Shown here: one piece after another, positions 1 to 64,000 of the stretch
How positions within the stretch are numbered: the stretch's first letter is position 1
How the letters are laid out: each line of letters begins with the position of its first letter
Origin: Desulfuromonadales bacterium
GTDB taxonomy: Bacteria; Desulfobacterota; Desulfuromonadia; Geobacterales; Pseudopelobacteraceae
Reading direction: 5' to 3'
Assembly: GCA_013349325.1 (NCBI GenBank)
Contig: DUZX01000014.1
Location: 1 to 64,000 of the forward strand
DNA length: 64,000 nt
Made by a program: the position numbers and the translations under genes
Notes under the pieces: generated by a model
Told to the model about the DNA's origin: nothing
Seen by the model: the letters and a program-made list of their open reading frames with translations, nothing else
Databases searched by the model: none

Positions 1-67
1 GCATCCGCTCATCAAGAGCCCACTCAATATTTTGAAAACGCTCTTTGACTGCTGATTCAATATCCAT
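1..67 (-). CDS. probable transposase, N-terminal fragment cut by window edge
   Basis: An ATG on the minus strand opens a frame that runs off the left edge after 22 codons (begins MDIESAVKERF, then a W-A-L-D-E-R-M run). A short N-terminus ending in a (L)xER-like motif resembles the start of ISAzo13-type transposases, where a conserved LxER-R segment precedes a helix-turn-helix. That is recalled family knowledge, not an alignment. No good ribosome site is visible. The broken tRNA-fMet immediately upstream fits an insertion having occurred here. It could also be an unrelated gene; only 22 residues are visible. Confidence 0.4.
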   Translation of the reverse strand, partial: MDIESAVKERFQNIEWALDERM

Positions 68-186
68 GCACAACAACTAACACATTGAGTTAAAAAAGTC
101 ATGTTATTATTTTACAGACTCTTAGCGTTAACTAAGTGCCTTATGCTTTGAATCATTTTATTAAGTGATTTCGATGTGTTTAGAGC

Positions 187-225
187 TTATGAACCCGACG
201 AGTTACCAGACTGCTCCATCCCGCG
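187..225 (-). pseudogene. 5' half of initiator tRNA-Met (truncated tRNA-fMet)
   Basis: Read on the minus strand, this stretch is the 5' half of an initiator tRNA: acceptor start CGCGGG, the GGAGCAG D-stem and loop, the GGTAACTCG stretch, the three G pairs before the anticodon (GTCGGG), and anticodon loop TTCATAA with anticodon CAT. Identity stops just after the anticodon loop: the expected CCCGA stem, T-loop and acceptor 3' strand are absent from the following bases. The first base C and the GGG of the anticodon stem are initiator features. The remainder (68-186) is AT-rich and holds no recognisable 3' half, so the gene cannot make a tRNA. A functional copy must exist elsewhere. Confidence 0.75.
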
Positions 226-308
226 TCAAGTCGATCCAACTTAAAGCAAGTCAGGTCTGTGGTTGTCAACATTAAAAATAAAAAATGATATTTCCTCTTT
301 ATGACCCG

Positions 309-1109
309 TTAATCCTTGTCAGGAATAGCCATGGCACCTTTACCAAGCTTGGTGGCCAGCTCTTTGGCTGCCTCCTGATCAAGACGTTTTCCGACGCGCA
401 CTCGGTACCAGGTGCCCTTATCCCCCAGATGTGATTCCGTAATGTACACGTTGTATCCCTTGGCAGCCAGCTTGCTTTTGAATATCTCTGCTTCTGACTT
501 CAGGCTGTAGGATGAGACCTGGACAGTGTAGAGGCCGTTTGTATCCTGTCGACCGGCAGGTTTTGCAGGGGCGTCAGCTGCTGGTTTCGCGGAGTCCTCA
601 GAGCTTTGAGGTTGGGACTGTTTGGTTACGTTGGACGGTATCACCGCTTGAAGCGGCTGTTTGGCAGTCTTGTCCTGCGTATTGATGCCGCTCCCCAGGG
701 CATTGTTTTTCTGGCCGCTCGGCAGGGTTTTATAAAAGCTGAGTGGCTGGTCGACTGGTGGCTGCTCTGTCGGTGCTGAAGACGGAGGTTGCGTTCCACC
801 TGGCTGGGGCGGCTGAGCAGCGGGTGAAGGGACTGCTGCTGCGGGTTTTGGAGCCACCTGTTTGGCAGTCGACTGATCTGGTGAGTTTTCGAGGCTCTGC
901 TGCTCCATTGCCGCTTTGAACCCCTTTTTGGCTGACCGTTGTGAAAGCATCCAGCCGCTGCCAAAGCCGATCGAGAGTGACACGAGGCTGGCAACAATGA
1001 TAACAAACGGGCCGCTGCCTCCGGACGATTCTTTGCGTGGACGGCCCTGGCTGGCGAGAGGCGGGGTAGATGTGTATGATTTTTTTGGTTCGCTGTAGTC
1101 GATACGCAT
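309..1109 (-). CDS. SPOR-domain membrane protein
   Basis: This 266-residue protein has a cytoplasmic N-terminus with basic residues, one membrane helix at about residues 35-56, a long Pro/Ala/Gln-rich linker (about 75-190) and a C-terminal SPOR domain (about 191-262, starting GLYTVQVSSY). SPOR domains bind denuded septal peptidoglycan, so the protein probably sits in the inner membrane with the domain in the periplasm at division sites. It follows argS by 11 bases and has a GGAG ribosome site, so it is probably co-transcribed with argS. A second SPOR-like protein lies at 20474. Substrate preference cannot be read from the sequence. Confidence 0.85.
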   Translation of the reverse strand: MRIDYSEPKKSYTSTPPLASQGRPRKESSGGSGPFVIIVASLVSLSIGFGSGWMLSQRSAKKGFKAAMEQQSLENSPDQSTAKQVAPKPAAAVPSPAAQPPQPGGTQPPSSAPTEQPPVDQPLSFYKTLPSGQKNNALGSGINTQDKTAKQPLQAVIPSNVTKQSQPQSSEDSAKPAADAPAKPAGRQDTNGLYTVQVSSYSLKSEAEIFKSKLAAKGYNVYITESHLGDKGTWYRVRVGKRLDQEAAKELATKLGKGAMAIPDKD

Positions 1110-1120
1110 GGTGGTCTCCG

Positions 1121-2815
1121 CTACATCCGTTCCGGTGCTGATATGCCCAGGATGGAGAGGGCGTTTTTCAAGGTTTGGGCAGTACGTTTCAGCAGATAGA
1201 GTCGTGCTGACGTCAGAGCGGGATTCTCCTCGCTGATGACGCGGTTTTTATTGTAGATACTGTGGAAGCAGCTGGCCAGTTCGGACAGGAAATAGGTCAG
1301 ACGATGCGGTTCAAAATGCAGGGCGCAGTCGTCAACTGTCGTGGGCAGGACGGACATCAGCTTGATCAGCTGCAGCTCTTCCGGTGTTGTCAGGCAGGCC
1401 AACAGCTCGGCGGACGGATTCTCCGGCACTGGAAAACCCTTTTCGGCTGCGTTTTCAAAGATGCTACAGATGCGGGCGTGAGCATATTGGACATAGTAGA
1501 CCGGATTTTCATTGGTCTGCTGTTTGGCCAGGTCGATGTCGAAAACCATCTGGGCATCCGGCTTGCGCATCAGAAAGAAAAAGCGGGTCGCATCGCGGCC
1601 GACTTCGTCGATCAGGTCACGCAGGGTGACGTAGCTGCCGGCCCGCTTGGATATTTTGACCTCTTCGCCGCCGCGCATGACCGTCACCATCTGGTGCAGT
1701 ACATATTCGGGCCAGCCTGCGGGAATGCCGATGTTAAGAGCCTGTAGACCGGCTCTGACACGGGTGACCGTACTGTGATGATCTGAACCCTGTTCGTTGA
1801 TGACACGCGTGAACCCGCGCTCCCATTTGGCCTGATGATAGGCGACATCCGGCACGAAATAGGTATAGGTGCCGTCGGCCTTGCGCATGACGCGATCCTT
1901 GTCGTCCCCGAAGTCAGTGGAGCGGAGCCAGAGCGCATTGTCCTGCTCATATGCCTGCCCGGCGGCGATAAGTTCACGGACAACCGCGTCAACCCGCCCC
2001 TCACTGTAGAGACTTGATTCCAGGGTATAAACATCAAAGCGCACATCAAATGCTTCAAGGTCAAGATCCTGTTCGCGGCGCAGCCAGGCTACCGCGAAGC
2101 AGCGGATATCCTCCAGGTCCTGGGGGTCGCCACAGGCGGTTGTGTGCTGGTCACTGGCTTCAACGGTTTCCTTGGCCAGGTAGGCTCGGGCAACGTCCTT
2201 AATGTACTCCCCCTGATAACCACCTTCCGGCCAGCGTGGATCATCAGGTTCAATCCCCAGGCAGCGCAACTGTACCGAAAGAGCCAGGTTCGCGATCTGA
2301 ACTCCGGCATCGTTATAGTAAAATTCGCGGGTGACATCCCATCCGGCGGCATCCAATACGCGGCAGAGGGTATCGCCGATGGCGGCTCCGCGACCGTGGC
2401 CGATATGCAATGGACCGGTCGGGTTGGCGCTGACAAACTCCACCTGGACCTTTTTCTGCGCACCGCTGGCGGTACGGCCATAGTTTGCACCCTGCGTTTC
2501 AATCTCCAGCAGCGTGGCTTGCCAGGCGGTCGGCGATACAAAAAAATTGATGAAGCCGGGACCGGCGATCTCGGTGCGGTCCAGGAGGCCGCTCTCATCG
2601 TGCAGATGGCTGATAATGATTTCGGCTACCTGGCGCGGGGCCTTGCGCTCGGCTTTGGCCAGCTGCATGGCGATATTGCAGGAAAAATCACCATGCCCGG
2701 CGTTGGCCGGGGTTCCGATGATGACATCAGGCATGGAGGTGGTCGTCAGTGTGCAGTCGAACAGTGCGGCGTTCAGGGCGGCTTCAATCAGAGGGGCAAT
2801 ACGTTGTCTCATCAT
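1121..2815 (-). CDS. argS: arginyl-tRNA synthetase
   Basis: Class I aminoacyl-tRNA synthetase of 564 residues that charges tRNA-Arg in the cytoplasm. The N-terminal Arg-tRNA-synthetase additional domain is followed by the HIGH signature ([17 protein letters not shown], near residue 130), a KMSKS-equivalent region ([12 protein letters not shown]) and an all-alpha C-terminal anticodon-binding domain ending [11 protein letters not shown]. Length is normal for the family. The start ATG overlaps the stop of the small Cys-rich gene upstream (ATGATGA arrangement), which implies translational coupling. ATG-ATG gives two adjacent possible starts. Confidence 0.97.
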
Positions 2816-2982
2816 TTTTTTGACTGTTCTTTCTGGTCGGTTGGGTGGTCTGAATCTTCGGCTGTCTCCTTGATGCTGACATCCCGGGTAAAGTCGGGAC
2901 AGCGGGCGCCGCCATCGGGGATACAGAATCGTTTGGAGCAGTTTTCGCGCCAGGCACAGACGGCGCAGCTTTGACGTGGCAT
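2812..2982 (-). CDS. small Cys-rich protein, coupled to argS
   Basis: A 56-residue protein starting [15 protein letters not shown]. It has five cysteines (positions 6, 9, 15, 20, 28), the first two as CxxC, in its N-terminal half, and a hydrophilic acidic/Lys tail (ending KEQSKK). The Cys spacing suggests a metal or iron-sulfur site; that is inference. Its stop overlaps the argS start, and it begins 9 bases after the FtsB-like gene, so it sits inside an operon. I do not recognise a named family. Confidence 0.7.
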
Positions 2983-2991
2983 GTTAAAATC

Positions 2992-3291
2992 CTATGGCTG
3001 TTTCTTTTCCTGCGGGAACTGGTAGATGACTTCGTTGCTGCGCACCAGTCCGAAATCCTTGCGGGCTATACTTTCCAGATAGCGTCGATCAGATTTGAGA
3101 GCGACTATTTCAAGTTTCAGCTTTTCGTTGTCATTTCTGGCTTCAGCCAAACGAGAGTCAATTTTGTCTTTATCCTGCCTCAATTCTACGATGCGCAGCA
3201 GTCCCTTGTCACCAAAAACGGTGAAGAAGAGAATAAATGCCAGGCATCCTGCCGGGATAACGTACATCCTTTTTTTGAAGGGCAGATTCAC
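2992..3291 (-). CDS. FtsB/DivIC-family septum formation protein
   Basis: About 99 residues from a GTG start (MNLPFKKRMYVIP), chosen because it lies 4 bases after the upstream stop; a longer frame to 3348 would overlap the upstream gene by 53 bases. A short basic N-terminus is followed by one membrane helix (YVIPAGCLAFILFFTVFG) and a coiled coil rich in Leu, Lys and Glu (LRQDKDKIDSRLAEARNDNE), ending in the ARKDFGLVRSNEVIY motif typical of FtsB/DivIC proteins. These form a complex with FtsL and FtsQ in the divisome. Internal ATG at 3267 is another possible start. Confidence 0.85.
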   Translation of the reverse strand: MNLPFKKRMYVIPAGCLAFILFFTVFGDKGLLRIVELRQDKDKIDSRLAEARNDNEKLKLEIVALKSDRRYLESIARKDFGLVRSNEVIYQFPQEKKQP

Positions 3292-3295
3292 GCTG

Positions 3296-4231
3296 TTACC
3301 TGTTTCCAATTCTCGCTGCAAAATAGGCAGCGGTCTGTTCCAGTCCATCTTTAAGTGCTATCTGCGGCTGCCAGCCCAGCTTTTCTACCGCCAGTGCGAT
3401 GTTGGGCTGACGCTGCTTGGGGTCATCCTGCGGCAGCGGGTTGAAGATTATCTGCGATGGCGAATTGGTTATTGTAATGATTTTCTCGGCAAACTCAAGA
3501 ATTGTATTTTCCACCGGGTTGCCGATGTTGACCGGACCGATAAAACCGTCACATTCCATCATCCGGACCATCCCCTCCACCAGATCGGAAACATAGCAGA
3601 ACGAGCGGGTCTGGGAGCCATCGCCATAGACGGTAATATCCTCACCTTTGAGAGCCTGCAGGATGAAGTTGGACACGACGCGACCGTCATTTTCAGCCAT
3701 ACGCGGCCCGTAGGTGTTGAAGATACGGATGATGCGGGTGTCAACGTTGTTCTGACGGTGGTAGTCCATCATCAGCGTTTCGGCGACGCGCTTGCCTTCA
3801 TCGTAGCAGCTGCGGATACCGATCGGATTGACGTTGCCCCAGTAATCCTCGGTCTGCGGGTGTACCTGAGGATCGCCATAGACTTCCGAGGTGGAGGCCT
3901 GCAGAATGCGGGCCCTGACCCGTTTGGCCAGTCCCAGCATATTAATGATGCCCATTACGCTGGTCTTGACGGTTTTGACCGGATTGTACTGATAGTGTAC
4001 CGGCGAAGCGGGGCAGGCCAGATTGTAGATACGATCGACCTCCAGCAGGATCGGTTCGGTTATGTCATGGCGTACCAGCTCGAAATGATGATTATCCATG
4101 AGGTGGATGATATTGGCCTTGCAGCCGGTAAAAAAATTGTCCAGACAGATGACGTCGTGTCCCTGCCCTAAAAGGCGTTCGCAGAGGTGTGATCCGATGA
4201 ATCCGGCGCCGCCGGTGACGAGAATGCGCAT
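3296..4231 (-). CDS. UDP-glucuronate decarboxylase (UDP-xylose synthase), SDR family
   Basis: A 311-residue extended short-chain dehydrogenase. The NAD-binding GGAGFIG (residues 7-13), the substrate-contact STSEVYG segment (113-119) and the catalytic YDEGK (143-147) are intact, and the [14 protein letters not shown] and IFNTYGPRM stretches are characteristic of UXS-type decarboxylases rather than 4-epimerases. It would convert UDP-glucuronate to UDP-xylose. The gene directly follows the UDP-glucose 6-dehydrogenase gene (1-base gap), which makes its substrate; together they supply a nucleotide sugar for surface polysaccharide. Confidence 0.92.
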
Positions 4232-4232
4232 G

Positions 4233-5591
4233 TTATTTCACCATCCCGCAGGTAGCAGCGTTGCTGCGCCCCAGTGGGGCGTATATGAATCCGCTGCTTG
4301 CCATTCGCTCCGGTCGGTAGAGGTTGCGGCCATCTACGATTACCGGCGTTTTAAGAGCAGCTTTAATACGCTCAAAGTCCGGGTTGCGATATTCGTTCCA
4401 GTCGGTGATGACCGCCAGCGCGTCAGCACCATCTAAAATGTCATACTGGTTGCTGCTGTATTCGATCCTGTCGCCAAAAACCTTTTTAGCTTCCTTAATT
4501 GCTTCGGGATCGTGGGCCCGCACAGATGCCCCGGCGGCCAGCAGTCGCTCGATGATCGTAATGGAGGGGGCTTCGCGCATGTCGTCAGTACGTGGCTTGA
4601 AAGAGAGCCCCCAACAGGCGACGATGCGACCGGTCAAGGGGCGCTCTTCGTCCGGAGAGCCAAGCAGTGAGATCAATTTGGTGGCTAGAACCTCTTTCTG
4701 CATTTCATTGGCTTCTTCGACCGCTTTCAGCAGTAGAAAATCATAGTTGGCTTCTTCAGCAGTCCGGATCAGGGCTTTGACGTCCTTCGGGAAACAGGAG
4801 CCGCCGTAACCGGGGCCGGGAAAGAGGAAGTCGTAGCCGATGCGTGTGTCTGAGCCGATCCCTTCGCGGACGGCCATGACGTCTGCTCCCATCCGTTCGC
4901 AGAGTCCCGCGATCTGGTTCATGAACGAGATGCGGGTAGCGAGCATGGCATTGGCAGCGTATTTGGTCATCTCGGCGCTATGGACATCCATGACGATCAT
5001 GCGGTTCTGCTTGCGCATGAACGGATCGTAAAGTTCCTTCATTATTTCGGCAGTACGGACGTTATCGCAGCCGATCACGACGCGGTCCGGTTTCATGAAG
5101 TCGTCAATGGCGGCTCCCTCTTTGAGGAATTCCGGATTGGAAACAACGTCAAATTCCAGGTTGAGATCACGGGCCGTCAGCTCTTGCTGAACGGCAGTTC
5201 GCACTTTGTCGGCAGTTCCGACCGGAACGGTCGATTTGTCGACGATGATCTTGAAGCCGTTCATGGCACGACCGATGTCGCGGGCCACACCCAGTACATA
5301 CTTCAGATCGGCGGAGCCATCTTCACCCGGTGGGGTGCCGACAGCAATGAAGCAGACCAGTGAAGCCTGGACCGCTGTTTCCATATCAAGCGTAAAAGTG
5401 AGTCGCCCCTCACTGCAGTTACGCAGTATCATCTCTTTCAATCCCGGTTCATAGATCGGGATGATGCCCTGCTGAAGGCCATCAATTCTGGCGCGGTCAA
5501 CGTCGACGGCAACGACCGTATTCCCACTTTCGGCAAAACAGGCGGCGGCTACCAGGCCGACATAACCGGCTCCAAAGATACAGATTTTCAT
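4233..5591 (-). CDS. ugd: UDP-glucose 6-dehydrogenase
   Basis: A 452-residue enzyme that oxidises UDP-glucose to UDP-glucuronate with two NAD+. It has an N-terminal Rossmann motif GAGYVG (7-12), the central helix with the conserved Lys ([10 protein letters not shown]210) and the catalytic Cys in [10 protein letters not shown] (C266). The C-terminal UDP-binding domain follows ([17 protein letters not shown]). First gene of a pair with the decarboxylase at 3296. The 119 bases upstream to ruvA hold no gene. Confidence 0.95.
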
Positions 5592-5710
5592 ACATGCCTC
5601 CCACGTCGAAATAGTTGATACTTATAGCACAGTATCCCATTGTAATTCCATCATTATGTGATCAATGTGCACCGATTTCTGATTGTTGCGCTTTCCGCTC
5701 TTTGCAAGCG

Positions 5711-6310
5711 TTACTTCATAAGCGTTTTCAAAGCCTGTTTCAAGAGTTCCTCCACGCCGGCGCCTTCGGTGGTCTGCAGGCCACTCAATGCTCTACGGAC
5801 CTGCGGCTCTTTGTACCCCAGGTTCAACAGGGCAGAAGTCACATCCTCCATGGCTTCATCGGCCGGTCTGTGCTGGATGTCTGCTGCTGGTAACGACGAC
5901 ATGTCCAGTTTGCCGGCCTTGTCCTTCAACTCAAGTACCAACCGCTCGGCGGTTTTTTTGCCGATGCCGGGGATGCCGGAAAGTTTGAGCAGATCTCCCT
6001 GTAAAAGAGCCTGGGAAAGCGGGCCGGGCTGGATGTTGGAGAGTATGTCGCGGGCCAGTTTGGGGCCGACTCCGGTGACTGAGATCAGCAGCTGGAAGAA
6101 CGACTTTTCCAGGCGGGTGCGGAAGCCGTACAGCTGAATGGCGTCTTCGCGTACCGAGGTGTGGATATGCAGGCTGGCGCTGCCCCCCTCTTCTGGAAGC
6201 TCGTAATAGGTTGAAAACGGGATCAGTACACGATAGCCGACCCCGTGCACGTCGAGAATGATGTGATCGGGCGATTTGTAGGCGATTAAACCGGACAGGA
6301 GTGCAATCAT
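5711..6310 (-). CDS. ruvA: Holliday junction DNA helicase subunit RuvA
   Basis: A 199-residue protein: an N-terminal OB-fold ([17 protein letters not shown]), a central helix-hairpin-helix pair with [13 protein letters not shown] and [16 protein letters not shown], and a C-terminal UBA-like domain that contacts RuvB. It binds four-way junctions as a tetramer and recruits the RuvB motor. The ATG overlaps the ruvC stop by four bases, so the two are coupled. ruvB is not in the window downstream; ugd follows instead. Confidence 0.97.
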
Positions 6311-6837
6311 AGTTTCATATCTCTCCAGGATGTTTTTTGGCGCTTGCTGCCGGTACCGGTAACTTTGGCCAGGCCGTACGAGTTGATATGGCAGATTGCC
6401 ACTGCCAGTGCATCCGAAGCATCAGCCTGGGCGATCTCCGGCAGGCCCAGCAGCGCCTTGAGCATCTTCTGTACCTGTCCCTTTTCGGCCCGGCCTTGGC
6501 CGACGACGGCCTGTTTTACCTGCAAGGCCGAATATTCAGCCACCTGCAGGCCGCAATGTACGGCCGCCACGATGGCAGCGCCACGGGCCTGTCCCAGCTT
6601 CAGGGCGCTCTGGGCATTACTGGCAAAGAAAATGTTTTCGATGGCCGCCCCATCAGGGCGATAGAGGGCGATAACTTCCGACAATCCGTCAAAAATCTGT
6701 TTCAGGCGACCGGGAAAGTCGACCTCCGTATCGGTGAAAATGGCGCCGTTATCGATATGGACCAGGCGATTGCCATGCTGCTCGACGATGCCGTAGCCGG
6801 TGATGCGCGAACCGGGATCGATGCCAAGTATTCTCAT
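6307..6837 (-). CDS. ruvC: crossover junction endodeoxyribonuclease RuvC
   Basis: A 176-residue Holliday junction resolvase. The four acidic metal ligands are visible: D7 in GIDPGS, E67 in AAIENIFF, D139 and D142 in [14 protein letters not shown]. It cuts junctions symmetrically after RuvAB branch migration. It overlaps ruvA by four bases. The C-terminal tail ([16 protein letters not shown]) is basic and slightly longer than in E. coli. Confidence 0.97.
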
Positions 6838-6866
6838 CCTGAATGTTTACCTTTTGATCGCGGAAA

Positions 6867-7337
6867 TCAGAAGCCGCAGCCGCCGCCATGCTTCTGATGG
6901 TACTTCTGGTGATACGCTTCAGCTTCCCAGAATACCGCAGCCGGAACAATCTGCGTGACGATCCGGCGGCGCAGACGACCGGACAACTCCAGGCGATCCC
7001 GTGCTTCCTGAGCCAGCAGGCGCTGTTCTTCGGAATGATAAAAAATGGCTGAACGGTACTGGTCGCCAATGTCAGGCCCCTGGCGGTTCAGTTGGGTTGG
7101 GTCGTGGCATTCCCAGAAAACGTTCAGCAGTTTCTGATAGGGGAGGGTGGCCGGATCGTAGGTGACTTCAACCGCTTCGGCGTGACCGCTATCGTGGGCA
7201 CAGACCTCCTGATAGGTCGGATGTTCAGTGCGTCCACCGGTGTATCCGACCCGGGTCGACACAACGCCGGGAAGTGTCAGAAATGTATCTTCGACTCCCC
7301 AGAAACAGCCGGCTGCAAAGGTGGCTTTTTCGGACAT
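6867..7337 (-). CDS. msrA: peptide-methionine (S)-S-oxide reductase
   Basis: A 156-residue MsrA that reduces methionine-S-sulfoxide in proteins. The catalytic GCFWG motif has C11, and the family stretch [17 protein letters not shown] follows. A C-terminal Cys (GGGCGF) is placed to be the resolving cysteine. It lies between yebC (with a terminator in between) and ruvC, 29 bases upstream of the latter, so it may be transcribed on its own or with ruvC-ruvA. No MsrB domain is fused. Confidence 0.96.
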
Positions 7338-7354
7338 TTCAGTTTTCTCCGGAC

Positions 7355-7381
7355 ATAAAAAAGGGCCCCGCAGGGCCCTTG
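7355..7381 (-). terminator. rho-independent terminator after yebC
   Basis: On the minus strand AAGGGCCCTGCGGGGCCCTT forms a GC-rich hairpin with a tight loop, followed by a run of T. It starts only a few bases after the yebC stop and separates yebC from msrA. Confidence 0.9.
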
Positions 7382-7387
7382 GATGCG

Positions 7388-8131
7388 TTACATCAACTGC
7401 TCCATCTCTTCTTCCGAAATATCAAAATTGGAATAAACGTTCTGGACGTCGTCGTTGTCCTCAAGCTTATCCATCAGTTTGAGCATGCTTTCGGCCTGTT
7501 TGCCCTCCAGAGCAACCTGAGTCTGGGGAATCATGGTGATCTCGGCTGAAATGTGTTTGAAACCCTTGGCTGCCAGTGCCTCACGAACCTCGATAAATGA
7601 ACCGGGTTCGGTAGTTACCTCTATTTCGGTATCCTCTTCAGCAACATCATCAGCACCGGCTTCAATGGCCGCTTCAAAGAGTTGATCAAAATCGACGGAT
7701 TTGGGATAAGTAATGATACCTTTTTTGCTGAACATCCAGGCCACGCAGCCCGCCTCACCCATGTTGCCGCTACTCTTTGAAAATATACTGCGGATATCAG
7801 AAACGGAGCGATTACGGTTATCGGTCAGCACCTCTACCAGAACAGCCGAGCCGCCCGGACCGTAGCCTTCATAGACGATCTCCTCGTAGGTGACCCCTTC
7901 CATGCCGCCGGCGCCTTTTTTGATGGCGCGCTCGATGTTGTCCTTGGGCATGTTTTCAGCTTTGGCCTTGTCTACAGCGGTTCTCAGGCGTGGATTGGCT
8001 GCCGGATCGGCTCCGCCCAATTTGGCTGCTACAGAAATTTCCTTGATGAACTTGGTAAACAGCTTGCCGCGCTTGGCATCGGCTGCGCCTTTTTTATGCT
8101 TGATGGTACTCCATTTATTGTGACCCGACAT
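7388..8131 (-). CDS. YebC/PmpR family protein (translation/transcription regulator)
   Basis: A 247-residue member of the YebC/TACO1 family: start [20 protein letters not shown], central [16 protein letters not shown], and the acidic C-terminal domain. Family members were first described as DNA-binding regulators, and later work links them to relieving ribosome stalling. It is monocistronic here, with its own terminator. In many bacteria yebC precedes ruvC-ruvA-ruvB; here msrA lies between them. Confidence 0.93.
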
Positions 8132-8258
8132 CGCTTCCGCTCCTTTGAAAAAGTGTAGGCACTGCGTTTTTCTGTTGCCTTAAAAGGGTGCAGATACTAC
8201 CATGCAGCCTTTCAGCTGTCCAGAGAGAAATTGTTTTCCGAAAGGAACGAGATTACGC

Positions 8259-8627
8259 ATGAGATCGCTGCATATCATCAGGAAATTCTTTCTTTTAGCC
8301 CTGTTGGTGGCATCTGTCCTGACCGGCTGTGCTCTGCTGAATATGAACTCTCAGGGAGAGTATCCGCCGTTTTTATCGCTGGAAGAGCTGAACAGCCGCC
8401 CCTATGCCCGGCTTGGCCGGATTCAGGTTACGCGTGAAGCATACGGTACCGATTCGGTGCTGATGCCCGATATCAAAGCCTGGGGAATGGAAGCTATTCG
8501 CCAAGAGGCCGAAAAGATGGGTGCCGATGCCATCATCCAGCCGGAAGTCACGGGTCGGACAACCAGCTACGGACTGCTCCCCTCTACGGAATATCGTGCG
8601 AGCGGAGTGGCGATAAAGTTCAAATAG
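8259..8627 (+). CDS. small lipoprotein of unknown function
   Basis: 122 residues from ATG (MRSLHIIRKFF), preferred over an in-frame ATG 57 bases upstream because it starts a proper signal peptide and has an AAAGGA ribosome site. A hydrophobic segment ends in the lipobox LTGC (VASVLTGC), so it should be lipidated at that Cys. The mature part (SLEELNSRPYARLGRIQVTR, later EAEKMGADAIIQPEV) is compact, somewhat like YbjQ-type folds; this is only an impression. Divergent from yebC. Confidence 0.75.
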   Translation: MRSLHIIRKFFLLALLVASVLTGCALLNMNSQGEYPPFLSLEELNSRPYARLGRIQVTREAYGTDSVLMPDIKAWGMEAIRQEAEKMGADAIIQPEVTGRTTSYGLLPSTEYRASGVAIKFK

Positions 8628-8630
8628 GGA

Positions 8631-8659
8631 TTGACAGCGGCAGCAGATTTCGCTATAAG
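8631..8659 (+). promoter_or_regulatory. sigma-70 promoter of tRNA-Cys
   Basis: TTGACA, a 17-base spacer and TATAAG, placed 27 bases before the mature tRNA-Cys start. The -35 box begins three bases after the lipoprotein stop. Confidence 0.8.
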
Positions 8660-8686
8660 ACTCTTCTACATTATGACTCTCAGCAT

Positions 8687-8760
8687 GGCGCGTTATCCAA
8701 GAGGCTAGGAGCCGGTCTGCAAAACCGTTAACGTCGGTTCGAATCCGACACGCGCCTCCA
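8687..8760 (+). tRNA. tRNA-Cys (GCA)
   Basis: Cloverleaf of 74 bases. Acceptor GGCGCGT pairs with ACGCGCC, the T-loop is GGTTCGAATCC, the anticodon loop is CTGCAAA with anticodon GCA, and the discriminator T and CCA are encoded. Own promoter upstream and terminator downstream. Confidence 0.96.
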
Positions 8761-8780
8761 TATTCAAAACAGTGCTGTTA

Positions 8781-8820
8781 AAACGAAAGCCCTTGTTTTT
8801 TTCAAGGGCTTTCGTTTTTT
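8781..8820 (+). terminator. terminator after tRNA-Cys, possibly bidirectional
   Basis: AAACGAAAGCCCTTG and CAAGGGCTTTCGTTT form a 15-base-pair stem around a T-rich loop, followed by a T run on the plus strand. It also lies downstream of the convergent phosphatase gene at 8854. Confidence 0.9.
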
Positions 8821-8853
8821 CGCAATCATGCTAAAACTCAGAGTGTATCTATC

Positions 8854-9573
8854 CTACCTTAAAATGCTCTTCGCCTGAAGCGGAAAGTGCAGGTCGCTAC
8901 CGTAGCGGTCGAAGACGTTCAAGCGCCGCAGCGTCTCGGCAGCGGTTCTGGCGCGCTGGCCGTAAAGTCCGTTAAAACTCCCCAGGTCCCCTTGAAACGA
9001 ACACCCCAGATCACGCAGATATTCCAAAAGCGGATTGCCGGTAGACTCCGTCGTGAAATGTTGCTTTTCCTGCGGCCGCTTCTGCACATGCAGCAGGCGG
9101 CGCAGTGAGCTCCAGATGTTACGTCGTTCTGTCCGTTGCAGTGCCGGTTCCAGCAGAGGACAGCGTTCGGGATGGGCAATCACCGGAGTGAAACCGGAGC
9201 GGACGATGCCGTAAAGAAGTTGACAGGCTGATTCGGCGGGAATGCTTGACGGAATTTCGATCAGCAGCAGGCGGCTGTCACCGAGGGGTAACGGATCTCG
9301 CAGGAGTTCCGGAAGGCGTTCATCAAGATAATATTCGCGTCCCGGTTGCAGCAGGAGCGGGATGCCATGCCGGGTGATCGTCTGCTGTAGTTGTTCGACT
9401 CCTTGGCGAACCTGCTGGTTACTGGCCTCGAAACGGCCACGCATCAGATGCGGCGTACAATAAACGGTGCTGAAGCCGGCCTGTGAAAGCAGACCGGCCA
9501 TGGTAAGCGACTGCTCCGGGTCGCTCGGGCCGTCGTCGAGCCCCGCCAGAATGTGGCAATGCCAATCGATCAT
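8854..9573 (-). CDS. PHP-domain tyrosine-protein phosphatase, CpsB/YwqE type
   Basis: A 239-residue PHP-fold protein starting MIDWHCHILAGLDDGPSD, with the metal-binding HxH (H5, H7), YCTPHL, AHPERCP and SDLHFPL motifs in the order of CpsB/Wzb-like manganese-dependent tyrosine phosphatases. Those enzymes usually act on a bacterial tyrosine kinase that controls polysaccharide export; no such kinase is in this window. Its start overlaps the monohaem cytochrome stop by four bases, so it is coupled to the cytochrome locus upstream, an unusual partner. Confidence 0.85.
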   Translation of the reverse strand: MIDWHCHILAGLDDGPSDPEQSLTMAGLLSQAGFSTVYCTPHLMRGRFEASNQQVRQGVEQLQQTITRHGIPLLLQPGREYYLDERLPELLRDPLPLGDSRLLLIEIPSSIPAESACQLLYGIVRSGFTPVIAHPERCPLLEPALQRTERRNIWSSLRRLLHVQKRPQEKQHFTTESTGNPLLEYLRDLGCSFQGDLGSFNGLYGQRARTAAETLRRLNVFDRYGSDLHFPLQAKSILR

Positions 9574-9932
9574 TTCTGGTTTTCATCAAGTACATAATTG
9601 AGAAATACGACGATATCGCGGATCTCTTTTTTATCCATATCGGAATTCGGTTTACGCAGCATCTTAATGCCGTAGGCCTTGACGGCCTGCTTGTTGAACG
9701 GCTGGCCGGTGATCGGCGCGCGTCCGGTCTGGACCGCAATGACAACCCGCTCCATCGTATGACACTTGATGCATTTGACGCTCATCAGGTTGAAAGTCGG
9801 CTTAAAGCTCTCCTGGATACTGTCAGCGTCAAAGTTCATCTTTTCACCGCGTCCCTTGGTCTTGATGCGGGCCTCGGACAGCGAAACCGTTACGATGATT
9901 ATGAGTGCTACCAGCAGTGACAGTCGTTTCAT
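9570..9932 (-). CDS. periplasmic monohaem c-type cytochrome
   Basis: 120 residues: a cleavable-looking signal (MKRLSLLVALIIIVTVSLSEA) and a single CxxCH haem site (CIKCH), followed by VVIAVQTGRAPITGQPF and a late Met in KMLRKPNSD that could be the sixth ligand. The C-terminal helix IRDIVVFLNYVLDE fits a class I cytochrome fold. It is the last cytochrome gene of a co-directional set (porin-like 9984, decahaem 11549) and could shuttle electrons in the periplasm. That role is inferred from neighbours. Confidence 0.8.
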   Translation of the reverse strand: MKRLSLLVALIIIVTVSLSEARIKTKGRGEKMNFDADSIQESFKPTFNLMSVKCIKCHTMERVVIAVQTGRAPITGQPFNKQAVKAYGIKMLRKPNSDMDKKEIRDIVVFLNYVLDENQK

Positions 9933-9983
9933 AGAGGGTGCCTCCTGTATATATTCATTTCCTGGGGCGAAAGGCGTGCGTCC

Positions 9984-11522
9984 TTAAAACCCGAAGGTCA
10001 GCCCCAACGTGCCAAGGCGATTAATGGCACTGGTAACCAGTTCGTATTTATATTCTGCCACCAGTTTCAGATTTTCATAGGGGTTGTATCCGACGGTTGC
10101 TATATAGCGACGGATGTACTGGTCGCTGAAACCCTGTTTCTGCGGAGAGGCTACCTGCTGCAGGTATTCGTAGCGACAGGCGGCCAGCAGGTTACTGCGC
10201 AGTGCATACTCAGCTTCAATCGTTCCGCTCTTGGAGATGACTCTGGTCCACTGGTTGACGGCGATGGTATCAACTTTGTCATCGTCCCCATAGCCCCCCA
10301 GAAGACGCAGCCGGAGTGATTTGTAGAGCAGTTCGCTATCCAGGCCGACGCGATAAAAACTGTTTTTGGGATCATTCGAGTTGGCGCTGCCGTTTTTACC
10401 AACATATCCGTAGCCACCGATATTTATCGTCAGGAAATCGAGAATACTCTCTTCCTTGGCCAAGTCGATTTCCGGTTCATTGGCCAGATAATCGGCGCCG
10501 CCGAATTTGTAGGAGACATGACCGTAACCCTCTTTGCTGTTCTGTCCTTTGCGATTAACGGCTCCGACCGCAACAAAGAAGCGCTTGCCCAGAATGGAAT
10601 TCAATTCCAGAGCATCCTGGGTTTGGTCAATCCGGAATACGGACTGCTGGCCGGTAGACTGCCCGCCGACAGTATAGGTATAAGGGAGGTAATTGTTGGT
10701 GACGGAGAGTTTGTTGTTGGTTTTCCAGAGACCGAGTTTGGGCTGCATGCGGCCGACCTTCAGGTTGACGGGGGTGTCCAGCAGATGCCGCCAGGAGACG
10801 AAAAATTCGGTCAGATCGGTTTTATTGTTGGTTGAAATCACACTCGTATTGCCGGTGCTGGCGGGGGGCTGTTCGCTGTAGGCCACGTAGGTGGCAAAGA
10901 AACCGACTGTTTCGCGGAAGTGACCACCGGCGTGCAGTTTAAAAGCGCGGGTCGAAAAATCGAACTCATTGACGGCTTTGTTGTCATAAACAATGTTGAG
11001 AGCGCCGGTAAACGAGATCGGAAGTTGTTCCGGGATAGCTGATAAAAGCAACCCTTCAGACTTCTGTTCTCCGGCCGGTTGCGGCGTCTCTACTGCCGAA
11101 AGAGTTGCTTCGGGAGCGGGGGGCTGCGCCGGTTCTGCCGTTTCAGTGGTGGTCATGGCACCATTTTTAAGTTTACGCAAAAGCTCATCATCCCCAGCAC
11201 CCTGAATGTCCGGCGAAGCGCCGACCGGTGCCGCAGGTGACGCAACCGGTTTGGGAATCGTTACCGCTTTGGCGATCGGTGCTGGGGGCGGCTCCGTATC
11301 TTTGGCTGTTTTTTTTACTTTACTGACAAAGACATACGAATTTTTCAGGAAGGCGTCACCATATTCATTTAACTCCGGAAAAATGGTGTGGCAGGTACTG
11401 CATTCCACCTTGTAGGAACGAGTAAAAGCTGGAATGGCATGGGCGCTGTCCGGTGCAAAAGCAGCTACCAGAAGTGCAAAGAATAACAAGAACGGAGATG
11501 CGTGCATAAGGTTACGTATCAT
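9984..11522 (-). CDS. outer-membrane beta-barrel protein with an N-terminal haem c motif
   Basis: 512 residues. Signal peptide (FLLFFALLVAAFAPDSAHA), then a single CxxCH (YKVECSTCHTIF) within a FTRSYKVEC...PELNEYGDAF segment, a Pro/Ala-rich linker (about 95-165), and a long region of alternating strands ending in an aromatic beta-signal (LGLTFGF). This looks like a porin with a covalently bound haem at its periplasmic end. It is next to a decahaem lipoprotein and a monohaem cytochrome, the components of a trans-outer-membrane conduit in Geobacter. Haem attachment and pore formation are inference. Confidence 0.75.
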   Translation of the reverse strand: MIRNLMHASPFLLFFALLVAAFAPDSAHAIPAFTRSYKVECSTCHTIFPELNEYGDAFLKNSYVFVSKVKKTAKDTEPPPAPIAKAVTIPKPVASPAAPVGASPDIQGAGDDELLRKLKNGAMTTTETAEPAQPPAPEATLSAVETPQPAGEQKSEGLLLSAIPEQLPISFTGALNIVYDNKAVNEFDFSTRAFKLHAGGHFRETVGFFATYVAYSEQPPASTGNTSVISTNNKTDLTEFFVSWRHLLDTPVNLKVGRMQPKLGLWKTNNKLSVTNNYLPYTYTVGGQSTGQQSVFRIDQTQDALELNSILGKRFFVAVGAVNRKGQNSKEGYGHVSYKFGGADYLANEPEIDLAKEESILDFLTINIGGYGYVGKNGSANSNDPKNSFYRVGLDSELLYKSLRLRLLGGYGDDDKVDTIAVNQWTRVISKSGTIEAEYALRSNLLAACRYEYLQQVASPQKQGFSDQYIRRYIATVGYNPYENLKLVAEYKYELVTSAINRLGTLGLTFGF

Positions 11523-11548
11523 CAGATATTTCCCTCCTCGATGTTCAT

Positions 11549-13795
11549 TTACGGTGCCGGTCGGTGATCGCTGGTATAGCTTTTAATAGTACCGTCTGCA
11601 TTATTAGCGGTTACGATGCTGCCGCAGAGGTAGTAGCTGGCCTGCTTCAGCTCTTCAGAAGTCAGATATGCCGCATACTGGAATGTGTCATTCTCTCCAC
11701 GGATTCCTACCCCTGCATAAGTATTGAGACGGGGGTACTGCCTGTTTCTGCTGTCGTCGGCGCGCGTAAATGTTTCTGCCGGATCGCAGACCGATTTGTT
11801 GAGTGTGCCATCGTCGAGCCAGTCCATGGAATCAAAGATCAGCCGCTTGACGTAGCGGCGGTTATGGGCAAACGCACCCGGGTCGTAATAGAGCATGTAA
11901 AAATTGTAGACCGATCCCATGGTGTAAGCGGCAGAACGAAGCGGATAGGTTGCGCCGGTGAGCGGATCCGTAAATTGCGCGCCGAGAATATAAAAAACGA
12001 GTCCGTTTAGTGGCTTATCGCTGTCGTCGCTCTTCGTACTGCTGCGGAGCCAGGGCTGAACTTTTACTCCCGTTATATTGCTCCCGTACCAGTTTGATGG
12101 AGTACCGGGGCGCCCTTCTGCATCTTCAATTACGCGGGCCGTCCTGGAATCAACCGCAAAAGACAGCAGGCGAGCGAAGGCCTTGGCAGCCGCCTTATAC
12201 TGAACTTTCTGCAGCTCAAGCAGGTTATAGCTGCTTCCGCTGGCCGGATCGATGCCACTGTCATTCCACTCCATCTTTCCGGCGGCATCCGTGTGGCAGG
12301 CGGCGCAGGCTTTGCTGGTGACGCCGGTGATCGGATCTGAAGGTGTTGACCCGTTACGGTAGGTTGAGCTGGCGTTGCGGTTGACCGGCAGGAAGGTGTG
12401 TGAGGTGCCGTCATTACCCTTGGCATTCATGTGGCAGCCAACGCAGGGGCCATAGCCGCGACTGTCTGCCGCCAAACCCTGCGTCCCTTCGGGTGAACGC
12501 AGCGGATTGGTGCTGCCGGTACCGATAATGTCGTGTGTGAAGTTTACGTTGCTGTAGCCCTGCAATTTGGAAGAACCGCTACTGTAGAATTCAAATCCGG
12601 CACCGACGATCGTGCCGTTTTTATCAGTCGGACGGAAAATGAGTTCTGCTGCACCCCGGAAGTGATTGACAATCCGGCCGGCTTTGTCGAGTTCAAGCCC
12701 CCGGATGTCGGCCATCTTGACATCCAGACCGGTCATGCGTCCTGAATGGCAGGCGACGCATATGTTGGAAGCGCCTACATCGGGGAAGGTCAGGCCGAAG
12801 CTGCGGATAGCACCGCCCTTCATGGCAACTCCCGCTCGTGAGGAAAAATTGTAGAAGGTGGTAACACGCGGGACACTGCGTAGTTTGTAGCCATAGGCAC
12901 TGCCGTTGCCGTTATCATGGCAGGCGTTGCAGTTGGTCAGTTCCTTGCTCTTGTCGGAGGATATCTTGCTCCTGAAGCCGGTCACTCCGGTCGGGTAGTC
13001 ATCCATGCGGAACGGTTTTCCGGTTTTCGGGTCGTTGGCCCCAAACGGGCTCAGGTCGCTGAAGCCGGAACTCACGTACTGAATAAAGCCGGTAGTAGTG
13101 TGACAGCGCAGGCAGACCTGGTATTGTCCGTTGTTACTGTCACTCAGTGCCTGGGACGCTTTCAGGGTAAAGGAGCCAGCTGTCTTGAAGTCAAAGTCAT
13201 CGCGCGTTTTGGTTCTGAATTTGCTGAAGCCGCTGACCGTGCCATGTCCGCTGGTGGCCCAATCCCTAAGGTTGTTACGGGCACTGGTGGTATCGTGGGG
13301 ATTGTGGCATTTACGGCAGTTGCGCTCATACTGCGATGAGACATAGCTGCCAGGATAGTTGACGGAGGTGTTGTTGTTAAAGTGCGCCTCTTTAACCCCG
13401 GCTGTCGGAAAGAGTCCGTTTGTCCGGGCGTGACATTTATCACATTTTCCGTCGCGGTCAGGATTGGTGCTGACGTGATTGACGGTAGTTGGTGTCCCGG
13501 CCGGTGTTCCGGCGTGGCAGCGGTTGCAACTGGCCGGATGCCCTGCTTCCGGTTCATGGCAATCGGCACAGCCGGCGGCGTTCATGCTGTTGTGATGGGA
13601 CAGCTTCCATTCATCGACAATATTTACTCCGCTGCCGGGACTGATCGCCCCCTGGTGACAATCTATGCAGCTGTGAGAAGCCTCCAGTTTGCTGCCACCG
13701 GGCGCTGCCACAGTCTTTTCACCGCAGCCTGAGAGAGCGGATACAGACAGAAGGAGTACAATCAACAACCGGGAAAATGGTGTGAGAGAAGGCAT
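11549..13795 (-). CDS. decahaem c-type cytochrome lipoprotein
   Basis: 748 residues. The signal sequence ends in a lipobox (SALSGCGEK), so the protein is likely anchored in the outer membrane. I count ten CxxCH haem sites: CIDCH, CADCH, CNRCH, CDKCH, CRKCH, CLRCH, CNACH, CVACH, CVGCH and CAACH. Four lie in the first 140 residues, and the last about 240 residues have none, an uneven layout. Geobacter outer-surface cytochromes of the OmcB kind accept electrons through a porin; the adjacent barrel protein makes the same arrangement plausible. I cannot name an orthologue. Confidence 0.88.
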   Translation of the reverse strand: MPSLTPFSRLLIVLLLSVSALSGCGEKTVAAPGGSKLEASHSCIDCHQGAISPGSGVNIVDEWKLSHHNSMNAAGCADCHEPEAGHPASCNRCHAGTPAGTPTTVNHVSTNPDRDGKCDKCHARTNGLFPTAGVKEAHFNNNTSVNYPGSYVSSQYERNCRKCHNPHDTTSARNNLRDWATSGHGTVSGFSKFRTKTRDDFDFKTAGSFTLKASQALSDSNNGQYQVCLRCHTTTGFIQYVSSGFSDLSPFGANDPKTGKPFRMDDYPTGVTGFRSKISSDKSKELTNCNACHDNGNGSAYGYKLRSVPRVTTFYNFSSRAGVAMKGGAIRSFGLTFPDVGASNICVACHSGRMTGLDVKMADIRGLELDKAGRIVNHFRGAAELIFRPTDKNGTIVGAGFEFYSSGSSKLQGYSNVNFTHDIIGTGSTNPLRSPEGTQGLAADSRGYGPCVGCHMNAKGNDGTSHTFLPVNRNASSTYRNGSTPSDPITGVTSKACAACHTDAAGKMEWNDSGIDPASGSSYNLLELQKVQYKAAAKAFARLLSFAVDSRTARVIEDAEGRPGTPSNWYGSNITGVKVQPWLRSSTKSDDSDKPLNGLVFYILGAQFTDPLTGATYPLRSAAYTMGSVYNFYMLYYDPGAFAHNRRYVKRLIFDSMDWLDDGTLNKSVCDPAETFTRADDSRNRQYPRLNTYAGVGIRGENDTFQYAAYLTSEELKQASYYLCGSIVTANNADGTIKSYTSDHRPAP

Positions 13796-13821
13796 GAGGG
13801 CTCCTTATCAGTGGGCGTTGA

Positions 13822-14571
13822 CTATTTTAACAGACGATACAGATAGGTGAAGGTGCCGCCGACGGATATACCTGACAGCAGGCCGGCGTAGCGACTGACT
13901 TCCTGCGAAAATTGGACCCGCCCTGAGAATTCAGCTATATCCGTTGATTCATCCGTCATCAAGGCGATGATGTCCTGCCAGTCCTTGTCCCACTGGAAGA
14001 TCTGCAGGTAGAGTTCAGAGCCGCGCCAGAGCAGGATGCAGACAAATACCACCCCGAAGGCGATGAAGCCGCGCGATATCTCGGAATCTTTGATGGCAGC
14101 ATAAATTTTTCTGACCAGCTCGATATTCATGAGGCAGAGGAAAACCCAGATGGCATTCTCAACCATTCTGATGTTTCTGATGGTGTTGGGGCTAGGGACC
14201 GGATTGAGCAGGAGAAAACCGGCCGAAAGCGCAAGGACAACAACGGTGCTGAGATACACAATCAGTTTATTGCCGGAAATTTCGAACGTGCGGCAGAAAA
14301 CGTAGTATTCGAGAAATCCATGCGTGATGGTCATGATTGCAATGGTACCGACGATGTAGTGATAGGCGGTCAGCTTCTGATAGTTGGACCACGGATTGAT
14401 GCCGTAGGCCTGGCTGATGAAAATCAGAAAGAAGCCGATCGAGATACTCGTCCAGACACGGGCATTGCCGATGCTGAAGTAGAAGCTGATGGCCCCCGCC
14501 AGACCCCAAAAAATGACTTGGACGAGATCGAAGGTGTTCATTTGGGCCAGTAGTTCTATAAACTTGTCCAT
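13822..14571 (-). CDS. multi-pass inner-membrane protein in cytochrome locus
   Basis: 249 residues with about six hydrophobic helices (roughly 15-35, 40-57, 70-95, 102-120, 138-152, 168-185) and a hydrophilic C-terminal tail. Histidines at YHY and THG within the third helix could bind haem b, but the pattern is not one I recognise. It is the gene upstream of the decahaem lipoprotein (26-base gap), so it may belong to the same transcript and link the quinone pool to the periplasmic carriers. That link is speculation. Confidence 0.65.
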   Translation of the reverse strand: MDKFIELLAQMNTFDLVQVIFWGLAGAISFYFSIGNARVWTSISIGFFLIFISQAYGINPWSNYQKLTAYHYIVGTIAIMTITHGFLEYYVFCRTFEISGNKLIVYLSTVVVLALSAGFLLLNPVPSPNTIRNIRMVENAIWVFLCLMNIELVRKIYAAIKDSEISRGFIAFGVVFVCILLWRGSELYLQIFQWDKDWQDIIALMTDESTDIAEFSGRVQFSQEVSRYAGLLSGISVGGTFTYLYRLLK

Positions 14572-14592
14572 ATATCCTCCCGTTTGTCCCGA

Positions 14593-15558
14593 TTAAAAAT
14601 TTGCTTTGGCAGTTGTAATGACGGAGTTGAGCTTTTCCATCATCAGTCGTATGTTGGTGCCGCTGATCAGGAGTTTTGCAGCCCGTTCGATATCGCTTAC
14701 AAAAAGCACTGCACCCTGTTCGTTAAGCAAACAGCTGTTTCCGCCATAGTCTGCCAGGGCTTTATCGACAATCCCGCGCCCAACCCGGCCGACGTATTCG
14801 CCGACAATTGTGCGTACCTGTTCCTCCAGTTCGCCCAGTTTCAGCGCGGCATTCTTTTTTTCACGCTCCAGGCGCTCCAGACGAACGCTGTCGAGTTCGG
14901 ACTGGTGCCGGTTAACGCAGTTGTCCCAGATACTCTGTATGTTCGCTACTTCCAGCAGGTTGATACCCATCAGCTCTTCAACACTCTGAGTGGAAAAGAG
15001 GTCAATTTTTGCACCCGGCAGGCTGGCTATCTTCTGGGATTCCGAGGAAGATGTTTCGATCTCGCTTGAGCCGTCGTGAAAAAACCCGAGCGGAGTTCCC
15101 TCTTTATAAAAAATCATGGCGGAACGTTGGTCGGTGTAGATGCGCAGGCAGCCGTTCATACGGTCATTGCGAATCTTTTCAAGCAATACCTTGATGTCGA
15201 CCAACTTCAGATCCTGGGCTTTATAGAGCGTTTCGCCCTCGAGCAGGGCATGGATAGACATGGTGAGGTCTTTGGAAAGTTTATAGACATTCAGGGCGCC
15301 GCTGCCTGAAGTTACCATCAGTTCTGCCAGCGAAGAGATAGCTTCAAAACCGGTCCGGCGGGCTCCGACGAGCCCTTCAAGCAGGGCGCTGATCAGTTTG
15401 CCCGCTTCAAAAACAAGAATAACGGTACTGTTCTGAAATACGAAGCTGGCATACCCGGTAAAACTGCCGTTGGCAAGTTTTGTAAGAATCTCCGGAAGTT
15501 TCAGTTTCGAAACAGCCAGATTTTCAAATAAGGGGTTGCCCTTGGGGAGCAGGAACAT
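14593..15558 (-). CDS. DUF4388-like signalling protein
   Basis: 321 residues from the ATG preceded by AGGAGG (an in-frame ATG 30 bases upstream lacks a better site). The N-terminal half contains two copies of a fold beginning LPEILTKLANGSFTGYASF and IKVLLEKIRNDRMNGCLRI, the pattern of DUF4388 (PATAN-like) domains found in delta-proteobacterial signalling proteins. The middle is a coiled coil (residues about 210-245, ERLEREKKNAALKLGEL), and the tail resembles a roadblock-like end. No enzyme motif is seen. It heads the co-directional cytochrome genes. Confidence 0.6.
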   Translation of the reverse strand: MFLLPKGNPLFENLAVSKLKLPEILTKLANGSFTGYASFVFQNSTVILVFEAGKLISALLEGLVGARRTGFEAISSLAELMVTSGSGALNVYKLSKDLTMSIHALLEGETLYKAQDLKLVDIKVLLEKIRNDRMNGCLRIYTDQRSAMIFYKEGTPLGFFHDGSSEIETSSSESQKIASLPGAKIDLFSTQSVEELMGINLLEVANIQSIWDNCVNRHQSELDSVRLERLEREKKNAALKLGELEEQVRTIVGEYVGRVGRGIVDKALADYGGNSCLLNEQGAVLFVSDIERAAKLLISGTNIRLMMEKLNSVITTAKANF

Positions 15559-15642
15559 ATCACAGCCTCCTGGAAACATCGGATGCAAAATTTGGATAAC
15601 CTACTGTTATTTCCAAGCCATGTCAAACCTTTAGGTAATTAA

Positions 15643-15672
15643 TTGACTTGTTTCCCGAGATTACGGTATTGT
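15643..15672 (+). promoter_or_regulatory. candidate promoter of nadC-birA-coaX
   Basis: TTGACT, an 18-base spacer and TATTGT in the 170-base divergent gap between the DUF4388-like gene and nadC. The -10 box is imperfect. Confidence 0.45.
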
Positions 15673-15728
15673 TCCACGCTCATTATCCGTTAAATCAGTA
15701 CAATACTTAATGTGGGTGGGTGACCGGC

Positions 15729-16553
15729 ATGATTATGATTGATCGTTTGATAGAACAGGCGCTGCTGGAGGATATTCACACCGGTGACATTACGACGCTG
15801 GCTGTCGTACCGGGGCGCCGCCCCGCTACTGCACGCCTGATTGCAAAAGAGGAGCTGGTGGTGGCTGGTTTGGCAACGGTCGAGCGGGTTTTCAAACGGC
15901 TTGATCCCGATTCGGCTTTTTCGACCGGTTTGACCGATGGAGATCGGGTGCCGGTCGGAACGATTATGGCGGTTGTAGCGGGAGACGCCGCCACTCTTCT
16001 TCAGGGAGAGCGGGTCGCGCTCAATCTGCTGCAACGCATGTGCGGTATCGCTACGCTGACCTCCCGCTTTGTGTCGTCGGTAACAGGTACCCGGGCCAGG
16101 ATTGTCGATACCCGTAAAACCACGCCCGGATTGCGCCAGTTGGAAAAGTATGCCGTGCGGGTCGGCGGCGGTATCAATCACCGCACGGGTCTCTACGATG
16201 GTGTGCTGATCAAGGAAAATCATATTGCAGCCGCCGGTGGGATTACGGAGGCGATCCGGCGCGCACGCGCCTATATCCCCCATACGCTGAAAATAGAGAT
16301 TGAAACCGAAACGCTGACGCAGGTTGACGAGGCGTTGGCAGCCGGTGCCGACATCATTATGCTTGATAACATGAGTCTGGATGAAATCCGCACGGCCGTT
16401 ACCGTGATAGCCGGACGGGCGCTGATAGAGGCCTCGGGAGGGGTCAATCTTGAAAGCGTACGGGCGATTGCTGAAACCGGTGTGGATATTATCTCGGTTG
16501 GTGCTCTGACCCACTCACCCCGGGCGATGGATATCTCCATGCTGTTGGAGTGA
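15729..16553 (+). CDS. nadC: nicotinate-nucleotide pyrophosphorylase (carboxylating)
   Basis: About 274 residues; it makes nicotinate mononucleotide from quinolinate and PRPP in NAD synthesis. It has the RVALNLLQRMCGIATLT helix, the VDTRKTTPGLRQLEKYAV substrate motif, and GGGINHRTGLYDGVLIKENHI. A GTG at 15720 and ATGs at 15729 and 15735 are all possible starts, and none has a strong ribosome site. First gene of a cofactor operon with birA (29-base gap) and coaX. Confidence 0.96.
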   Translation: MIMIDRLIEQALLEDIHTGDITTLAVVPGRRPATARLIAKEELVVAGLATVERVFKRLDPDSAFSTGLTDGDRVPVGTIMAVVAGDAATLLQGERVALNLLQRMCGIATLTSRFVSSVTGTRARIVDTRKTTPGLRQLEKYAVRVGGGINHRTGLYDGVLIKENHIAAAGGITEAIRRARAYIPHTLKIEIETETLTQVDEALAAGADIIMLDNMSLDEIRTAVTVIAGRALIEASGGVNLESVRAIAETGVDIISVGALTHSPRAMDISMLLE

Positions 16554-16582
16554 TAATTTTGCAACTACACGGGTTATAATAT

Positions 16583-17560
16583 ATGCATCAGAAATCCAGC
16601 GAAATCCTGCGCCTGTTCCGCTCTGAAAGCGGTTTTGTTTCTGGTGAAGCTATCAGCCGCGAGCTTGGTGTGTCTCGAACTGCCGTCTGGAAGCATATTT
16701 CGACGCTGCGCAGGGCAGGTTACCGCATCGAAGCGCTTCCATCGCGCGGCTATCGCCTGCTCTCTGCGCCGGATATCCTCGTTGCGCAGGAGATAACGGC
16801 TGTATTGGACGGCAGTCGCATCGGGAAATATCTGGAATGCCTACAGCAGACCGCTTCGACCAACGCTGACGCCATGCGACTGGCAGAGGCGGGAGCCGTT
16901 GAAGGTACTGTCGTCATTGCCGACGCTCAAACGGACGGTAAAGGGCGACGTGGGCGGGTCTGGTCATCGCCGGCCGGTGTCAACCTCTATTGCTCGATCG
17001 TACTGCGGCCGCAGATTCTACCGCATGAGGCGCCTCAGTTGACATTTCTCTCGGCTGTAGCGGTTGCTCAGGCCATTGAACTGAACTCCTCATGTACGCC
17101 GACCATCAAATGGCCCAACGATATTCTGATCGACGGGAAGAAAGTTGCCGGACTGCTGAACGAGATGAGTGCCGAGACCGACGGTATCAACTGTGTCGTA
17201 CTGGGCATTGGCGTCAACCTGAATATGACGGTCGACCAATTCCCGGCTGATCTGCGTTCTCCGGCTACCTCCCTGCTGATCGAGTCCAGAGTGCGGGTTG
17301 TGCGGTCACGTTTTGCTGCCAGCCTGCTGAATGCGCTTGACCGGCTGTATAATGATTTCCTGGCATCCGGTTTCGGGCCGGTGCGTGAAGAGTGGCAGCG
17401 GCGCTGCAATGCCACCGGGCGGCAGATGGTGATGAGCGAGGGTGGTGTTGATCGTGTCAGCGGCCTGTTTGCCGGTATTGATGCCGATGGCTCACTGCTG
17501 CTGCGCACAGAGGAAGGTGTTCTTGAGCGAATTATCAGTGGTGATGTGAGGGTGATTTAA
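16583..17560 (+). CDS. birA: bifunctional biotin-protein ligase / biotin operon repressor
   Basis: 325 residues. The N-terminal winged helix ([20 protein letters not shown], residues 20-39) marks the DNA-binding class II form. The ligase domain follows: [10 protein letters not shown] (121-130) for biotinyl-AMP binding and [20 protein letters not shown], then a small C-terminal SH3-like domain. It biotinylates acetyl-CoA or pyruvate carboxylase carrier proteins and probably represses biotin genes. Overlaps closely with coaX (one base apart). Confidence 0.95.
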
Positions 17561-17561
17561 T

Positions 17562-18326
17562 ATGCTTCTGGTTATTGATGTCGGCAACAGTAATATTGTC
17601 CTGGGGGTCTACGACGGAGTTCAGCTCGTTCATAACTGGCGCCTCTCAACAGTTACGTCACGTACCTCCGATGAATATGCGGTACTGCTGCACAGCCTGT
17701 TCGATCAGGCCGGGCTGGCTTTTTCTGAGGTCAAGGCAACCATCATTTCATCGGTTGTCCCACCACTGACCGGTGTTATGGAGGCTATATCGCGTGACTT
17801 TTTCAGTCTGAGCCCCTATGTCGTCGGTCCCGGTATAAAAACCGGCATGCCGATCCAGTACGATAATCCGCGTGAGGTTGGTGCCGACCGGATTGTCAAT
17901 GCGGTGGCCGGTTTTGAAAAACACCACTGCCCTTTGGTAATTGTTGATTTCGGTACGGCGACCACCTTTGATTATGTGAACGGTAAAGGCGAATACTGCG
18001 GCGGAGCGATAGCCCCCGGTCTGGCAATCTCGCTGGAGGCGCTTTTTCAGCGGGCCAGCAAACTTTCGAGAGTTGACATCATCAAACCGCCGCATGTGAT
18101 TGCAAAAAACACCGTCAACTCGATGCAAGCCGGGATCTTCTACGGGTATGTCGGTCTGGTGGATGGCATCGTCGAGCAGATCCGCAGCGAGACGCCGGAA
18201 AAATTCCGGGTGGTCGCCACGGGTGGACTCGCAGCTCTGATTGCGCCGGAATCAAAGAGTATTGATGAGGTCGATGAATTTCTGACATTGGATGGATTGC
18301 GGATACTGTACGAACGGAACAGGTAA
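17562..18326 (+). CDS. coaX: type III pantothenate kinase
   Basis: 254 residues of the acetate/sugar kinase fold: [19 protein letters not shown] (phosphate-binding, catalytic Asp region), the [16 protein letters not shown] pantothenate motif, [12 protein letters not shown] and GGAIAPGL. It phosphorylates pantothenate in CoA synthesis. This type is insensitive to CoA feedback and needs a monovalent cation, by family knowledge. Starts one base after birA ends. Confidence 0.96.
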
Positions 18327-18358
18327 TTCCAAAATTTCAATCAAAGGAGGAGAACGCT

Positions 18359-20458
18359 ATGGGACAGTTTGAAACCAGCAAAATTCGCAACCTGGGTATC
18401 ATTGCACATGGTGGTGCCGGAAAAACCTCGCTGGCCGAGGCGATGCTCTTTGATACCGGCATGATCGATCGGTTGGGGCGCGTTGATGATGGCACCGCGA
18501 CGATGGATTTCGAGCCGGAAGAGATCAAACGCAAAATATCGATTACGTCGGCACTTGATCACTGCGAATGGAAAGGGCACTCGCTGCATATCGTCGATAC
18601 ACCCGGCTATGGTAATTTTATCGCCGACACACGTGCCTGTCTGCGTGCTCTCGATGGTGCCGTGATCATTCTCTCGGCGATTTCCGGTGTTAAAGCCCAG
18701 ACGGAGGAAATCTGGGCCTGGGCCAATGAGTTCGAGATTCCGCGCATTGCGATTGTCAACAAGCTGGACCGTGAACGGGCCGGTTTTCTGCGGGCTATTG
18801 ATGACATGGAAAAATCACTGGGTGCTCGCGGCGTGGCCATCCAGATGCCGATCGGGCTGGAAGCCGATTTTAAGGGGATTATCGATCTGGTGCGCATGAA
18901 AGCTTATTTCTACGCAACCAATGGATCGGGAAAATTCAGTGAGGGGGCCATTCCGGCCGAGTATGCCGATGAGGCCACCCGTCTGCATGAACAACTGGTC
19001 GAGACGGCGGCCGAAGCCTACGATGCGCTGACTGAAAAATATCTGGAGAGCGGGGAACTCACCGAAGAAGAGATTATGGACGGTTTGCGGGTCGGCACGA
19101 TGCGCAATACCTTTACGGCGGTGCTCTGCTGTGCCGCTACGGCCAATATCGGCGTGGCGCACCTGCTGGATGCGGTCTGTGACTACCTGCCGTCACCGCT
19201 TGATCGTACCCGTGCCGTCGGGATACATCCAAAGACGGAAGAAATTATCGAACGGGGACCGTCCGAAACCGAGCCGTTCTCGGCGCTGGTGTTCAAGACA
19301 ACATCTGACCCCTATACCGGAAAGATCACCATCTTCCGTATCTACTCAGGGGTACTCAATTCGGACTCGACGATTTTTAACTCCACCAAAGCGGTTGAGG
19401 AGCGCATCGGTCAGATCTATGAGCTGGAAGGTAAAAAACAGCGTGCCATCAAGCAGGCTGTGGCGGGTGACATCGTTGCCGTGGCCAAACTGAAGGAGAC
19501 GGTAACCGGAGATACGCTTTGTGATTCAATCAAGCCGATCATTTATGAGCCGGCCAAGCAGCTGTTGCCGGTCATATCCTACGCCATCGAACCAAAGACC
19601 AAGGCTGATGAAGATAAAATTCATAGCGCTCTGCACCGTATGATCGAGGAAGAGCCGACCCTTGAATCGCATCGCGACAGTCAGACCAAGGAGTTCATCA
19701 TCTCCGGCATGGGGCAGGTTCATCTTGAAGTCATCGTTGAAAAGCTGAAACGTAAATTTGGCGTCGACGTGATTCTGAAGACACCAAAAGTTCCTTATTT
19801 TGAGACTATTCGCGGAAGTGCCAAGGTGCAGGGCAAGTACAAGAAACAGTCCGGTGGCCGGGGACAATACGGTGATTGCTGGATTGAGATGTCGCCGAAC
19901 GGTCGCGGCGAAGGCTATGTATTTGAGGATAAGGTGGTGGGCGGAGTTATTCCGAGGCAGTATATTCCTGCGGTCGACAAAGGTATTCAGGAGGCCTGTC
20001 TGGATGGATTTCTGGCAGGTTTCCCGGTGGTAGATTTCAAGGTCGCGCTCTATGATGGCTCCTTTCACACGGTTGATTCGTCTGAAATGGCCTTCAAAGT
20101 GGCCGGATCGATGGCTTTTAAAAAAGCGATGGAGATCTGCAAGCCGGTCTTGCTGGAGCCGATAGTGACGATGAAAATTACGGTTCCGGATGAAAACATG
20201 GGCGATGTCATCGGCGATCTCAATGCGCGCCGCGGCAAGGTGGTCGGTGTTGAGCCGAAGGCCAATTCACAGATTATCCGTGCTGTTGTGCCGATGTCCG
20301 AGGTGCTGGTCTATTCCAATGATCTCAAATCGATGACCAGTGACCGGGGTCTTTTCAGCACAGAGTTTTCACATTATGAAGAGGTCCCGTCGCATCTGGC
20401 CCAGAAGGTAATAGCAGAGGCTCAGGCCAGTCACAAGGATTCACATAGCGGGCACTAA
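18359..20458 (+). CDS. EF-G-like translational GTPase (EF-G2 type)
   Basis: 699 residues with the five EF-G domains. The P-loop is AHGGAGKTS (residues 16-24) instead of AHIDAGKTT, and the switch I segment reads TMDFEPEEIKRKISI, both typical of the second EF-G group rather than the main elongation factor. DTPGYGNF and NKLDRE complete the GTP site. It has a strong AAAGGAGGAG ribosome site. The canonical fusA should be elsewhere in the genome. Function of this group varies (translation back-up, or ribosome recycling) and cannot be set from sequence. Confidence 0.9.
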   Translation: MGQFETSKIRNLGIIAHGGAGKTSLAEAMLFDTGMIDRLGRVDDGTATMDFEPEEIKRKISITSALDHCEWKGHSLHIVDTPGYGNFIADTRACLRALDGAVIILSAISGVKAQTEEIWAWANEFEIPRIAIVNKLDRERAGFLRAIDDMEKSLGARGVAIQMPIGLEADFKGIIDLVRMKAYFYATNGSGKFSEGAIPAEYADEATRLHEQLVETAAEAYDALTEKYLESGELTEEEIMDGLRVGTMRNTFTAVLCCAATANIGVAHLLDAVCDYLPSPLDRTRAVGIHPKTEEIIERGPSETEPFSALVFKTTSDPYTGKITIFRIYSGVLNSDSTIFNSTKAVEERIGQIYELEGKKQRAIKQAVAGDIVAVAKLKETVTGDTLCDSIKPIIYEPAKQLLPVISYAIEPKTKADEDKIHSALHRMIEEEPTLESHRDSQTKEFIISGMGQVHLEVIVEKLKRKFGVDVILKTPKVPYFETIRGSAKVQGKYKKQSGGRGQYGDCWIEMSPNGRGEGYVFEDKVVGGVIPRQYIPAVDKGIQEACLDGFLAGFPVVDFKVALYDGSFHTVDSSEMAFKVAGSMAFKKAMEICKPVLLEPIVTMKITVPDENMGDVIGDLNARRGKVVGVEPKANSQIIRAVVPMSEVLVYSNDLKSMTSDRGLFSTEFSHYEEVPSHLAQKVIAEAQASHKDSHSGH

Positions 20459-20473
20459 TAAGGGAGGGTGGAT

Positions 20474-21544
20474 ATGGATTTTAAATTCAGCAAGGATTCA
20501 GATGAGCAGCAGCTTCAGGCGGTTGCGCCCGAAAAGAAGAGTCAAGGGGCTTTGGCCGTTTTACTGGTGATACTGGTCGGTGGTTTTTCGTACCTCTATT
20601 TTTTTACGGATCTGATCAGGCCGCAGAGTGGCGGTCAGCCGGTTCCGGCGCCTGCAGCCGCCCCGCAGGTGGTCAAGTTGCCGTTGCCGCCCCGTGCGGG
20701 TGATGTGGCTGCTGACGCGGTTAAAAAGCCGGAACCACCAAAAGAGGTTGCAGCTCCGCAGCCAGCCCCCAAAACGACTGCGCCGCCCGTTGTTGCATCT
20801 GCTCCTGTCGCGCCTCCGGTTGCAAAACCGGCGTCCAAGGTTGTTCCTCCTCCGGCCAAGCCAGCTGACAAAAAAGCGCTTCCCACTCCCCCGGCAGCAA
20901 AACAGGAACATGCGACAGCAGCCGCTTCTGCCGTACCTGCTGCTGTGGGTAGCACAAAAAAAACTGCCGCTCCACCGCTGCCTGCCAAGCCAGTAACGGT
21001 GGTCAAAGCGGTTGTCATTCCACAACCGGTGGCACGTGCTGACGCCAAACATGCAAAGAGTGATCATGAATCCGTAGCATCGACAGACGAGGGTATCTGG
21101 AGTGTGCTGGTTGGAAACTACGTCTTGGAAGAGACGCTTTCAGCAGACATGGGCCGCGTACGCAAGGCAGGGTTGGTTCCGGTCGTCAAGAGCGCTGCAC
21201 GCAAGAAGTCACAGATGAACCGTCTGCTGCTCTCCGAATTCAGCGATCGAGCTGCCGCCCGTGCGGCTTTTGAAAAACTGAAAACTCACACCTCAGATGC
21301 CTTCATCCTTGAAAAAGGGGGTACGTATTCCGTCTATGCCGGCTCATATCTTTTGACGGAACGGGTTGCCTCCGAGAAAGAGCGTCTACAGGCGGAAGGT
21401 TTTCCGGTAACGTTGCAGCACAGTGAAGTCTCTATTCCTGCCCAGAGCCTGACGGTGGGGCCCTTCACCAGTAAAAAAGCTGCTGCTGCAGCGGTAAAAA
21501 CCCTGAAGGGAGCCGGAATCAAGGCTTCTTTGAGTCGACACTAG
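20474..21544 (+). CDS. membrane protein with paired SPOR-like repeats
   Basis: About 356 residues from an ATG with GGGAGG ahead of it. One membrane helix near residues 30-46 (LAVLLVILVGGFSYLYFF), then a Pro/Ala/Lys-rich linker of about 130 residues, and a C-terminal region with two SPOR-like units (WSVLVGNYVLEETL... and YSVYAGSYLLTERVASEKERL, the second continuing in TVGPFTSKKAAA). Layout resembles the SPOR protein at 309. Probably periplasmic domain facing peptidoglycan. It follows the EF-G gene closely. Confidence 0.7.
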   Translation: MDFKFSKDSDEQQLQAVAPEKKSQGALAVLLVILVGGFSYLYFFTDLIRPQSGGQPVPAPAAAPQVVKLPLPPRAGDVAADAVKKPEPPKEVAAPQPAPKTTAPPVVASAPVAPPVAKPASKVVPPPAKPADKKALPTPPAAKQEHATAAASAVPAAVGSTKKTAAPPLPAKPVTVVKAVVIPQPVARADAKHAKSDHESVASTDEGIWSVLVGNYVLEETLSADMGRVRKAGLVPVVKSAARKKSQMNRLLLSEFSDRAAARAAFEKLKTHTSDAFILEKGGTYSVYAGSYLLTERVASEKERLQAEGFPVTLQHSEVSIPAQSLTVGPFTSKKAAAAAVKTLKGAGIKASLSRH

Positions 21545-21553
21545 TCATTTTGA

Positions 21554-22360
21554 ATGGCTGAAAAAATAAAATTTACCATATCTCCGGCTGTGGCGGCGTA
21601 TGTCCGGGCCGGTACCACTGCCGAAGTGCGTCTGGCCGGCTGCTCTGCGGCGTCAGACCTGCCACCGTTCGAGCGGATCACGCTTCTGTTTTGTCTGACA
21701 AAAGATGCCGAGCCGGCGGTTAGATCAGCCGCCGCTGTCGGCATGCTCTCCCTGCCTGAGGATGTCATCAGCGAGTATCGAAGTTCGACAGAGGCGCACC
21801 CGCTTGTGCTGGAAGTTCTTGACCGGATAAAACCTGCTGTTCAGGAGTCTCCTGTTTCGGCCAATTCAGACGTGTCCGGCCAGTCCGACCAGTCTGAATT
21901 GTCTGAAGAAATGGAAGATGATGAACCGATCGACGAGCAGAATGAGGAGTTTCAGAGCAAATACAAGATAGCTCTGATGATGGGGATTGCCGAAAAGATC
22001 AAGATGGCGTTATCAGGTGACAAAGAGTGGCGGGCGATTCTGATTAAGGACTCCAACAAGCTTGTCTCAAGCAGCGTTGTAAAAAATCCTCGTTATTCGG
22101 ATGCAGAGGTTTTGGGCCTGATCAAGGCCGGTATTCAGAACGATGAGATCATGCGTCTGATCTGTGCCAACAAGGAATGGATCAAGAATTACCAGATTCG
22201 AAAGGCGCTGGTTGAAAGCAGTCGTACTCCCGTTCAGAACGCAATGAGATATCTGAGCACCATGAACGAAAAAGATATGGCTCATCTTGCGAAAAGCAAA
22301 AATATTCCTTCCGTCATTTCGACGATGGCAAAGCGGTTGCTCTTGAGTAAAAAACGGTAG
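21554..22360 (+). CDS. conserved-looking protein of unknown function
   Basis: 268 residues, no signal peptide or membrane helix. The N-terminal part (about 1-100) is helical with an Ala-rich AEPAVRSAAAVGMLSLPEDV unit resembling one HEAT repeat. A short acidic Ser-rich linker (about 105-135) leads to a second helical domain (KYKIALMMGIAEKIKMALSGD) with a basic C-terminus (KRLLLSKKR). Part of the same plus-strand run as the pseudo-GTPase 17 bases downstream. I do not recognise a function. Confidence 0.6.
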   Translation: MAEKIKFTISPAVAAYVRAGTTAEVRLAGCSAASDLPPFERITLLFCLTKDAEPAVRSAAAVGMLSLPEDVISEYRSSTEAHPLVLEVLDRIKPAVQESPVSANSDVSGQSDQSELSEEMEDDEPIDEQNEEFQSKYKIALMMGIAEKIKMALSGDKEWRAILIKDSNKLVSSSVVKNPRYSDAEVLGLIKAGIQNDEIMRLICANKEWIKNYQIRKALVESSRTPVQNAMRYLSTMNEKDMAHLAKSKNIPSVISTMAKRLLLSKKR

Positions 22361-22377
22361 ATCAACAGAGGAGCAGC

Positions 22378-23253
22378 ATGGCGGTTGTCAACCATTCCAA
22401 AAAAGAAATCAATGCCAAGATAGTGTATTTCGGTCCGGCTGAAAGCGCAAAAAACGATGCTTTGCAGTTTATCTATGCGCGCATCAAACCTGCGTTACGC
22501 GGAGAGCTGAGACATGTTCCGGCGGGCGGTGACTCACTGCTGCTGTTCGATTTTACCCCTTTTGATGCACCACTGGCCGATGGCTATCGGGTGCGACTAC
22601 ACGTCTATACGCTCAGCGGCCCTGTCGTTAATCCAGCCACCTGGAAAATGACCCTGAAAGGGTGTGATGGAATTGTGCTCCTGATGGATGCCGATCCGGA
22701 GCGGTTGGCTGAAGCGCGGGCCAGTGTGGCGCAGTTGCGTGAGCTTCTCTCTGCATATGGAGTCAGCTTGTCTGATAGTGCGGCCGTGCTTCAGATTGAC
22801 AACACTGGTAGTGAGACATCGGTGCCAGACGTCACCCGATTGGCTGCAGAGCTTGATCTGTCCTGGATGCCGGCCTGTACTTCCAGAACATCAAGCGGTC
22901 AGGGGGTCTTGGAGGCTCTCTCTACGCTTTCCCGATTGGTTCTTGACCGGATTCGGCTTGATCTTGCTACCGTGGAACATGCCGAGCCTCCCGCTGAGAC
23001 TGACGGGCTTGAACCGGAAACGCCTGAGTTGCAGGCTCAGCGTGTCTTTGAGACGCAACTTTCCTCGCCGGTTGTAGAAACGGTGCTCGAAGAGACGGAG
23101 TGCCGTCCTCGTTTGGTCATAGCCTCTCCCGAGCTGAATGATTCCGGCACGGTTATCAGGATTCCGCTGGAGCTTATCTGCGGGTCCGTTTCCCGCCGCC
23201 TGGTTGTATCGGTTGCTGTAACAGCCGATACGATCGACTTGTATACGCCATAA
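22378..23253 (+). CDS. MglA-like small GTPase homologue with a degraded nucleotide site
   Basis: 291 residues. The start INAKIVYFGPAESAKNDAL corresponds to the MglA G1 region (canonically KIVYYGPGLCGKTTN) but the GKT is replaced by AKND. The LLLFDFTPFD and YRVRLHVYTLSGPVV stretches match MglA switch II/G3 positions, and LKGCDGIVLLMDAD matches the next strand. The NKxD specificity motif is missing (LQIDNTGS). A Glu/Pro-rich region leads to a C-terminal extension not found in MglA. It probably cannot bind GTP in the normal way. Ribosome site GAGGAGC. Confidence 0.7.
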   Translation: MAVVNHSKKEINAKIVYFGPAESAKNDALQFIYARIKPALRGELRHVPAGGDSLLLFDFTPFDAPLADGYRVRLHVYTLSGPVVNPATWKMTLKGCDGIVLLMDADPERLAEARASVAQLRELLSAYGVSLSDSAAVLQIDNTGSETSVPDVTRLAAELDLSWMPACTSRTSSGQGVLEALSTLSRLVLDRIRLDLATVEHAEPPAETDGLEPETPELQAQRVFETQLSSPVVETVLEETECRPRLVIASPELNDSGTVIRIPLELICGSVSRRLVVSVAVTADTIDLYTP

Positions 23254-23300
23254 GAACGTGGTATAAGCGCATAAATCTGAACGTCCCAGGAGGGTAGTTA

Positions 23301-24131
23301 ATGGCAATCATTACAGTATCGCGTGAAATGGGAACGGGTGCATATCATATTGCTTCCGAAGTGGCTAAAAAATTAAAATATACGATGATTGACGGTCCCC
23401 GGATCACGTCTCTGGCAACTAAATACGGGCTGACTACTGAGATGCTGCAGATGGTAGACGAAAAGCCACCTTCATATGTAACGGCCGAGGATCGTAAGCG
23501 TGCCGCAGCATTAAATGAGATTGAACTTATTATTCTTGAGCAGTCGCGTAAGGGTAATGTCGTGGTGTACGGTCGTGGCGCGCAGGATCTGATGATCGGG
23601 TGCAATAATGTTCTGCGCCTGCGCTTCATTGCCGATTTCGAGGAGCGTGTGGAACGATTTGCTGAACGGGAATGGATTGATCCTGACATGGCTCGTTCGC
23701 TGATCCGGCGCAGTGACCATCAGCGCGGCGGCTTTATCCATTTTTATTTTGACCGCGACTGGCAAAACCCAAATGCCTACGATATGGTTTTCAATACGTC
23801 GCGACTTTCCGAGGCGACAATTGTCGATTGCATTATAGCTGCTGTCAAAGAGCCTTCCCTGAAAGATGCTGATAAATCTGCCGTTTCTGTGATAGATACC
23901 GCTATTCTGACCAAACGGATTGAAACCGCCCTGTTATGTTCGCCGGCTCTCCACGACTACCGCCCGTTTACGATAAAAATTGAGAAAGGCACTGTAACAT
24001 TGAGTGGATATATCGTTTCAGAGGAACAGAAAAAAGCGGCTGTCGCTATCGTGAAGACAGTCAAAGGTGTTACGACCGTGAATGAGGACATTCAGGTTGT
24101 TGATTACAAGGCATACAAGGAACGCATGTAA
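23301..24131 (+). CDS. cytidylate-kinase-like domain fused to a BON domain
   Basis: 276 residues. The N-terminal domain (about 1-190) begins MAIITVSREMGTGAYHIAS and includes VVVYGRGAQDLM, the pattern of the cytidylate-kinase-like family (a P-loop NMP-kinase fold). The C-terminal 70 residues (IETALLCSPALHDYRPFTIK ... TVTLSGYIVSEEQKKAAVAI) form a BON domain, a module that binds phospholipid or acts in protein contacts. There is no signal peptide, so both parts are cytoplasmic. AGGAGGG ribosome site. Substrate unknown. Confidence 0.75.
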   Translation: MAIITVSREMGTGAYHIASEVAKKLKYTMIDGPRITSLATKYGLTTEMLQMVDEKPPSYVTAEDRKRAAALNEIELIILEQSRKGNVVVYGRGAQDLMIGCNNVLRLRFIADFEERVERFAEREWIDPDMARSLIRRSDHQRGGFIHFYFDRDWQNPNAYDMVFNTSRLSEATIVDCIIAAVKEPSLKDADKSAVSVIDTAILTKRIETALLCSPALHDYRPFTIKIEKGTVTLSGYIVSEEQKKAAVAIVKTVKGVTTVNEDIQVVDYKAYKERM

Positions 24132-24241
24132 TTCCAATTTCAGATCAAGGATGATGTCAAGGCGGCGAGGCCTACATATCCGTACGTTGAGCAGCCGACG
24201 ACGAGCCTACAATAGATAGGGCCTTGATATGGAATTGGTAT
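24130..24241 (+). repeat. intergenic palindromic repeat element
   Basis: A 110-base stretch between convergent genes is bounded by an inverted repeat: AATTCCAATTTCAGATCAAGG (24130-24150) pairs with CCTTGATATGGAATTGG (24222-24238) with two mismatches. Between the arms lie GGCGGCGAGGCCTAC and GTAGGCTCGTCGTCGG-like complements that form a second stem. The layout suggests a folded RNA or a REP-like dispersed element. The left arm overlaps the last bases of the kinase gene. No other copy is visible in this window. Confidence 0.6.
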
Positions 24242-24251
24242 AAGGCACTCA

Positions 24252-25097
24252 TTATCGATGTAGACGCTCATACAGGGGGGCGAGCAGTGAATCTTCAAAG
24301 CGGATTCCTGCTCGTCCCCTGCCTATTTCAAGCCCCTGCTCATTACCGTGAAAATCAGATCCTGCCGTCATGATAAGACCGAGATCTACTGCTAATCGCC
24401 GTAAAAACTCCATCTCATGTGACCAGGCCATGTTGTTGTACACTTCAAGGCCGTCAAGTCCTTTTGATTGAAGCGCGACTATCATCTTCTGTAATACTGG
24501 CAGATCCTTGCTGATACTAGTGGGGTGCGCCAGTACGGCTACTCCGCCGATTCGGTGAAGCGCAGCAATGGCGTCGTCGATAAGCCAGTATTGTTTGGGA
24601 ACCGCACAGGGAATAAGGTAGCGCTGAAAAGCATCTTCCATGTTTTCGACATAGCCACGCTTCAACAGAGCCCGGGCTATATGCGGCCGTCCAAGTGCAC
24701 CTAACGCGGAGGACTCAACCTCGTTACGGCTGATGACAAGTCTTCCTTCAGCGCCCAAAACATCATTAACACGAGCCAGAATCTCCCCGCTCCGTCCGGC
24801 ACGGTGCCGCTGGAACGCATTCAGTTGCTCTAAAAACGAGACGTTACGGTAATCAATACCATAACCAAGCAGGTGTACATCAGTCCAGGACTCAAACTGC
24901 ACCGAAAGTTCTACCGCCGGAATGACGGTGATCCCGTATGCAAGGGCGGCGGCCGAGCCGTCAGCTACTCCGGCAACGGTATCATGGTCGGCGATGGCAA
25001 TTACGTTAACGTCATGGGAATGTGCGAGCGCAACAAGTTCTGCCGGGGTGAGGGTACCGTCAGAAAAGCTTGAATGTATATGAAGGTCTATAGCCAT
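24252..25097 (-). CDS. PHP-domain phosphoesterase
   Basis: 281 residues from MAIDLHIHSSFSDG; a frame to 25157 would extend it by 20 residues, but this start leads directly into the HxH metal motif. The PHP signature continues with IADHDTV, AVELSV, LAHPTS and SDFHGNEQG, the four motifs in order. Family members of this size include 3',5'-nucleoside bisphosphate phosphatases and RNase AM. Substrate is not resolved here. Divergent from nth. Confidence 0.88.
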   Translation of the reverse strand: MAIDLHIHSSFSDGTLTPAELVALAHSHDVNVIAIADHDTVAGVADGSAAALAYGITVIPAVELSVQFESWTDVHLLGYGIDYRNVSFLEQLNAFQRHRAGRSGEILARVNDVLGAEGRLVISRNEVESSALGALGRPHIARALLKRGYVENMEDAFQRYLIPCAVPKQYWLIDDAIAALHRIGGVAVLAHPTSISKDLPVLQKMIVALQSKGLDGLEVYNNMAWSHEMEFLRRLAVDLGLIMTAGSDFHGNEQGLEIGRGRAGIRFEDSLLAPLYERLHR

Positions 25098-25177
25098 GGA
25101 TCGACACTCTACAGGTAAGTGTGGAAAAAGTAAAACCCGCTCTTGCGTGAACATCAAGCTTCGATTACTATGCAGCC

Positions 25178-25834
25178 ATGAAACTCTTTGATATCCATTA
25201 TGCGATCTCAGTCTTGCGCGAGGAATATCGCGCCTGGCGGACCCCGGCTGTAACTATTGTTGCCGAGTGCGGTGCAAATCCCTTCAAAGTTCTGGTCGCG
25301 TGCATCATTTCCTTGAGGACTAAGGATGAGGTGACGGCACAGGCATCGGCACGTCTCTTTGCACGAGCAGCAACACCCGATGCAATGCTGTCTCTAGCAA
25401 AGGAAGAAGTTGCGGAGTTAATCTATCCAGCCGGTTTCTACCGTACCAAGTCTTCCCAGATCATGGAAATCTCCCGGCTGCTGGTGACAGAGTATGGCAG
25501 CTGCGTTCCGGACGAGATTGATGGTCTGCTGCGTTTTAAAGGGGTGGGGCGGAAGACCGCCAATCTGGTAGTAACGCTCGGCTTCAATAAACCGGGAATA
25601 TGTGTCGATACCCATGTACACCGGATCTGCAACCGCTGGGGCTATGTTACAACAAAGACGGCTGACGAAACAGAACGCGCCCTGCGTGACATCTTGCCGG
25701 CGGAGTACTGGATACCGATTAATGACCTGCTGGTAGCCTTCGGCCAAAATCTCTGCCACCCAGTTTCGCCCCGTTGTTCCACCTGCCGGTTGATTGAAGT
25801 CTGTTCCCGCAGAGGTGTGACGTTGACACGATAA
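25178..25834 (+). CDS. nth: endonuclease III (DNA glycosylase/AP lyase)
   Basis: 218 residues. The helix-hairpin-helix KGVGRKTANLVV holds the catalytic Lys (K126), the VDTHVHRI motif the catalytic Asp (D144), and four Cys (192, 199, 202, 208; spacing C-x6-C-x2-C-x5-C) bind the [4Fe-4S] cluster. Removes oxidised pyrimidines in base excision repair. The frame could end with the basic tail SRRGVTLTR. Divergent from the PHP gene with an 80-base gap. Confidence 0.95.
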   Translation: MKLFDIHYAISVLREEYRAWRTPAVTIVAECGANPFKVLVACIISLRTKDEVTAQASARLFARAATPDAMLSLAKEEVAELIYPAGFYRTKSSQIMEISRLLVTEYGSCVPDEIDGLLRFKGVGRKTANLVVTLGFNKPGICVDTHVHRICNRWGYVTTKTADETERALRDILPAEYWIPINDLLVAFGQNLCHPVSPRCSTCRLIEVCSRRGVTLTR

Positions 25835-25875
25835 CCGCCATGTCGCTCTATTTCATGCGATAATTGTCATTACTG

Positions 25876-25904
25876 TTGCCAATGGGTAAAAATATCTATA
25901 AAAT
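25876..25904 (+). promoter_or_regulatory. candidate sigma-70 promoter of the dehydrogenase gene
   Basis: TTGCCA, a 17-base spacer and TAAAAT (with TATAAA two bases earlier) about 40 bases before the ATG at 25945. Confidence 0.5.
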
Positions 25905-25944
25905 AAACATCTTTTTTATTCAGCATATACACAGGAGGAAGCAC

Positions 25945-26811
25945 ATGATCCAGAAAATTGGTTTTATCGGATTGGGAACTGTCGGGAAGTATATGGCATC
26001 CAATCTGACTAAGGGTGAGTTTGAGTTGACGGTGTTTGACAACGACCAAACGGCTGTCTCTGATCTGGCAAAATTGGGCGCGATAGCTGCTTCTACAGCC
26101 CTTGAAGCGGCCAAAGGTCGCGATCTGGTAATTGCGATCGTCCCGGAAGGGGATGACCTAGGTCCGCTGTTCTGTGGCGAAACAGGTATTTTAGCAGGGA
26201 TTAACGCCGGTACTATTCTGGCAGATATGGGTTCTCATTCGCTTGAGGCAACCATGAAGCTTTCAGAGGAGTGTACAAAAAAACAGGTGCTCTACCTTGA
26301 TGCTCCGGTTTGGGGAAGCAGAGAGCATGCTGCCAACGGCCTAATAACGATAATCGCCGGTGGCGATCCCGCTTTGCTTGGTAAATGCAGAGAGCCGTTT
26401 TCCTTTTTCGGACTCAATACGATCCATGTCGGTCAGGTGGGCGATGCCACCAAGATGAAGTTTATTGTCAATCTGGTGCAGTCTGAACTGGTGCAGGTGC
26501 TGGCTGAGGGTGTCGTTTTTGGTGAAAAGATGGGCTTTGCTGCAGACAAGATTCTGGAAGTACTTGATACTCGCGGAGTCGCCTCGCCGCTCTTCCATCT
26601 TAAAGGTCGCGCTATGGCTCGTAATGACTTTACACGCAGCCTGGCGCTCAAATACGTCAACGAGCAGCTGCATATTGTGATGAATGCGGCCCGTTTGACC
26701 GGTCTAACGCTTCCGGCGGCTGAAGCTGCCACGAAAGTATATCAGGCCGCCGTTGATGCCGGTTGGGGGGAAGAAGATTTCTCTGCTGTTATCAAAGTTC
26801 TGCGCAAATAA
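25945..26811 (+). CDS. beta-hydroxyacid dehydrogenase family oxidoreductase (GLYR/HIBADH type)
   Basis: 288 residues from MIQKIGFIGLGTVG, chosen because of the strong AGGAGGA ribosome site just ahead; a longer frame exists to 25864. The Rossmann GLGTVG (residues 8-13), the substrate-binding DAPVWGSREHAANG, and the catalytic Lys in GDATKMKFIVNL are present. Family substrates include glyoxylate, succinic semialdehyde and 3-hydroxyisobutyrate; I cannot assign which. It converges on rpoC across a bidirectional terminator. Confidence 0.9.
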   Translation: MIQKIGFIGLGTVGKYMASNLTKGEFELTVFDNDQTAVSDLAKLGAIAASTALEAAKGRDLVIAIVPEGDDLGPLFCGETGILAGINAGTILADMGSHSLEATMKLSEECTKKQVLYLDAPVWGSREHAANGLITIIAGGDPALLGKCREPFSFFGLNTIHVGQVGDATKMKFIVNLVQSELVQVLAEGVVFGEKMGFAADKILEVLDTRGVASPLFHLKGRAMARNDFTRSLALKYVNEQLHIVMNAARLTGLTLPAAEAATKVYQAAVDAGWGEEDFSAVIKVLRK

Positions 26812-26837
26812 TCTCTACCCGCATTTATCTGATATAA

Positions 26838-26886
26838 CAAACAAGAAAGGCCGGAAGTTTTAACTTTCGGCCTTTCTTGTTTGTTT
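26838..26886. terminator. bidirectional terminator between convergent genes
   Basis: An almost perfect inverted repeat of about 20 bases (arm CAAACAAGAAAGGCCG, other arm CGGCCTTTCTTGTTTG) with a short loop, between the dehydrogenase on the plus strand and rpoC on the minus strand. T-rich tracts flank it on the plus side. Confidence 0.9.
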
Positions 26887-26918
26887 CTTTCTTTCTTTAG
26901 CGTGTTTCCCTTTTCAGG

Positions 26919-31121
<4,203 letters not shown>

Positions 31122-31145
31122 GATGCTTTCCTCCGTTAGTCTGAA

Positions 31146-31178
31146 GCCTGGTAACCGTTGCTGTAGCGGTTACCAGGC
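31146..31178 (-). promoter_or_regulatory. hairpin between rpoB and rpoC
   Basis: GCCTGGTAACCG and CGGTTACCAGGC form a perfect 12-base stem with a nine-base loop in the intergenic gap. No T run follows on the minus strand, so it is more likely an RNA stability or processing element than a terminator. Confidence 0.7.
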
Positions 31179-31185
31179 TAAATCG

Positions 31186-35688
<4,503 letters not shown>

Positions 35689-35786
35689 GGCTTCTCCTTT
35701 GGCGGGTATCGTGACTACGTCCAGTGGTTGTAACGTGCTGGATTATCAGAAGTTATGCATGATTAAAATATGCAGAAACAGCACAA

Positions 35787-35813
35787 GCCAAGGCCGCTCC
35801 AGGCGACCTTGGC
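35787..35813 (-). promoter_or_regulatory. hairpin in the rplL-rpoB gap (attenuator-like)
   Basis: GCCAAGGTCGCC, a short loop and GCGGCCTTGGC form a strong stem about 24 bases after the rplL stop. No T tract follows, so it may be a partial attenuator or an RNase III site, as known for the E. coli rplL-rpoB region. Confidence 0.65.
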
Positions 35814-35839
35814 TCTCATAATGACAACAAGACAGGTTG

Positions 35840-36217
35840 CTATTTGATAGATGCTTCTGCGCCAGCTTCAACGAGCTGTTTAACGGCATCATCTGCTTCC
35901 TGTTTTGAAACGCCGGTTTTAACAGTGCTTGGCGCGCCGTCAACAACGTCCTTAGCTTCTTTCAATCCGAGGCTTGTAAGAGCACGAACGACTTTAATAA
36001 CGTTGATCTTGTTAGCGCCACAGGTTTTGAGGATAACATCAAACTCAGTCTGTTCTTCAACGGCTTCAGCTACAGCAGGGCCGGCAGCAGCAGCAACTGC
36101 AACAGGAGCAGCAGCAGAAACACCGAACTTTTCTTCGAGTTCTTTAACGAGTTCAGCAAGGTCAAGAACGGTCATTTTTTCGATAAAACTGATTACATCT
36201 TCTTTAGTGATAGACAT
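35840..36217 (-). CDS. rplL: 50S ribosomal protein L7/L12
   Basis: 125 residues: N-terminal dimerisation helices ([20 protein letters not shown]), an Ala-rich hinge ([17 protein letters not shown]) and the conserved C-terminal domain ([24 protein letters not shown]). It forms the stalk that recruits translation factors. Cotranscribed after rplJ. Codon use is strong. Confidence 0.98.
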
Positions 36218-36278
36218 TGGGTGAATCCTCCGAATTAGTATTTGAGTATAGGTGTTAAATTAATTGACTCTGTAACGA

Positions 36279-36803
36279 TTAATTTCCGGATTTCTGTACG
36301 CGGATAGCGTCGAGAACGCGTACGAGTGCGCCAGGTAGTGCGGCAAGAACGCCGACAAAGTTTGTAGCTGGTGCCTGCATAGATCCGAGCATCTTGGCGA
36401 TGAGAACCTCACGCGAGGGAAGGTCAGCTAACGCCTGAATCTGTTTGGGATCCAGAATTTTACCACTGAGTACTCCGGCTTTGAGAACAAATTTGCCCTG
36501 TGGATCTTTGGCAAACTTGTAGAGTACTTTGGCAGCGTTGGCCGGATCATCATAGCTTATGGCTACGGCGGTCGGACCAGCCAGGTACGGACTGATGCAC
36601 TCAATGTCAGTGCCTTTTGCAGCCAGGTCAAATAAAGTATTTTTGAATACTTTATATTCGACAGAAGCTGCACGAAGTTCATTCCGAAGCGTTGTGGCCT
36701 GCCCTACATTCATGCCGCGAAAGTCAGCTAAAAAAACCGCCTTGGCACGTGTGAGCCGCTCATGCATTTCGGTGACTAATTCCTGCTTGTTATTCTTGTT
36801 CAA
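36279..36803 (-). CDS. rplJ: 50S ribosomal protein L10
   Basis: 174 residues, [24 protein letters not shown] to a C-terminal helical tail that binds L7/L12 dimers. It follows rplA after a 163-base gap holding a structured leader. A good AAAGGAGGAAG ribosome site precedes the ATG. Confidence 0.98.
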
Positions 36804-36844
36804 GCGACTTCCTCCTTTCTATTGGTATCTGGGACAAGGTCCCG

Positions 36845-36951
36845 GCCAAAGTCAGGAAGCGCATATAAATGCGGTACCTCAAGTCTCGGCAGGCCCGGAG
36901 TTTCCCGGTTTAAGCGCCGTTTGCAGAGCGCCTGCTGTCATTGACTTTGGC
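36845..36951 (-). ncRNA. ribosomal protein L10 leader RNA
   Basis: The 163-base gap before rplJ contains a long-range pairing, GCCAAAGTCA with TGACTTTGGC, enclosing several hairpins: AGGCGCTCTGC with ACGGCGCT, CCGG-GAAACT-CCGG, and a CGCAT-TTATA-TGCG stem. This multibranch shape is what L10 leaders bind through L10-L12 for autoregulation. Assigned by position and folding, not by a covariance search. Confidence 0.7.
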
Positions 36952-36966
36952 TAAATGGTTATATGT

Positions 36967-37668
36967 TTAAATCTTAGCAGTAATCTCGCTGATATCGAGA
37001 TTTATGCCGGCGCCCATGGTTGAAGAGAGGGATATCTTCTTGATGTAGGTACCTTTTGCTGCAGAAGGTTTAGCTTTAACAAGTGCTTCGATAAGTGCCA
37101 GTAGATTGCCTGACAGCAGGTCGGCATCAAAAGAAACCTTACCGACTGGTGCATGGACAATACCGGCTTTCTCAACGCGAAATTCAACTTTACCTGCTTT
37201 TGATTCCTTAACAGCTCTGCTGACTTCAAAAGTAACCGTACCAACTTTTGGATTCGGCATGAGTCCGCGCGGTCCCAGAAGCTTGCCGATTTTCCCCACA
37301 ACACCCATCATGTCGGGGGTAGCAATTGCTGTGTCAAAGTCAAACCAGCCAGCCTGGATTTTGGCAACTAAATCATCCGCGCCAACATAATCAGCACCGG
37401 CATCAAGAGCTTCTTTTTCTTTCTCACCTTTTGCAAAGACGAGAACACGGACATTTTTACCCAGACCGTTAGGAAGTACAACGGCTCCACGGACCATCTG
37501 GTCTGCATGTCGTGGGTCAACTCCCAGTTTAACTGCAACTTCAACAGATTCATCAAACTTGGCATAAGCGGCCTGTTTGACGATATCCACTGCTGTGCCA
37601 AGTGGATATACCTTGTTTCTGTCGATTTTACTCATTGCTACAGAGTGTTTTTTAGTACATTTCGGCAT
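36967..37668 (-). CDS. rplA: 50S ribosomal protein L1
   Basis: 233 residues. Typical start ([19 protein letters not shown]) and the core signature [36 protein letters not shown] and the C-terminal [23 protein letters not shown]1 binds 23S rRNA at the E site and can repress its own mRNA. Follows rplK. Confidence 0.98.
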
Positions 37669-37717
37669 GATACAACCTCTCTATGGTTCAAGTTATAGAT
37701 TATGTCAGCTCAGCAGG

Positions 37718-38140
37718 TTATACAATATCAACACCCATGGAGCGTGCAGTTCCTTCGACAGTTCTCATGGCAGCTTCAAGAGAAGCGGCATTGAGATCAG
37801 GCATTTTCTTCTTGGCAATTTCTTCAACCTGCGATTTAGTCAGTTTCCCTACTTTTGTCTTGTTAGGGACTGGTGAACCGCTTTTAAGATCGAGAGCTTT
37901 TTTAATCAGAACCGGTACAGGTGGTGTCTTTGTAATAAAAGTAAATGAACGATCGGCGTAAACCGTAATAACAACAGGAGTAATCGTCCCTTCATCGCCC
38001 TGGGTTTTTGCATTGAAAGCTTTGCAAAACTCCATGATGTTTACACCATGCTGACCAAGTGCTGGTCCGATAGGAGGTGATGGATTCGCTTTACCTGCAG
38101 GTACTTGAAGTTTAATGTAACCAGTTATTTTCTTTGCCAT
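37718..38140 (-). CDS. rplK: 50S ribosomal protein L11
   Basis: 140 residues with the characteristic [40 protein letters not shown] and the C-terminal rRNA-binding helix [12 protein letters not shown]. It interacts with the GTPase-associated rRNA region. Confidence 0.98.
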
Positions 38141-38199
38141 TATTCTACTCCTTTATAAGCCGTATCCCTGCCACTCGTTGCCGAATGGCATCGTGTAAA

Positions 38200-38727
38200 T
38201 TAGTTTTTTTCCACCTGCATAAACTCAAGCTCAACGGGAGTTGCACGACCGAAAATTGTGACGGTTACACGCAATTTACCCTTATCAGGCTTAACATCTT
38301 CAATTACGCCGGAAAAATTGAGAAACGGGCCATCTACGACTCGCACAGTTTCACCAACTTCAAACTGAACTTTCGGACGGGGTTTCTCGGCACCTTCTTC
38401 CATTCGACGCGTAATCTTTTCGACTTCTTCATCGGAAATAGGGAAAGGTGTGTTTCCACCGACAAATCCGGTAACCTTGGCAGTCTCTTTAACAAGGTGC
38501 CAAGTCTCATCACTCAATTCCATTTTTACAAGAATGTAACCGGGGAAAAATTTTCGTGAAGAAGTTTTCTTTTCACCTTTTTTTAGTTCTACTACAGTTT
38601 CGCAGGGTATGAGAATTTCGCTGAAAAACTCATCCATCCCTTCGTTTTTGATGTTTTCAAGTAGATTGAGTCGGACTTTATTTTCAAAGCTTGAATATGT
38701 ATGAACACCGTACCACTTCATGGACAT
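38200..38727 (-). CDS. nusG: transcription antitermination protein NusG
   Basis: 175 residues. NGN domain ([37 protein letters not shown]) followed by a KOW domain ([19 protein letters not shown]). It binds RNA polymerase and couples with ribosomes. ATGs two codons apart give two possible starts. Between secE and rplK, the conserved order. Confidence 0.97.
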
Positions 38728-38737
38728 AGCGGATCCT

Positions 38738-38920
38738 TTAACCTAGTATCACTCGCATCAGCTTGGCCAAAACAAGATCGCACGCTCCGAGATAAAATGA
38801 AATCAGAACTACAATGATAATGACTATGCCAGTAGTTGCCATAGTTTCTTTTTGCGATGGCCACGTAACTTTATCGAGTTCTAACTTTACAGACTCAAAA
38901 AAACCGGTAATTTTTTGCAC
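38738..38920 (-). CDS. secE: preprotein translocase subunit SecE
   Basis: 60 residues, a short single-helix SecE: amphipathic start (MQKITGFFESVKLELDKVTWPS) and one membrane helix (TGIVIIIVVLISFYLGACDLV). The KVTWPS motif is diagnostic. Sits between tRNA-Trp and nusG. Confidence 0.97.
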   Translation of the reverse strand: MQKITGFFESVKLELDKVTWPSQKETMATTGIVIIIVVLISFYLGACDLVLAKLMRVILG

Positions 38921-39002
38921 AATGTAGCTCCTGACAGCTAAACTGTCCTTACACTTGGATCTTTAAAGTAATCATGCTTGCAACATTACAGTCAAAAGTA
39001 TA

Positions 39003-39079
39003 TGGCAGGCCAGGAGGGATTCGAACCCCCAACATCCGGTTTTGGAGACCGGCGCTCTACCAGTTGGAGCTACTGGCCT
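39003..39079 (-). tRNA. tRNA-Trp (CCA)
   Basis: A 77-base cloverleaf on the minus strand: acceptor AGGCCAG pairs with CTGGCCT, the anticodon loop is TCTCCAAAA with anticodon CCA, the T-arm is GGGTTCGAATCCC, and CCA is encoded. Located between rpmG and secE, as in many bacteria. Confidence 0.96.
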
Positions 39080-39104
39080 GTACCGAGCTGTAATTCTTCT
39101 TGGA

Positions 39105-39254
39105 TTACTTGGTTTCTTTATGCGGTGTATGCTTGCGACAGAATCGGCAGTATTTGCTGAATTCGAGCTTGCCGGGAGTGGTCTTTTTGTTCTTGGTAGT
39201 TGTATAATTTCTCTGTTTGCATTCGGTACAACCAAGTGTGATGATATCTCTCAT
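39105..39254 (-). CDS. rpmG: 50S ribosomal protein L33
   Basis: 49 residues: [20 protein letters not shown] to [14 protein letters not shown]. Both CxxC pairs (CTEC and CRFC) are present, so it is the zinc-binding form. Between tuf and tRNA-Trp; this is the usual rpmG-secE-nusG neighbourhood. It is shorter than 60 codons, so easily missed. Confidence 0.95.
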
Positions 39255-39327
39255 GAAAGTGCTTCCTTTTGTATGAAATCAGTGGCTTGCAGATTATGCC
39301 AGCCTGCTATATTTCATTTACTAGAAT

Positions 39328-40518
39328 TTATTGTACTATTGAAGCTACTACGCCTGCGCCTACAGTACGGCCACCTTCGCGGATGGCGAAGCGGAGACCT
39401 TCGTCCATGGCGATCGGAGTGATCAGGTTAATGGTCATAGCAACGTTGTCGCCTGGCATTACCATTTCAATGCCGGCTGGAAGCTCGGCAATTCCGGTTA
39501 CGTCAGTTGTTCGGAAGTAGAACTGTGGGCGGTAGCCGTTGAAGAATGGAGTATGACGTCCACCTTCTTCTTTTGTAAGAACATAGGCTTCAGCCTTGAA
39601 TTTAGTGTGCGGTGTGATGGAACCCGGTTTGGCAAGAACCTGACCGCGTTCGATATCTTCACGTTTAACGCCGCGCAGCAGTGCTCCGATGTTATCGCCG
39701 GCACGGCCTTCGTCGAGCAGTTTACGGAACATTTCAACACCCGTTACGGTTGTTTTGGCAGTGTTCTTGATACCGACGATTTCGACTTCTTCGCCAACTT
39801 TAACGATACCGCGCTCTACACGGCCGGTAGCAACTGTACCACGACCGGAAATGGAGAATACGTCTTCAACAGGCATCAGGAATGGTCGGTCAATAGCGCG
39901 TTCCGGATCAGGGATATAAGAATCAACAGCGTCCATAAGTGCATTAATAGCCTGTTCTCCCAGTTCGCCTTTGTCGCCTTCGAGCCCTTTCAGTGCGGAA
40001 CCTTTGATGATTGGAATATCGTCACCGGGGAAATCGTAGCTGGAGAGAAGTTCACGAACTTCAAGCTCAACCAGTTCGAGCAGTTCTGCATCATCAACCA
40101 TATCGGCTTTGTTCAAAAAAACGACGATGTACGGTACGCCTACCTGACGGGCAAGCAGGATATGCTCACGAGTCTGCGGCATAGGACCGTCGGCTGCGGA
40201 TACAACCAAGATCGCGCCGTCCATCTGAGCAGCACCGGTAATCATGTTCTTAACATAGTCAGCATGGCCCGGGCAGTCAACGTGAGCATAGTGACGTTTA
40301 TCAGTTTCGTATTCAACATGAGCAGTTGCGATTGTAATACCGCGTTCACGCTCTTCAGGAGCGTTATCAATCTGATCAAACGCTTTATATTCAGCCTGGC
40401 CTTTACCTGCCAGAACTTTCGTGATGGCAGCAGTCAAGGTAGTCTTGCCATGGTCGACGTGACCGATTGTACCGATGTTTACATGTGTTTTGTTGCGCTC
40501 GAATTTCGCCTTTGCCAT
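39328..40518 (-). CDS. tuf: translation elongation factor Tu
   Basis: 396 residues. G1 [11 protein letters not shown], the switch I region [22 protein letters not shown] and NKADMVDD are all intact. It delivers aminoacyl-tRNA to the ribosome. Preceded by four tRNA genes in an arrangement like the E. coli thrU-tyrU-glyT-thrT-tufB operon; a second copy of tuf near a str operon is likely elsewhere. Confidence 0.98.
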
Positions 40519-40586
40519 GATAAAGGCCCTCCTTGATTGGGTGCATTTTTTTGTTGTTCTGTCTGCGGTGGATTATACGTATTAAG

Positions 40587-40662
<76 letters not shown>

Positions 40663-40670
40663 ACTTAAAC

Positions 40671-40747
40671 TGGAGCGGGAAACGGGACTCGAACCCGCGA
40701 CCCTCAGCTTGGAAGGCTGACGCTCTAGCCAACTGAGCTACTCCCGC
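40671..40747 (-). tRNA. tRNA-Gly (TCC)
   Basis: 77 bases with encoded CCA. Acceptor GCGGGAG pairs with TTCCCGC (one G-T); anticodon loop CTTCCAA gives TCC. Confidence 0.95.
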
Positions 40748-40853
40748 GCTACCAGATGATAAGTAGTGTGAAAAATGTGATATTGCTTGTTTACCAGTTC
40801 CAGCGACTATAGTCTCCTGGGTTGACAGCAATAACCATTTTTCGATGATTGTA

Positions 40854-40938
40854 TGGTGGAGGGAGGAGGATTCGAACCTCCGAAGTCGCTGACGACAGAT
40901 TTACAGTCTGTTCCCTTTGGCCGCTCGGGAATCCCTCC
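40854..40938 (-). tRNA. tRNA-Tyr (GTA)
   Basis: 85 bases, with the long variable arm expected of bacterial tRNA-Tyr, acceptor GGAGGGA pairing with TCCCTCC, A discriminator and CCA. Anticodon loop CTGTAAA gives GTA. Confidence 0.95.
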
Positions 40939-40975
40939 AGGGATGATCGGGTGTAACGGTACTATTTGATTCTTA

Positions 40976-41052
40976 TGGAGCCCCGTATCCGAATCGAACG
41001 GATCACCTGCTGATTACAAGTCAGCTGCTCTACCAGTATGAGCTAACGGGGC
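40976..41052 (-). tRNA. tRNA-Thr (TGT)
   Basis: 77 bases with encoded CCA. Acceptor GCCCCGT, T-loop GTTCGATTC, anticodon loop CTTGTAA gives TGT. First gene of the tRNA-tuf operon; promoter just upstream. Confidence 0.95.
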
Positions 41053-41089
41053 TTGTGTTAATTTCTTTACTATGAAAACAGAACTTGTT

Positions 41090-41118
41090 TATTTAAAGAA
41101 AAATATTCTGAAAGTCAA
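41090..41118 (-). promoter_or_regulatory. promoter of the tRNA-tuf operon
   Basis: On the minus strand TTGACT, a 17-base spacer and TAAATA, 38 bases before tRNA-Thr(TGT). An AT-rich stretch lies upstream. Confidence 0.7.
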
Positions 41119-41130
41119 GGTAAAATTATC

Positions 41131-41170
41131 AAAAAAAGATGCCGTCGGAAAATAACTACAGGACGGCATC
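41131..41170 (-). terminator. terminator after rpoH
   Basis: On the minus strand GATGCCGTC, a loop of about 15 bases and GACGGCATC, then a run of seven T. Just after the rpoH stop and just before the tRNA-tuf promoter. Confidence 0.9.
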
Positions 41171-41196
41171 ATTTGCGGAGACAATTAGCGCCGGAA

Positions 41197-42042
41197 TTAC
41201 GCGCCCAGATACGGTATCAGAGCCTGCTTTGTCTTTCGCAGGGCACCTTCTTCAATCTGCCGAACCCGCTCGCGAGAGATGCTGAAATGGGTTGCTATTT
41301 CCTGCAGTGTCATCGGGTCATCGGCGGTTATCCGTTGCTCTATAATGAAGCGCTCTTTCTCATTCAAGCGACCGACAACTTCTGCCACCTTCTGCTGCAA
41401 ATTCTGATTCTCCTGAAATTCTGTCAGCAGCTCTTCCTGATTCTTTTTGTCGTCAGCCAGGGATTCAAGTGCCGTCAGGCCGTCGCTGCCAGGTATGTCG
41501 GCATTAAGTGAGCAGTCCCCTTGCATGCGCTGCTCCATCTCTAAAAATTCCTGGTCAGTGACATGCAGCGATTGTGCTGCGCTGGTTGCGTGCGTCTGGT
41601 CGTCGCCGATTCCGAGAAGTGAACTCTTGGCCTGTCGCAGCTTGAAAAACAGTTTGCGTTGTGCCTGGGTTGTTCCAATTTTGAGTAGGCTCCATGACGA
41701 AATTATGTGGTTCTGGATGTAAGCCCGAATCCACCAGACGGCATACGAAATAAGCCGCACTCCCTTGTAGGGATTGAATTTTCTGACCGCCATCATCAGG
41801 CCGATATTACCTTCCTGAATCATGTCAAGCATCTTCAGCCCGTAGTGGCGGAATTCGTAGGCAATCTTAACGACAAAACGCAGATTCGACGTAATCAGTG
41901 TATGCGCAGATTCCAAATCTTTCCGTTCAAAAAACGCTACTGCGTGAAGGTGTTCCTGCTCTTCACTCAGGAGCGGGAATCTGCGAATTTCAGTCATATA
42001 AAGTCTCAGGCTGTCCGCTACAACCGGTAATTGAGCAACCAT
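41197..42042 (-). CDS. rpoH: RNA polymerase heat-shock sigma factor (sigma-32)
   Basis: 281 residues. Region 2 (NLRFVVKIAYEFRHYGLKML; YAVWWIRAYIQNHII) is canonical, and the RpoH-box QRKLFFKLR distinguishes it from other group sigma factors. Region 4 ends in the helix-turn-helix ISRERVRQIEEGALRK. It directs transcription of chaperone and protease genes. The kinase gene lies upstream (75-base gap); the control of rpoH itself cannot be read. Confidence 0.95.
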   Translation of the reverse strand: MVAQLPVVADSLRLYMTEIRRFPLLSEEQEHLHAVAFFERKDLESAHTLITSNLRFVVKIAYEFRHYGLKMLDMIQEGNIGLMMAVRKFNPYKGVRLISYAVWWIRAYIQNHIISSWSLLKIGTTQAQRKLFFKLRQAKSSLLGIGDDQTHATSAAQSLHVTDQEFLEMEQRMQGDCSLNADIPGSDGLTALESLADDKKNQEELLTEFQENQNLQQKVAEVVGRLNEKERFIIEQRITADDPMTLQEIATHFSISRERVRQIEEGALRKTKQALIPYLGA

Positions 42043-42117
42043 GGATGATCACCTCGCATATAAAATTAGCACTCCAGACATCTGACTGCTAAAATATATC
42101 AGTTGATTTCTTAAAAA

Positions 42118-43923
42118 TCAAGATGTTGTTTCGCGTGAAGGTGCCATAACTCTGTTCAGTTCTGTCTCCAGTGCCTGCATGCTGTATGGCTTTCTCACAA
42201 AACCGGCTGGCGGCTGACTTGTGATTCGTTCGCTTAGTTCATCTTCATTGAAGCCACTGGCAATGATGATTCTTGCCTCCGGCCTGAGTTCGTACATCTT
42301 CTCCATGGCTGTTATGCCATCCATGTTTGGCATGGTCAGATCCATCAGGACAACATCTATTTTACCTTCATACTCCCGGAATTTGATGACCGCATCCAGG
42401 CCGTCGCAGGCGCTGATAACCGTATAGCCGCAGAGAGAAACCATTTTTGTACAGACCTTCAGAACTGATTTTTCATCATCAACTACCAGTGCGACTCCTG
42501 AACGTTGTTGCGTGCTACCCGTTTTCTCTGGCGCAGTATAAACGCGTGGCGCCTGAATCGTGGCCGGAGGGGCTGTCTCCGAGATCGGGAACAGCACCTT
42601 GAACGTTGTTCCAATGCCTATTTCACTTTCTACAAACAGAGCGCCGTTGTGAGTTTTCATGATTCCGATCACTGCTGACATTCCCAAACCGCGACCCGTA
42701 AACTTGGTGGTAAAGAACGGATCAAAAAGGCGCTTAAGGGTTTTGTCGTTCATACCACAGCCGTTGTCACTGACCTTCAGAAACACAAAACGTCCCGCCT
42801 TCGGCTTTTCATCCAGAAGACTTTCGTCCAGACAGTGTTGATTGCACTCCTGTATGCCGGTGGCTAGTTTTATTATGCCCGGCTGCTGTTCAATCGCCTC
42901 GGCCGCATTTGTTATCAAGTTCATGACAACCTGCTGGATATATGCTTCATCAGCGTAGATAAAGGGGAGCCCCGGAAAAAGTTGCAACTCGGTTGTTATG
43001 GAGCTTGAAGTAGCTGTCTTCAGGATATCGACATTTTCAACTACCAGCTCATTAAGGTTCAGTCCCTTTTTGTGGAGCAAGCCTTTACCGACATAGGTCA
43101 GCATCGAACCGGTCAGTAGCGACGCACGTTTGGCAGCATTCATGGACTGTTCAACATATTTATGAGCAGGCGAATCTGGGCCCAGTTTCATTGCGGCCAA
43201 TTCCATATTGCCGAGAATCGACTGTAGCAGGTTATTGAAGTCGTGAGCAATACCGCCCGCCATTACTCCGAGGCTTTCCAGTTTCTGGGCATGCAGCATC
43301 TGCCGTTCAAGATTCAGGCGATCATGTTGAAGACGGCTGTTTTCTTCGCTGCGTTGCATTAAAACTTTTGCCAGATTGTTGATGGCCACTGCCGCCCGGC
43401 CTGGTTCGTCGTCGGATTCGATAGCGATTGGAGACGTGAAATCACCCTGTTCCAAGGTCTGGATGCCCTTCATCAACGTGTTGAACGAGCGGGTCAGTTT
43501 CTGTAGCATCAGATAACCGAGTAGTGAAACCATCAACCAAAATACCAGAGCGATGCTGGTGGAAATCAGGATGACCTGCCGTATCGCTGCCGTCAAGTCG
43601 GCTGTGTCACGCTCGATACGTACATATCCCAACAGGGTAGGTGCGTTGTCATTGGGGTCAAGCATGGATGAGGCCCCTAGTGCATTTACGAGAGGGTTGC
43701 TGGGCACCTCAACAGTCTGACTAATCGTCCTGGTGGAACCGGCTGGCAGGGCAATAGCGCCTGGTGCTGTAAACACGGCCAATTTCCTGCCGTCCGCCGC
43801 CGAAATTACGACAGAACGGATTTCGGCAGTCTTGGCTGCCTGCTCGGCCATTTGTAGCAGTAACTCTTTGTTCTCAGCATAGAGGGGCAGACGGATGGAA
43901 ACGGCCAGGTTTTGTGCACGCAA
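42118..43923 (-). CDS. hybrid sensor histidine kinase with C-terminal receiver, probably 5' truncated
   Basis: About 601 residues from a TTG. Visible parts: an extracytoplasmic-type stretch, one membrane helix (about 117-141), HAMP (about 142-194), a HisKA domain with H227 (GGIAHDFNNLLQSILGN), an ATPase domain with DNGCGM and RGLGMSAV, and a receiver domain (VVDDEKSV ... VLMDLTMPNMDG). The kinase therefore phosphorylates itself and its receiver. A first membrane helix is expected before the stretch but no ATG or ribosome site supports one; the frame stays open back to 44077. Signal unknown. Confidence 0.85.
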   Translation of the reverse strand: MRAQNLAVSIRLPLYAENKELLLQMAEQAAKTAEIRSVVISAADGRKLAVFTAPGAIALPAGSTRTISQTVEVPSNPLVNALGASSMLDPNDNAPTLLGYVRIERDTADLTAAIRQVILISTSIALVFWLMVSLLGYLMLQKLTRSFNTLMKGIQTLEQGDFTSPIAIESDDEPGRAAVAINNLAKVLMQRSEENSRLQHDRLNLERQMLHAQKLESLGVMAGGIAHDFNNLLQSILGNMELAAMKLGPDSPAHKYVEQSMNAAKRASLLTGSMLTYVGKGLLHKKGLNLNELVVENVDILKTATSSSITTELQLFPGLPFIYADEAYIQQVVMNLITNAAEAIEQQPGIIKLATGIQECNQHCLDESLLDEKPKAGRFVFLKVSDNGCGMNDKTLKRLFDPFFTTKFTGRGLGMSAVIGIMKTHNGALFVESEIGIGTTFKVLFPISETAPPATIQAPRVYTAPEKTGSTQQRSGVALVVDDEKSVLKVCTKMVSLCGYTVISACDGLDAVIKFREYEGKIDVVLMDLTMPNMDGITAMEKMYELRPEARIIIASGFNEDELSERITSQPPAGFVRKPYSMQALETELNRVMAPSRETTS

Positions 43924-44053
43924 CAGGAGTTGCTCGGTGGCTTCGTGGCGTGAACTTTGTGCCTCTTTAAACGTGTAATTGCAATCGGAAACTATGCGTT
44001 CCTGGTGGTGGAGGTGAGCAGTTTGTGGAGCTGATTCCGCCCCGGTGGTCGCT

Positions 44054-45052
44054 TTATCTTCTGGTTGCAGACAAGTTTACTTCTGAATAAACCATGGATG
44101 AAATGTCACGTATTACCGCAGCTTGTCGAGTAAAATCATTCCCTTGTGTCATGACTCCCAGAATATAGTGACCCTTGGGATGGTACACGATACCGAATTC
44201 ATGTAACTGTTTACCGGCACCTGCTTCCTGTGGCTCACTTTCACCGAACTTGGTTGCCATTAATGTGCTTTTGGGCACACCCGCTGCAAAGCCTTGAGGG
44301 AAGTCCTCGAACGAAAGCAATTCTAACGCTTTTTCTGACATTGTGCGGTTAAGATACGTGGCATTGTAGAGTATGCGAAAAAAACCGGAGTATCCCGTTA
44401 CCGAGATTGAGTTGTTCTCGGTATCTGGGATATTATTTACATCCATGCTATCCAGTACTTCGTTCAACTCTTCCGCTTTCAGATTGAAATACAGCAGCGC
44501 CGCAGCGTTATTATCGGAGTAGCGCAACATGTAGTGCAGAAGTTCTTCAACGGTATACGGTTTACCGGGAGAGATGGTCTGGGCAGGTTTTATGCTCTGC
44601 AGGTTCGTCATATCTTTTTTGCCATCAAAAATATATGTTCGTTTAAGCTCAGTCGGCCTCGTCTCTGCTCGTTTCAGCCAGGCGATCATTACCGGTACTT
44701 TCATCATGCTGGCCGGGTTGAATTCCTGATATTCGTTTATTCCAATCCATGGTCCATCAAGCAGATCCCGGTAATAGACGGAAATCTTTTGTACCGCGAC
44801 TCCGTCAGTCCGTTTTTGAACAAATTCGTTGAGTTTATATTTGAAAGATAGTGGATCGTTATTGATGCCGACCCCTTCTGGAAACCTGATATCTAACAGT
44901 GGGCTTGTAAATCTAAAACCTGACTTTTTGACAATATGATGGTTGTAGTTATGTGTTTTGTGATGATACCATTTGTGAGCATACCACCCCGAAGCGACCA
45001 ATCCGGCAGCTGAAGCAAGAATAACAATATGTCGCAGAGAAATAATGTTCAT
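44054..45052 (-). CDS. class A beta-lactamase-like serine hydrolase
   Basis: 332 residues from MNIISLRHIVIL; a longer frame to 45121 has no better start. A membrane anchor or signal (IVILASAAGLVASGW) leads to a class A fold with the active-site SMMK (S115-K118), the second motif SDNN (178-181), and KFG in place of KTG near the end (MATKFGESE). Either a penicillin-binding-related hydrolase or a divergent beta-lactamase. Adjacent to the damaged kinase; divergent from the peptidase at 45120. Confidence 0.8.
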   Translation of the reverse strand: MNIISLRHIVILASAAGLVASGWYAHKWYHHKTHNYNHHIVKKSGFRFTSPLLDIRFPEGVGINNDPLSFKYKLNEFVQKRTDGVAVQKISVYYRDLLDGPWIGINEYQEFNPASMMKVPVMIAWLKRAETRPTELKRTYIFDGKKDMTNLQSIKPAQTISPGKPYTVEELLHYMLRYSDNNAAALLYFNLKAEELNEVLDSMDVNNIPDTENNSISVTGYSGFFRILYNATYLNRTMSEKALELLSFEDFPQGFAAGVPKSTLMATKFGESEPQEAGAGKQLHEFGIVYHPKGHYILGVMTQGNDFTRQAAVIRDISSMVYSEVNLSATRR

Positions 45053-45119
45053 AGTTTTTCTTATACCTATTTTGAAAATGTAATATTGTATAATCTGAAA
45101 AAACACAAGGAGATAAACC

Positions 45120-46313
45120 ATGCGCCTTACGCCCGCAACCGAGCTTGAACACCGCTGTAAACGACTTCAGGATGTGATGGCAGAGCAGAGTTTAGATGCG
45201 GTCATTATTGTACAAAATGCTGATCTTTTCTATTTTACCGGTACTATTCAGAGCGGAAATCTGTATGTGCCGGCCCAGGGGCAGCCGCTCTATATGGTTC
45301 GCAAGGGTGCCGATCGGGCCCGTATGGAATCCGGGCTTAAAGAGGTCGTGCCGTTCGGTTCGCTCAAGGATATTCCTGCACTTCTTGCCCAGTACAATTA
45401 CCCGGTCCCGACCCGAATAGGACTTGAGATGGACGTCATGCCGGTCAATTTTTTCGAGCGCTATCGCAAGGTATATCCGAGTGCCGTCTATCTTGATGCA
45501 GCGTCGTTGATCCGCCGCGTCAGGATGGTGAAATCGCCGTACGAAATACACCTGATGAAGGATGCTGCAGATCAGACAGACCGGATATTTCAGCGTGCCC
45601 GAGAGGTAATCCGGGTTGGCATGACGGATATTGAACTTGCGGCCGAGCTGGAGCTCACCGCCCGCAAGCTCGGGCATCAGGGCTTAACGCGTATGCGTGG
45701 TTTTAATTCAGATCTGTTTTACGGCCAGATAGTTTCCGGGGTCGATAGTGCTGTTCCGGCTTATCCTGATACCCCTCTGGGGGGATTGGGGCTGAATACG
45801 TCCTTTGGTCAAAGTGCCGGTCTGAAACGTATCGAAGCGCACGAGCCAGTTGTGGTTGATTTTGCCGGTTGTGTGGATGGATATTTGGCAGATCAGACCA
45901 GAGTTTTTGCGATTGGTCCGCTTTCCGATCGCATGCAGAGAGCTTATGACGCCATGCTGGCCGTGCAGCAGCGTATGACGGAAATTGCACTGCCGGGTGC
46001 ACGTTGCGGCGCAGTCTACAGCCAGTGTCTGGCATTGGCTGTAGAGCTTGGATATGCGGATTCCTTCATGGGGGCACGCGGAGCGCAGGTTCCATACATC
46101 GGGCATGGAGTCGGGGTTGAAATTGATGAGTATCCGCTTATCGCCAAAGGATTTGACTCGATGACACTTGAAGTCGGCATGGCGTTTGCCTTTGAACCGA
46201 AAGCGGTTTTCCCGGGAGAGGGGGCGATCGGTATTGAAAATACTTTTTATCTCAGCAATGAAGGTCTTAAGCGACTGACGTACACGAGTGATGAGCTGGT
46301 AATTCTGCCATGA
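45120..46313 (+). CDS. M24-family Xaa-Pro peptidase-like protein
   Basis: 397 residues: an N-terminal creatinase-like domain (about 1-145) and a C-terminal pita-bread domain with the metal ligands VVDFAGC, LADQTRVF, GHGVGVEIDE, FEPKAVF and GIENTF. That set corresponds to aminopeptidase P / prolidase. AAGGAG ribosome site. Substrate not known; a few residues of the family are substituted, so activity is likely but not certain. Confidence 0.9.
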   Translation: MRLTPATELEHRCKRLQDVMAEQSLDAVIIVQNADLFYFTGTIQSGNLYVPAQGQPLYMVRKGADRARMESGLKEVVPFGSLKDIPALLAQYNYPVPTRIGLEMDVMPVNFFERYRKVYPSAVYLDAASLIRRVRMVKSPYEIHLMKDAADQTDRIFQRAREVIRVGMTDIELAAELELTARKLGHQGLTRMRGFNSDLFYGQIVSGVDSAVPAYPDTPLGGLGLNTSFGQSAGLKRIEAHEPVVVDFAGCVDGYLADQTRVFAIGPLSDRMQRAYDAMLAVQQRMTEIALPGARCGAVYSQCLALAVELGYADSFMGARGAQVPYIGHGVGVEIDEYPLIAKGFDSMTLEVGMAFAFEPKAVFPGEGAIGIENTFYLSNEGLKRLTYTSDELVILP

Positions 46314-46334
46314 TCTGGTATGGCAAAATTTTTG

Positions 46335-46364
46335 TTGCATTTTGATTAAGCCGTCGAGTATAAC
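46335..46364 (+). promoter_or_regulatory. candidate promoter for gltA
   Basis: TTGCAT, 18 bases and TATAAC in the 187-base gap before citrate synthase. The 5' leader is about 130 bases and contains AAGCTT repeats; nothing else was recognised in it. Confidence 0.4.
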
Positions 46365-46500
46365 TGCCGTACAAATTGTATACAGTATGCTAAAAAAGAG
46401 TCCCGTTTCTCCCCGCTAAAGCAGATGGACTAGAAGTTAGGAAGCTTATAAAGCTTTTTATCCGGGTTCGCACCCACACCACGAAAAGGAGAGTAAAACA

Positions 46501-47829
46501 ATGGCCCTGAAAGACACGCTCAAGCTGAAGATCGAGGAACATCGCCCCCGCATCACCAAACTTGTAAAAGAATTCGGTAAAGTCATTATTGATCAGGTAA
46601 ACATCGACCAGTGCATCGGTGGTGCCCGCGATATCCGTTCACTCGTAACAGATATCTCCTATCTGGACCCACAGGAAGGGATCCGTTTCCGTGGTAAGAA
46701 CATCCCTGAAACTTTTGCTGCGCTGCCAAAGGCTGCCGGTTCAGCATATCCGACCGTTGAATCCTTCTGGTATTTCCTGCTGACCGGCGATGTCCCGACT
46801 GATGCCCAGGTCGCCGAAGTCGTAGCCGAGTGGAAAACCCGTCAGGTTGTTCCTGAGTATGTATTTACCGCTCTGCGTGCCCTGCCGCATGACAGCCACC
46901 CAATGGTTATGCTTTCAGTCGCCATGTTGGCATTGCAGAAGGATTCCAAGTTTGCCGGCTTCTATAATTCCGGTAAGTTCAACAAGATGACCGCCTGGGA
47001 ATACGTCTATGAAGACGCCTGTGACATCGTTGCCCGCATCCCGATTATCGCCGCCTTCATCTACAACCTCAAATACAAGGGCGACAAGCAGATCGCTATC
47101 GATCCTGCCCTCGACATGGGTGCTAACTTCGCACACATGATCGGTCAGGGTGATGAGTATAAGGATGTTGCCCGTATGTACTTCATCCTGCACTCTGATC
47201 ATGAGTCCGGCAACGTGTCTGCCCACACGACTCATCTGGTTCATTCTGCCCTGTCTGATCCATATTATGCCTACTCTGCAGGGCTGAACGGACTGGCCGG
47301 TCCACTGCACGGCCTTGCTAATCAGGAGGTGCTCGACTGGACTCTCAAGTTCCAGGAAAAATACTGTAAAGGAGTTGAGCCGACTCAGGAACTTATTAAA
47401 GCAGCTCTCTGGGATACACTTAATGCCGGCCAGGTCATACCCGGTTACGGCCATGCGGTTCTTCGCAAGACAGATCCGCGCTACATGGCTCAGCGTGAAT
47501 TCTGTCTCGCCACTCCAGGGCTGAAAGATGATGCACTCTTCAAACTGGTCGCTATGATCTTTGAAACCGCTCCTGGCGTACTCACCGAGCACGGCAAGAC
47601 CAAGAATCCGTGGCCGAACGTTGATGCACAGTCCGGCGTCATCCAGATGTACTATGGTCTGACTCAATTCGACTTCTACACGGTTCTGTTCGGTGTTGGA
47701 CGAGCACTCGGCTGCATGGCTAACATCACCTGGGATCGTGGTCTCGGTTACGCAATCGAGCGTCCGAAATCAGTAACCACTGCAATGCTTGAAAAATGGG
47801 CTGCTGATGGTGGACGTCAATTGTCGTAG
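46501..47829 (+). CDS. gltA: citrate synthase, eukaryote-like type
   Basis: 442 residues. The segment HSDHESGNVSAHTTHLV (231-247) and GLAGPLHGLANQEVLDW match the mitochondrial-type enzyme closely rather than the E. coli GltA type. Geobacteraceae are known to have such a citrate synthase, which feeds the TCA cycle in acetate oxidation. No mitochondrial leader; the start MALKDTLKLKIEEH follows an AAAGGAG site. Monocistronic, followed by a terminator. Confidence 0.97.
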   Translation: MALKDTLKLKIEEHRPRITKLVKEFGKVIIDQVNIDQCIGGARDIRSLVTDISYLDPQEGIRFRGKNIPETFAALPKAAGSAYPTVESFWYFLLTGDVPTDAQVAEVVAEWKTRQVVPEYVFTALRALPHDSHPMVMLSVAMLALQKDSKFAGFYNSGKFNKMTAWEYVYEDACDIVARIPIIAAFIYNLKYKGDKQIAIDPALDMGANFAHMIGQGDEYKDVARMYFILHSDHESGNVSAHTTHLVHSALSDPYYAYSAGLNGLAGPLHGLANQEVLDWTLKFQEKYCKGVEPTQELIKAALWDTLNAGQVIPGYGHAVLRKTDPRYMAQREFCLATPGLKDDALFKLVAMIFETAPGVLTEHGKTKNPWPNVDAQSGVIQMYYGLTQFDFYTVLFGVGRALGCMANITWDRGLGYAIERPKSVTTAMLEKWAADGGRQLS

Positions 47830-47855
47830 TAACAGCTCTTAAATAATCTGAATAT

Positions 47856-47891
47856 GGGGGATGCAGAAATGTATCCCCCTTTTTTATTTTC
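47856..47891 (+). terminator. terminator after gltA
   Basis: GGGGGAT, an 11-base loop and ATCCCCC followed by a T run, 27 bases after the gltA stop. Confidence 0.9.
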
Positions 47892-47895
47892 CTGC

Positions 47896-47923
47896 TTGCA
47901 ATAAAATACAAGTACGGTATAAA
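47896..47923 (+). promoter_or_regulatory. promoter of rubrerythrin-superoxide reductase genes
   Basis: TTGCAA, 16 bases and TATAAA, 44 bases ahead of the rubrerythrin ATG. Confidence 0.6.
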
Positions 47924-47966
47924 GGACAACATCCGTCGTATTTAAATAATTCAGGAGGAATTATAC

Positions 47967-48545
47967 ATGGCCGCTTCAATCAAAGGAACGAAAACGGAAC
48001 AGAATCTGCTTAAATCATTTGCCGGCGAGAGTCAGGCGCGTAACCGCTATACCTATTTCGCGGGTGTTGCTGCAAAAGAAGGCTTTATTCAGATCGCCGA
48101 TATCTTTGAAGAAACGGCTAACCAGGAAAAAGTTCACGCCAAACGATTCTTTAAATTTCTGGAAGGGGGCGACCTTGAAATTACTGCCAGCTTCCCGGCC
48201 GGAAAGATCGGCACAACGGCAGAAAATCTGCTGGCATCTGCTAACGGGGAGCATGAGGAACACACCCTTCTCTATCCCGGTTTTGCGGCCGTGGCCAAGG
48301 AGGAGGGGTTTCTGGCAATTGCAGCTGCCTGGACTGCTATCGCCGTAGCTGAGAAACAGCATGAAAAACGGTATCGTGACCTGTTGGCAAATATTGAAGC
48401 TGGCCGGGTTTTTACACGTGATGGCGAGGTCGTCTGGCGCTGCCGCCATTGCGGATATCTGCATACCGGTAAAGAAGCTCTGGAGCTTTGCCCGGCCTGT
48501 CTGCATCCCAAGGCACACTTTGAAATTCTTGGAGAAAACTGGTAG
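47967..48545 (+). CDS. rubrerythrin
   Basis: 192 residues. The N-terminal four-helix bundle has EGSQ-like ligand motifs [15 protein letters not shown] and [11 protein letters not shown], and the C-terminal rubredoxin-like domain has CRHCGY and CPAC. It reduces hydrogen peroxide with electrons from rubredoxin. AGGAGGAAT site. Next to superoxide reductase, which supplies the peroxide. Confidence 0.95.
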
Positions 48546-48601
48546 AATCGACGGCCTGGTTTCAGGTACGTTATTACACAAACAAAAAAGGAGAACACTA
48601 C

Positions 48602-48982
48602 ATGGCAAAGCAACTGGAAGTTTACAAATGTGCATTATGCGGCAATATTGTTGAAGTTATCCACGCCGGAGATGGAGGTCTGGTCTGCTGTGGTCAGGAT
48701 ATGGCGTTACTTACTGAAAATACGGTAGATGCCGCCAAAGAAAAACATGTGCCGGTTATCGAAGTCGGGAGCGGATTTGTCAAGGTAACGATCGGTTCAG
48801 TTGCACATCCGATGGAAGAGAAACATTATATCGAGTGGATCGAACTGATTGCAGACGGTAAAGCCTATCGTCAGTTTTTAAATCCCGGAGAGGTTGCAAC
48901 CGCTACATTCAACGTCACCGCTACAACGCTGTCAGCCCGTGAACTCTGCAATTTGCATGGTCTCTGGTCTGCACAGGCATAA
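48602..48982 (+). CDS. dfx: superoxide reductase (desulfoferrodoxin, 2Fe type)
   Basis: 126 residues. Centre I is the desulforedoxin knuckle (CALCGN ... CCGQD), and centre II shows [14 protein letters not shown] and CNLHGLW. Centre II reduces superoxide to peroxide without releasing oxygen. 57 bases after rubrerythrin; together they detoxify oxygen in an anaerobe. Confidence 0.97.
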
Positions 48983-49005
48983 GTAGCCGGTCGCAGGAAT
49001 AATAC

Positions 49006-49040
49006 AGCGGGAACCCACGAAAGGGCTCCCGCTTTTTTTA
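49006..49040 (+). terminator. terminator after superoxide reductase gene
   Basis: AGCGGGA(A)CCC and GGG(C)TCCCGCT pair around a short loop, followed by seven T. Confidence 0.9.
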
Positions 49041-49083
49041 TGGTGCTTTACAGTATATTCAAGCTCATGTATCATCCCGCTTC

Positions 49084-50232
49084 ATGAAACGCATCCTCAG
49101 TCTGTACATAATTCGTGAAATTTCCTCACTCTTTTTACTCGGTATTTCCATCTTTACCCTGATTCTGCTGATGGGACGTCTGATCAAGCTGACTGAACTG
49201 GTTGTGTCCCGTGGAGTTCCGCTGCTGGATGTCGGGCGAATGATTCTGTACCTGATGCCCTCTTTTCTGGTATTTACGATACCGATGGCATTTCTGCTGG
49301 CAGTGCTGCTGGCGTTTGGTCGATTCTCTGCTGATAACGAGATCACCGTTTTAAAGGCCTGCGGTATCAGTCTTGTTCAAATGCTGCCACCGGTTTTTGT
49401 GTGCGCCCTGATTGCCACGCTGTTTGCCCTGGCCGCCAGCACGATCGGAGTCCCATGGGGAAATAGTGCGTTCAAGAATCTGACTATCAAGGTGTTGAAA
49501 CAGAATGCAGCCGCCACAATCCGGGAGAAAGTATTCTGGGATGAGATTCCCGGCATTATGCTCTACACCGATGCTTTCGATGCCAAGCTGAACCGACTGC
49601 AGGGGATTGTTATTCACGATGGGCGTAATCCGGAACGTCCCATGACTATATTTGCACGTGAAGGGGTTCTTGAAGGGGGCGGACCGCAATCTTCTTTGCG
49701 CGTATCACTTGATAACGGTACTATCCACGCTGCCGGTGCGCGAGGTGAATACCGTCTGATACATTTTGAAGAATATATCATGACGGTCGGTCATCAGGGT
49801 GGAGGCGCCGGAGGTGGTCGCAATGAGTTGGATATGTGGATCAGCGAGCTGCAGCAACAGATTTCAAGCCCGGCTGTTACGGTTCAAAATCGATTGAAAA
49901 TGCTGTCAGAACTGCACAGTCGCTTTGCTTTTCCGTGCGCATCGCTGGTATTTGTATTCATCGCCGTGCCAATGGGTATCCAGAACCGCCGCTCCGGAAA
50001 ATCAGCCGGATTTAGTGCCAGTATCGGCCTGCTCTTGACGTATTATGTTCTCATGTCGATAGCCCGAACACTTGCCGAAAAAGGGGTCCTGCCGGCGGCA
50101 ATGGCACTCTGGATTCCAAATATCGTATTCTGTCTGTTCGGCTGGATGCTGCTGCGCCTGGTATCTCTGGAACGAAGCTTTCCGGTCCCTACGTTTAATG
50201 GTCTTCGTGCCCTGTTGAGAGTCAAAAGCTGA
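49084..50232 (+). CDS. lptF: LPS export permease LptF
   Basis: 382 residues of the YjgP/YjgQ family: membrane helices at both ends (SLFLLGISIFTLILLMG; VLMSIARTLAEKG) around a periplasmic beta-jellyroll domain. With LptG and LptB2 it extracts LPS from the inner membrane. Ribosome site weak. LptG starts one base after its stop. Assigned F rather than G by order and similarity of the start (MKRILSLYIIREISSLFL). Confidence 0.9.
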   Translation: MKRILSLYIIREISSLFLLGISIFTLILLMGRLIKLTELVVSRGVPLLDVGRMILYLMPSFLVFTIPMAFLLAVLLAFGRFSADNEITVLKACGISLVQMLPPVFVCALIATLFALAASTIGVPWGNSAFKNLTIKVLKQNAAATIREKVFWDEIPGIMLYTDAFDAKLNRLQGIVIHDGRNPERPMTIFAREGVLEGGGPQSSLRVSLDNGTIHAAGARGEYRLIHFEEYIMTVGHQGGGAGGGRNELDMWISELQQQISSPAVTVQNRLKMLSELHSRFAFPCASLVFVFIAVPMGIQNRRSGKSAGFSASIGLLLTYYVLMSIARTLAEKGVLPAAMALWIPNIVFCLFGWMLLRLVSLERSFPVPTFNGLRALLRVKS

Positions 50233-51312
50233 ATGGGTATTTTAAGCCGCTATATAGCTCGTACCTGGGCCCGCTTGATGCTGCTCTGTCTGAGTGGTTT
50301 TATCTCGGTCTATCTCGTCATTGATTTGATCGAGAAGGTACCTCGCTTCATACGTTCCGGCGGTACGGCTGGAGATATGCTCCTCTATTTTATCTGCAAG
50401 TTGCCGGAGATGCTTGGTCGTACGGCGACGTTTTCAACGCTGATGGCGACCTTGCTGGCGTTGGGCATGTTATCGCGTGACAGCGAGATTGTTGCCATGC
50501 GTAGTTGCGGGGTCAGTCTGCCGCGTATAGCCATGCCGATGCTCGCTTTGGGGCTGGTGGCCAGTCTGCTGCTGCTGGTCAATGCCGAACTGGTACTGCC
50601 GAAAAGCTATGAGCTGACCGAGCAGATTGATAAGCGTGTTATCAAAAAGCAAGCCGGACGGGCGGTTTTTAAACGAAATAACATCTGGTTTCGATCCGAT
50701 ACCCAGATACTGCAGGCGCAGCTCTTTGATCCGGTCACCAGCACGCTGAGCGGCGTTGTTATCTGGAGTCTGGGTGCTGCTATGAGTCCGCTCAGCCGGA
50801 CAGATGCCGAGGCCGCCAGATTTGCTGACGGGCGCTGGACTTTATTGAATGCTGTCACGAAAGATTTCGCTGCTGTCGGCGGTTACAATTCCCGCTCAAG
50901 CGCATCCTTGGGAATCGATCTGAAACTCAAGGTTGAGGATCTGCGAATTCTGGACAGTGATGCCGATAACATGAGTTTCATGACGCTTAAATCGTATGCA
51001 GACAATTTGAAAAGCGGGGGATATCAGGCCTATCGATATCTGACCTTGATGCACAGCAAGCTGGCTGCGCCGTTTGCTGCGCTGATAATGGTTCTGCTCG
51101 GGATTCCGTTTGCACTGCGCAGCAGTCGTTCGGGTGGTATTGCACTTGGAATCGGAGCCAGTGTCGCGATTGGATTTGCCTATTTCGTTGTCAATGCCGT
51201 GCTGCTATCATATGGTCGCAGCGGTGCTTTCCCACCGCTTCTTGCGGCGTGGGGTGCAAATGGTATCTTTTTGGTCTGCGGAATATGGCTTGCCAGAGAA
51301 ATTAAAAACTAG
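50233..51312 (+). CDS. lptG: LPS export permease LptG
   Basis: 359 residues, the same fold as LptF: helices near residues 14-31, 51-75, 95-115, a periplasmic domain (about 140-255) and C-terminal helices. The first residues overlap the LptF stop region without sharing bases. Completes the transporter pair. Confidence 0.9.
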   Translation: MGILSRYIARTWARLMLLCLSGFISVYLVIDLIEKVPRFIRSGGTAGDMLLYFICKLPEMLGRTATFSTLMATLLALGMLSRDSEIVAMRSCGVSLPRIAMPMLALGLVASLLLLVNAELVLPKSYELTEQIDKRVIKKQAGRAVFKRNNIWFRSDTQILQAQLFDPVTSTLSGVVIWSLGAAMSPLSRTDAEAARFADGRWTLLNAVTKDFAAVGGYNSRSSASLGIDLKLKVEDLRILDSDADNMSFMTLKSYADNLKSGGYQAYRYLTLMHSKLAAPFAALIMVLLGIPFALRSSRSGGIALGIGASVAIGFAYFVVNAVLLSYGRSGAFPPLLAAWGANGIFLVCGIWLAREIKN

Positions 51313-51357
51313 ATGTTACTGTTGGAATATATGTTTTCTGTAAGGGGAGGGGATGCT

Positions 51358-52290
51358 ATGAAACGGATTATACCAGTGGTTGCGGTAGTGATGCTTGTTA
51401 CATTGTTATCAACCACCGTGATGGCTTCCGAACGGCCACATCGGGTCATTGCTGAGCTTGCTCCTGTCGCAGCAGCCGCTGTTCCTGCTCCCGTGCCGGT
51501 AAGTGTCGTGAGCATTATTCCGGCTCAGGCAGAACCGGGCGGGCGGGTTTCGTTGTTTGGTTCCGGCTTCGGTGAAACCGCCTCTGTTTTTCTGGGCACC
51601 GCCGAGATTCCGGTTCTGATCAGCGATGGCAAACAGGCTGAATTCAATGTACCGCTGCAGCTTGAGGCCGGTCTGTATGTGCTCTACCTGAAACGGGCAG
51701 ACGGCACCGTCGGGCGTCCGTATAATTTCACCGTGTTGCCGCTTAAACCGGTTCTGAGCGCTCTCACGCCCGATCATATCAGTGCTTGTTCGCAGGGAAA
51801 GGAACGTGAAGTTGCTGCCCAGGGGCTCAATTTTGCCTCACACGCCCTCTTGCTTTTTGACGGCGCAGTTATCAGAACTCTGGCTGTGTATCCCGATATA
51901 ATCAGCTTTACCGTTCCGCAGGTGGCGGGCGGGCTCCACCAGGTGTCCGTTAAAAACTCGCCCGATAACGGATCGGTTGCTATGGCTTTGACCATTGAAA
52001 CAAAGCCGGAAGTAGCGCAGGTTACCGTTGGCAATCAGTTTGTTAATTACTATGAACTCATTGTTACCGGGAAAAATTTCAGTCAAAATTCGTCCCTCTT
52101 TGTCGATGGCCAGCTGATTGGCGGTCGGGGAGGGCAGGATATGGTTGACCGCGAGAAGTTAATCTATATCGATTGCTCAAAATTAATCTATCAGCGGCAC
52201 CCTTACTCACCGACGGCAAAAGATTTCAGCTTGCAGGTAATTAACGCGGGGGGCGAAAGCAGCCAGGCTGTTGCCGTCACTGCACCCTGA
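51358..52290 (+). CDS. secreted IPT/TIG-domain protein
   Basis: 310 residues from MKRIIPVVAVVML, preceded by AGGGGAGGGG (an in-frame ATG 45 bases upstream lacks the signal). The signal ends near ASERP. The rest has three tandem immunoglobulin-like TIG units: IIPAQAEPGGRVSLFGSGFG, LTPDHISACSQGKEREVAAQ and VTVGNQFVNYYELIVTGKNF. TIG repeats in delta-proteobacteria are cell-surface or secreted adhesion modules. Function unknown. Confidence 0.75.
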   Translation: MKRIIPVVAVVMLVTLLSTTVMASERPHRVIAELAPVAAAAVPAPVPVSVVSIIPAQAEPGGRVSLFGSGFGETASVFLGTAEIPVLISDGKQAEFNVPLQLEAGLYVLYLKRADGTVGRPYNFTVLPLKPVLSALTPDHISACSQGKEREVAAQGLNFASHALLLFDGAVIRTLAVYPDIISFTVPQVAGGLHQVSVKNSPDNGSVAMALTIETKPEVAQVTVGNQFVNYYELIVTGKNFSQNSSLFVDGQLIGGRGGQDMVDREKLIYIDCSKLIYQRHPYSPTAKDFSLQVINAGGESSQAVAVTAP

Positions 52291-52314
52291 AATATCAAAG
52301 GAAAATAGAAGACA

Positions 52315-54225
52315 ATGTTTCTTAAAAACCGATTTAACGCACTGGTAACACTCTGGTTATCTCTGATAGCATTTTCAACGACCTGCAGGACGATTCTGCT
52401 GGTAAAATCCCTCCCCAGTCTGGAGCTGAAAGCTCTGCTGCTGATAAAAATCTACGCGGTCGGGTTTCTGTTTGACTGCGTGACCTTCAGCTACGTGGCC
52501 ATCCCGTTTGTGCTGGTGCTGACGCTGCTTCCGGATAGACCCTTCAACAGCAGGGTTTTCAGAATCTGCGCCGGAACGGTTGCGTTCATTTACAGTTACC
52601 TGATGCTCTTCAACCTGGTAGCCGAGTACACCTTTTTTGATGAATTTGCTACCCGCTTCAATTTCATTGCCGTGGATTATCTGATTTACACCAACGAAGT
52701 AATCAAAAATATCCGCGAGTCCTATCCGGTCAATGGTATCCTTGCTGCTCTCTTTGTCGTTAATCTGCTCGTCTTTATTCCGCTTAAGCGCTCTCTGTTC
52801 CACTCATTCGGCTTTGCATCCCGTTTTGCTGCCAGGGCCGCAATCGGAGTGCCGATGTTGCTGCTGCCGATCGTTTCCTTCCTGGCGATCGATCTGGGGC
52901 TGTCACAGATTTCACCCAATAATTATGCTAATGAACTTGCCGGAAACGGTTTGTACTGCCTCTTTTCAGCCTTCAGGAACAACGAGCTGGACTTTAACAA
53001 ATTCTACGTTACCCGACCGGACAGTGCGGTCGTTGCGCATCTGAAAGGGCGCATGCAGAGCACACACAGCCCGTTGGAAAGGCCGGACGGCACTGATATT
53101 ACGCGGGTCATTCAGCCGACTGGTCCCGAGCGCCGCTTCAATCTTGTTGTCGTTATTGAAGAGAGTCTGAGCGCGGAGTTTCTGACCGCCTTTGGTAACA
53201 CCAAGGGTATCACCCCGGTCATGGACAAGCTTTCAGAAGAGGCGCTGTTCTTTACGCACCTGTATGCCACGGGAACACGTACCGTACGTGGTCTGGAAGC
53301 GATCACACTCTCGATGCCGCCGCTTCCGGGGACATCGATTGTCAAGCGCCCCAAAAATGAAAACTTCTTTTCATGGGGCTCTGTCATGAAAGCCAAAGGG
53401 TATGACAACAAGTTTATTTATGCCGGTCACGGTTATTTCGACAACATGAACTATTTTTACGCAAATAACGGTTTTGCTACCGTTGACCGGACTGATTTTG
53501 CAAAGGATGAAATCACCTTTACCAACGCCTGGGGGGTCTGTGACGAAGATCTTTTTATGAAGGCGCTCAAGGAAGCTGATCGTTCGTACACGCTTAAAAA
53601 GCCTTTTTTCAGCGTGGTGATGACAACCTCCAATCACCGTCCCTTTACCTACCCGGATGGCAAGATAGATATTCCTTCCAAGACAGGACGTGACGGAGGT
53701 GTCAAGTATGCTGACTACTCCATTGGTCGTTTTCTGGAGGAAGCCCGCAAGAAACCGTGGTTTCATGATACGATATTTGTCATCGTTGCCGACCACTGTG
53801 CCGACAGTGCTGCCAAGCTGGCCCTGCCGGTCAAGAAATATGAGATTCCACTCTTTATGTATGCCCCGGCACTGATAAAACCTCAGAAAGTTGATCGCAT
53901 GATGAGTCAGATTGACATTGCGCCGACCGTTCTCGGGCTTTTGAACTTCAGCTATCGTTCACACTTCATCGGTGATGACATTCTGAAAAGCGATGTCAGG
54001 CCGGAGCGGGCCTTTATTTCAACTTACCAAAAACTGGGCTATATTCAGGAGGATAAACTGGTGGTACTCGGCCCCCAAAAAGAGGCCGGTTTCTTCAGCT
54101 TTTCACGGCAGGATGGTAAAACAGCAGAAATGAAGCCGCAGGAGAATCTGCTGCTGGATGCGTTGGGATATTTTCAGGGGAGTAATTATATTTACAAGAA
54201 CAGGCTGAATCGTTTGGCAAAATAG
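52315..54225 (+). CDS. LTA-synthase-family membrane sulfatase
   Basis: 636 residues. Five or so N-terminal helices, then an extracellular sulfatase-fold domain: VVIEESLSAEFL, the nucleophile segment ATGTRTVRGLEAI, DNMNYFYANNGF and VADHCADS. The catalytic Thr and metal ligands agree with lipoteichoic acid synthase and phosphoglycerol or phosphoethanolamine transferases. In a Gram-negative it likely modifies an envelope glycan or osmoregulated glucan; substrate unknown. Confidence 0.88.
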   Translation: MFLKNRFNALVTLWLSLIAFSTTCRTILLVKSLPSLELKALLLIKIYAVGFLFDCVTFSYVAIPFVLVLTLLPDRPFNSRVFRICAGTVAFIYSYLMLFNLVAEYTFFDEFATRFNFIAVDYLIYTNEVIKNIRESYPVNGILAALFVVNLLVFIPLKRSLFHSFGFASRFAARAAIGVPMLLLPIVSFLAIDLGLSQISPNNYANELAGNGLYCLFSAFRNNELDFNKFYVTRPDSAVVAHLKGRMQSTHSPLERPDGTDITRVIQPTGPERRFNLVVVIEESLSAEFLTAFGNTKGITPVMDKLSEEALFFTHLYATGTRTVRGLEAITLSMPPLPGTSIVKRPKNENFFSWGSVMKAKGYDNKFIYAGHGYFDNMNYFYANNGFATVDRTDFAKDEITFTNAWGVCDEDLFMKALKEADRSYTLKKPFFSVVMTTSNHRPFTYPDGKIDIPSKTGRDGGVKYADYSIGRFLEEARKKPWFHDTIFVIVADHCADSAAKLALPVKKYEIPLFMYAPALIKPQKVDRMMSQIDIAPTVLGLLNFSYRSHFIGDDILKSDVRPERAFISTYQKLGYIQEDKLVVLGPQKEAGFFSFSRQDGKTAEMKPQENLLLDALGYFQGSNYIYKNRLNRLAK

Positions 54226-54235
54226 TCGCAGACAC

Positions 54236-55396
54236 TTACGCCGCTGATGGATTCGTCTTCATCAATCGTCCGATAATCCGCAGAAAATTTTTGGTCAATC
54301 CGGGGTGCAGATCGGTACCCATCATACCGAACATCATCGTTGCAATCTCTTTTAGTTCTACCGGTTCGCGGTAGGAACGCCGTGTGCGCAGAGCATCAAA
54401 AAAATCTGATATTGCAGTCATATGGCTGCACAAATTCTGTTGCCAACTGTCGGCAACACGCGGATACCCCCTCAGGTTATATTTCAGATGGTGTTCATAG
54501 GCTGCGATTGCCGCCAGTCGCGGCACGCCGGGTGTGTCAAGCAGGTGTCGAGCCCCTTTGACCGGATGCTGCTTCATGATATCAAATTCCTCGTCCGTCA
54601 GTTTGCCTTTCTTGGTGAGGATCTCCTCCGGAATGTAGAGCTTGCCGATGTCATGTAACATGGCGGCAACTCCGATATCGTTCAGCAACTGGCCTTCAAT
54701 TCCGAGAGCCATGGCCTGGGCCAGGTTGAGAACGCAGACGTTGGTCGAATGCGTAAAGGTATATTCATCGGTATCGCGTAAGGCGGCCATCGCAAGGAGC
54801 GGCCTCGCTTCCTGGCGGAAAACATCAATAAAACCGGATACAATATCAAAAATACCGTTGACTTTGAGTTTGTGCTGCTGCTTGGCGGTTTCATACATTT
54901 CCATAAACCGGCTCATTTCTTCGTGCGGCATATCCGGCAGACTGACGCGCGCAGGTTTCGTACCGCTACTGCTCGTGCCCGCATCCATCGAGCTCAGTCG
55001 GACCTCAACCCGGCCCAGACGCAAGTGCTCTGAAGAGTCGATAACCCGTTGCCCGCTCTCCTGCTGCAGCGCAATACCGCGAATAAGGGCATCCAGTTCC
55101 GCTTTCGTTACTCCCGGCACAATGGTCATTGTGCCGATCGAATTCGCGGTAAAAATCTGCGTGAAGCGGCGCAAAAACAGAGTCAGTTCCTGTGCTTGTC
55201 CATCTATGACCAGTTCATTTTCCACAATCATCAACGTAAATTCTGAACGTGCCTGCAGAACAGACATCAGGTTGGTATACGCCAGTGCCGAAAGGCGCTC
55301 CACCTGAGGGTGTCCCATACTGTAAAGCGCTGCGTTTGCTACTGCTGAAAGAAGGTGGCGGATAAAGTCCAGGACCGGCATGGTGTGGCTTTTCAT
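54236..55396 (-). CDS. HD-GYP-domain protein
   Basis: 386 residues. The C-terminal half has the HD motif LHDIGKLYIPEE, GKLTDEEFDIMKQHPVKGA, and a variant of the HHExxDGxGYP loop that reads HHLKYNLRGYP. The GYP is kept, but the usual Glu and the Asp-Gly are changed, so c-di-GMP hydrolysis is uncertain. The N-terminal half is helical, without an obvious sensor. Its start overlaps the HEAT-repeat gene by four bases. Confidence 0.85.
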   Translation of the reverse strand: MKSHTMPVLDFIRHLLSAVANAALYSMGHPQVERLSALAYTNLMSVLQARSEFTLMIVENELVIDGQAQELTLFLRRFTQIFTANSIGTMTIVPGVTKAELDALIRGIALQQESGQRVIDSSEHLRLGRVEVRLSSMDAGTSSSGTKPARVSLPDMPHEEMSRFMEMYETAKQQHKLKVNGIFDIVSGFIDVFRQEARPLLAMAALRDTDEYTFTHSTNVCVLNLAQAMALGIEGQLLNDIGVAAMLHDIGKLYIPEEILTKKGKLTDEEFDIMKQHPVKGARHLLDTPGVPRLAAIAAYEHHLKYNLRGYPRVADSWQQNLCSHMTAISDFFDALRTRRSYREPVELKEIATMMFGMMGTDLHPGLTKNFLRIIGRLMKTNPSAA

Positions 55397-57570
55397 GGCA
55401 TGGCTCCGGTAAGCTTCTGTAAGGAAAGGGTCGCCTGTCGGGCAATATCGCCACTATCACCGGCAAGCCGCTCCAGAATCGGTCTGGCAATTTTCAGCGG
55501 ATAGCGTTCAAAGGATTGAACGATATCAATTTTAAGTCGTGTTAACGTCGTGGCATGGAGCAGGCTTCTGGATGACAGAATCCTGGCGAGTTCCGGAAGT
55601 GCTTCAGTCCGGCCGGATTCTGCCAGTGAATCGACGACAGCTTTTTTTATAAGGTACTCGCTCTGTTGCAATCCCCCTTTACTCAAGAGACCGATCAGAG
55701 CAGTCAGAATGGCCGGAGATGAGCAGCGCTCGGTAAGTTTGATAGTTTCCAGAAGACGTTCCTGATCCTGACTTTCCAGATTCTGCACTACCTGTTTTTC
55801 GGCAATCGGATCACCGAAGTGCACTAGAACTTTGAGAACCTCCTGATGCAGACGGGGGTCAGGGTTGCGGAGCAGTGGGCGTATCTGTGGTACGACATCC
55901 GGTTGATTGATCGCGCAGAGGATAATCAGCAGGTTGCGTAAATAGTACCAGCGGGAGTCTCCCAGTCGACCTGCCACAGCAACGCGGGCTTCCGGGCCGA
56001 GTGCTATCAGGCAATCCATAAAAAAACGTCGCATCGACATGTTCGTCTCTTCCGACAGCCGGTCGAGTAACACCTCACAGAAGATGGGTCCCATTTTGAG
56101 GATCAGGCGCCGGATATCTTCATAGCGAGGTTTGCCCCAGATGGCGAGGCCATCCAGTATTTCTTCAAGATTCTCACGGCAGGAGTATTCATCAGACAAG
56201 AGGGTGCGCAGGGATGCGGGGAAGGTTGCGTCTGCCGTGCGGTCTACCATGGTATGCAGCTGCTCGTATTCGCCGGTCTGCAGTACGTAACGGAACATGT
56301 CACTGAGGTTCCGGACGAGCATTTCTCGTTCCTCAAGCGTTTCGCACCCCTCGCGAACCAGATTAAGTAATATCTCGCCGATACTGGCTTCTATATGCTG
56401 ATTTTCCAGCGTTTCAAGCAGGCTGCCGGAGTCGTCAACCTGCATGCGGGGCAGATGGTCGGCTGCAATGATTGCATTCAGTTTTTGCTGGTATTCATCC
56501 GGTACAAATTCTTCAGAGTCATGTTCTCTGAAAATGGTTTTCATTTTTTCGGCTATATTCTCTTCGCTGGAGATATCCTGCTCGATGTTTTGCTGATGGT
56601 AGCCATGCCGTCCCATACGCTGGAGCAGGCCCATGACGATCGGCGGAACACTGAGACGGTGCTGGTTGACGTCATCCAGTGTTTCCAGTACCGCAGCGGA
56701 AGACAGGTTGCTGATGATTTTTTCTGTGGCGATCTGTCCGGCCGAGTTTCTGACTTCAAATGAACTGCTTAAAAACTGACGGCGCAACTCAGGGTTAAGG
56801 CCGCTGATGAATGTTGCCAGTTTCTCGTATGGCACTGTTTTCAGGTAGCCTGGAGATGCCGCCGTGTCTCCCTGACGCATGAAGCTGGTAATAGTCTGGC
56901 TGTAGCTGACTTCATTGGGCCCGTTTTGGTCGAACTGCCGGTTCAGAACATCGGCCAGTATATGAGGGTCAAGATCAACATCCGTACTGCCGTCGGAGCT
57001 GAGCTCGCCTCGTGTAAGGCCACGTGCAAAGCGCTCCCACAGGCTCTCACCCATGCGGATTGTCCGCTCGGAATTGATGGAATCTTCATCGGTTGTACTG
57101 AAAAGATCGTAGCGTATTGAACGGATACCGATGGCCTGTATGCCGGAGTCGCTCCAGAGCTGCTCGATGCCCCCTTGGCAGAGAATATCGTCACGTCTCA
57201 GGCTGAGTATGGTGGTGAACCTGTCCAGTTCCTCCAGCGTCAGACCGCTATGTAACAGCAGGGCACCGATGCCGTGGTCAAAAAGAACCCGGGCGAAATC
57301 CCGGTAGACGAGATTTGTTTTGTCCAGAAAGACGCCGGCCACCATCAGCGCACTGCTGGTCACTCCCAGAATGATTTCATCCTGCAGCATCATCAGGTCA
57401 TCGTAAGCGCGCAGAGCCTTGGTAAAGGAAGCGCTTATGACCGGGTGCCCTTTCGGGTAGGCGCGGCAGTTGCGACGCGCTATGTTGAGCTCGATGATCA
57501 GGCTGGAGAGCGCTTTCGTGTCAAGGCCGCTCACCTGTATGTCGTCGCTTTGATAGTCCATGGCATCCAC
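55393..57570 (-). CDS. HEAT-repeat protein, partner of the HD-GYP gene
   Basis: 725 residues from a GTG (an in-frame ATG lies three codons in). The N-terminal 250 residues resemble the helical N-terminus of the HD-GYP protein next to it, and the C-terminal 300 residues form HEAT-like repeats (VVPQIRPLLRNPDPRLHQEVL; ALIGLLSKGGLQQSEYLIKK; ARPILERLAGDSGDIARQAT). No catalytic motif. Likely a scaffold; the overlap with the HD-GYP gene suggests the two proteins work together. Confidence 0.7.
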   Translation of the reverse strand: MDAMDYQSDDIQVSGLDTKALSSLIIELNIARRNCRAYPKGHPVISASFTKALRAYDDLMMLQDEIILGVTSSALMVAGVFLDKTNLVYRDFARVLFDHGIGALLLHSGLTLEELDRFTTILSLRRDDILCQGGIEQLWSDSGIQAIGIRSIRYDLFSTTDEDSINSERTIRMGESLWERFARGLTRGELSSDGSTDVDLDPHILADVLNRQFDQNGPNEVSYSQTITSFMRQGDTAASPGYLKTVPYEKLATFISGLNPELRRQFLSSSFEVRNSAGQIATEKIISNLSSAAVLETLDDVNQHRLSVPPIVMGLLQRMGRHGYHQQNIEQDISSEENIAEKMKTIFREHDSEEFVPDEYQQKLNAIIAADHLPRMQVDDSGSLLETLENQHIEASIGEILLNLVREGCETLEEREMLVRNLSDMFRYVLQTGEYEQLHTMVDRTADATFPASLRTLLSDEYSCRENLEEILDGLAIWGKPRYEDIRRLILKMGPIFCEVLLDRLSEETNMSMRRFFMDCLIALGPEARVAVAGRLGDSRWYYLRNLLIILCAINQPDVVPQIRPLLRNPDPRLHQEVLKVLVHFGDPIAEKQVVQNLESQDQERLLETIKLTERCSSPAILTALIGLLSKGGLQQSEYLIKKAVVDSLAESGRTEALPELARILSSRSLLHATTLTRLKIDIVQSFERYPLKIARPILERLAGDSGDIARQATLSLQKLTGAMP

Positions 57571-57735
57571 GCGAGTTGAGAAGTTTCATAGATATACAGT
57601 ATACGGGCGAAAAATAAAACCGGTATAATTTCAAGGATATGTTTCACTGAGGCGCATTATGATATCTGCTGTTCTTCCTGCTTGACCTGTCACGCTATTT
57701 ACGATAGCTTCCCAACGTTGAAGCTATGAGGTCGT

Positions 57736-58299
57736 ATGCGTGTAATTGCGGGAACATATCGTGGAACCAGATTGTCGGCGCCTTCAGGCATGGCGACACG
57801 TCCAACTTCTGATCGTGTAAAAGAGTCACTGTTCAGCATCATATCGTGCCGGATGTCGCTTAACGGCATTCATATTCTCGATATCTGTGCCGGAACCGGC
57901 AGCCTGGGAATAGAGGCGCTCAGTCGTGGTGGGGCTGCTGCCACGTTCATTGAGCGCGACCGAACGATGCAGCCGTTCCTGAATAAAAACATCGCGGCGG
58001 TTCACTGCCGTGATCGTGCAGAAATAATTATCAGTAGCGCAGAGCCTGCGGTGAGGTCGCTTGCGGCCCGTGGGAGGCAGTTTGAGCTGATACTGTTTGA
58101 TCCACCGTATGATTCAGAACTGTATGAACCTGTCGCGGAGTTGCTGTCTACTCATGCTCTTCTGAAAGCCGGGGGGCTTCTGGTTATGGAATGTTCGTCC
58201 CGAAAACAGCTTCCGCCTGTAATCGGATCATATTTTCAATATGATCGCCGTGTCTATGGTGTGACGGCTCTTGAATTATTTTCATGGGAGGGAGTATGA
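57736..58299 (+). CDS. rsmD: 16S rRNA (guanine966-N2)-methyltransferase
   Basis: 187 residues with the SAM site LDICAGTGSLGIEALSRG, the catalytic FDPPYDSE and the RVIAGTYRGTRL start typical of RsmD. It methylates N2 of G966 in 16S rRNA. Ends by overlapping coaD by four bases, the usual rsmD-coaD pair. Confidence 0.95.
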   Translation: MRVIAGTYRGTRLSAPSGMATRPTSDRVKESLFSIISCRMSLNGIHILDICAGTGSLGIEALSRGGAAATFIERDRTMQPFLNKNIAAVHCRDRAEIIISSAEPAVRSLAARGRQFELILFDPPYDSELYEPVAELLSTHALLKAGGLLVMECSSRKQLPPVIGSYFQYDRRVYGVTALELFSWEGV

Positions 58300-58781
58300 A
58301 AAAAATTGCCGTATATCCAGGCTCATTCGATCCGATTACCTACGGCCATCTGGATATCATCAAGCGTGGCCTGACAATCTTCGACGAAATTATCGTGGCG
58401 GTTGCCAATAACTCGCAGAAAAATTCATTGTTTTCAACCGAAGAGCGTGTGAAGCTGATTCAGGATGTTCTGAAAGAGGAACGGAGGGTCACGGTTGACA
58501 CATTCAGTGGACTTCTGATAGATTACGTGGCTTCAAAAGGTGCACATGTAATCATTCGGGGATTGCGGGCGATTTCTGACTTTGAGTACGAGTTCCAGAT
58601 TGCGCAGATGAACAGCAGCATCGGACGTGAGATAGAAACACTTTTCATGATGACCTCACTGCAGTACGGCTATCTCTCCTCTTCAATCGTCAAAGAGGTC
58701 TGCTCGCTGAACGGTGATATCGATAGTTTTGTACCGGCGGAAATAAAATCAGCCTTAAAAGCCAAGTACGGCCTGGCTTAA
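58296..58781 (+). CDS. coaD: phosphopantetheine adenylyltransferase
   Basis: 161 residues from MKKIAVYPGSFDPIT, preferred because of the GGGAGGG site and the ATGA overlap with rsmD. The HxGH-like TYGHLDI, RGLRAISDFEYEFQ and the YLSSSIVKEV motif confirm it. Fourth step of CoA synthesis. Confidence 0.96.
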   Translation: MKKIAVYPGSFDPITYGHLDIIKRGLTIFDEIIVAVANNSQKNSLFSTEERVKLIQDVLKEERRVTVDTFSGLLIDYVASKGAHVIIRGLRAISDFEYEFQIAQMNSSIGREIETLFMMTSLQYGYLSSSIVKEVCSLNGDIDSFVPAEIKSALKAKYGLA

Positions 58782-58839
58782 CCCGGGTCTACCATTTTTG
58801 ATGTTTGAAGTAGCCAACAAACGACAGGAGGAATACCAG

Positions 58840-60036
58840 ATGAAATTAGCAGATCGCGTCAACAAGATTCAGCCATCACCAACACTTGCAATCGATGCCA
58901 AAGCCAAGGCACTTAAAGCCCAGGGTGTCGATGTTATCGGTTTTGGAGCTGGAGAACCAGATTTTGATACACCCGTTAATATTCGTGAAGCGGGCAAAAA
59001 GGCCATCGATAACGGCTTTACGCGGTACATGCCGGTTGGAGGCGCTGATGATCTTAAAGATGCCATTATAGCTAAAATGAAGCGCGATCATGGTCTGGAA
59101 TACAGTCGTGACGAAATATCGGTTGCCTGCGGTGCCAAACATACCCTCTACAACATCTCTCAGGCTCTGATTCAGGAGGGTGACGAAGTCATCATTCCGG
59201 CGCCGTACTGGGTATCCTACCCTGACCAGGTCGTGCTTGCCGGCGGTACACCGGTGTATATCGAAACCGGTGAAGAGACCGCGTTTAAAATTACGCCCGA
59301 GCAGCTCGAAAAAGCTGTGACGCCCCATACGAAGGCGCTGATACTGAACTCCCCCTGCAATCCTACCGGCACCAGTTATACGGTTGCAGAGTTGAAGGCA
59401 CTTGGTCAGGTCTGTCTGAAATATGATTTCCTCATTATCTCGGATGATATCTACGAACGGCTTATCTACGACGGACTTGAATTTGCCAACATTGTTCAGG
59501 TCGTACCTGAGCTTAAATCGCGTACTGTCGTTGTCAATGGCGTTTCAAAAACGTACGCCATGACCGGCTGGCGAATCGGCTATGCCTGCGGTCCCAAAGA
59601 GCTGATGGCAGCCATGACTAAAATGCAGTCACAGTCTACGTCTAATGCGACCTCGATCGCACAGAAAGCTTCTGTTGAAGCGCTCAACGGTTCTCAGGAT
59701 GCGGTTGTTGCCATGTGTGTTGAATTCGAAAAACGTCGCAGCTATATTGTAGAACGCCTGAACGCCATGCCGGGTGTCACCTGTTTCAGATCAACCGGCG
59801 CTTTCTACGTCTTTCCCAATTTTTCCTGTGCATACGGAAAAACAACTCCCGGCGGTGCCAAAATTAACAATTCTTCTGATTTCGCCGCCTACCTGCTAGA
59901 GGATGCCAAAGTTGCTCTGGTTCCCGGAGTGGCATTTGGTGCCGATAAGTATGCCCGTCTTTCGTACGCAATAAGTATGGAAAACATAACCAAAGGCATG
60001 GATCGTATTGAACAGGCGATTAAAAACCTCGTATAA
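58840..60036 (+). CDS. aspC: aspartate aminotransferase (class I/II PLP enzyme)
   Basis: 398 residues from MKLADRVNKIQ, which has an AGGAGGA site; a frame starting at 58798 is longer but less likely. SPCNPTGT and the PLP Lys in VNGVSKTYAMTGWRIG fit group I-gamma aspartate aminotransferases. Terminated by the hairpin downstream. Other aminotransferases of this fold (alanine, prephenate) cannot be excluded. Confidence 0.92.
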   Translation: MKLADRVNKIQPSPTLAIDAKAKALKAQGVDVIGFGAGEPDFDTPVNIREAGKKAIDNGFTRYMPVGGADDLKDAIIAKMKRDHGLEYSRDEISVACGAKHTLYNISQALIQEGDEVIIPAPYWVSYPDQVVLAGGTPVYIETGEETAFKITPEQLEKAVTPHTKALILNSPCNPTGTSYTVAELKALGQVCLKYDFLIISDDIYERLIYDGLEFANIVQVVPELKSRTVVVNGVSKTYAMTGWRIGYACGPKELMAAMTKMQSQSTSNATSIAQKASVEALNGSQDAVVAMCVEFEKRRSYIVERLNAMPGVTCFRSTGAFYVFPNFSCAYGKTTPGGAKINNSSDFAAYLLEDAKVALVPGVAFGADKYARLSYAISMENITKGMDRIEQAIKNLV

Positions 60037-60046
60037 AAAGTATGGT

Positions 60047-60080
60047 ATGAGGCGCCGAAAGGCGCCTCATTTTTTTTGAA
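60047..60080 (+). terminator. terminator after aspC
   Basis: ATGAGGCGCC, a GAAA loop and GGCGCCTCAT, followed by a run of T. Confidence 0.92.
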
Positions 60081-60092
60081 TGAGAGGTCATC

Positions 60093-60293
60093 GTGATAAC
60101 TCAAGATATGATAATTTCAGATATTATCGCACAGTATCCAGAGACTCTGCCGATTTTCAAGTTTTATAAACTTGATTGCTACGAATGTCAGATTGCCGAT
60201 CTTGAAACTCTGGAACATGGTGCCGGTGTCCACAAGGTTGCTATTCAGGAATTACTTGTATCTCTGAATGCGGCGCGCAATGATGCAACGTGA
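60093..60293 (+). CDS. DUF1858-like small protein
   Basis: 66 residues from a GTG. The sequence ITQDMIISDIIAQYPETLP with LDCYECQIADLETLEHGAGV is the DUF1858 pattern (helical, one CxxC), found near redox and nitrogen-metabolism genes. It precedes the PilZ gene. Likely a small cytoplasmic disulfide or metal-binding protein. Confidence 0.75.
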   Translation: MITQDMIISDIIAQYPETLPIFKFYKLDCYECQIADLETLEHGAGVHKVAIQELLVSLNAARNDAT

Positions 60294-60316
60294 TGTGCCG
60301 TTCGGGAGCCTGACCA

Positions 60317-61408
60317 TTGAGTGATATGGAACAGTATAGCCGGTATTTTTCGGTCGGCATGAAAGTTGGTGTCAGCATACCGCTGCCGAACGCGAGCGTA
60401 TTCAGGGACTGGGCCATTGTCCAGGACGTTGACGAAGACCTGATCGCCCTGCAGCTGTCGCGCGACATGCTCCCGGCCCATGTGACGTTGCGCTACGGTC
60501 AGATTCTGGAGTTGCGCTGCGGCGGAAATAACGACAATTACTGTTGCCGGGCAATGATTGTGTCTGAGAGTGATGCCCGACAGTTGATGCTGCGACTGAT
60601 CGGTGAAATAGTCTCCGATGACCTGCGCGAATTTTACCGGATAGATGCGTTCCTTCCGATCAAATACTTCGTCAGTCGCGAGCAGAATGTCGAACGGCTC
60701 CGTTTGGATTGGGAAGAACGGCGTGTCTATCGTTTGCGGCAGAAAAATCACAGCTGGAGCGGAAAGTTGCCGGCTGCAGATGCTCAACTGCCTCACGAAC
60801 GACTGCAGGAGCGAGAAGAGGCCGAGACGGAGTCGTCAGAAGAGAGTAAACCTACAGAACCAACTACATACGAACCGTGGAACACTATCATCCCCCTGGC
60901 AGCAAATATTAGCGGTGGCGGTCTGCGATTGATCACGCACCAGGGTTTTGAAGATGGTGAATACTGTCTGCTTGAAATCTTGGTCCCCTCACCACAGAGG
61001 GTGGTAGACGTTGTCGCCCGTGTCGTTTTTGCCAATCGCAATTTTGCCGCCGGGACAGACCGGGAATATTTCAATACCGGCATGCAGTTCCTGTACATTG
61101 ATGAACGTGATCGTGACGCCGTTGTTACCTATATTTCAACCATCCAGCTGATGCGAAACCGCCAGTTACTGGAAGAATATATGTTTCGTGACAAAGGTGG
61201 GGGACGGCATCAGGAAAAGGCAGCGGACACGTCCGGTGTTAGCGTCAAAAGAATTGCAATCCTGGTCGCAACTGCGGTTACCATTTTATTAATAGCCATC
61301 ATGATGTTCAATTTTTTCTGGGACTATGTTCACGGACACCCTAAAGGCGAAATCGAACAGACTTTTGAAGGGGGAATCAGGAAGTATATCGAGCAGCGAC
61401 AGCGTTAA
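60317..61408 (+). CDS. PilZ-domain protein with C-terminal membrane helix
   Basis: 363 residues from a TTG with GGGAG well spaced (an ATG at codon 4 is another option). N-terminal YcgR-like beta domain (about 10-95), the PilZ domain (EFYRIDAFLPIKY ... ISGGGLRLI, about 98-285) split by an acidic insert, and a membrane helix near residues 311-332. The c-di-GMP RxxxR motif is not clear, so binding is uncertain. Terminated downstream. Confidence 0.75.
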   Translation: MSDMEQYSRYFSVGMKVGVSIPLPNASVFRDWAIVQDVDEDLIALQLSRDMLPAHVTLRYGQILELRCGGNNDNYCCRAMIVSESDARQLMLRLIGEIVSDDLREFYRIDAFLPIKYFVSREQNVERLRLDWEERRVYRLRQKNHSWSGKLPAADAQLPHERLQEREEAETESSEESKPTEPTTYEPWNTIIPLAANISGGGLRLITHQGFEDGEYCLLEILVPSPQRVVDVVARVVFANRNFAAGTDREYFNTGMQFLYIDERDRDAVVTYISTIQLMRNRQLLEEYMFRDKGGGRHQEKAADTSGVSVKRIAILVATAVTILLIAIMMFNFFWDYVHGHPKGEIEQTFEGGIRKYIEQRQR

Positions 61409-61431
61409 GTGCTACAGGAGCGTTAGCTTGT

Positions 61432-61478
61432 AAAAGAGCCCTTCCATTCCGATTCGTTCGGGTCGGGGAAGGGCTTTT
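61432..61478. terminator. bidirectional terminator
   Basis: AAAAGAGCCCTTCC and GGAAGGGCTTTT pair around a loop in the gap between the convergent PilZ and Tim44-like genes. T runs flank both sides. Confidence 0.85.
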
Positions 61479-61506
61479 GTTGTGAGGCGAGGGACATTTC
61501 GATGTG

Positions 61507-62451
61507 TTATTTTTGGTCGATTGCCGTCAAGCGCCAGGGATTGTTGCCGACCGGGCGAGTGAAAGTCCAGAATTCTTCGAACTTAACCGGTTCGGTCTTG
61601 CTGCCGGTCTGCACTGCTCCAGTCGTATCATCCGTTGTATAATCCAGCAGGTTGGCATAGATCAGCGTCGTAATGTAATCCTGCCCCGACTCCTGCCAGG
61701 CGCTCGTAATTTCCACGTTTCTGACGGCAATATTTTCCAGCTTGTTAATCTGCTTATTCCGTATCAGGATATCGATATCCGATTGCATGATGCGCCGCAT
61801 TTCATCGGTCATGATGGTGACTACATGAGAGAGATCACGATTCATCCAGGCGCTCTGGACTTTGAAAAAGTTGTCCATTACCAGATCATTAAAACGCCCT
61901 TCATCAAAGCTCTGGTCAAACTGCCGGATATGATTCAAACCGGTTTCAACATCATCGGCTTCAGGAAGCGCATTCAGGTATCCGCCAGGAAGCGGGGTAA
62001 TTGTTCCTGTCTGGTATGGCTGCTGATAGAGAGTGTTGTTTGAGCTGTTTTCGCGCCCTTTTTTGATGTAGCGGTAGATAAAATAGCCGATGCCGGCCAG
62101 CAGCAAAATCTCGAAAAGTCCTATGCCGCCACCCATCCCGCCGCCTGAACCGCCAAAGCCGAGGCTTCTGAACAACATTCCCCCCAGCATTCCGCCAACC
62201 ATCCCGCCGGCCATACTTCGTAAAAAACCACCCGAAGCCGGCTGCTGTAGGGGAGGTGTCGGAGTGGCCTGTTGCTGACGCGGGGCTGATTGGGTACTGG
62301 GGCTCATGGGACGGGAATAACTGCGCGAACCGCGACTCCCGGTAGATCGGCTGCCTCCGGCACGGGCATGGGCGTTCAGTTCCAACGTGGTTACTGACAG
62401 GAATAGTACAGCTGCCATAACGGCAAAAAACTTTATCGCATATCTTTTCAT
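61507..62451 (-). CDS. Tim44-like domain protein
   Basis: 314 residues. Signal (VMAAVLFLSVTTLELNAHA), a Ser/Arg/Gly-rich low-complexity part, a Gly-Met membrane-prone segment (GGMVGGMLGGMLFR), a helix (GLFEILLLAGIGYFIYRYI) and a C-terminal Tim44-like domain (LNHIRQFDQSFDEGRFNDL). Bacterial Tim44-type proteins with this layout are called Tim44/MBA1 family. Role unknown. Confidence 0.8.
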   Translation of the reverse strand: MKRYAIKFFAVMAAVLFLSVTTLELNAHARAGGSRSTGSRGSRSYSRPMSPSTQSAPRQQQATPTPPLQQPASGGFLRSMAGGMVGGMLGGMLFRSLGFGGSGGGMGGGIGLFEILLLAGIGYFIYRYIKKGRENSSNNTLYQQPYQTGTITPLPGGYLNALPEADDVETGLNHIRQFDQSFDEGRFNDLVMDNFFKVQSAWMNRDLSHVVTIMTDEMRRIMQSDIDILIRNKQINKLENIAVRNVEITSAWQESGQDYITTLIYANLLDYTTDDTTGAVQTGSKTEPVKFEEFWTFTRPVGNNPWRLTAIDQK

Positions 62452-62575
62452 GTAGTTGTCTCCTTATGTACGGTGTGCAGAGAGCGGCAGGTATAAACGC
62501 ATTGTTCTGAATATGGTCACAGAATACACGAAAATCAAGGGTGTCTGAAAAAAAAGGATTCTCTGCCAGGAAATA

Positions 62576-64000
62576 CTACCCGGTCATCGCAACGACCTCT
62601 TCGTACGTCGTTATCCCCTCAAGCATCTTGCGGATGGCAATTTCGCGCAGTGTTACAAGCCCTTCCTGACGGGCAGCGGCAACAATGTCGGCCAACTGAG
62701 CGGATCTCGAGACAAGCGTCTTCAGGTGGTCGTTCATTTCAAGAACCTCGAAGAGCCCGCTGCGTCCTTTATAGCCGGTACCGCGACACTGCTTGCAGCC
62801 GGCCCCCTCTCGAACGGAATAGGATGGAAGCGGCAGCTGCAGGTAGTCACATTCGTCTTGCGAGAGATCGCGCGCTCGTGAACAGTGTGGACAGATATTT
62901 CGAACCAGCCGCTGAGCCACGATGCCGAGCAGCGTTGCTGAAATCAGGAATGACGGGACTCCCAGGTCCAGCAGGCGGATGACCGTCGAAGCGGAATCGT
63001 TGGTATGCAGTGTTGAGAGCACCAGATGACCGGTCAGCGCTGCCTGAACGGCATTTTCAGCAGTTTCGCGGTCACGGATTTCACCGATCATGATGATATC
63101 CGGGTCCTGGCGAAGGATGTTGCGCAGAATACTGTCGAAACTGACGCCAATCCCCTGTTGTACTCCGATCTGGTTGAACTCCTCCATCACCATTTCGATC
63201 GGATCCTCAACCGTGACAATATTGACCTCAGGTGAAGAAAGTGTTCTGAGAGATGAGTAGAGAGTCGTCGTCTTGCCGCTGCCGGTCGGGCCGGTAACCA
63301 GAATAATGCCGTTGGGACGTCGCAGGAATGAGGAGTACAGGGACATTTCTCGGGGATAAAAACCCATACTGTCGAGATCCTGCAACAGGATATCCGGATC
63401 AAAAACCCTGATAACGATCTTTTCCCCAAAGGCAACCGGAACGGTGGAAACGCGCAGTTCGATGTCCTTGGTGTTGAAGCTGGTCTTGATGCGGCCATCC
63501 TGGGGGCGTCGCTTTTCGGCCAGATCCATGCGGGAAAGCATTTTGATGCGTGACACAATCGGTGCGTGGAGCGGTTTGGGGATCACGTGAATATTGTGCA
63601 TGACTCCGTCGATACGGAAACGGATCAGGGATGTATCTCGCTTCGGCTCGACATGGATATCGCTGGCATGCTGATCGAAGGCATAATTGAGGAGAAAATC
63701 GACCGCCGAGACAACGTGCTTGTCGTTGCCTTCAATTTCCTGCTGTCCCTTGAGCTTAAAAAACTGCTCCAGGTTCCCAAGGTCGACCGCTGTTGACGCT
63801 TCAGCTTCGGCGGCTACAACCGATGCGCGGAAACCATAGAACTCGCGCAATATTTTCAGAATATCGCTTTTGGAGCTGAGTACCCGCTTGATTTCCAGTC
63901 GTCTGGCCGAGGCCAGGTCGGTAATAATGGCGTCATTAAAAGGATCGGCAACAGCAACAGTAATAACGCCGGCAGATTCGGCAACTGCAACCATCAGATT
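62576..64000 (-). CDS. type II secretion / type IV pilus ATPase (GspE/PilB family), partial
   Basis: At least 474 residues; the frame runs into the right edge (upstream codons are open), so the N-terminus is missing. GspE-N and the ATPase domain show Walker A GPTGSGKTTTLYSS, the Asp box DPDIIMIGEIRDRETAE, the His box HLVLSTLHTND, and a tetracysteine zinc site (CPHC ... CKQC). That fits GspE or PilB rather than PilT, which lacks the zinc site. Confidence 0.95.
   Translation of the reverse strand, partial: NLMVAVAESAGVITVAVADPFNDAIITDLASARRLEIKRVLSSKSDILKILREFYGFRASVVAAEAEASTAVDLGNLEQFFKLKGQQEIEGNDKHVVSAVDFLLNYAFDQHASDIHVEPKRDTSLIRFRIDGVMHNIHVIPKPLHAPIVSRIKMLSRMDLAEKRRPQDGRIKTSFNTKDIELRVSTVPVAFGEKIVIRVFDPDILLQDLDSMGFYPREMSLYSSFLRRPNGIILVTGPTGSGKTTTLYSSLRTLSSPEVNIVTVEDPIEMVMEEFNQIGVQQGIGVSFDSILRNILRQDPDIIMIGEIRDRETAENAVQAALTGHLVLSTLHTNDSASTVIRLLDLGVPSFLISATLLGIVAQRLVRNICPHCSRARDLSQDECDYLQLPLPSYSVREGAGCKQCRGTGYKGRSGLFEVLEMNDHLKTLVSRSAQLADIVAAARQEGLVTLREIAIRKMLEGITTYEEVVAMTG

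Follow-up and report, generated by a model that had tools for sequence, protein, structure and literature searches.

What does a porin with a haem site of its own do between a ten-haem lipoprotein and a small monohaem cytochrome? The question is raised by a row of genes in a Desulfuromonadales bacterium (GenBank assembly GCA_013349325.1, contig DUZX01000014.1), of which positions 1 to 64,000, hereafter the window, were analysed. Fused cytochrome-porins have been described in Fe(II) oxidisers, in which one haem is believed to suffice with no multihaem partner. A preliminary description had proposed that the locus encodes a new outer-membrane electron conduit with a haem-bearing porin.

Gene Content of the Locus

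The genes placed at 9570-14571 by the preliminary description, all in one direction, are indeed found there on the minus strand. Together with one more gene upstream they form a row that reads, in the direction of transcription, DUF4388 gene, TMP, DECA, BARREL and MONO (window 9570-15588):

14593..15558, minus strand: DUF4388-domain protein, 321 aa, from the ATG apparently used by most homologues (PF14332, E 7.2e-6)
13822..14571, minus strand: TMP, multi-pass membrane protein, 249 aa, hydrophobic, no Pfam match, no known family
11549..13795, minus strand: DECA, lipoprotein, 748 aa, LSGC lipobox (Cys24) and ten CxxCH motifs (first Cys at aa 43, 76, 90, 118, 160, 228, 289, 346, 451 and 497)
9984..11522, minus strand: BARREL, putative fused monohaem cytochrome-porin, 512 aa, one CxxCH at aa 41-45
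11325..11438, minus strand: Cyc2-like haem head of BARREL, aa 29-66 (CxxCH codons 11388-11402)
11034..11324, minus strand: linker of BARREL, rich in Pro and Ala, aa 67-163, longer than any other in the alignment
9987..11033, minus strand: modelled 16-strand beta-barrel of BARREL, OprO/OprP-like, aa 164-512, C-terminal Phe
9570..9932, minus strand: MONO, predicted secreted cytochrome, 120 aa, one CxxCH (codons 9759-9773)

The open reading frame of the DUF4388 gene begins at 15588, ahead of the chosen ATG. The intergenic gaps are 21 bp (DUF4388 gene to TMP), 26 bp (TMP to DECA), 26 bp (DECA to BARREL) and 51 bp (BARREL to MONO), and MONO overlaps the next gene, of PHP type (8854-9573), by 4 bp. 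The PHP-type gene was considered as a functional partner and set aside: it lies beside MONO in 1 of 60 loci, and its adjacency is therefore taken as chance.

The list bears out both the decahaem lipoprotein and the small monohaem cytochrome of the preliminary description. Among frames of at least 90 aa in the 64-kb window, CxxCH occurs in DECA, BARREL and MONO only (10, 1 and 1 motifs). The sole ten-motif protein of the window has a lipobox, in agreement with the earlier statement that no large periplasmic multihaem protein is present, and a search of the window for a periplasmic multihaem cytochrome of 5-14 haems gave none.

The Barrel Protein and Its Relation to Cyc2

The structure prediction that the preliminary description called for was run with AlphaFold2. 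The model of BARREL has 16 strands over residues 169-511 (mean pLDDT 73.5, pTM 0.70). When it was realigned with known structures, OprP turned out to be the best match (Z 26.9, rmsd 3.8 over 314 residues), followed by OprO (Z 26.7) and by other porins at Z of about 23-25; Foldseek's own ranking puts OmpT-type porins first. A profile of 56 BARREL rows searched against the PDB likewise matched the phosphate-type porin OprO (E 5.5e-4). Single sequences carry less of this signal. The BARREL of the window gives no Pfam match by itself, and phmmer with BARREL and with DECA against the PDB returned no relative, so that profiles were required. At E up to 0.1, 13 of 56 family members match Pfam Porin_O_P (PF07396, best 8.9e-6) and 9 of 56 match the LbtU siderophore-porin model (best 4.2e-5).

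Of the haem motif, C41, C44 and H45 are invariant in 56/56 aligned rows, which comprise the window and 55 of the 58 barrels longer than 330 aa from loci L031-L089 (L062, L070 and L080 were left out). This conservation is partly by construction, since L031-L089 were retrieved by patterns that include the head motif; in a whole-protein search, CxxCH is present in the barrel frame of all 30 loci taken, the 30 best matches (L001-L030), which share organisms with L031-L089. The CxxCH motifs of BARREL and DECA are evidently not due to chance. The AlphaFold2 model does not place the haem, because residues 24-51, with the haem motif inside, have pLDDT <50; it is the N-terminal position of the motif that would put the haem at the periplasmic end. 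Thus, of the haem-bearing porin with a haem at its periplasmic end proposed earlier, the haem porin stands, and the end is a deduction from motif position. A haem wire running through the pore, on the other hand, is not supported, given the small barrel and the single haem: the 16 modelled strands compare with 18-22 predicted for Geobacter-type conduit porins and 26 in MtrB.

The head of BARREL points to Cyc2. Profiles of the BARREL and Cyc2-like heads match in hhalign with a probability of 99.8% (E 3.4e-29), against 2.5% for a reversed control, and the whole profiles match at 99.6%. The barrels alone, compared profile against profile, give 72.8% (E 3.2e-5), whereas one reversed and five shuffled controls reach at most 1.5%. 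Porin O/P cannot serve as common ground here because the Cyc2-like rows have no Pfam match. As in Cyc2, a PxL follows just after the CxxCH (P49 invariant, L51 in at least 90% of the 56 rows). Cyc2 and Cyt572 are described as having a signal peptide, a single N-terminal CxxCH with PxL and a 16-strand OprO/OprP-like barrel (PMC8406198, PMC7029218, PMC10654088), and BARREL shares this plan, its signal peptide being judged by eye.

BARREL nevertheless differs from Cyc2 in its missing signature, its mostly longer linker and its recurring DECA and MONO partners. The motif AxPxFAR[QK][TY], upstream of the CxxCH, is stated to be unique to Cyc2 (PMC8406198). It is found in none of 58 BARREL family members and is exact in 13 of the 21 Cyc2-like loci (L090-L110). 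These loci come from a scan of named genomes, the best 80 of 90 loci of which (L031-L110) comprise 59 of the BARREL family and 21 with the head only. The haem His and the first strand region are separated by 44-122 residues in the BARREL family (median 84; 122 in the window) and by 26-48 in the Cyc2-like set. In a maximum-likelihood tree, a long branch with 100/100 support splits 56 BARREL rows from 16 Cyc2-like rows; the tree is unrooted, carries a long-branch warning and is made of rows other than the characterised Cyc2 and Cyt572 sequences. A Cyc2-like profile run on the window's own genome (E up to 10) finds no place besides BARREL. The head match, the absence of the signature and the split in the tree together indicate that BARREL is, judged from its sequence, a fused cytochrome-porin with one haem, of the same kind as Cyc2 but outside signature-defined Cyc2. 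The idea that a haem-bearing porin is unprecedented has to be given up, both for this distant kinship and because a ten-haem porin-like protein has been proposed in Geobacter sp. M18.

The Decahaem Lipoprotein

In an alignment of the window's DECA with 43 of the 49 listed homologues, the lipobox Cys is kept in 44/44 rows and is followed by Gly (43 rows) or Ser (one row). Each of the ten haem sites aligns in 44/44 rows, two of them as CX3-6CH instead of CxxCH in 11 and 8 rows, respectively. DECA is likely to sit on the cell surface; it could instead be held at the inner leaflet.

The DECA profile matched 6i5b in the PDB (E 1.1e-8, best stretch 98 positions), then the 278-aa cytochrome 28pb, octahaem and pentahaem nitrite reductases (NrfA-type) and MtrF. 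The 6I5B entry is OcwA, described as a terminal reductase of the NrfA-like class on the surface of a Gram-positive cell (PMC6703420). The marks of OcwA-type reductases are an NrfA-like order of the haems, two of them open, and a three-helix bundle. For the AlphaFold2 model of DECA (pLDDT 70.6, pTM 0.79) Foldseek returned nothing at E up to 0.001; among 13 realigned chains, the undecahaem S-layer cytochrome 6qvm was the best (Z 10.1, rmsd 3.9, 248 aligned). OcwA and 6qvm are surface cytochromes, as DECA is predicted to be, and they differ from it in haem number and in most of the chain. Since Foldseek gives nothing at that threshold, the likeness of DECA to OcwA and to 6qvm goes no further than shared membership in a broad multihaem class.

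Conservation of the Set and Its Signalling Neighbours

At E up to 1e-20, BARREL is present in 73 of the order's 141 genomes and in 18 of 29 genera; three more distant loci (L082-L084) belong to Deltaproteobacteria or Deferrisomatales records. Wherever there was enough flanking sequence for a test, BARREL has a DECA homologue at most 2.5 kb away: at 54/54 loci of the named-genome set, five of the 59 having less than 1.4 kb upstream, and at 16/16 loci of the whole-protein-search set. Among the Cyc2-like loci, 1 of 21 has a frame with at least four haem motifs within 3 kb. The latter were found through the BARREL family, are a non-random sample of Cyc2 and in 6 of 21 cases have less than 3 kb on one side; their score counts haem motifs and takes no account of DECA homology. 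The order of the two genes is not fixed: DECA is upstream on the same strand at 28 of the 54 loci, divergent at 25 and downstream at one (L084), which argues for a kept function over one frozen operon.

MONO accompanies BARREL at 56/56 testable loci with no distance set, the contig ends L044, L052 and L059 being left out of the 59. A distance rule gives 26/27 and 47/55, missing overlapping frames at L024, L054, L066, L068, L074 and L082. The more distant cases are L083 (3.1 kb upstream, other strand), L084 (2.5 kb downstream) and L089 (1.9 kb upstream). DECA, BARREL and MONO are therefore a conserved set.

MONO begins with a signal-like stretch and has a CxxCH followed by invariant residues, among them M91, a possible haem ligand (alignment of the window with 38 of 57 sequences). 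Its Pfam match to Cytochrome_CBB3 is weak (E 0.029, below the family cut-off). MONO occurs in 89 of 141 genomes, 72 with BARREL and 17 without, so it is not dedicated to the relay with DECA and BARREL; BARREL without MONO is seen in one genome, at a contig end.

The partners of MONO differ between groups of related genomes. In three of them (f2-f4, 65 genomes) the N-terminal sensor part of a chemoreceptor (MCP) is found in 53 genomes, MONO in 50 and both in 50. MONO thus occurs without this sensor family in 0/50, the sensor without MONO in 3 and neither in 12, counts that are inflated by genome kinship; relaxing the threshold to E 0.001 reveals no MONO in the 12. Of the 50 genomes having both, 42 carry MONO upstream of the MCP gene, on the same strand and at most 2 kb from it (36 with BARREL, 6 without), and in the other 8 the two are more than 2 kb apart. 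In many genomes the matches are 8 bp apart, these distances, like those for TMP below, being taken between match edges and not gene ends. The query MCP has PF00015 (E 3.1e-45) and HAMP domains. In the loci inspected the MCP gene adjoins trpA; a mere shared location at trpA was considered as the source of the link and rejected in part, given the co-occurrence in f2-f4, where MONO is never without the sensor. The window's own genome has no member of this sensor family. A PBP_like_2 binding protein is also found near MONO in some loci.

In the window's genome family (f1), the inner-membrane neighbour is TMP, which 27 genomes have upstream of MONO at a distance of at most 6 kb. The two are 3.3-4.2 kb apart in the 22 genomes with BARREL and 57-159 bp apart in the 5 without it, four of whose loci were inspected, so DECA-BARREL looks like a cassette set between them. 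Across the order, however, TMP is present in 61 of 141 genomes and within 6 kb of MONO in only those 27, counts subject to the same kinship, and it stands with the DUF4388 gene and without any of the cytochromes at L124, L125, L126 and L129. TMP is a recurring partner of the DUF4388 gene and is not bound to MONO. DUF4388 is equivalent to PATAN, a domain of signalling proteins. The multi-pass membrane protein that had been placed upstream of the cytochromes is thus present, but as the member of a pair that also occurs without them.

Comparison with Known Conduits

Porin-cytochrome complexes are described as having a periplasmic cytochrome of 5-14 haems and a porin of 18-22 predicted strands (PMC6148476, PMC4245776). 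The present set resembles OmbB-OmaB-OmcB and ExtABCD/EFG in combining a barrel and a multihaem lipoprotein, encoded in one set within the same order (PMC6148476, PMC4245776). Judged by the descriptions of those systems, it is unlike them in that it has no periplasmic multihaem cytochrome, its barrel is smaller, outside the 18-22 strand range of OmbB-kind porins, and a haem is part of the porin chain. The earlier view that the layout is unlike that of known Geobacter conduits holds when the set is held against the published descriptions of OmbB/OmaB/OmcB and Ext (PMC6148476, PMC4245776), and among the NCBIfam matches there is no model named OmbB, ExtB or ExtI. MtrCAB is further away, with a 26-strand MtrB barrel and the decahaem MtrA, as against 16 strands and no periplasmic decahaem protein in the window.

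GM18_3465 of Geobacter sp. M18 is another porin-like protein reported to have haem sites within its own chain (PMC4245776). It is described with ten such sites, located in long loops, and with 21 predicted strands, whereas BARREL has one N-terminal haem and 16 strands (PMC4245776). The PCC3 and PCC4 clusters of Fe(II) oxidisers likewise bring together a porin, cytochromes and an inner-membrane protein, but their haems are reported in separate multihaem cytochromes and their membrane proteins carry two HX13H motifs (PMC5566968). By eye, TMP does not have two such motifs; it has one His pair with 12 residues between. With this spacing and no Pfam match, the candidate role of TMP as a di-haem-b quinol oxidase, PCC3/PCC4-like, was set aside.

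Links between conduits and chemoreceptors have been described elsewhere. Gathering at minerals is reported to require both mtrBC/omcA and an MCP in Shewanella (PMC5789149), and in G. sulfurreducens the MCP network EsnABCD is needed for electrode colonisation (PMC5585712). The available text of these papers does not describe conduit and receptor genes as one set (PMC5789149, PMC5585712). A comparison of cytochromes in six genomes does not use the word porin in its main text (PMC2825233), and the phosphate-selective porin named in the available text of the G. bemidjiensis genome paper stands next to a sensor kinase pair, a setting unlike the present one (PMC2996986). The openly licensed literature, as far as its text was accessible, yielded no description of the BARREL family, of its decahaem partner or of the link between MONO and the chemoreceptor. 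Fused cytochrome-porins as such are already known; what is new is the company of BARREL, namely DECA, MONO and the signalling genes.

Possible Function of the Set

On balance, DECA, BARREL and MONO probably make up an outer-membrane electron relay built on a fused cytochrome-porin. Sequence and models supply the proteins themselves with their haem motifs, the fold of the barrel, the head's kinship with Cyc2-like proteins and the linkage of the genes. For the surface position of DECA, the contacts between the proteins and the flow of electrons with its direction, we infer the following arrangement. DECA, lipid-anchored and probably on the surface, would exchange electrons with something outside. 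BARREL would hold its one-haem head tethered at or below the periplasmic mouth of the 16-strand porin, and MONO would be a soluble one-haem carrier that takes electrons from this head or gives them to it. A point against this arrangement is that one haem cannot span the membrane. To bridge the step between DECA and the head through a narrow pore, DECA might reach into the pore mouth of BARREL, or a small redox carrier or metal ion might cross the pore, as proposed for Fe(II) in Cyc2.

As to what the relay serves, we place sensing, in which the redox state outside would be passed through MONO to the chemoreceptor or to TMP/DUF4388, slightly ahead of respiration. The recurring inner-membrane partners of MONO are receptor-like, which favours sensing. 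Our tentative reading is accordingly an outside-in redox sensor in which electrons would pass from DECA through BARREL to MONO and on to a chemoreceptor, or to TMP/DUF4388 in the family of the window. It is weakened by the absence of the MCP sensor family from the window's genome and by the nearness of TMP to MONO in no more than 27 of 61 genomes. A respiratory conduit, with MONO feeding BARREL and DECA for the reduction of Fe(III), electrodes or partner cells, seems to us rather doubtful. In its favour, the order is rich in metal reducers and DECA resembles surface terminal reductases. Published accounts also give a multihaem lipoprotein next to a porin as the usual layout of conduits (PMC6148476, PMC4245776). 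Yet the set has no large periplasmic multihaem cytochrome, its one-haem barrel encloses no sheathed haem wire, and MONO retains signalling partners in 11 genomes that have no BARREL (6 MCP, 5 TMP). Furthermore, Oryzomonas, a genus that carries the set, is reported to have ordinary pcc homologues besides (PMC7285026).

A further rival is an inward oxidase of the Cyc2 type: Fe(II) or another small donor would enter the pore and reduce the head haem, and MONO would carry the electron inward. In organisms with Cyc2 the part of the small carrier, here taken by MONO, falls to Cyc1. The head homology and the OprO/OprP-type barrel are as in Cyc2 (PMC8406198). An oxidase of this kind is nonetheless improbable, given the absence of the AxPxFAR[QK][TY] signature in 58/58 members, the position of BARREL as a separate group on a long branch, and a fixed decahaem partner where 20 of 21 Cyc2-like loci have no neighbour with at least four motifs. 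The hosts of BARREL, moreover, are mostly anaerobic Fe(III) reducers. It is very unlikely that BARREL is a specific uptake porin for an anion, a phosphate-like compound or a metal chelate, with the haem and the decahaem partner reducing the cargo. The Porin_O_P and LbtU matches and the PBP_like_2 protein near MONO would fit such a porin, but no transporter genes were noticed beside BARREL in the loci inspected, and the binding protein adjoins the chemoreceptor gene or occurs without BARREL.

If the outside-in sensor is the true function, the cell would measure the redox state of minerals, electrodes or partners via a dedicated outer-membrane circuit. The means by which Geobacter and Shewanella find solid electron acceptors have been described as unclear (PMC5789149), and a haem circuit beside a chemoreceptor gene makes this question directly testable. 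Whatever the function, a divergent branch of fused cytochrome-porins is tied to a ten-haem lipoprotein in about half of the order's genomes, in what would be another layout for outer-membrane electron transfer, without a sheathed haem wire. Searches for Cyc2 that use the head only could mistake BARREL genes for Fe(II) oxidases.

The linker between the haem head and the barrel of the fused monohaem cytochrome-porin (BARREL) carries a GxGD motif in 32 of 56 members (linker at window 11034-11324), while the rest of the linker is variable. This motif may serve as a docking site.

Haem heads of the BARREL type also occur in other proteins. A 249-aa protein at locus L122 (6274-7023) has a BARREL-like head, matching the BARREL profile with an E-value of 1.2e-16, and a Pfam search of this protein gave no match. 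The genes in the row around it have, by eye, a pilin-like appearance. Similar short haem-head proteins, in frames of about 250-280 aa, were seen in several further genomes.

The multi-pass membrane protein TMP is repeatedly paired with the DUF4388 protein (window 13822-15588; loci L124, L125, L126, and L129), and this pair is found apart from cytochromes too. TMP is also paired for a second time with the secreted monohaem cytochrome MONO in G116, a genome of the window's family f1 (L128:5875-7040), with 17 bp between the match edges; neither BARREL nor the decahaem lipoprotein DECA lies beside this pair.

Two genomes belonging to a single genus encode, between BARREL and the divergent DECA, a small protein that bears three CxxCH motifs (L020:2954-3274 and L022:2972-3253). 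MONO homologues of the distant group (L082:2370-2741 and L084:14075-14446) have CX6CH in place of CxxCH.

In the window, a CpsB/CapC-type gene (8854-9573) shares a 4-bp overlap with MONO, an arrangement of neighbours present in 1 of 60 loci. Elsewhere, MONO is adjoined by a periplasmic protein some 250 aa long that is phosphate-binding-like and was assigned to PBP_like_2 by Pfam (L054:11784-12542 and L113:5564-6322). A chemoreceptor (MCP) gene lies nearby in L054, L113, and L089. By eye, a protein of this type also stands beside MONO at L123:6477-7235 and L089:6893-7642.
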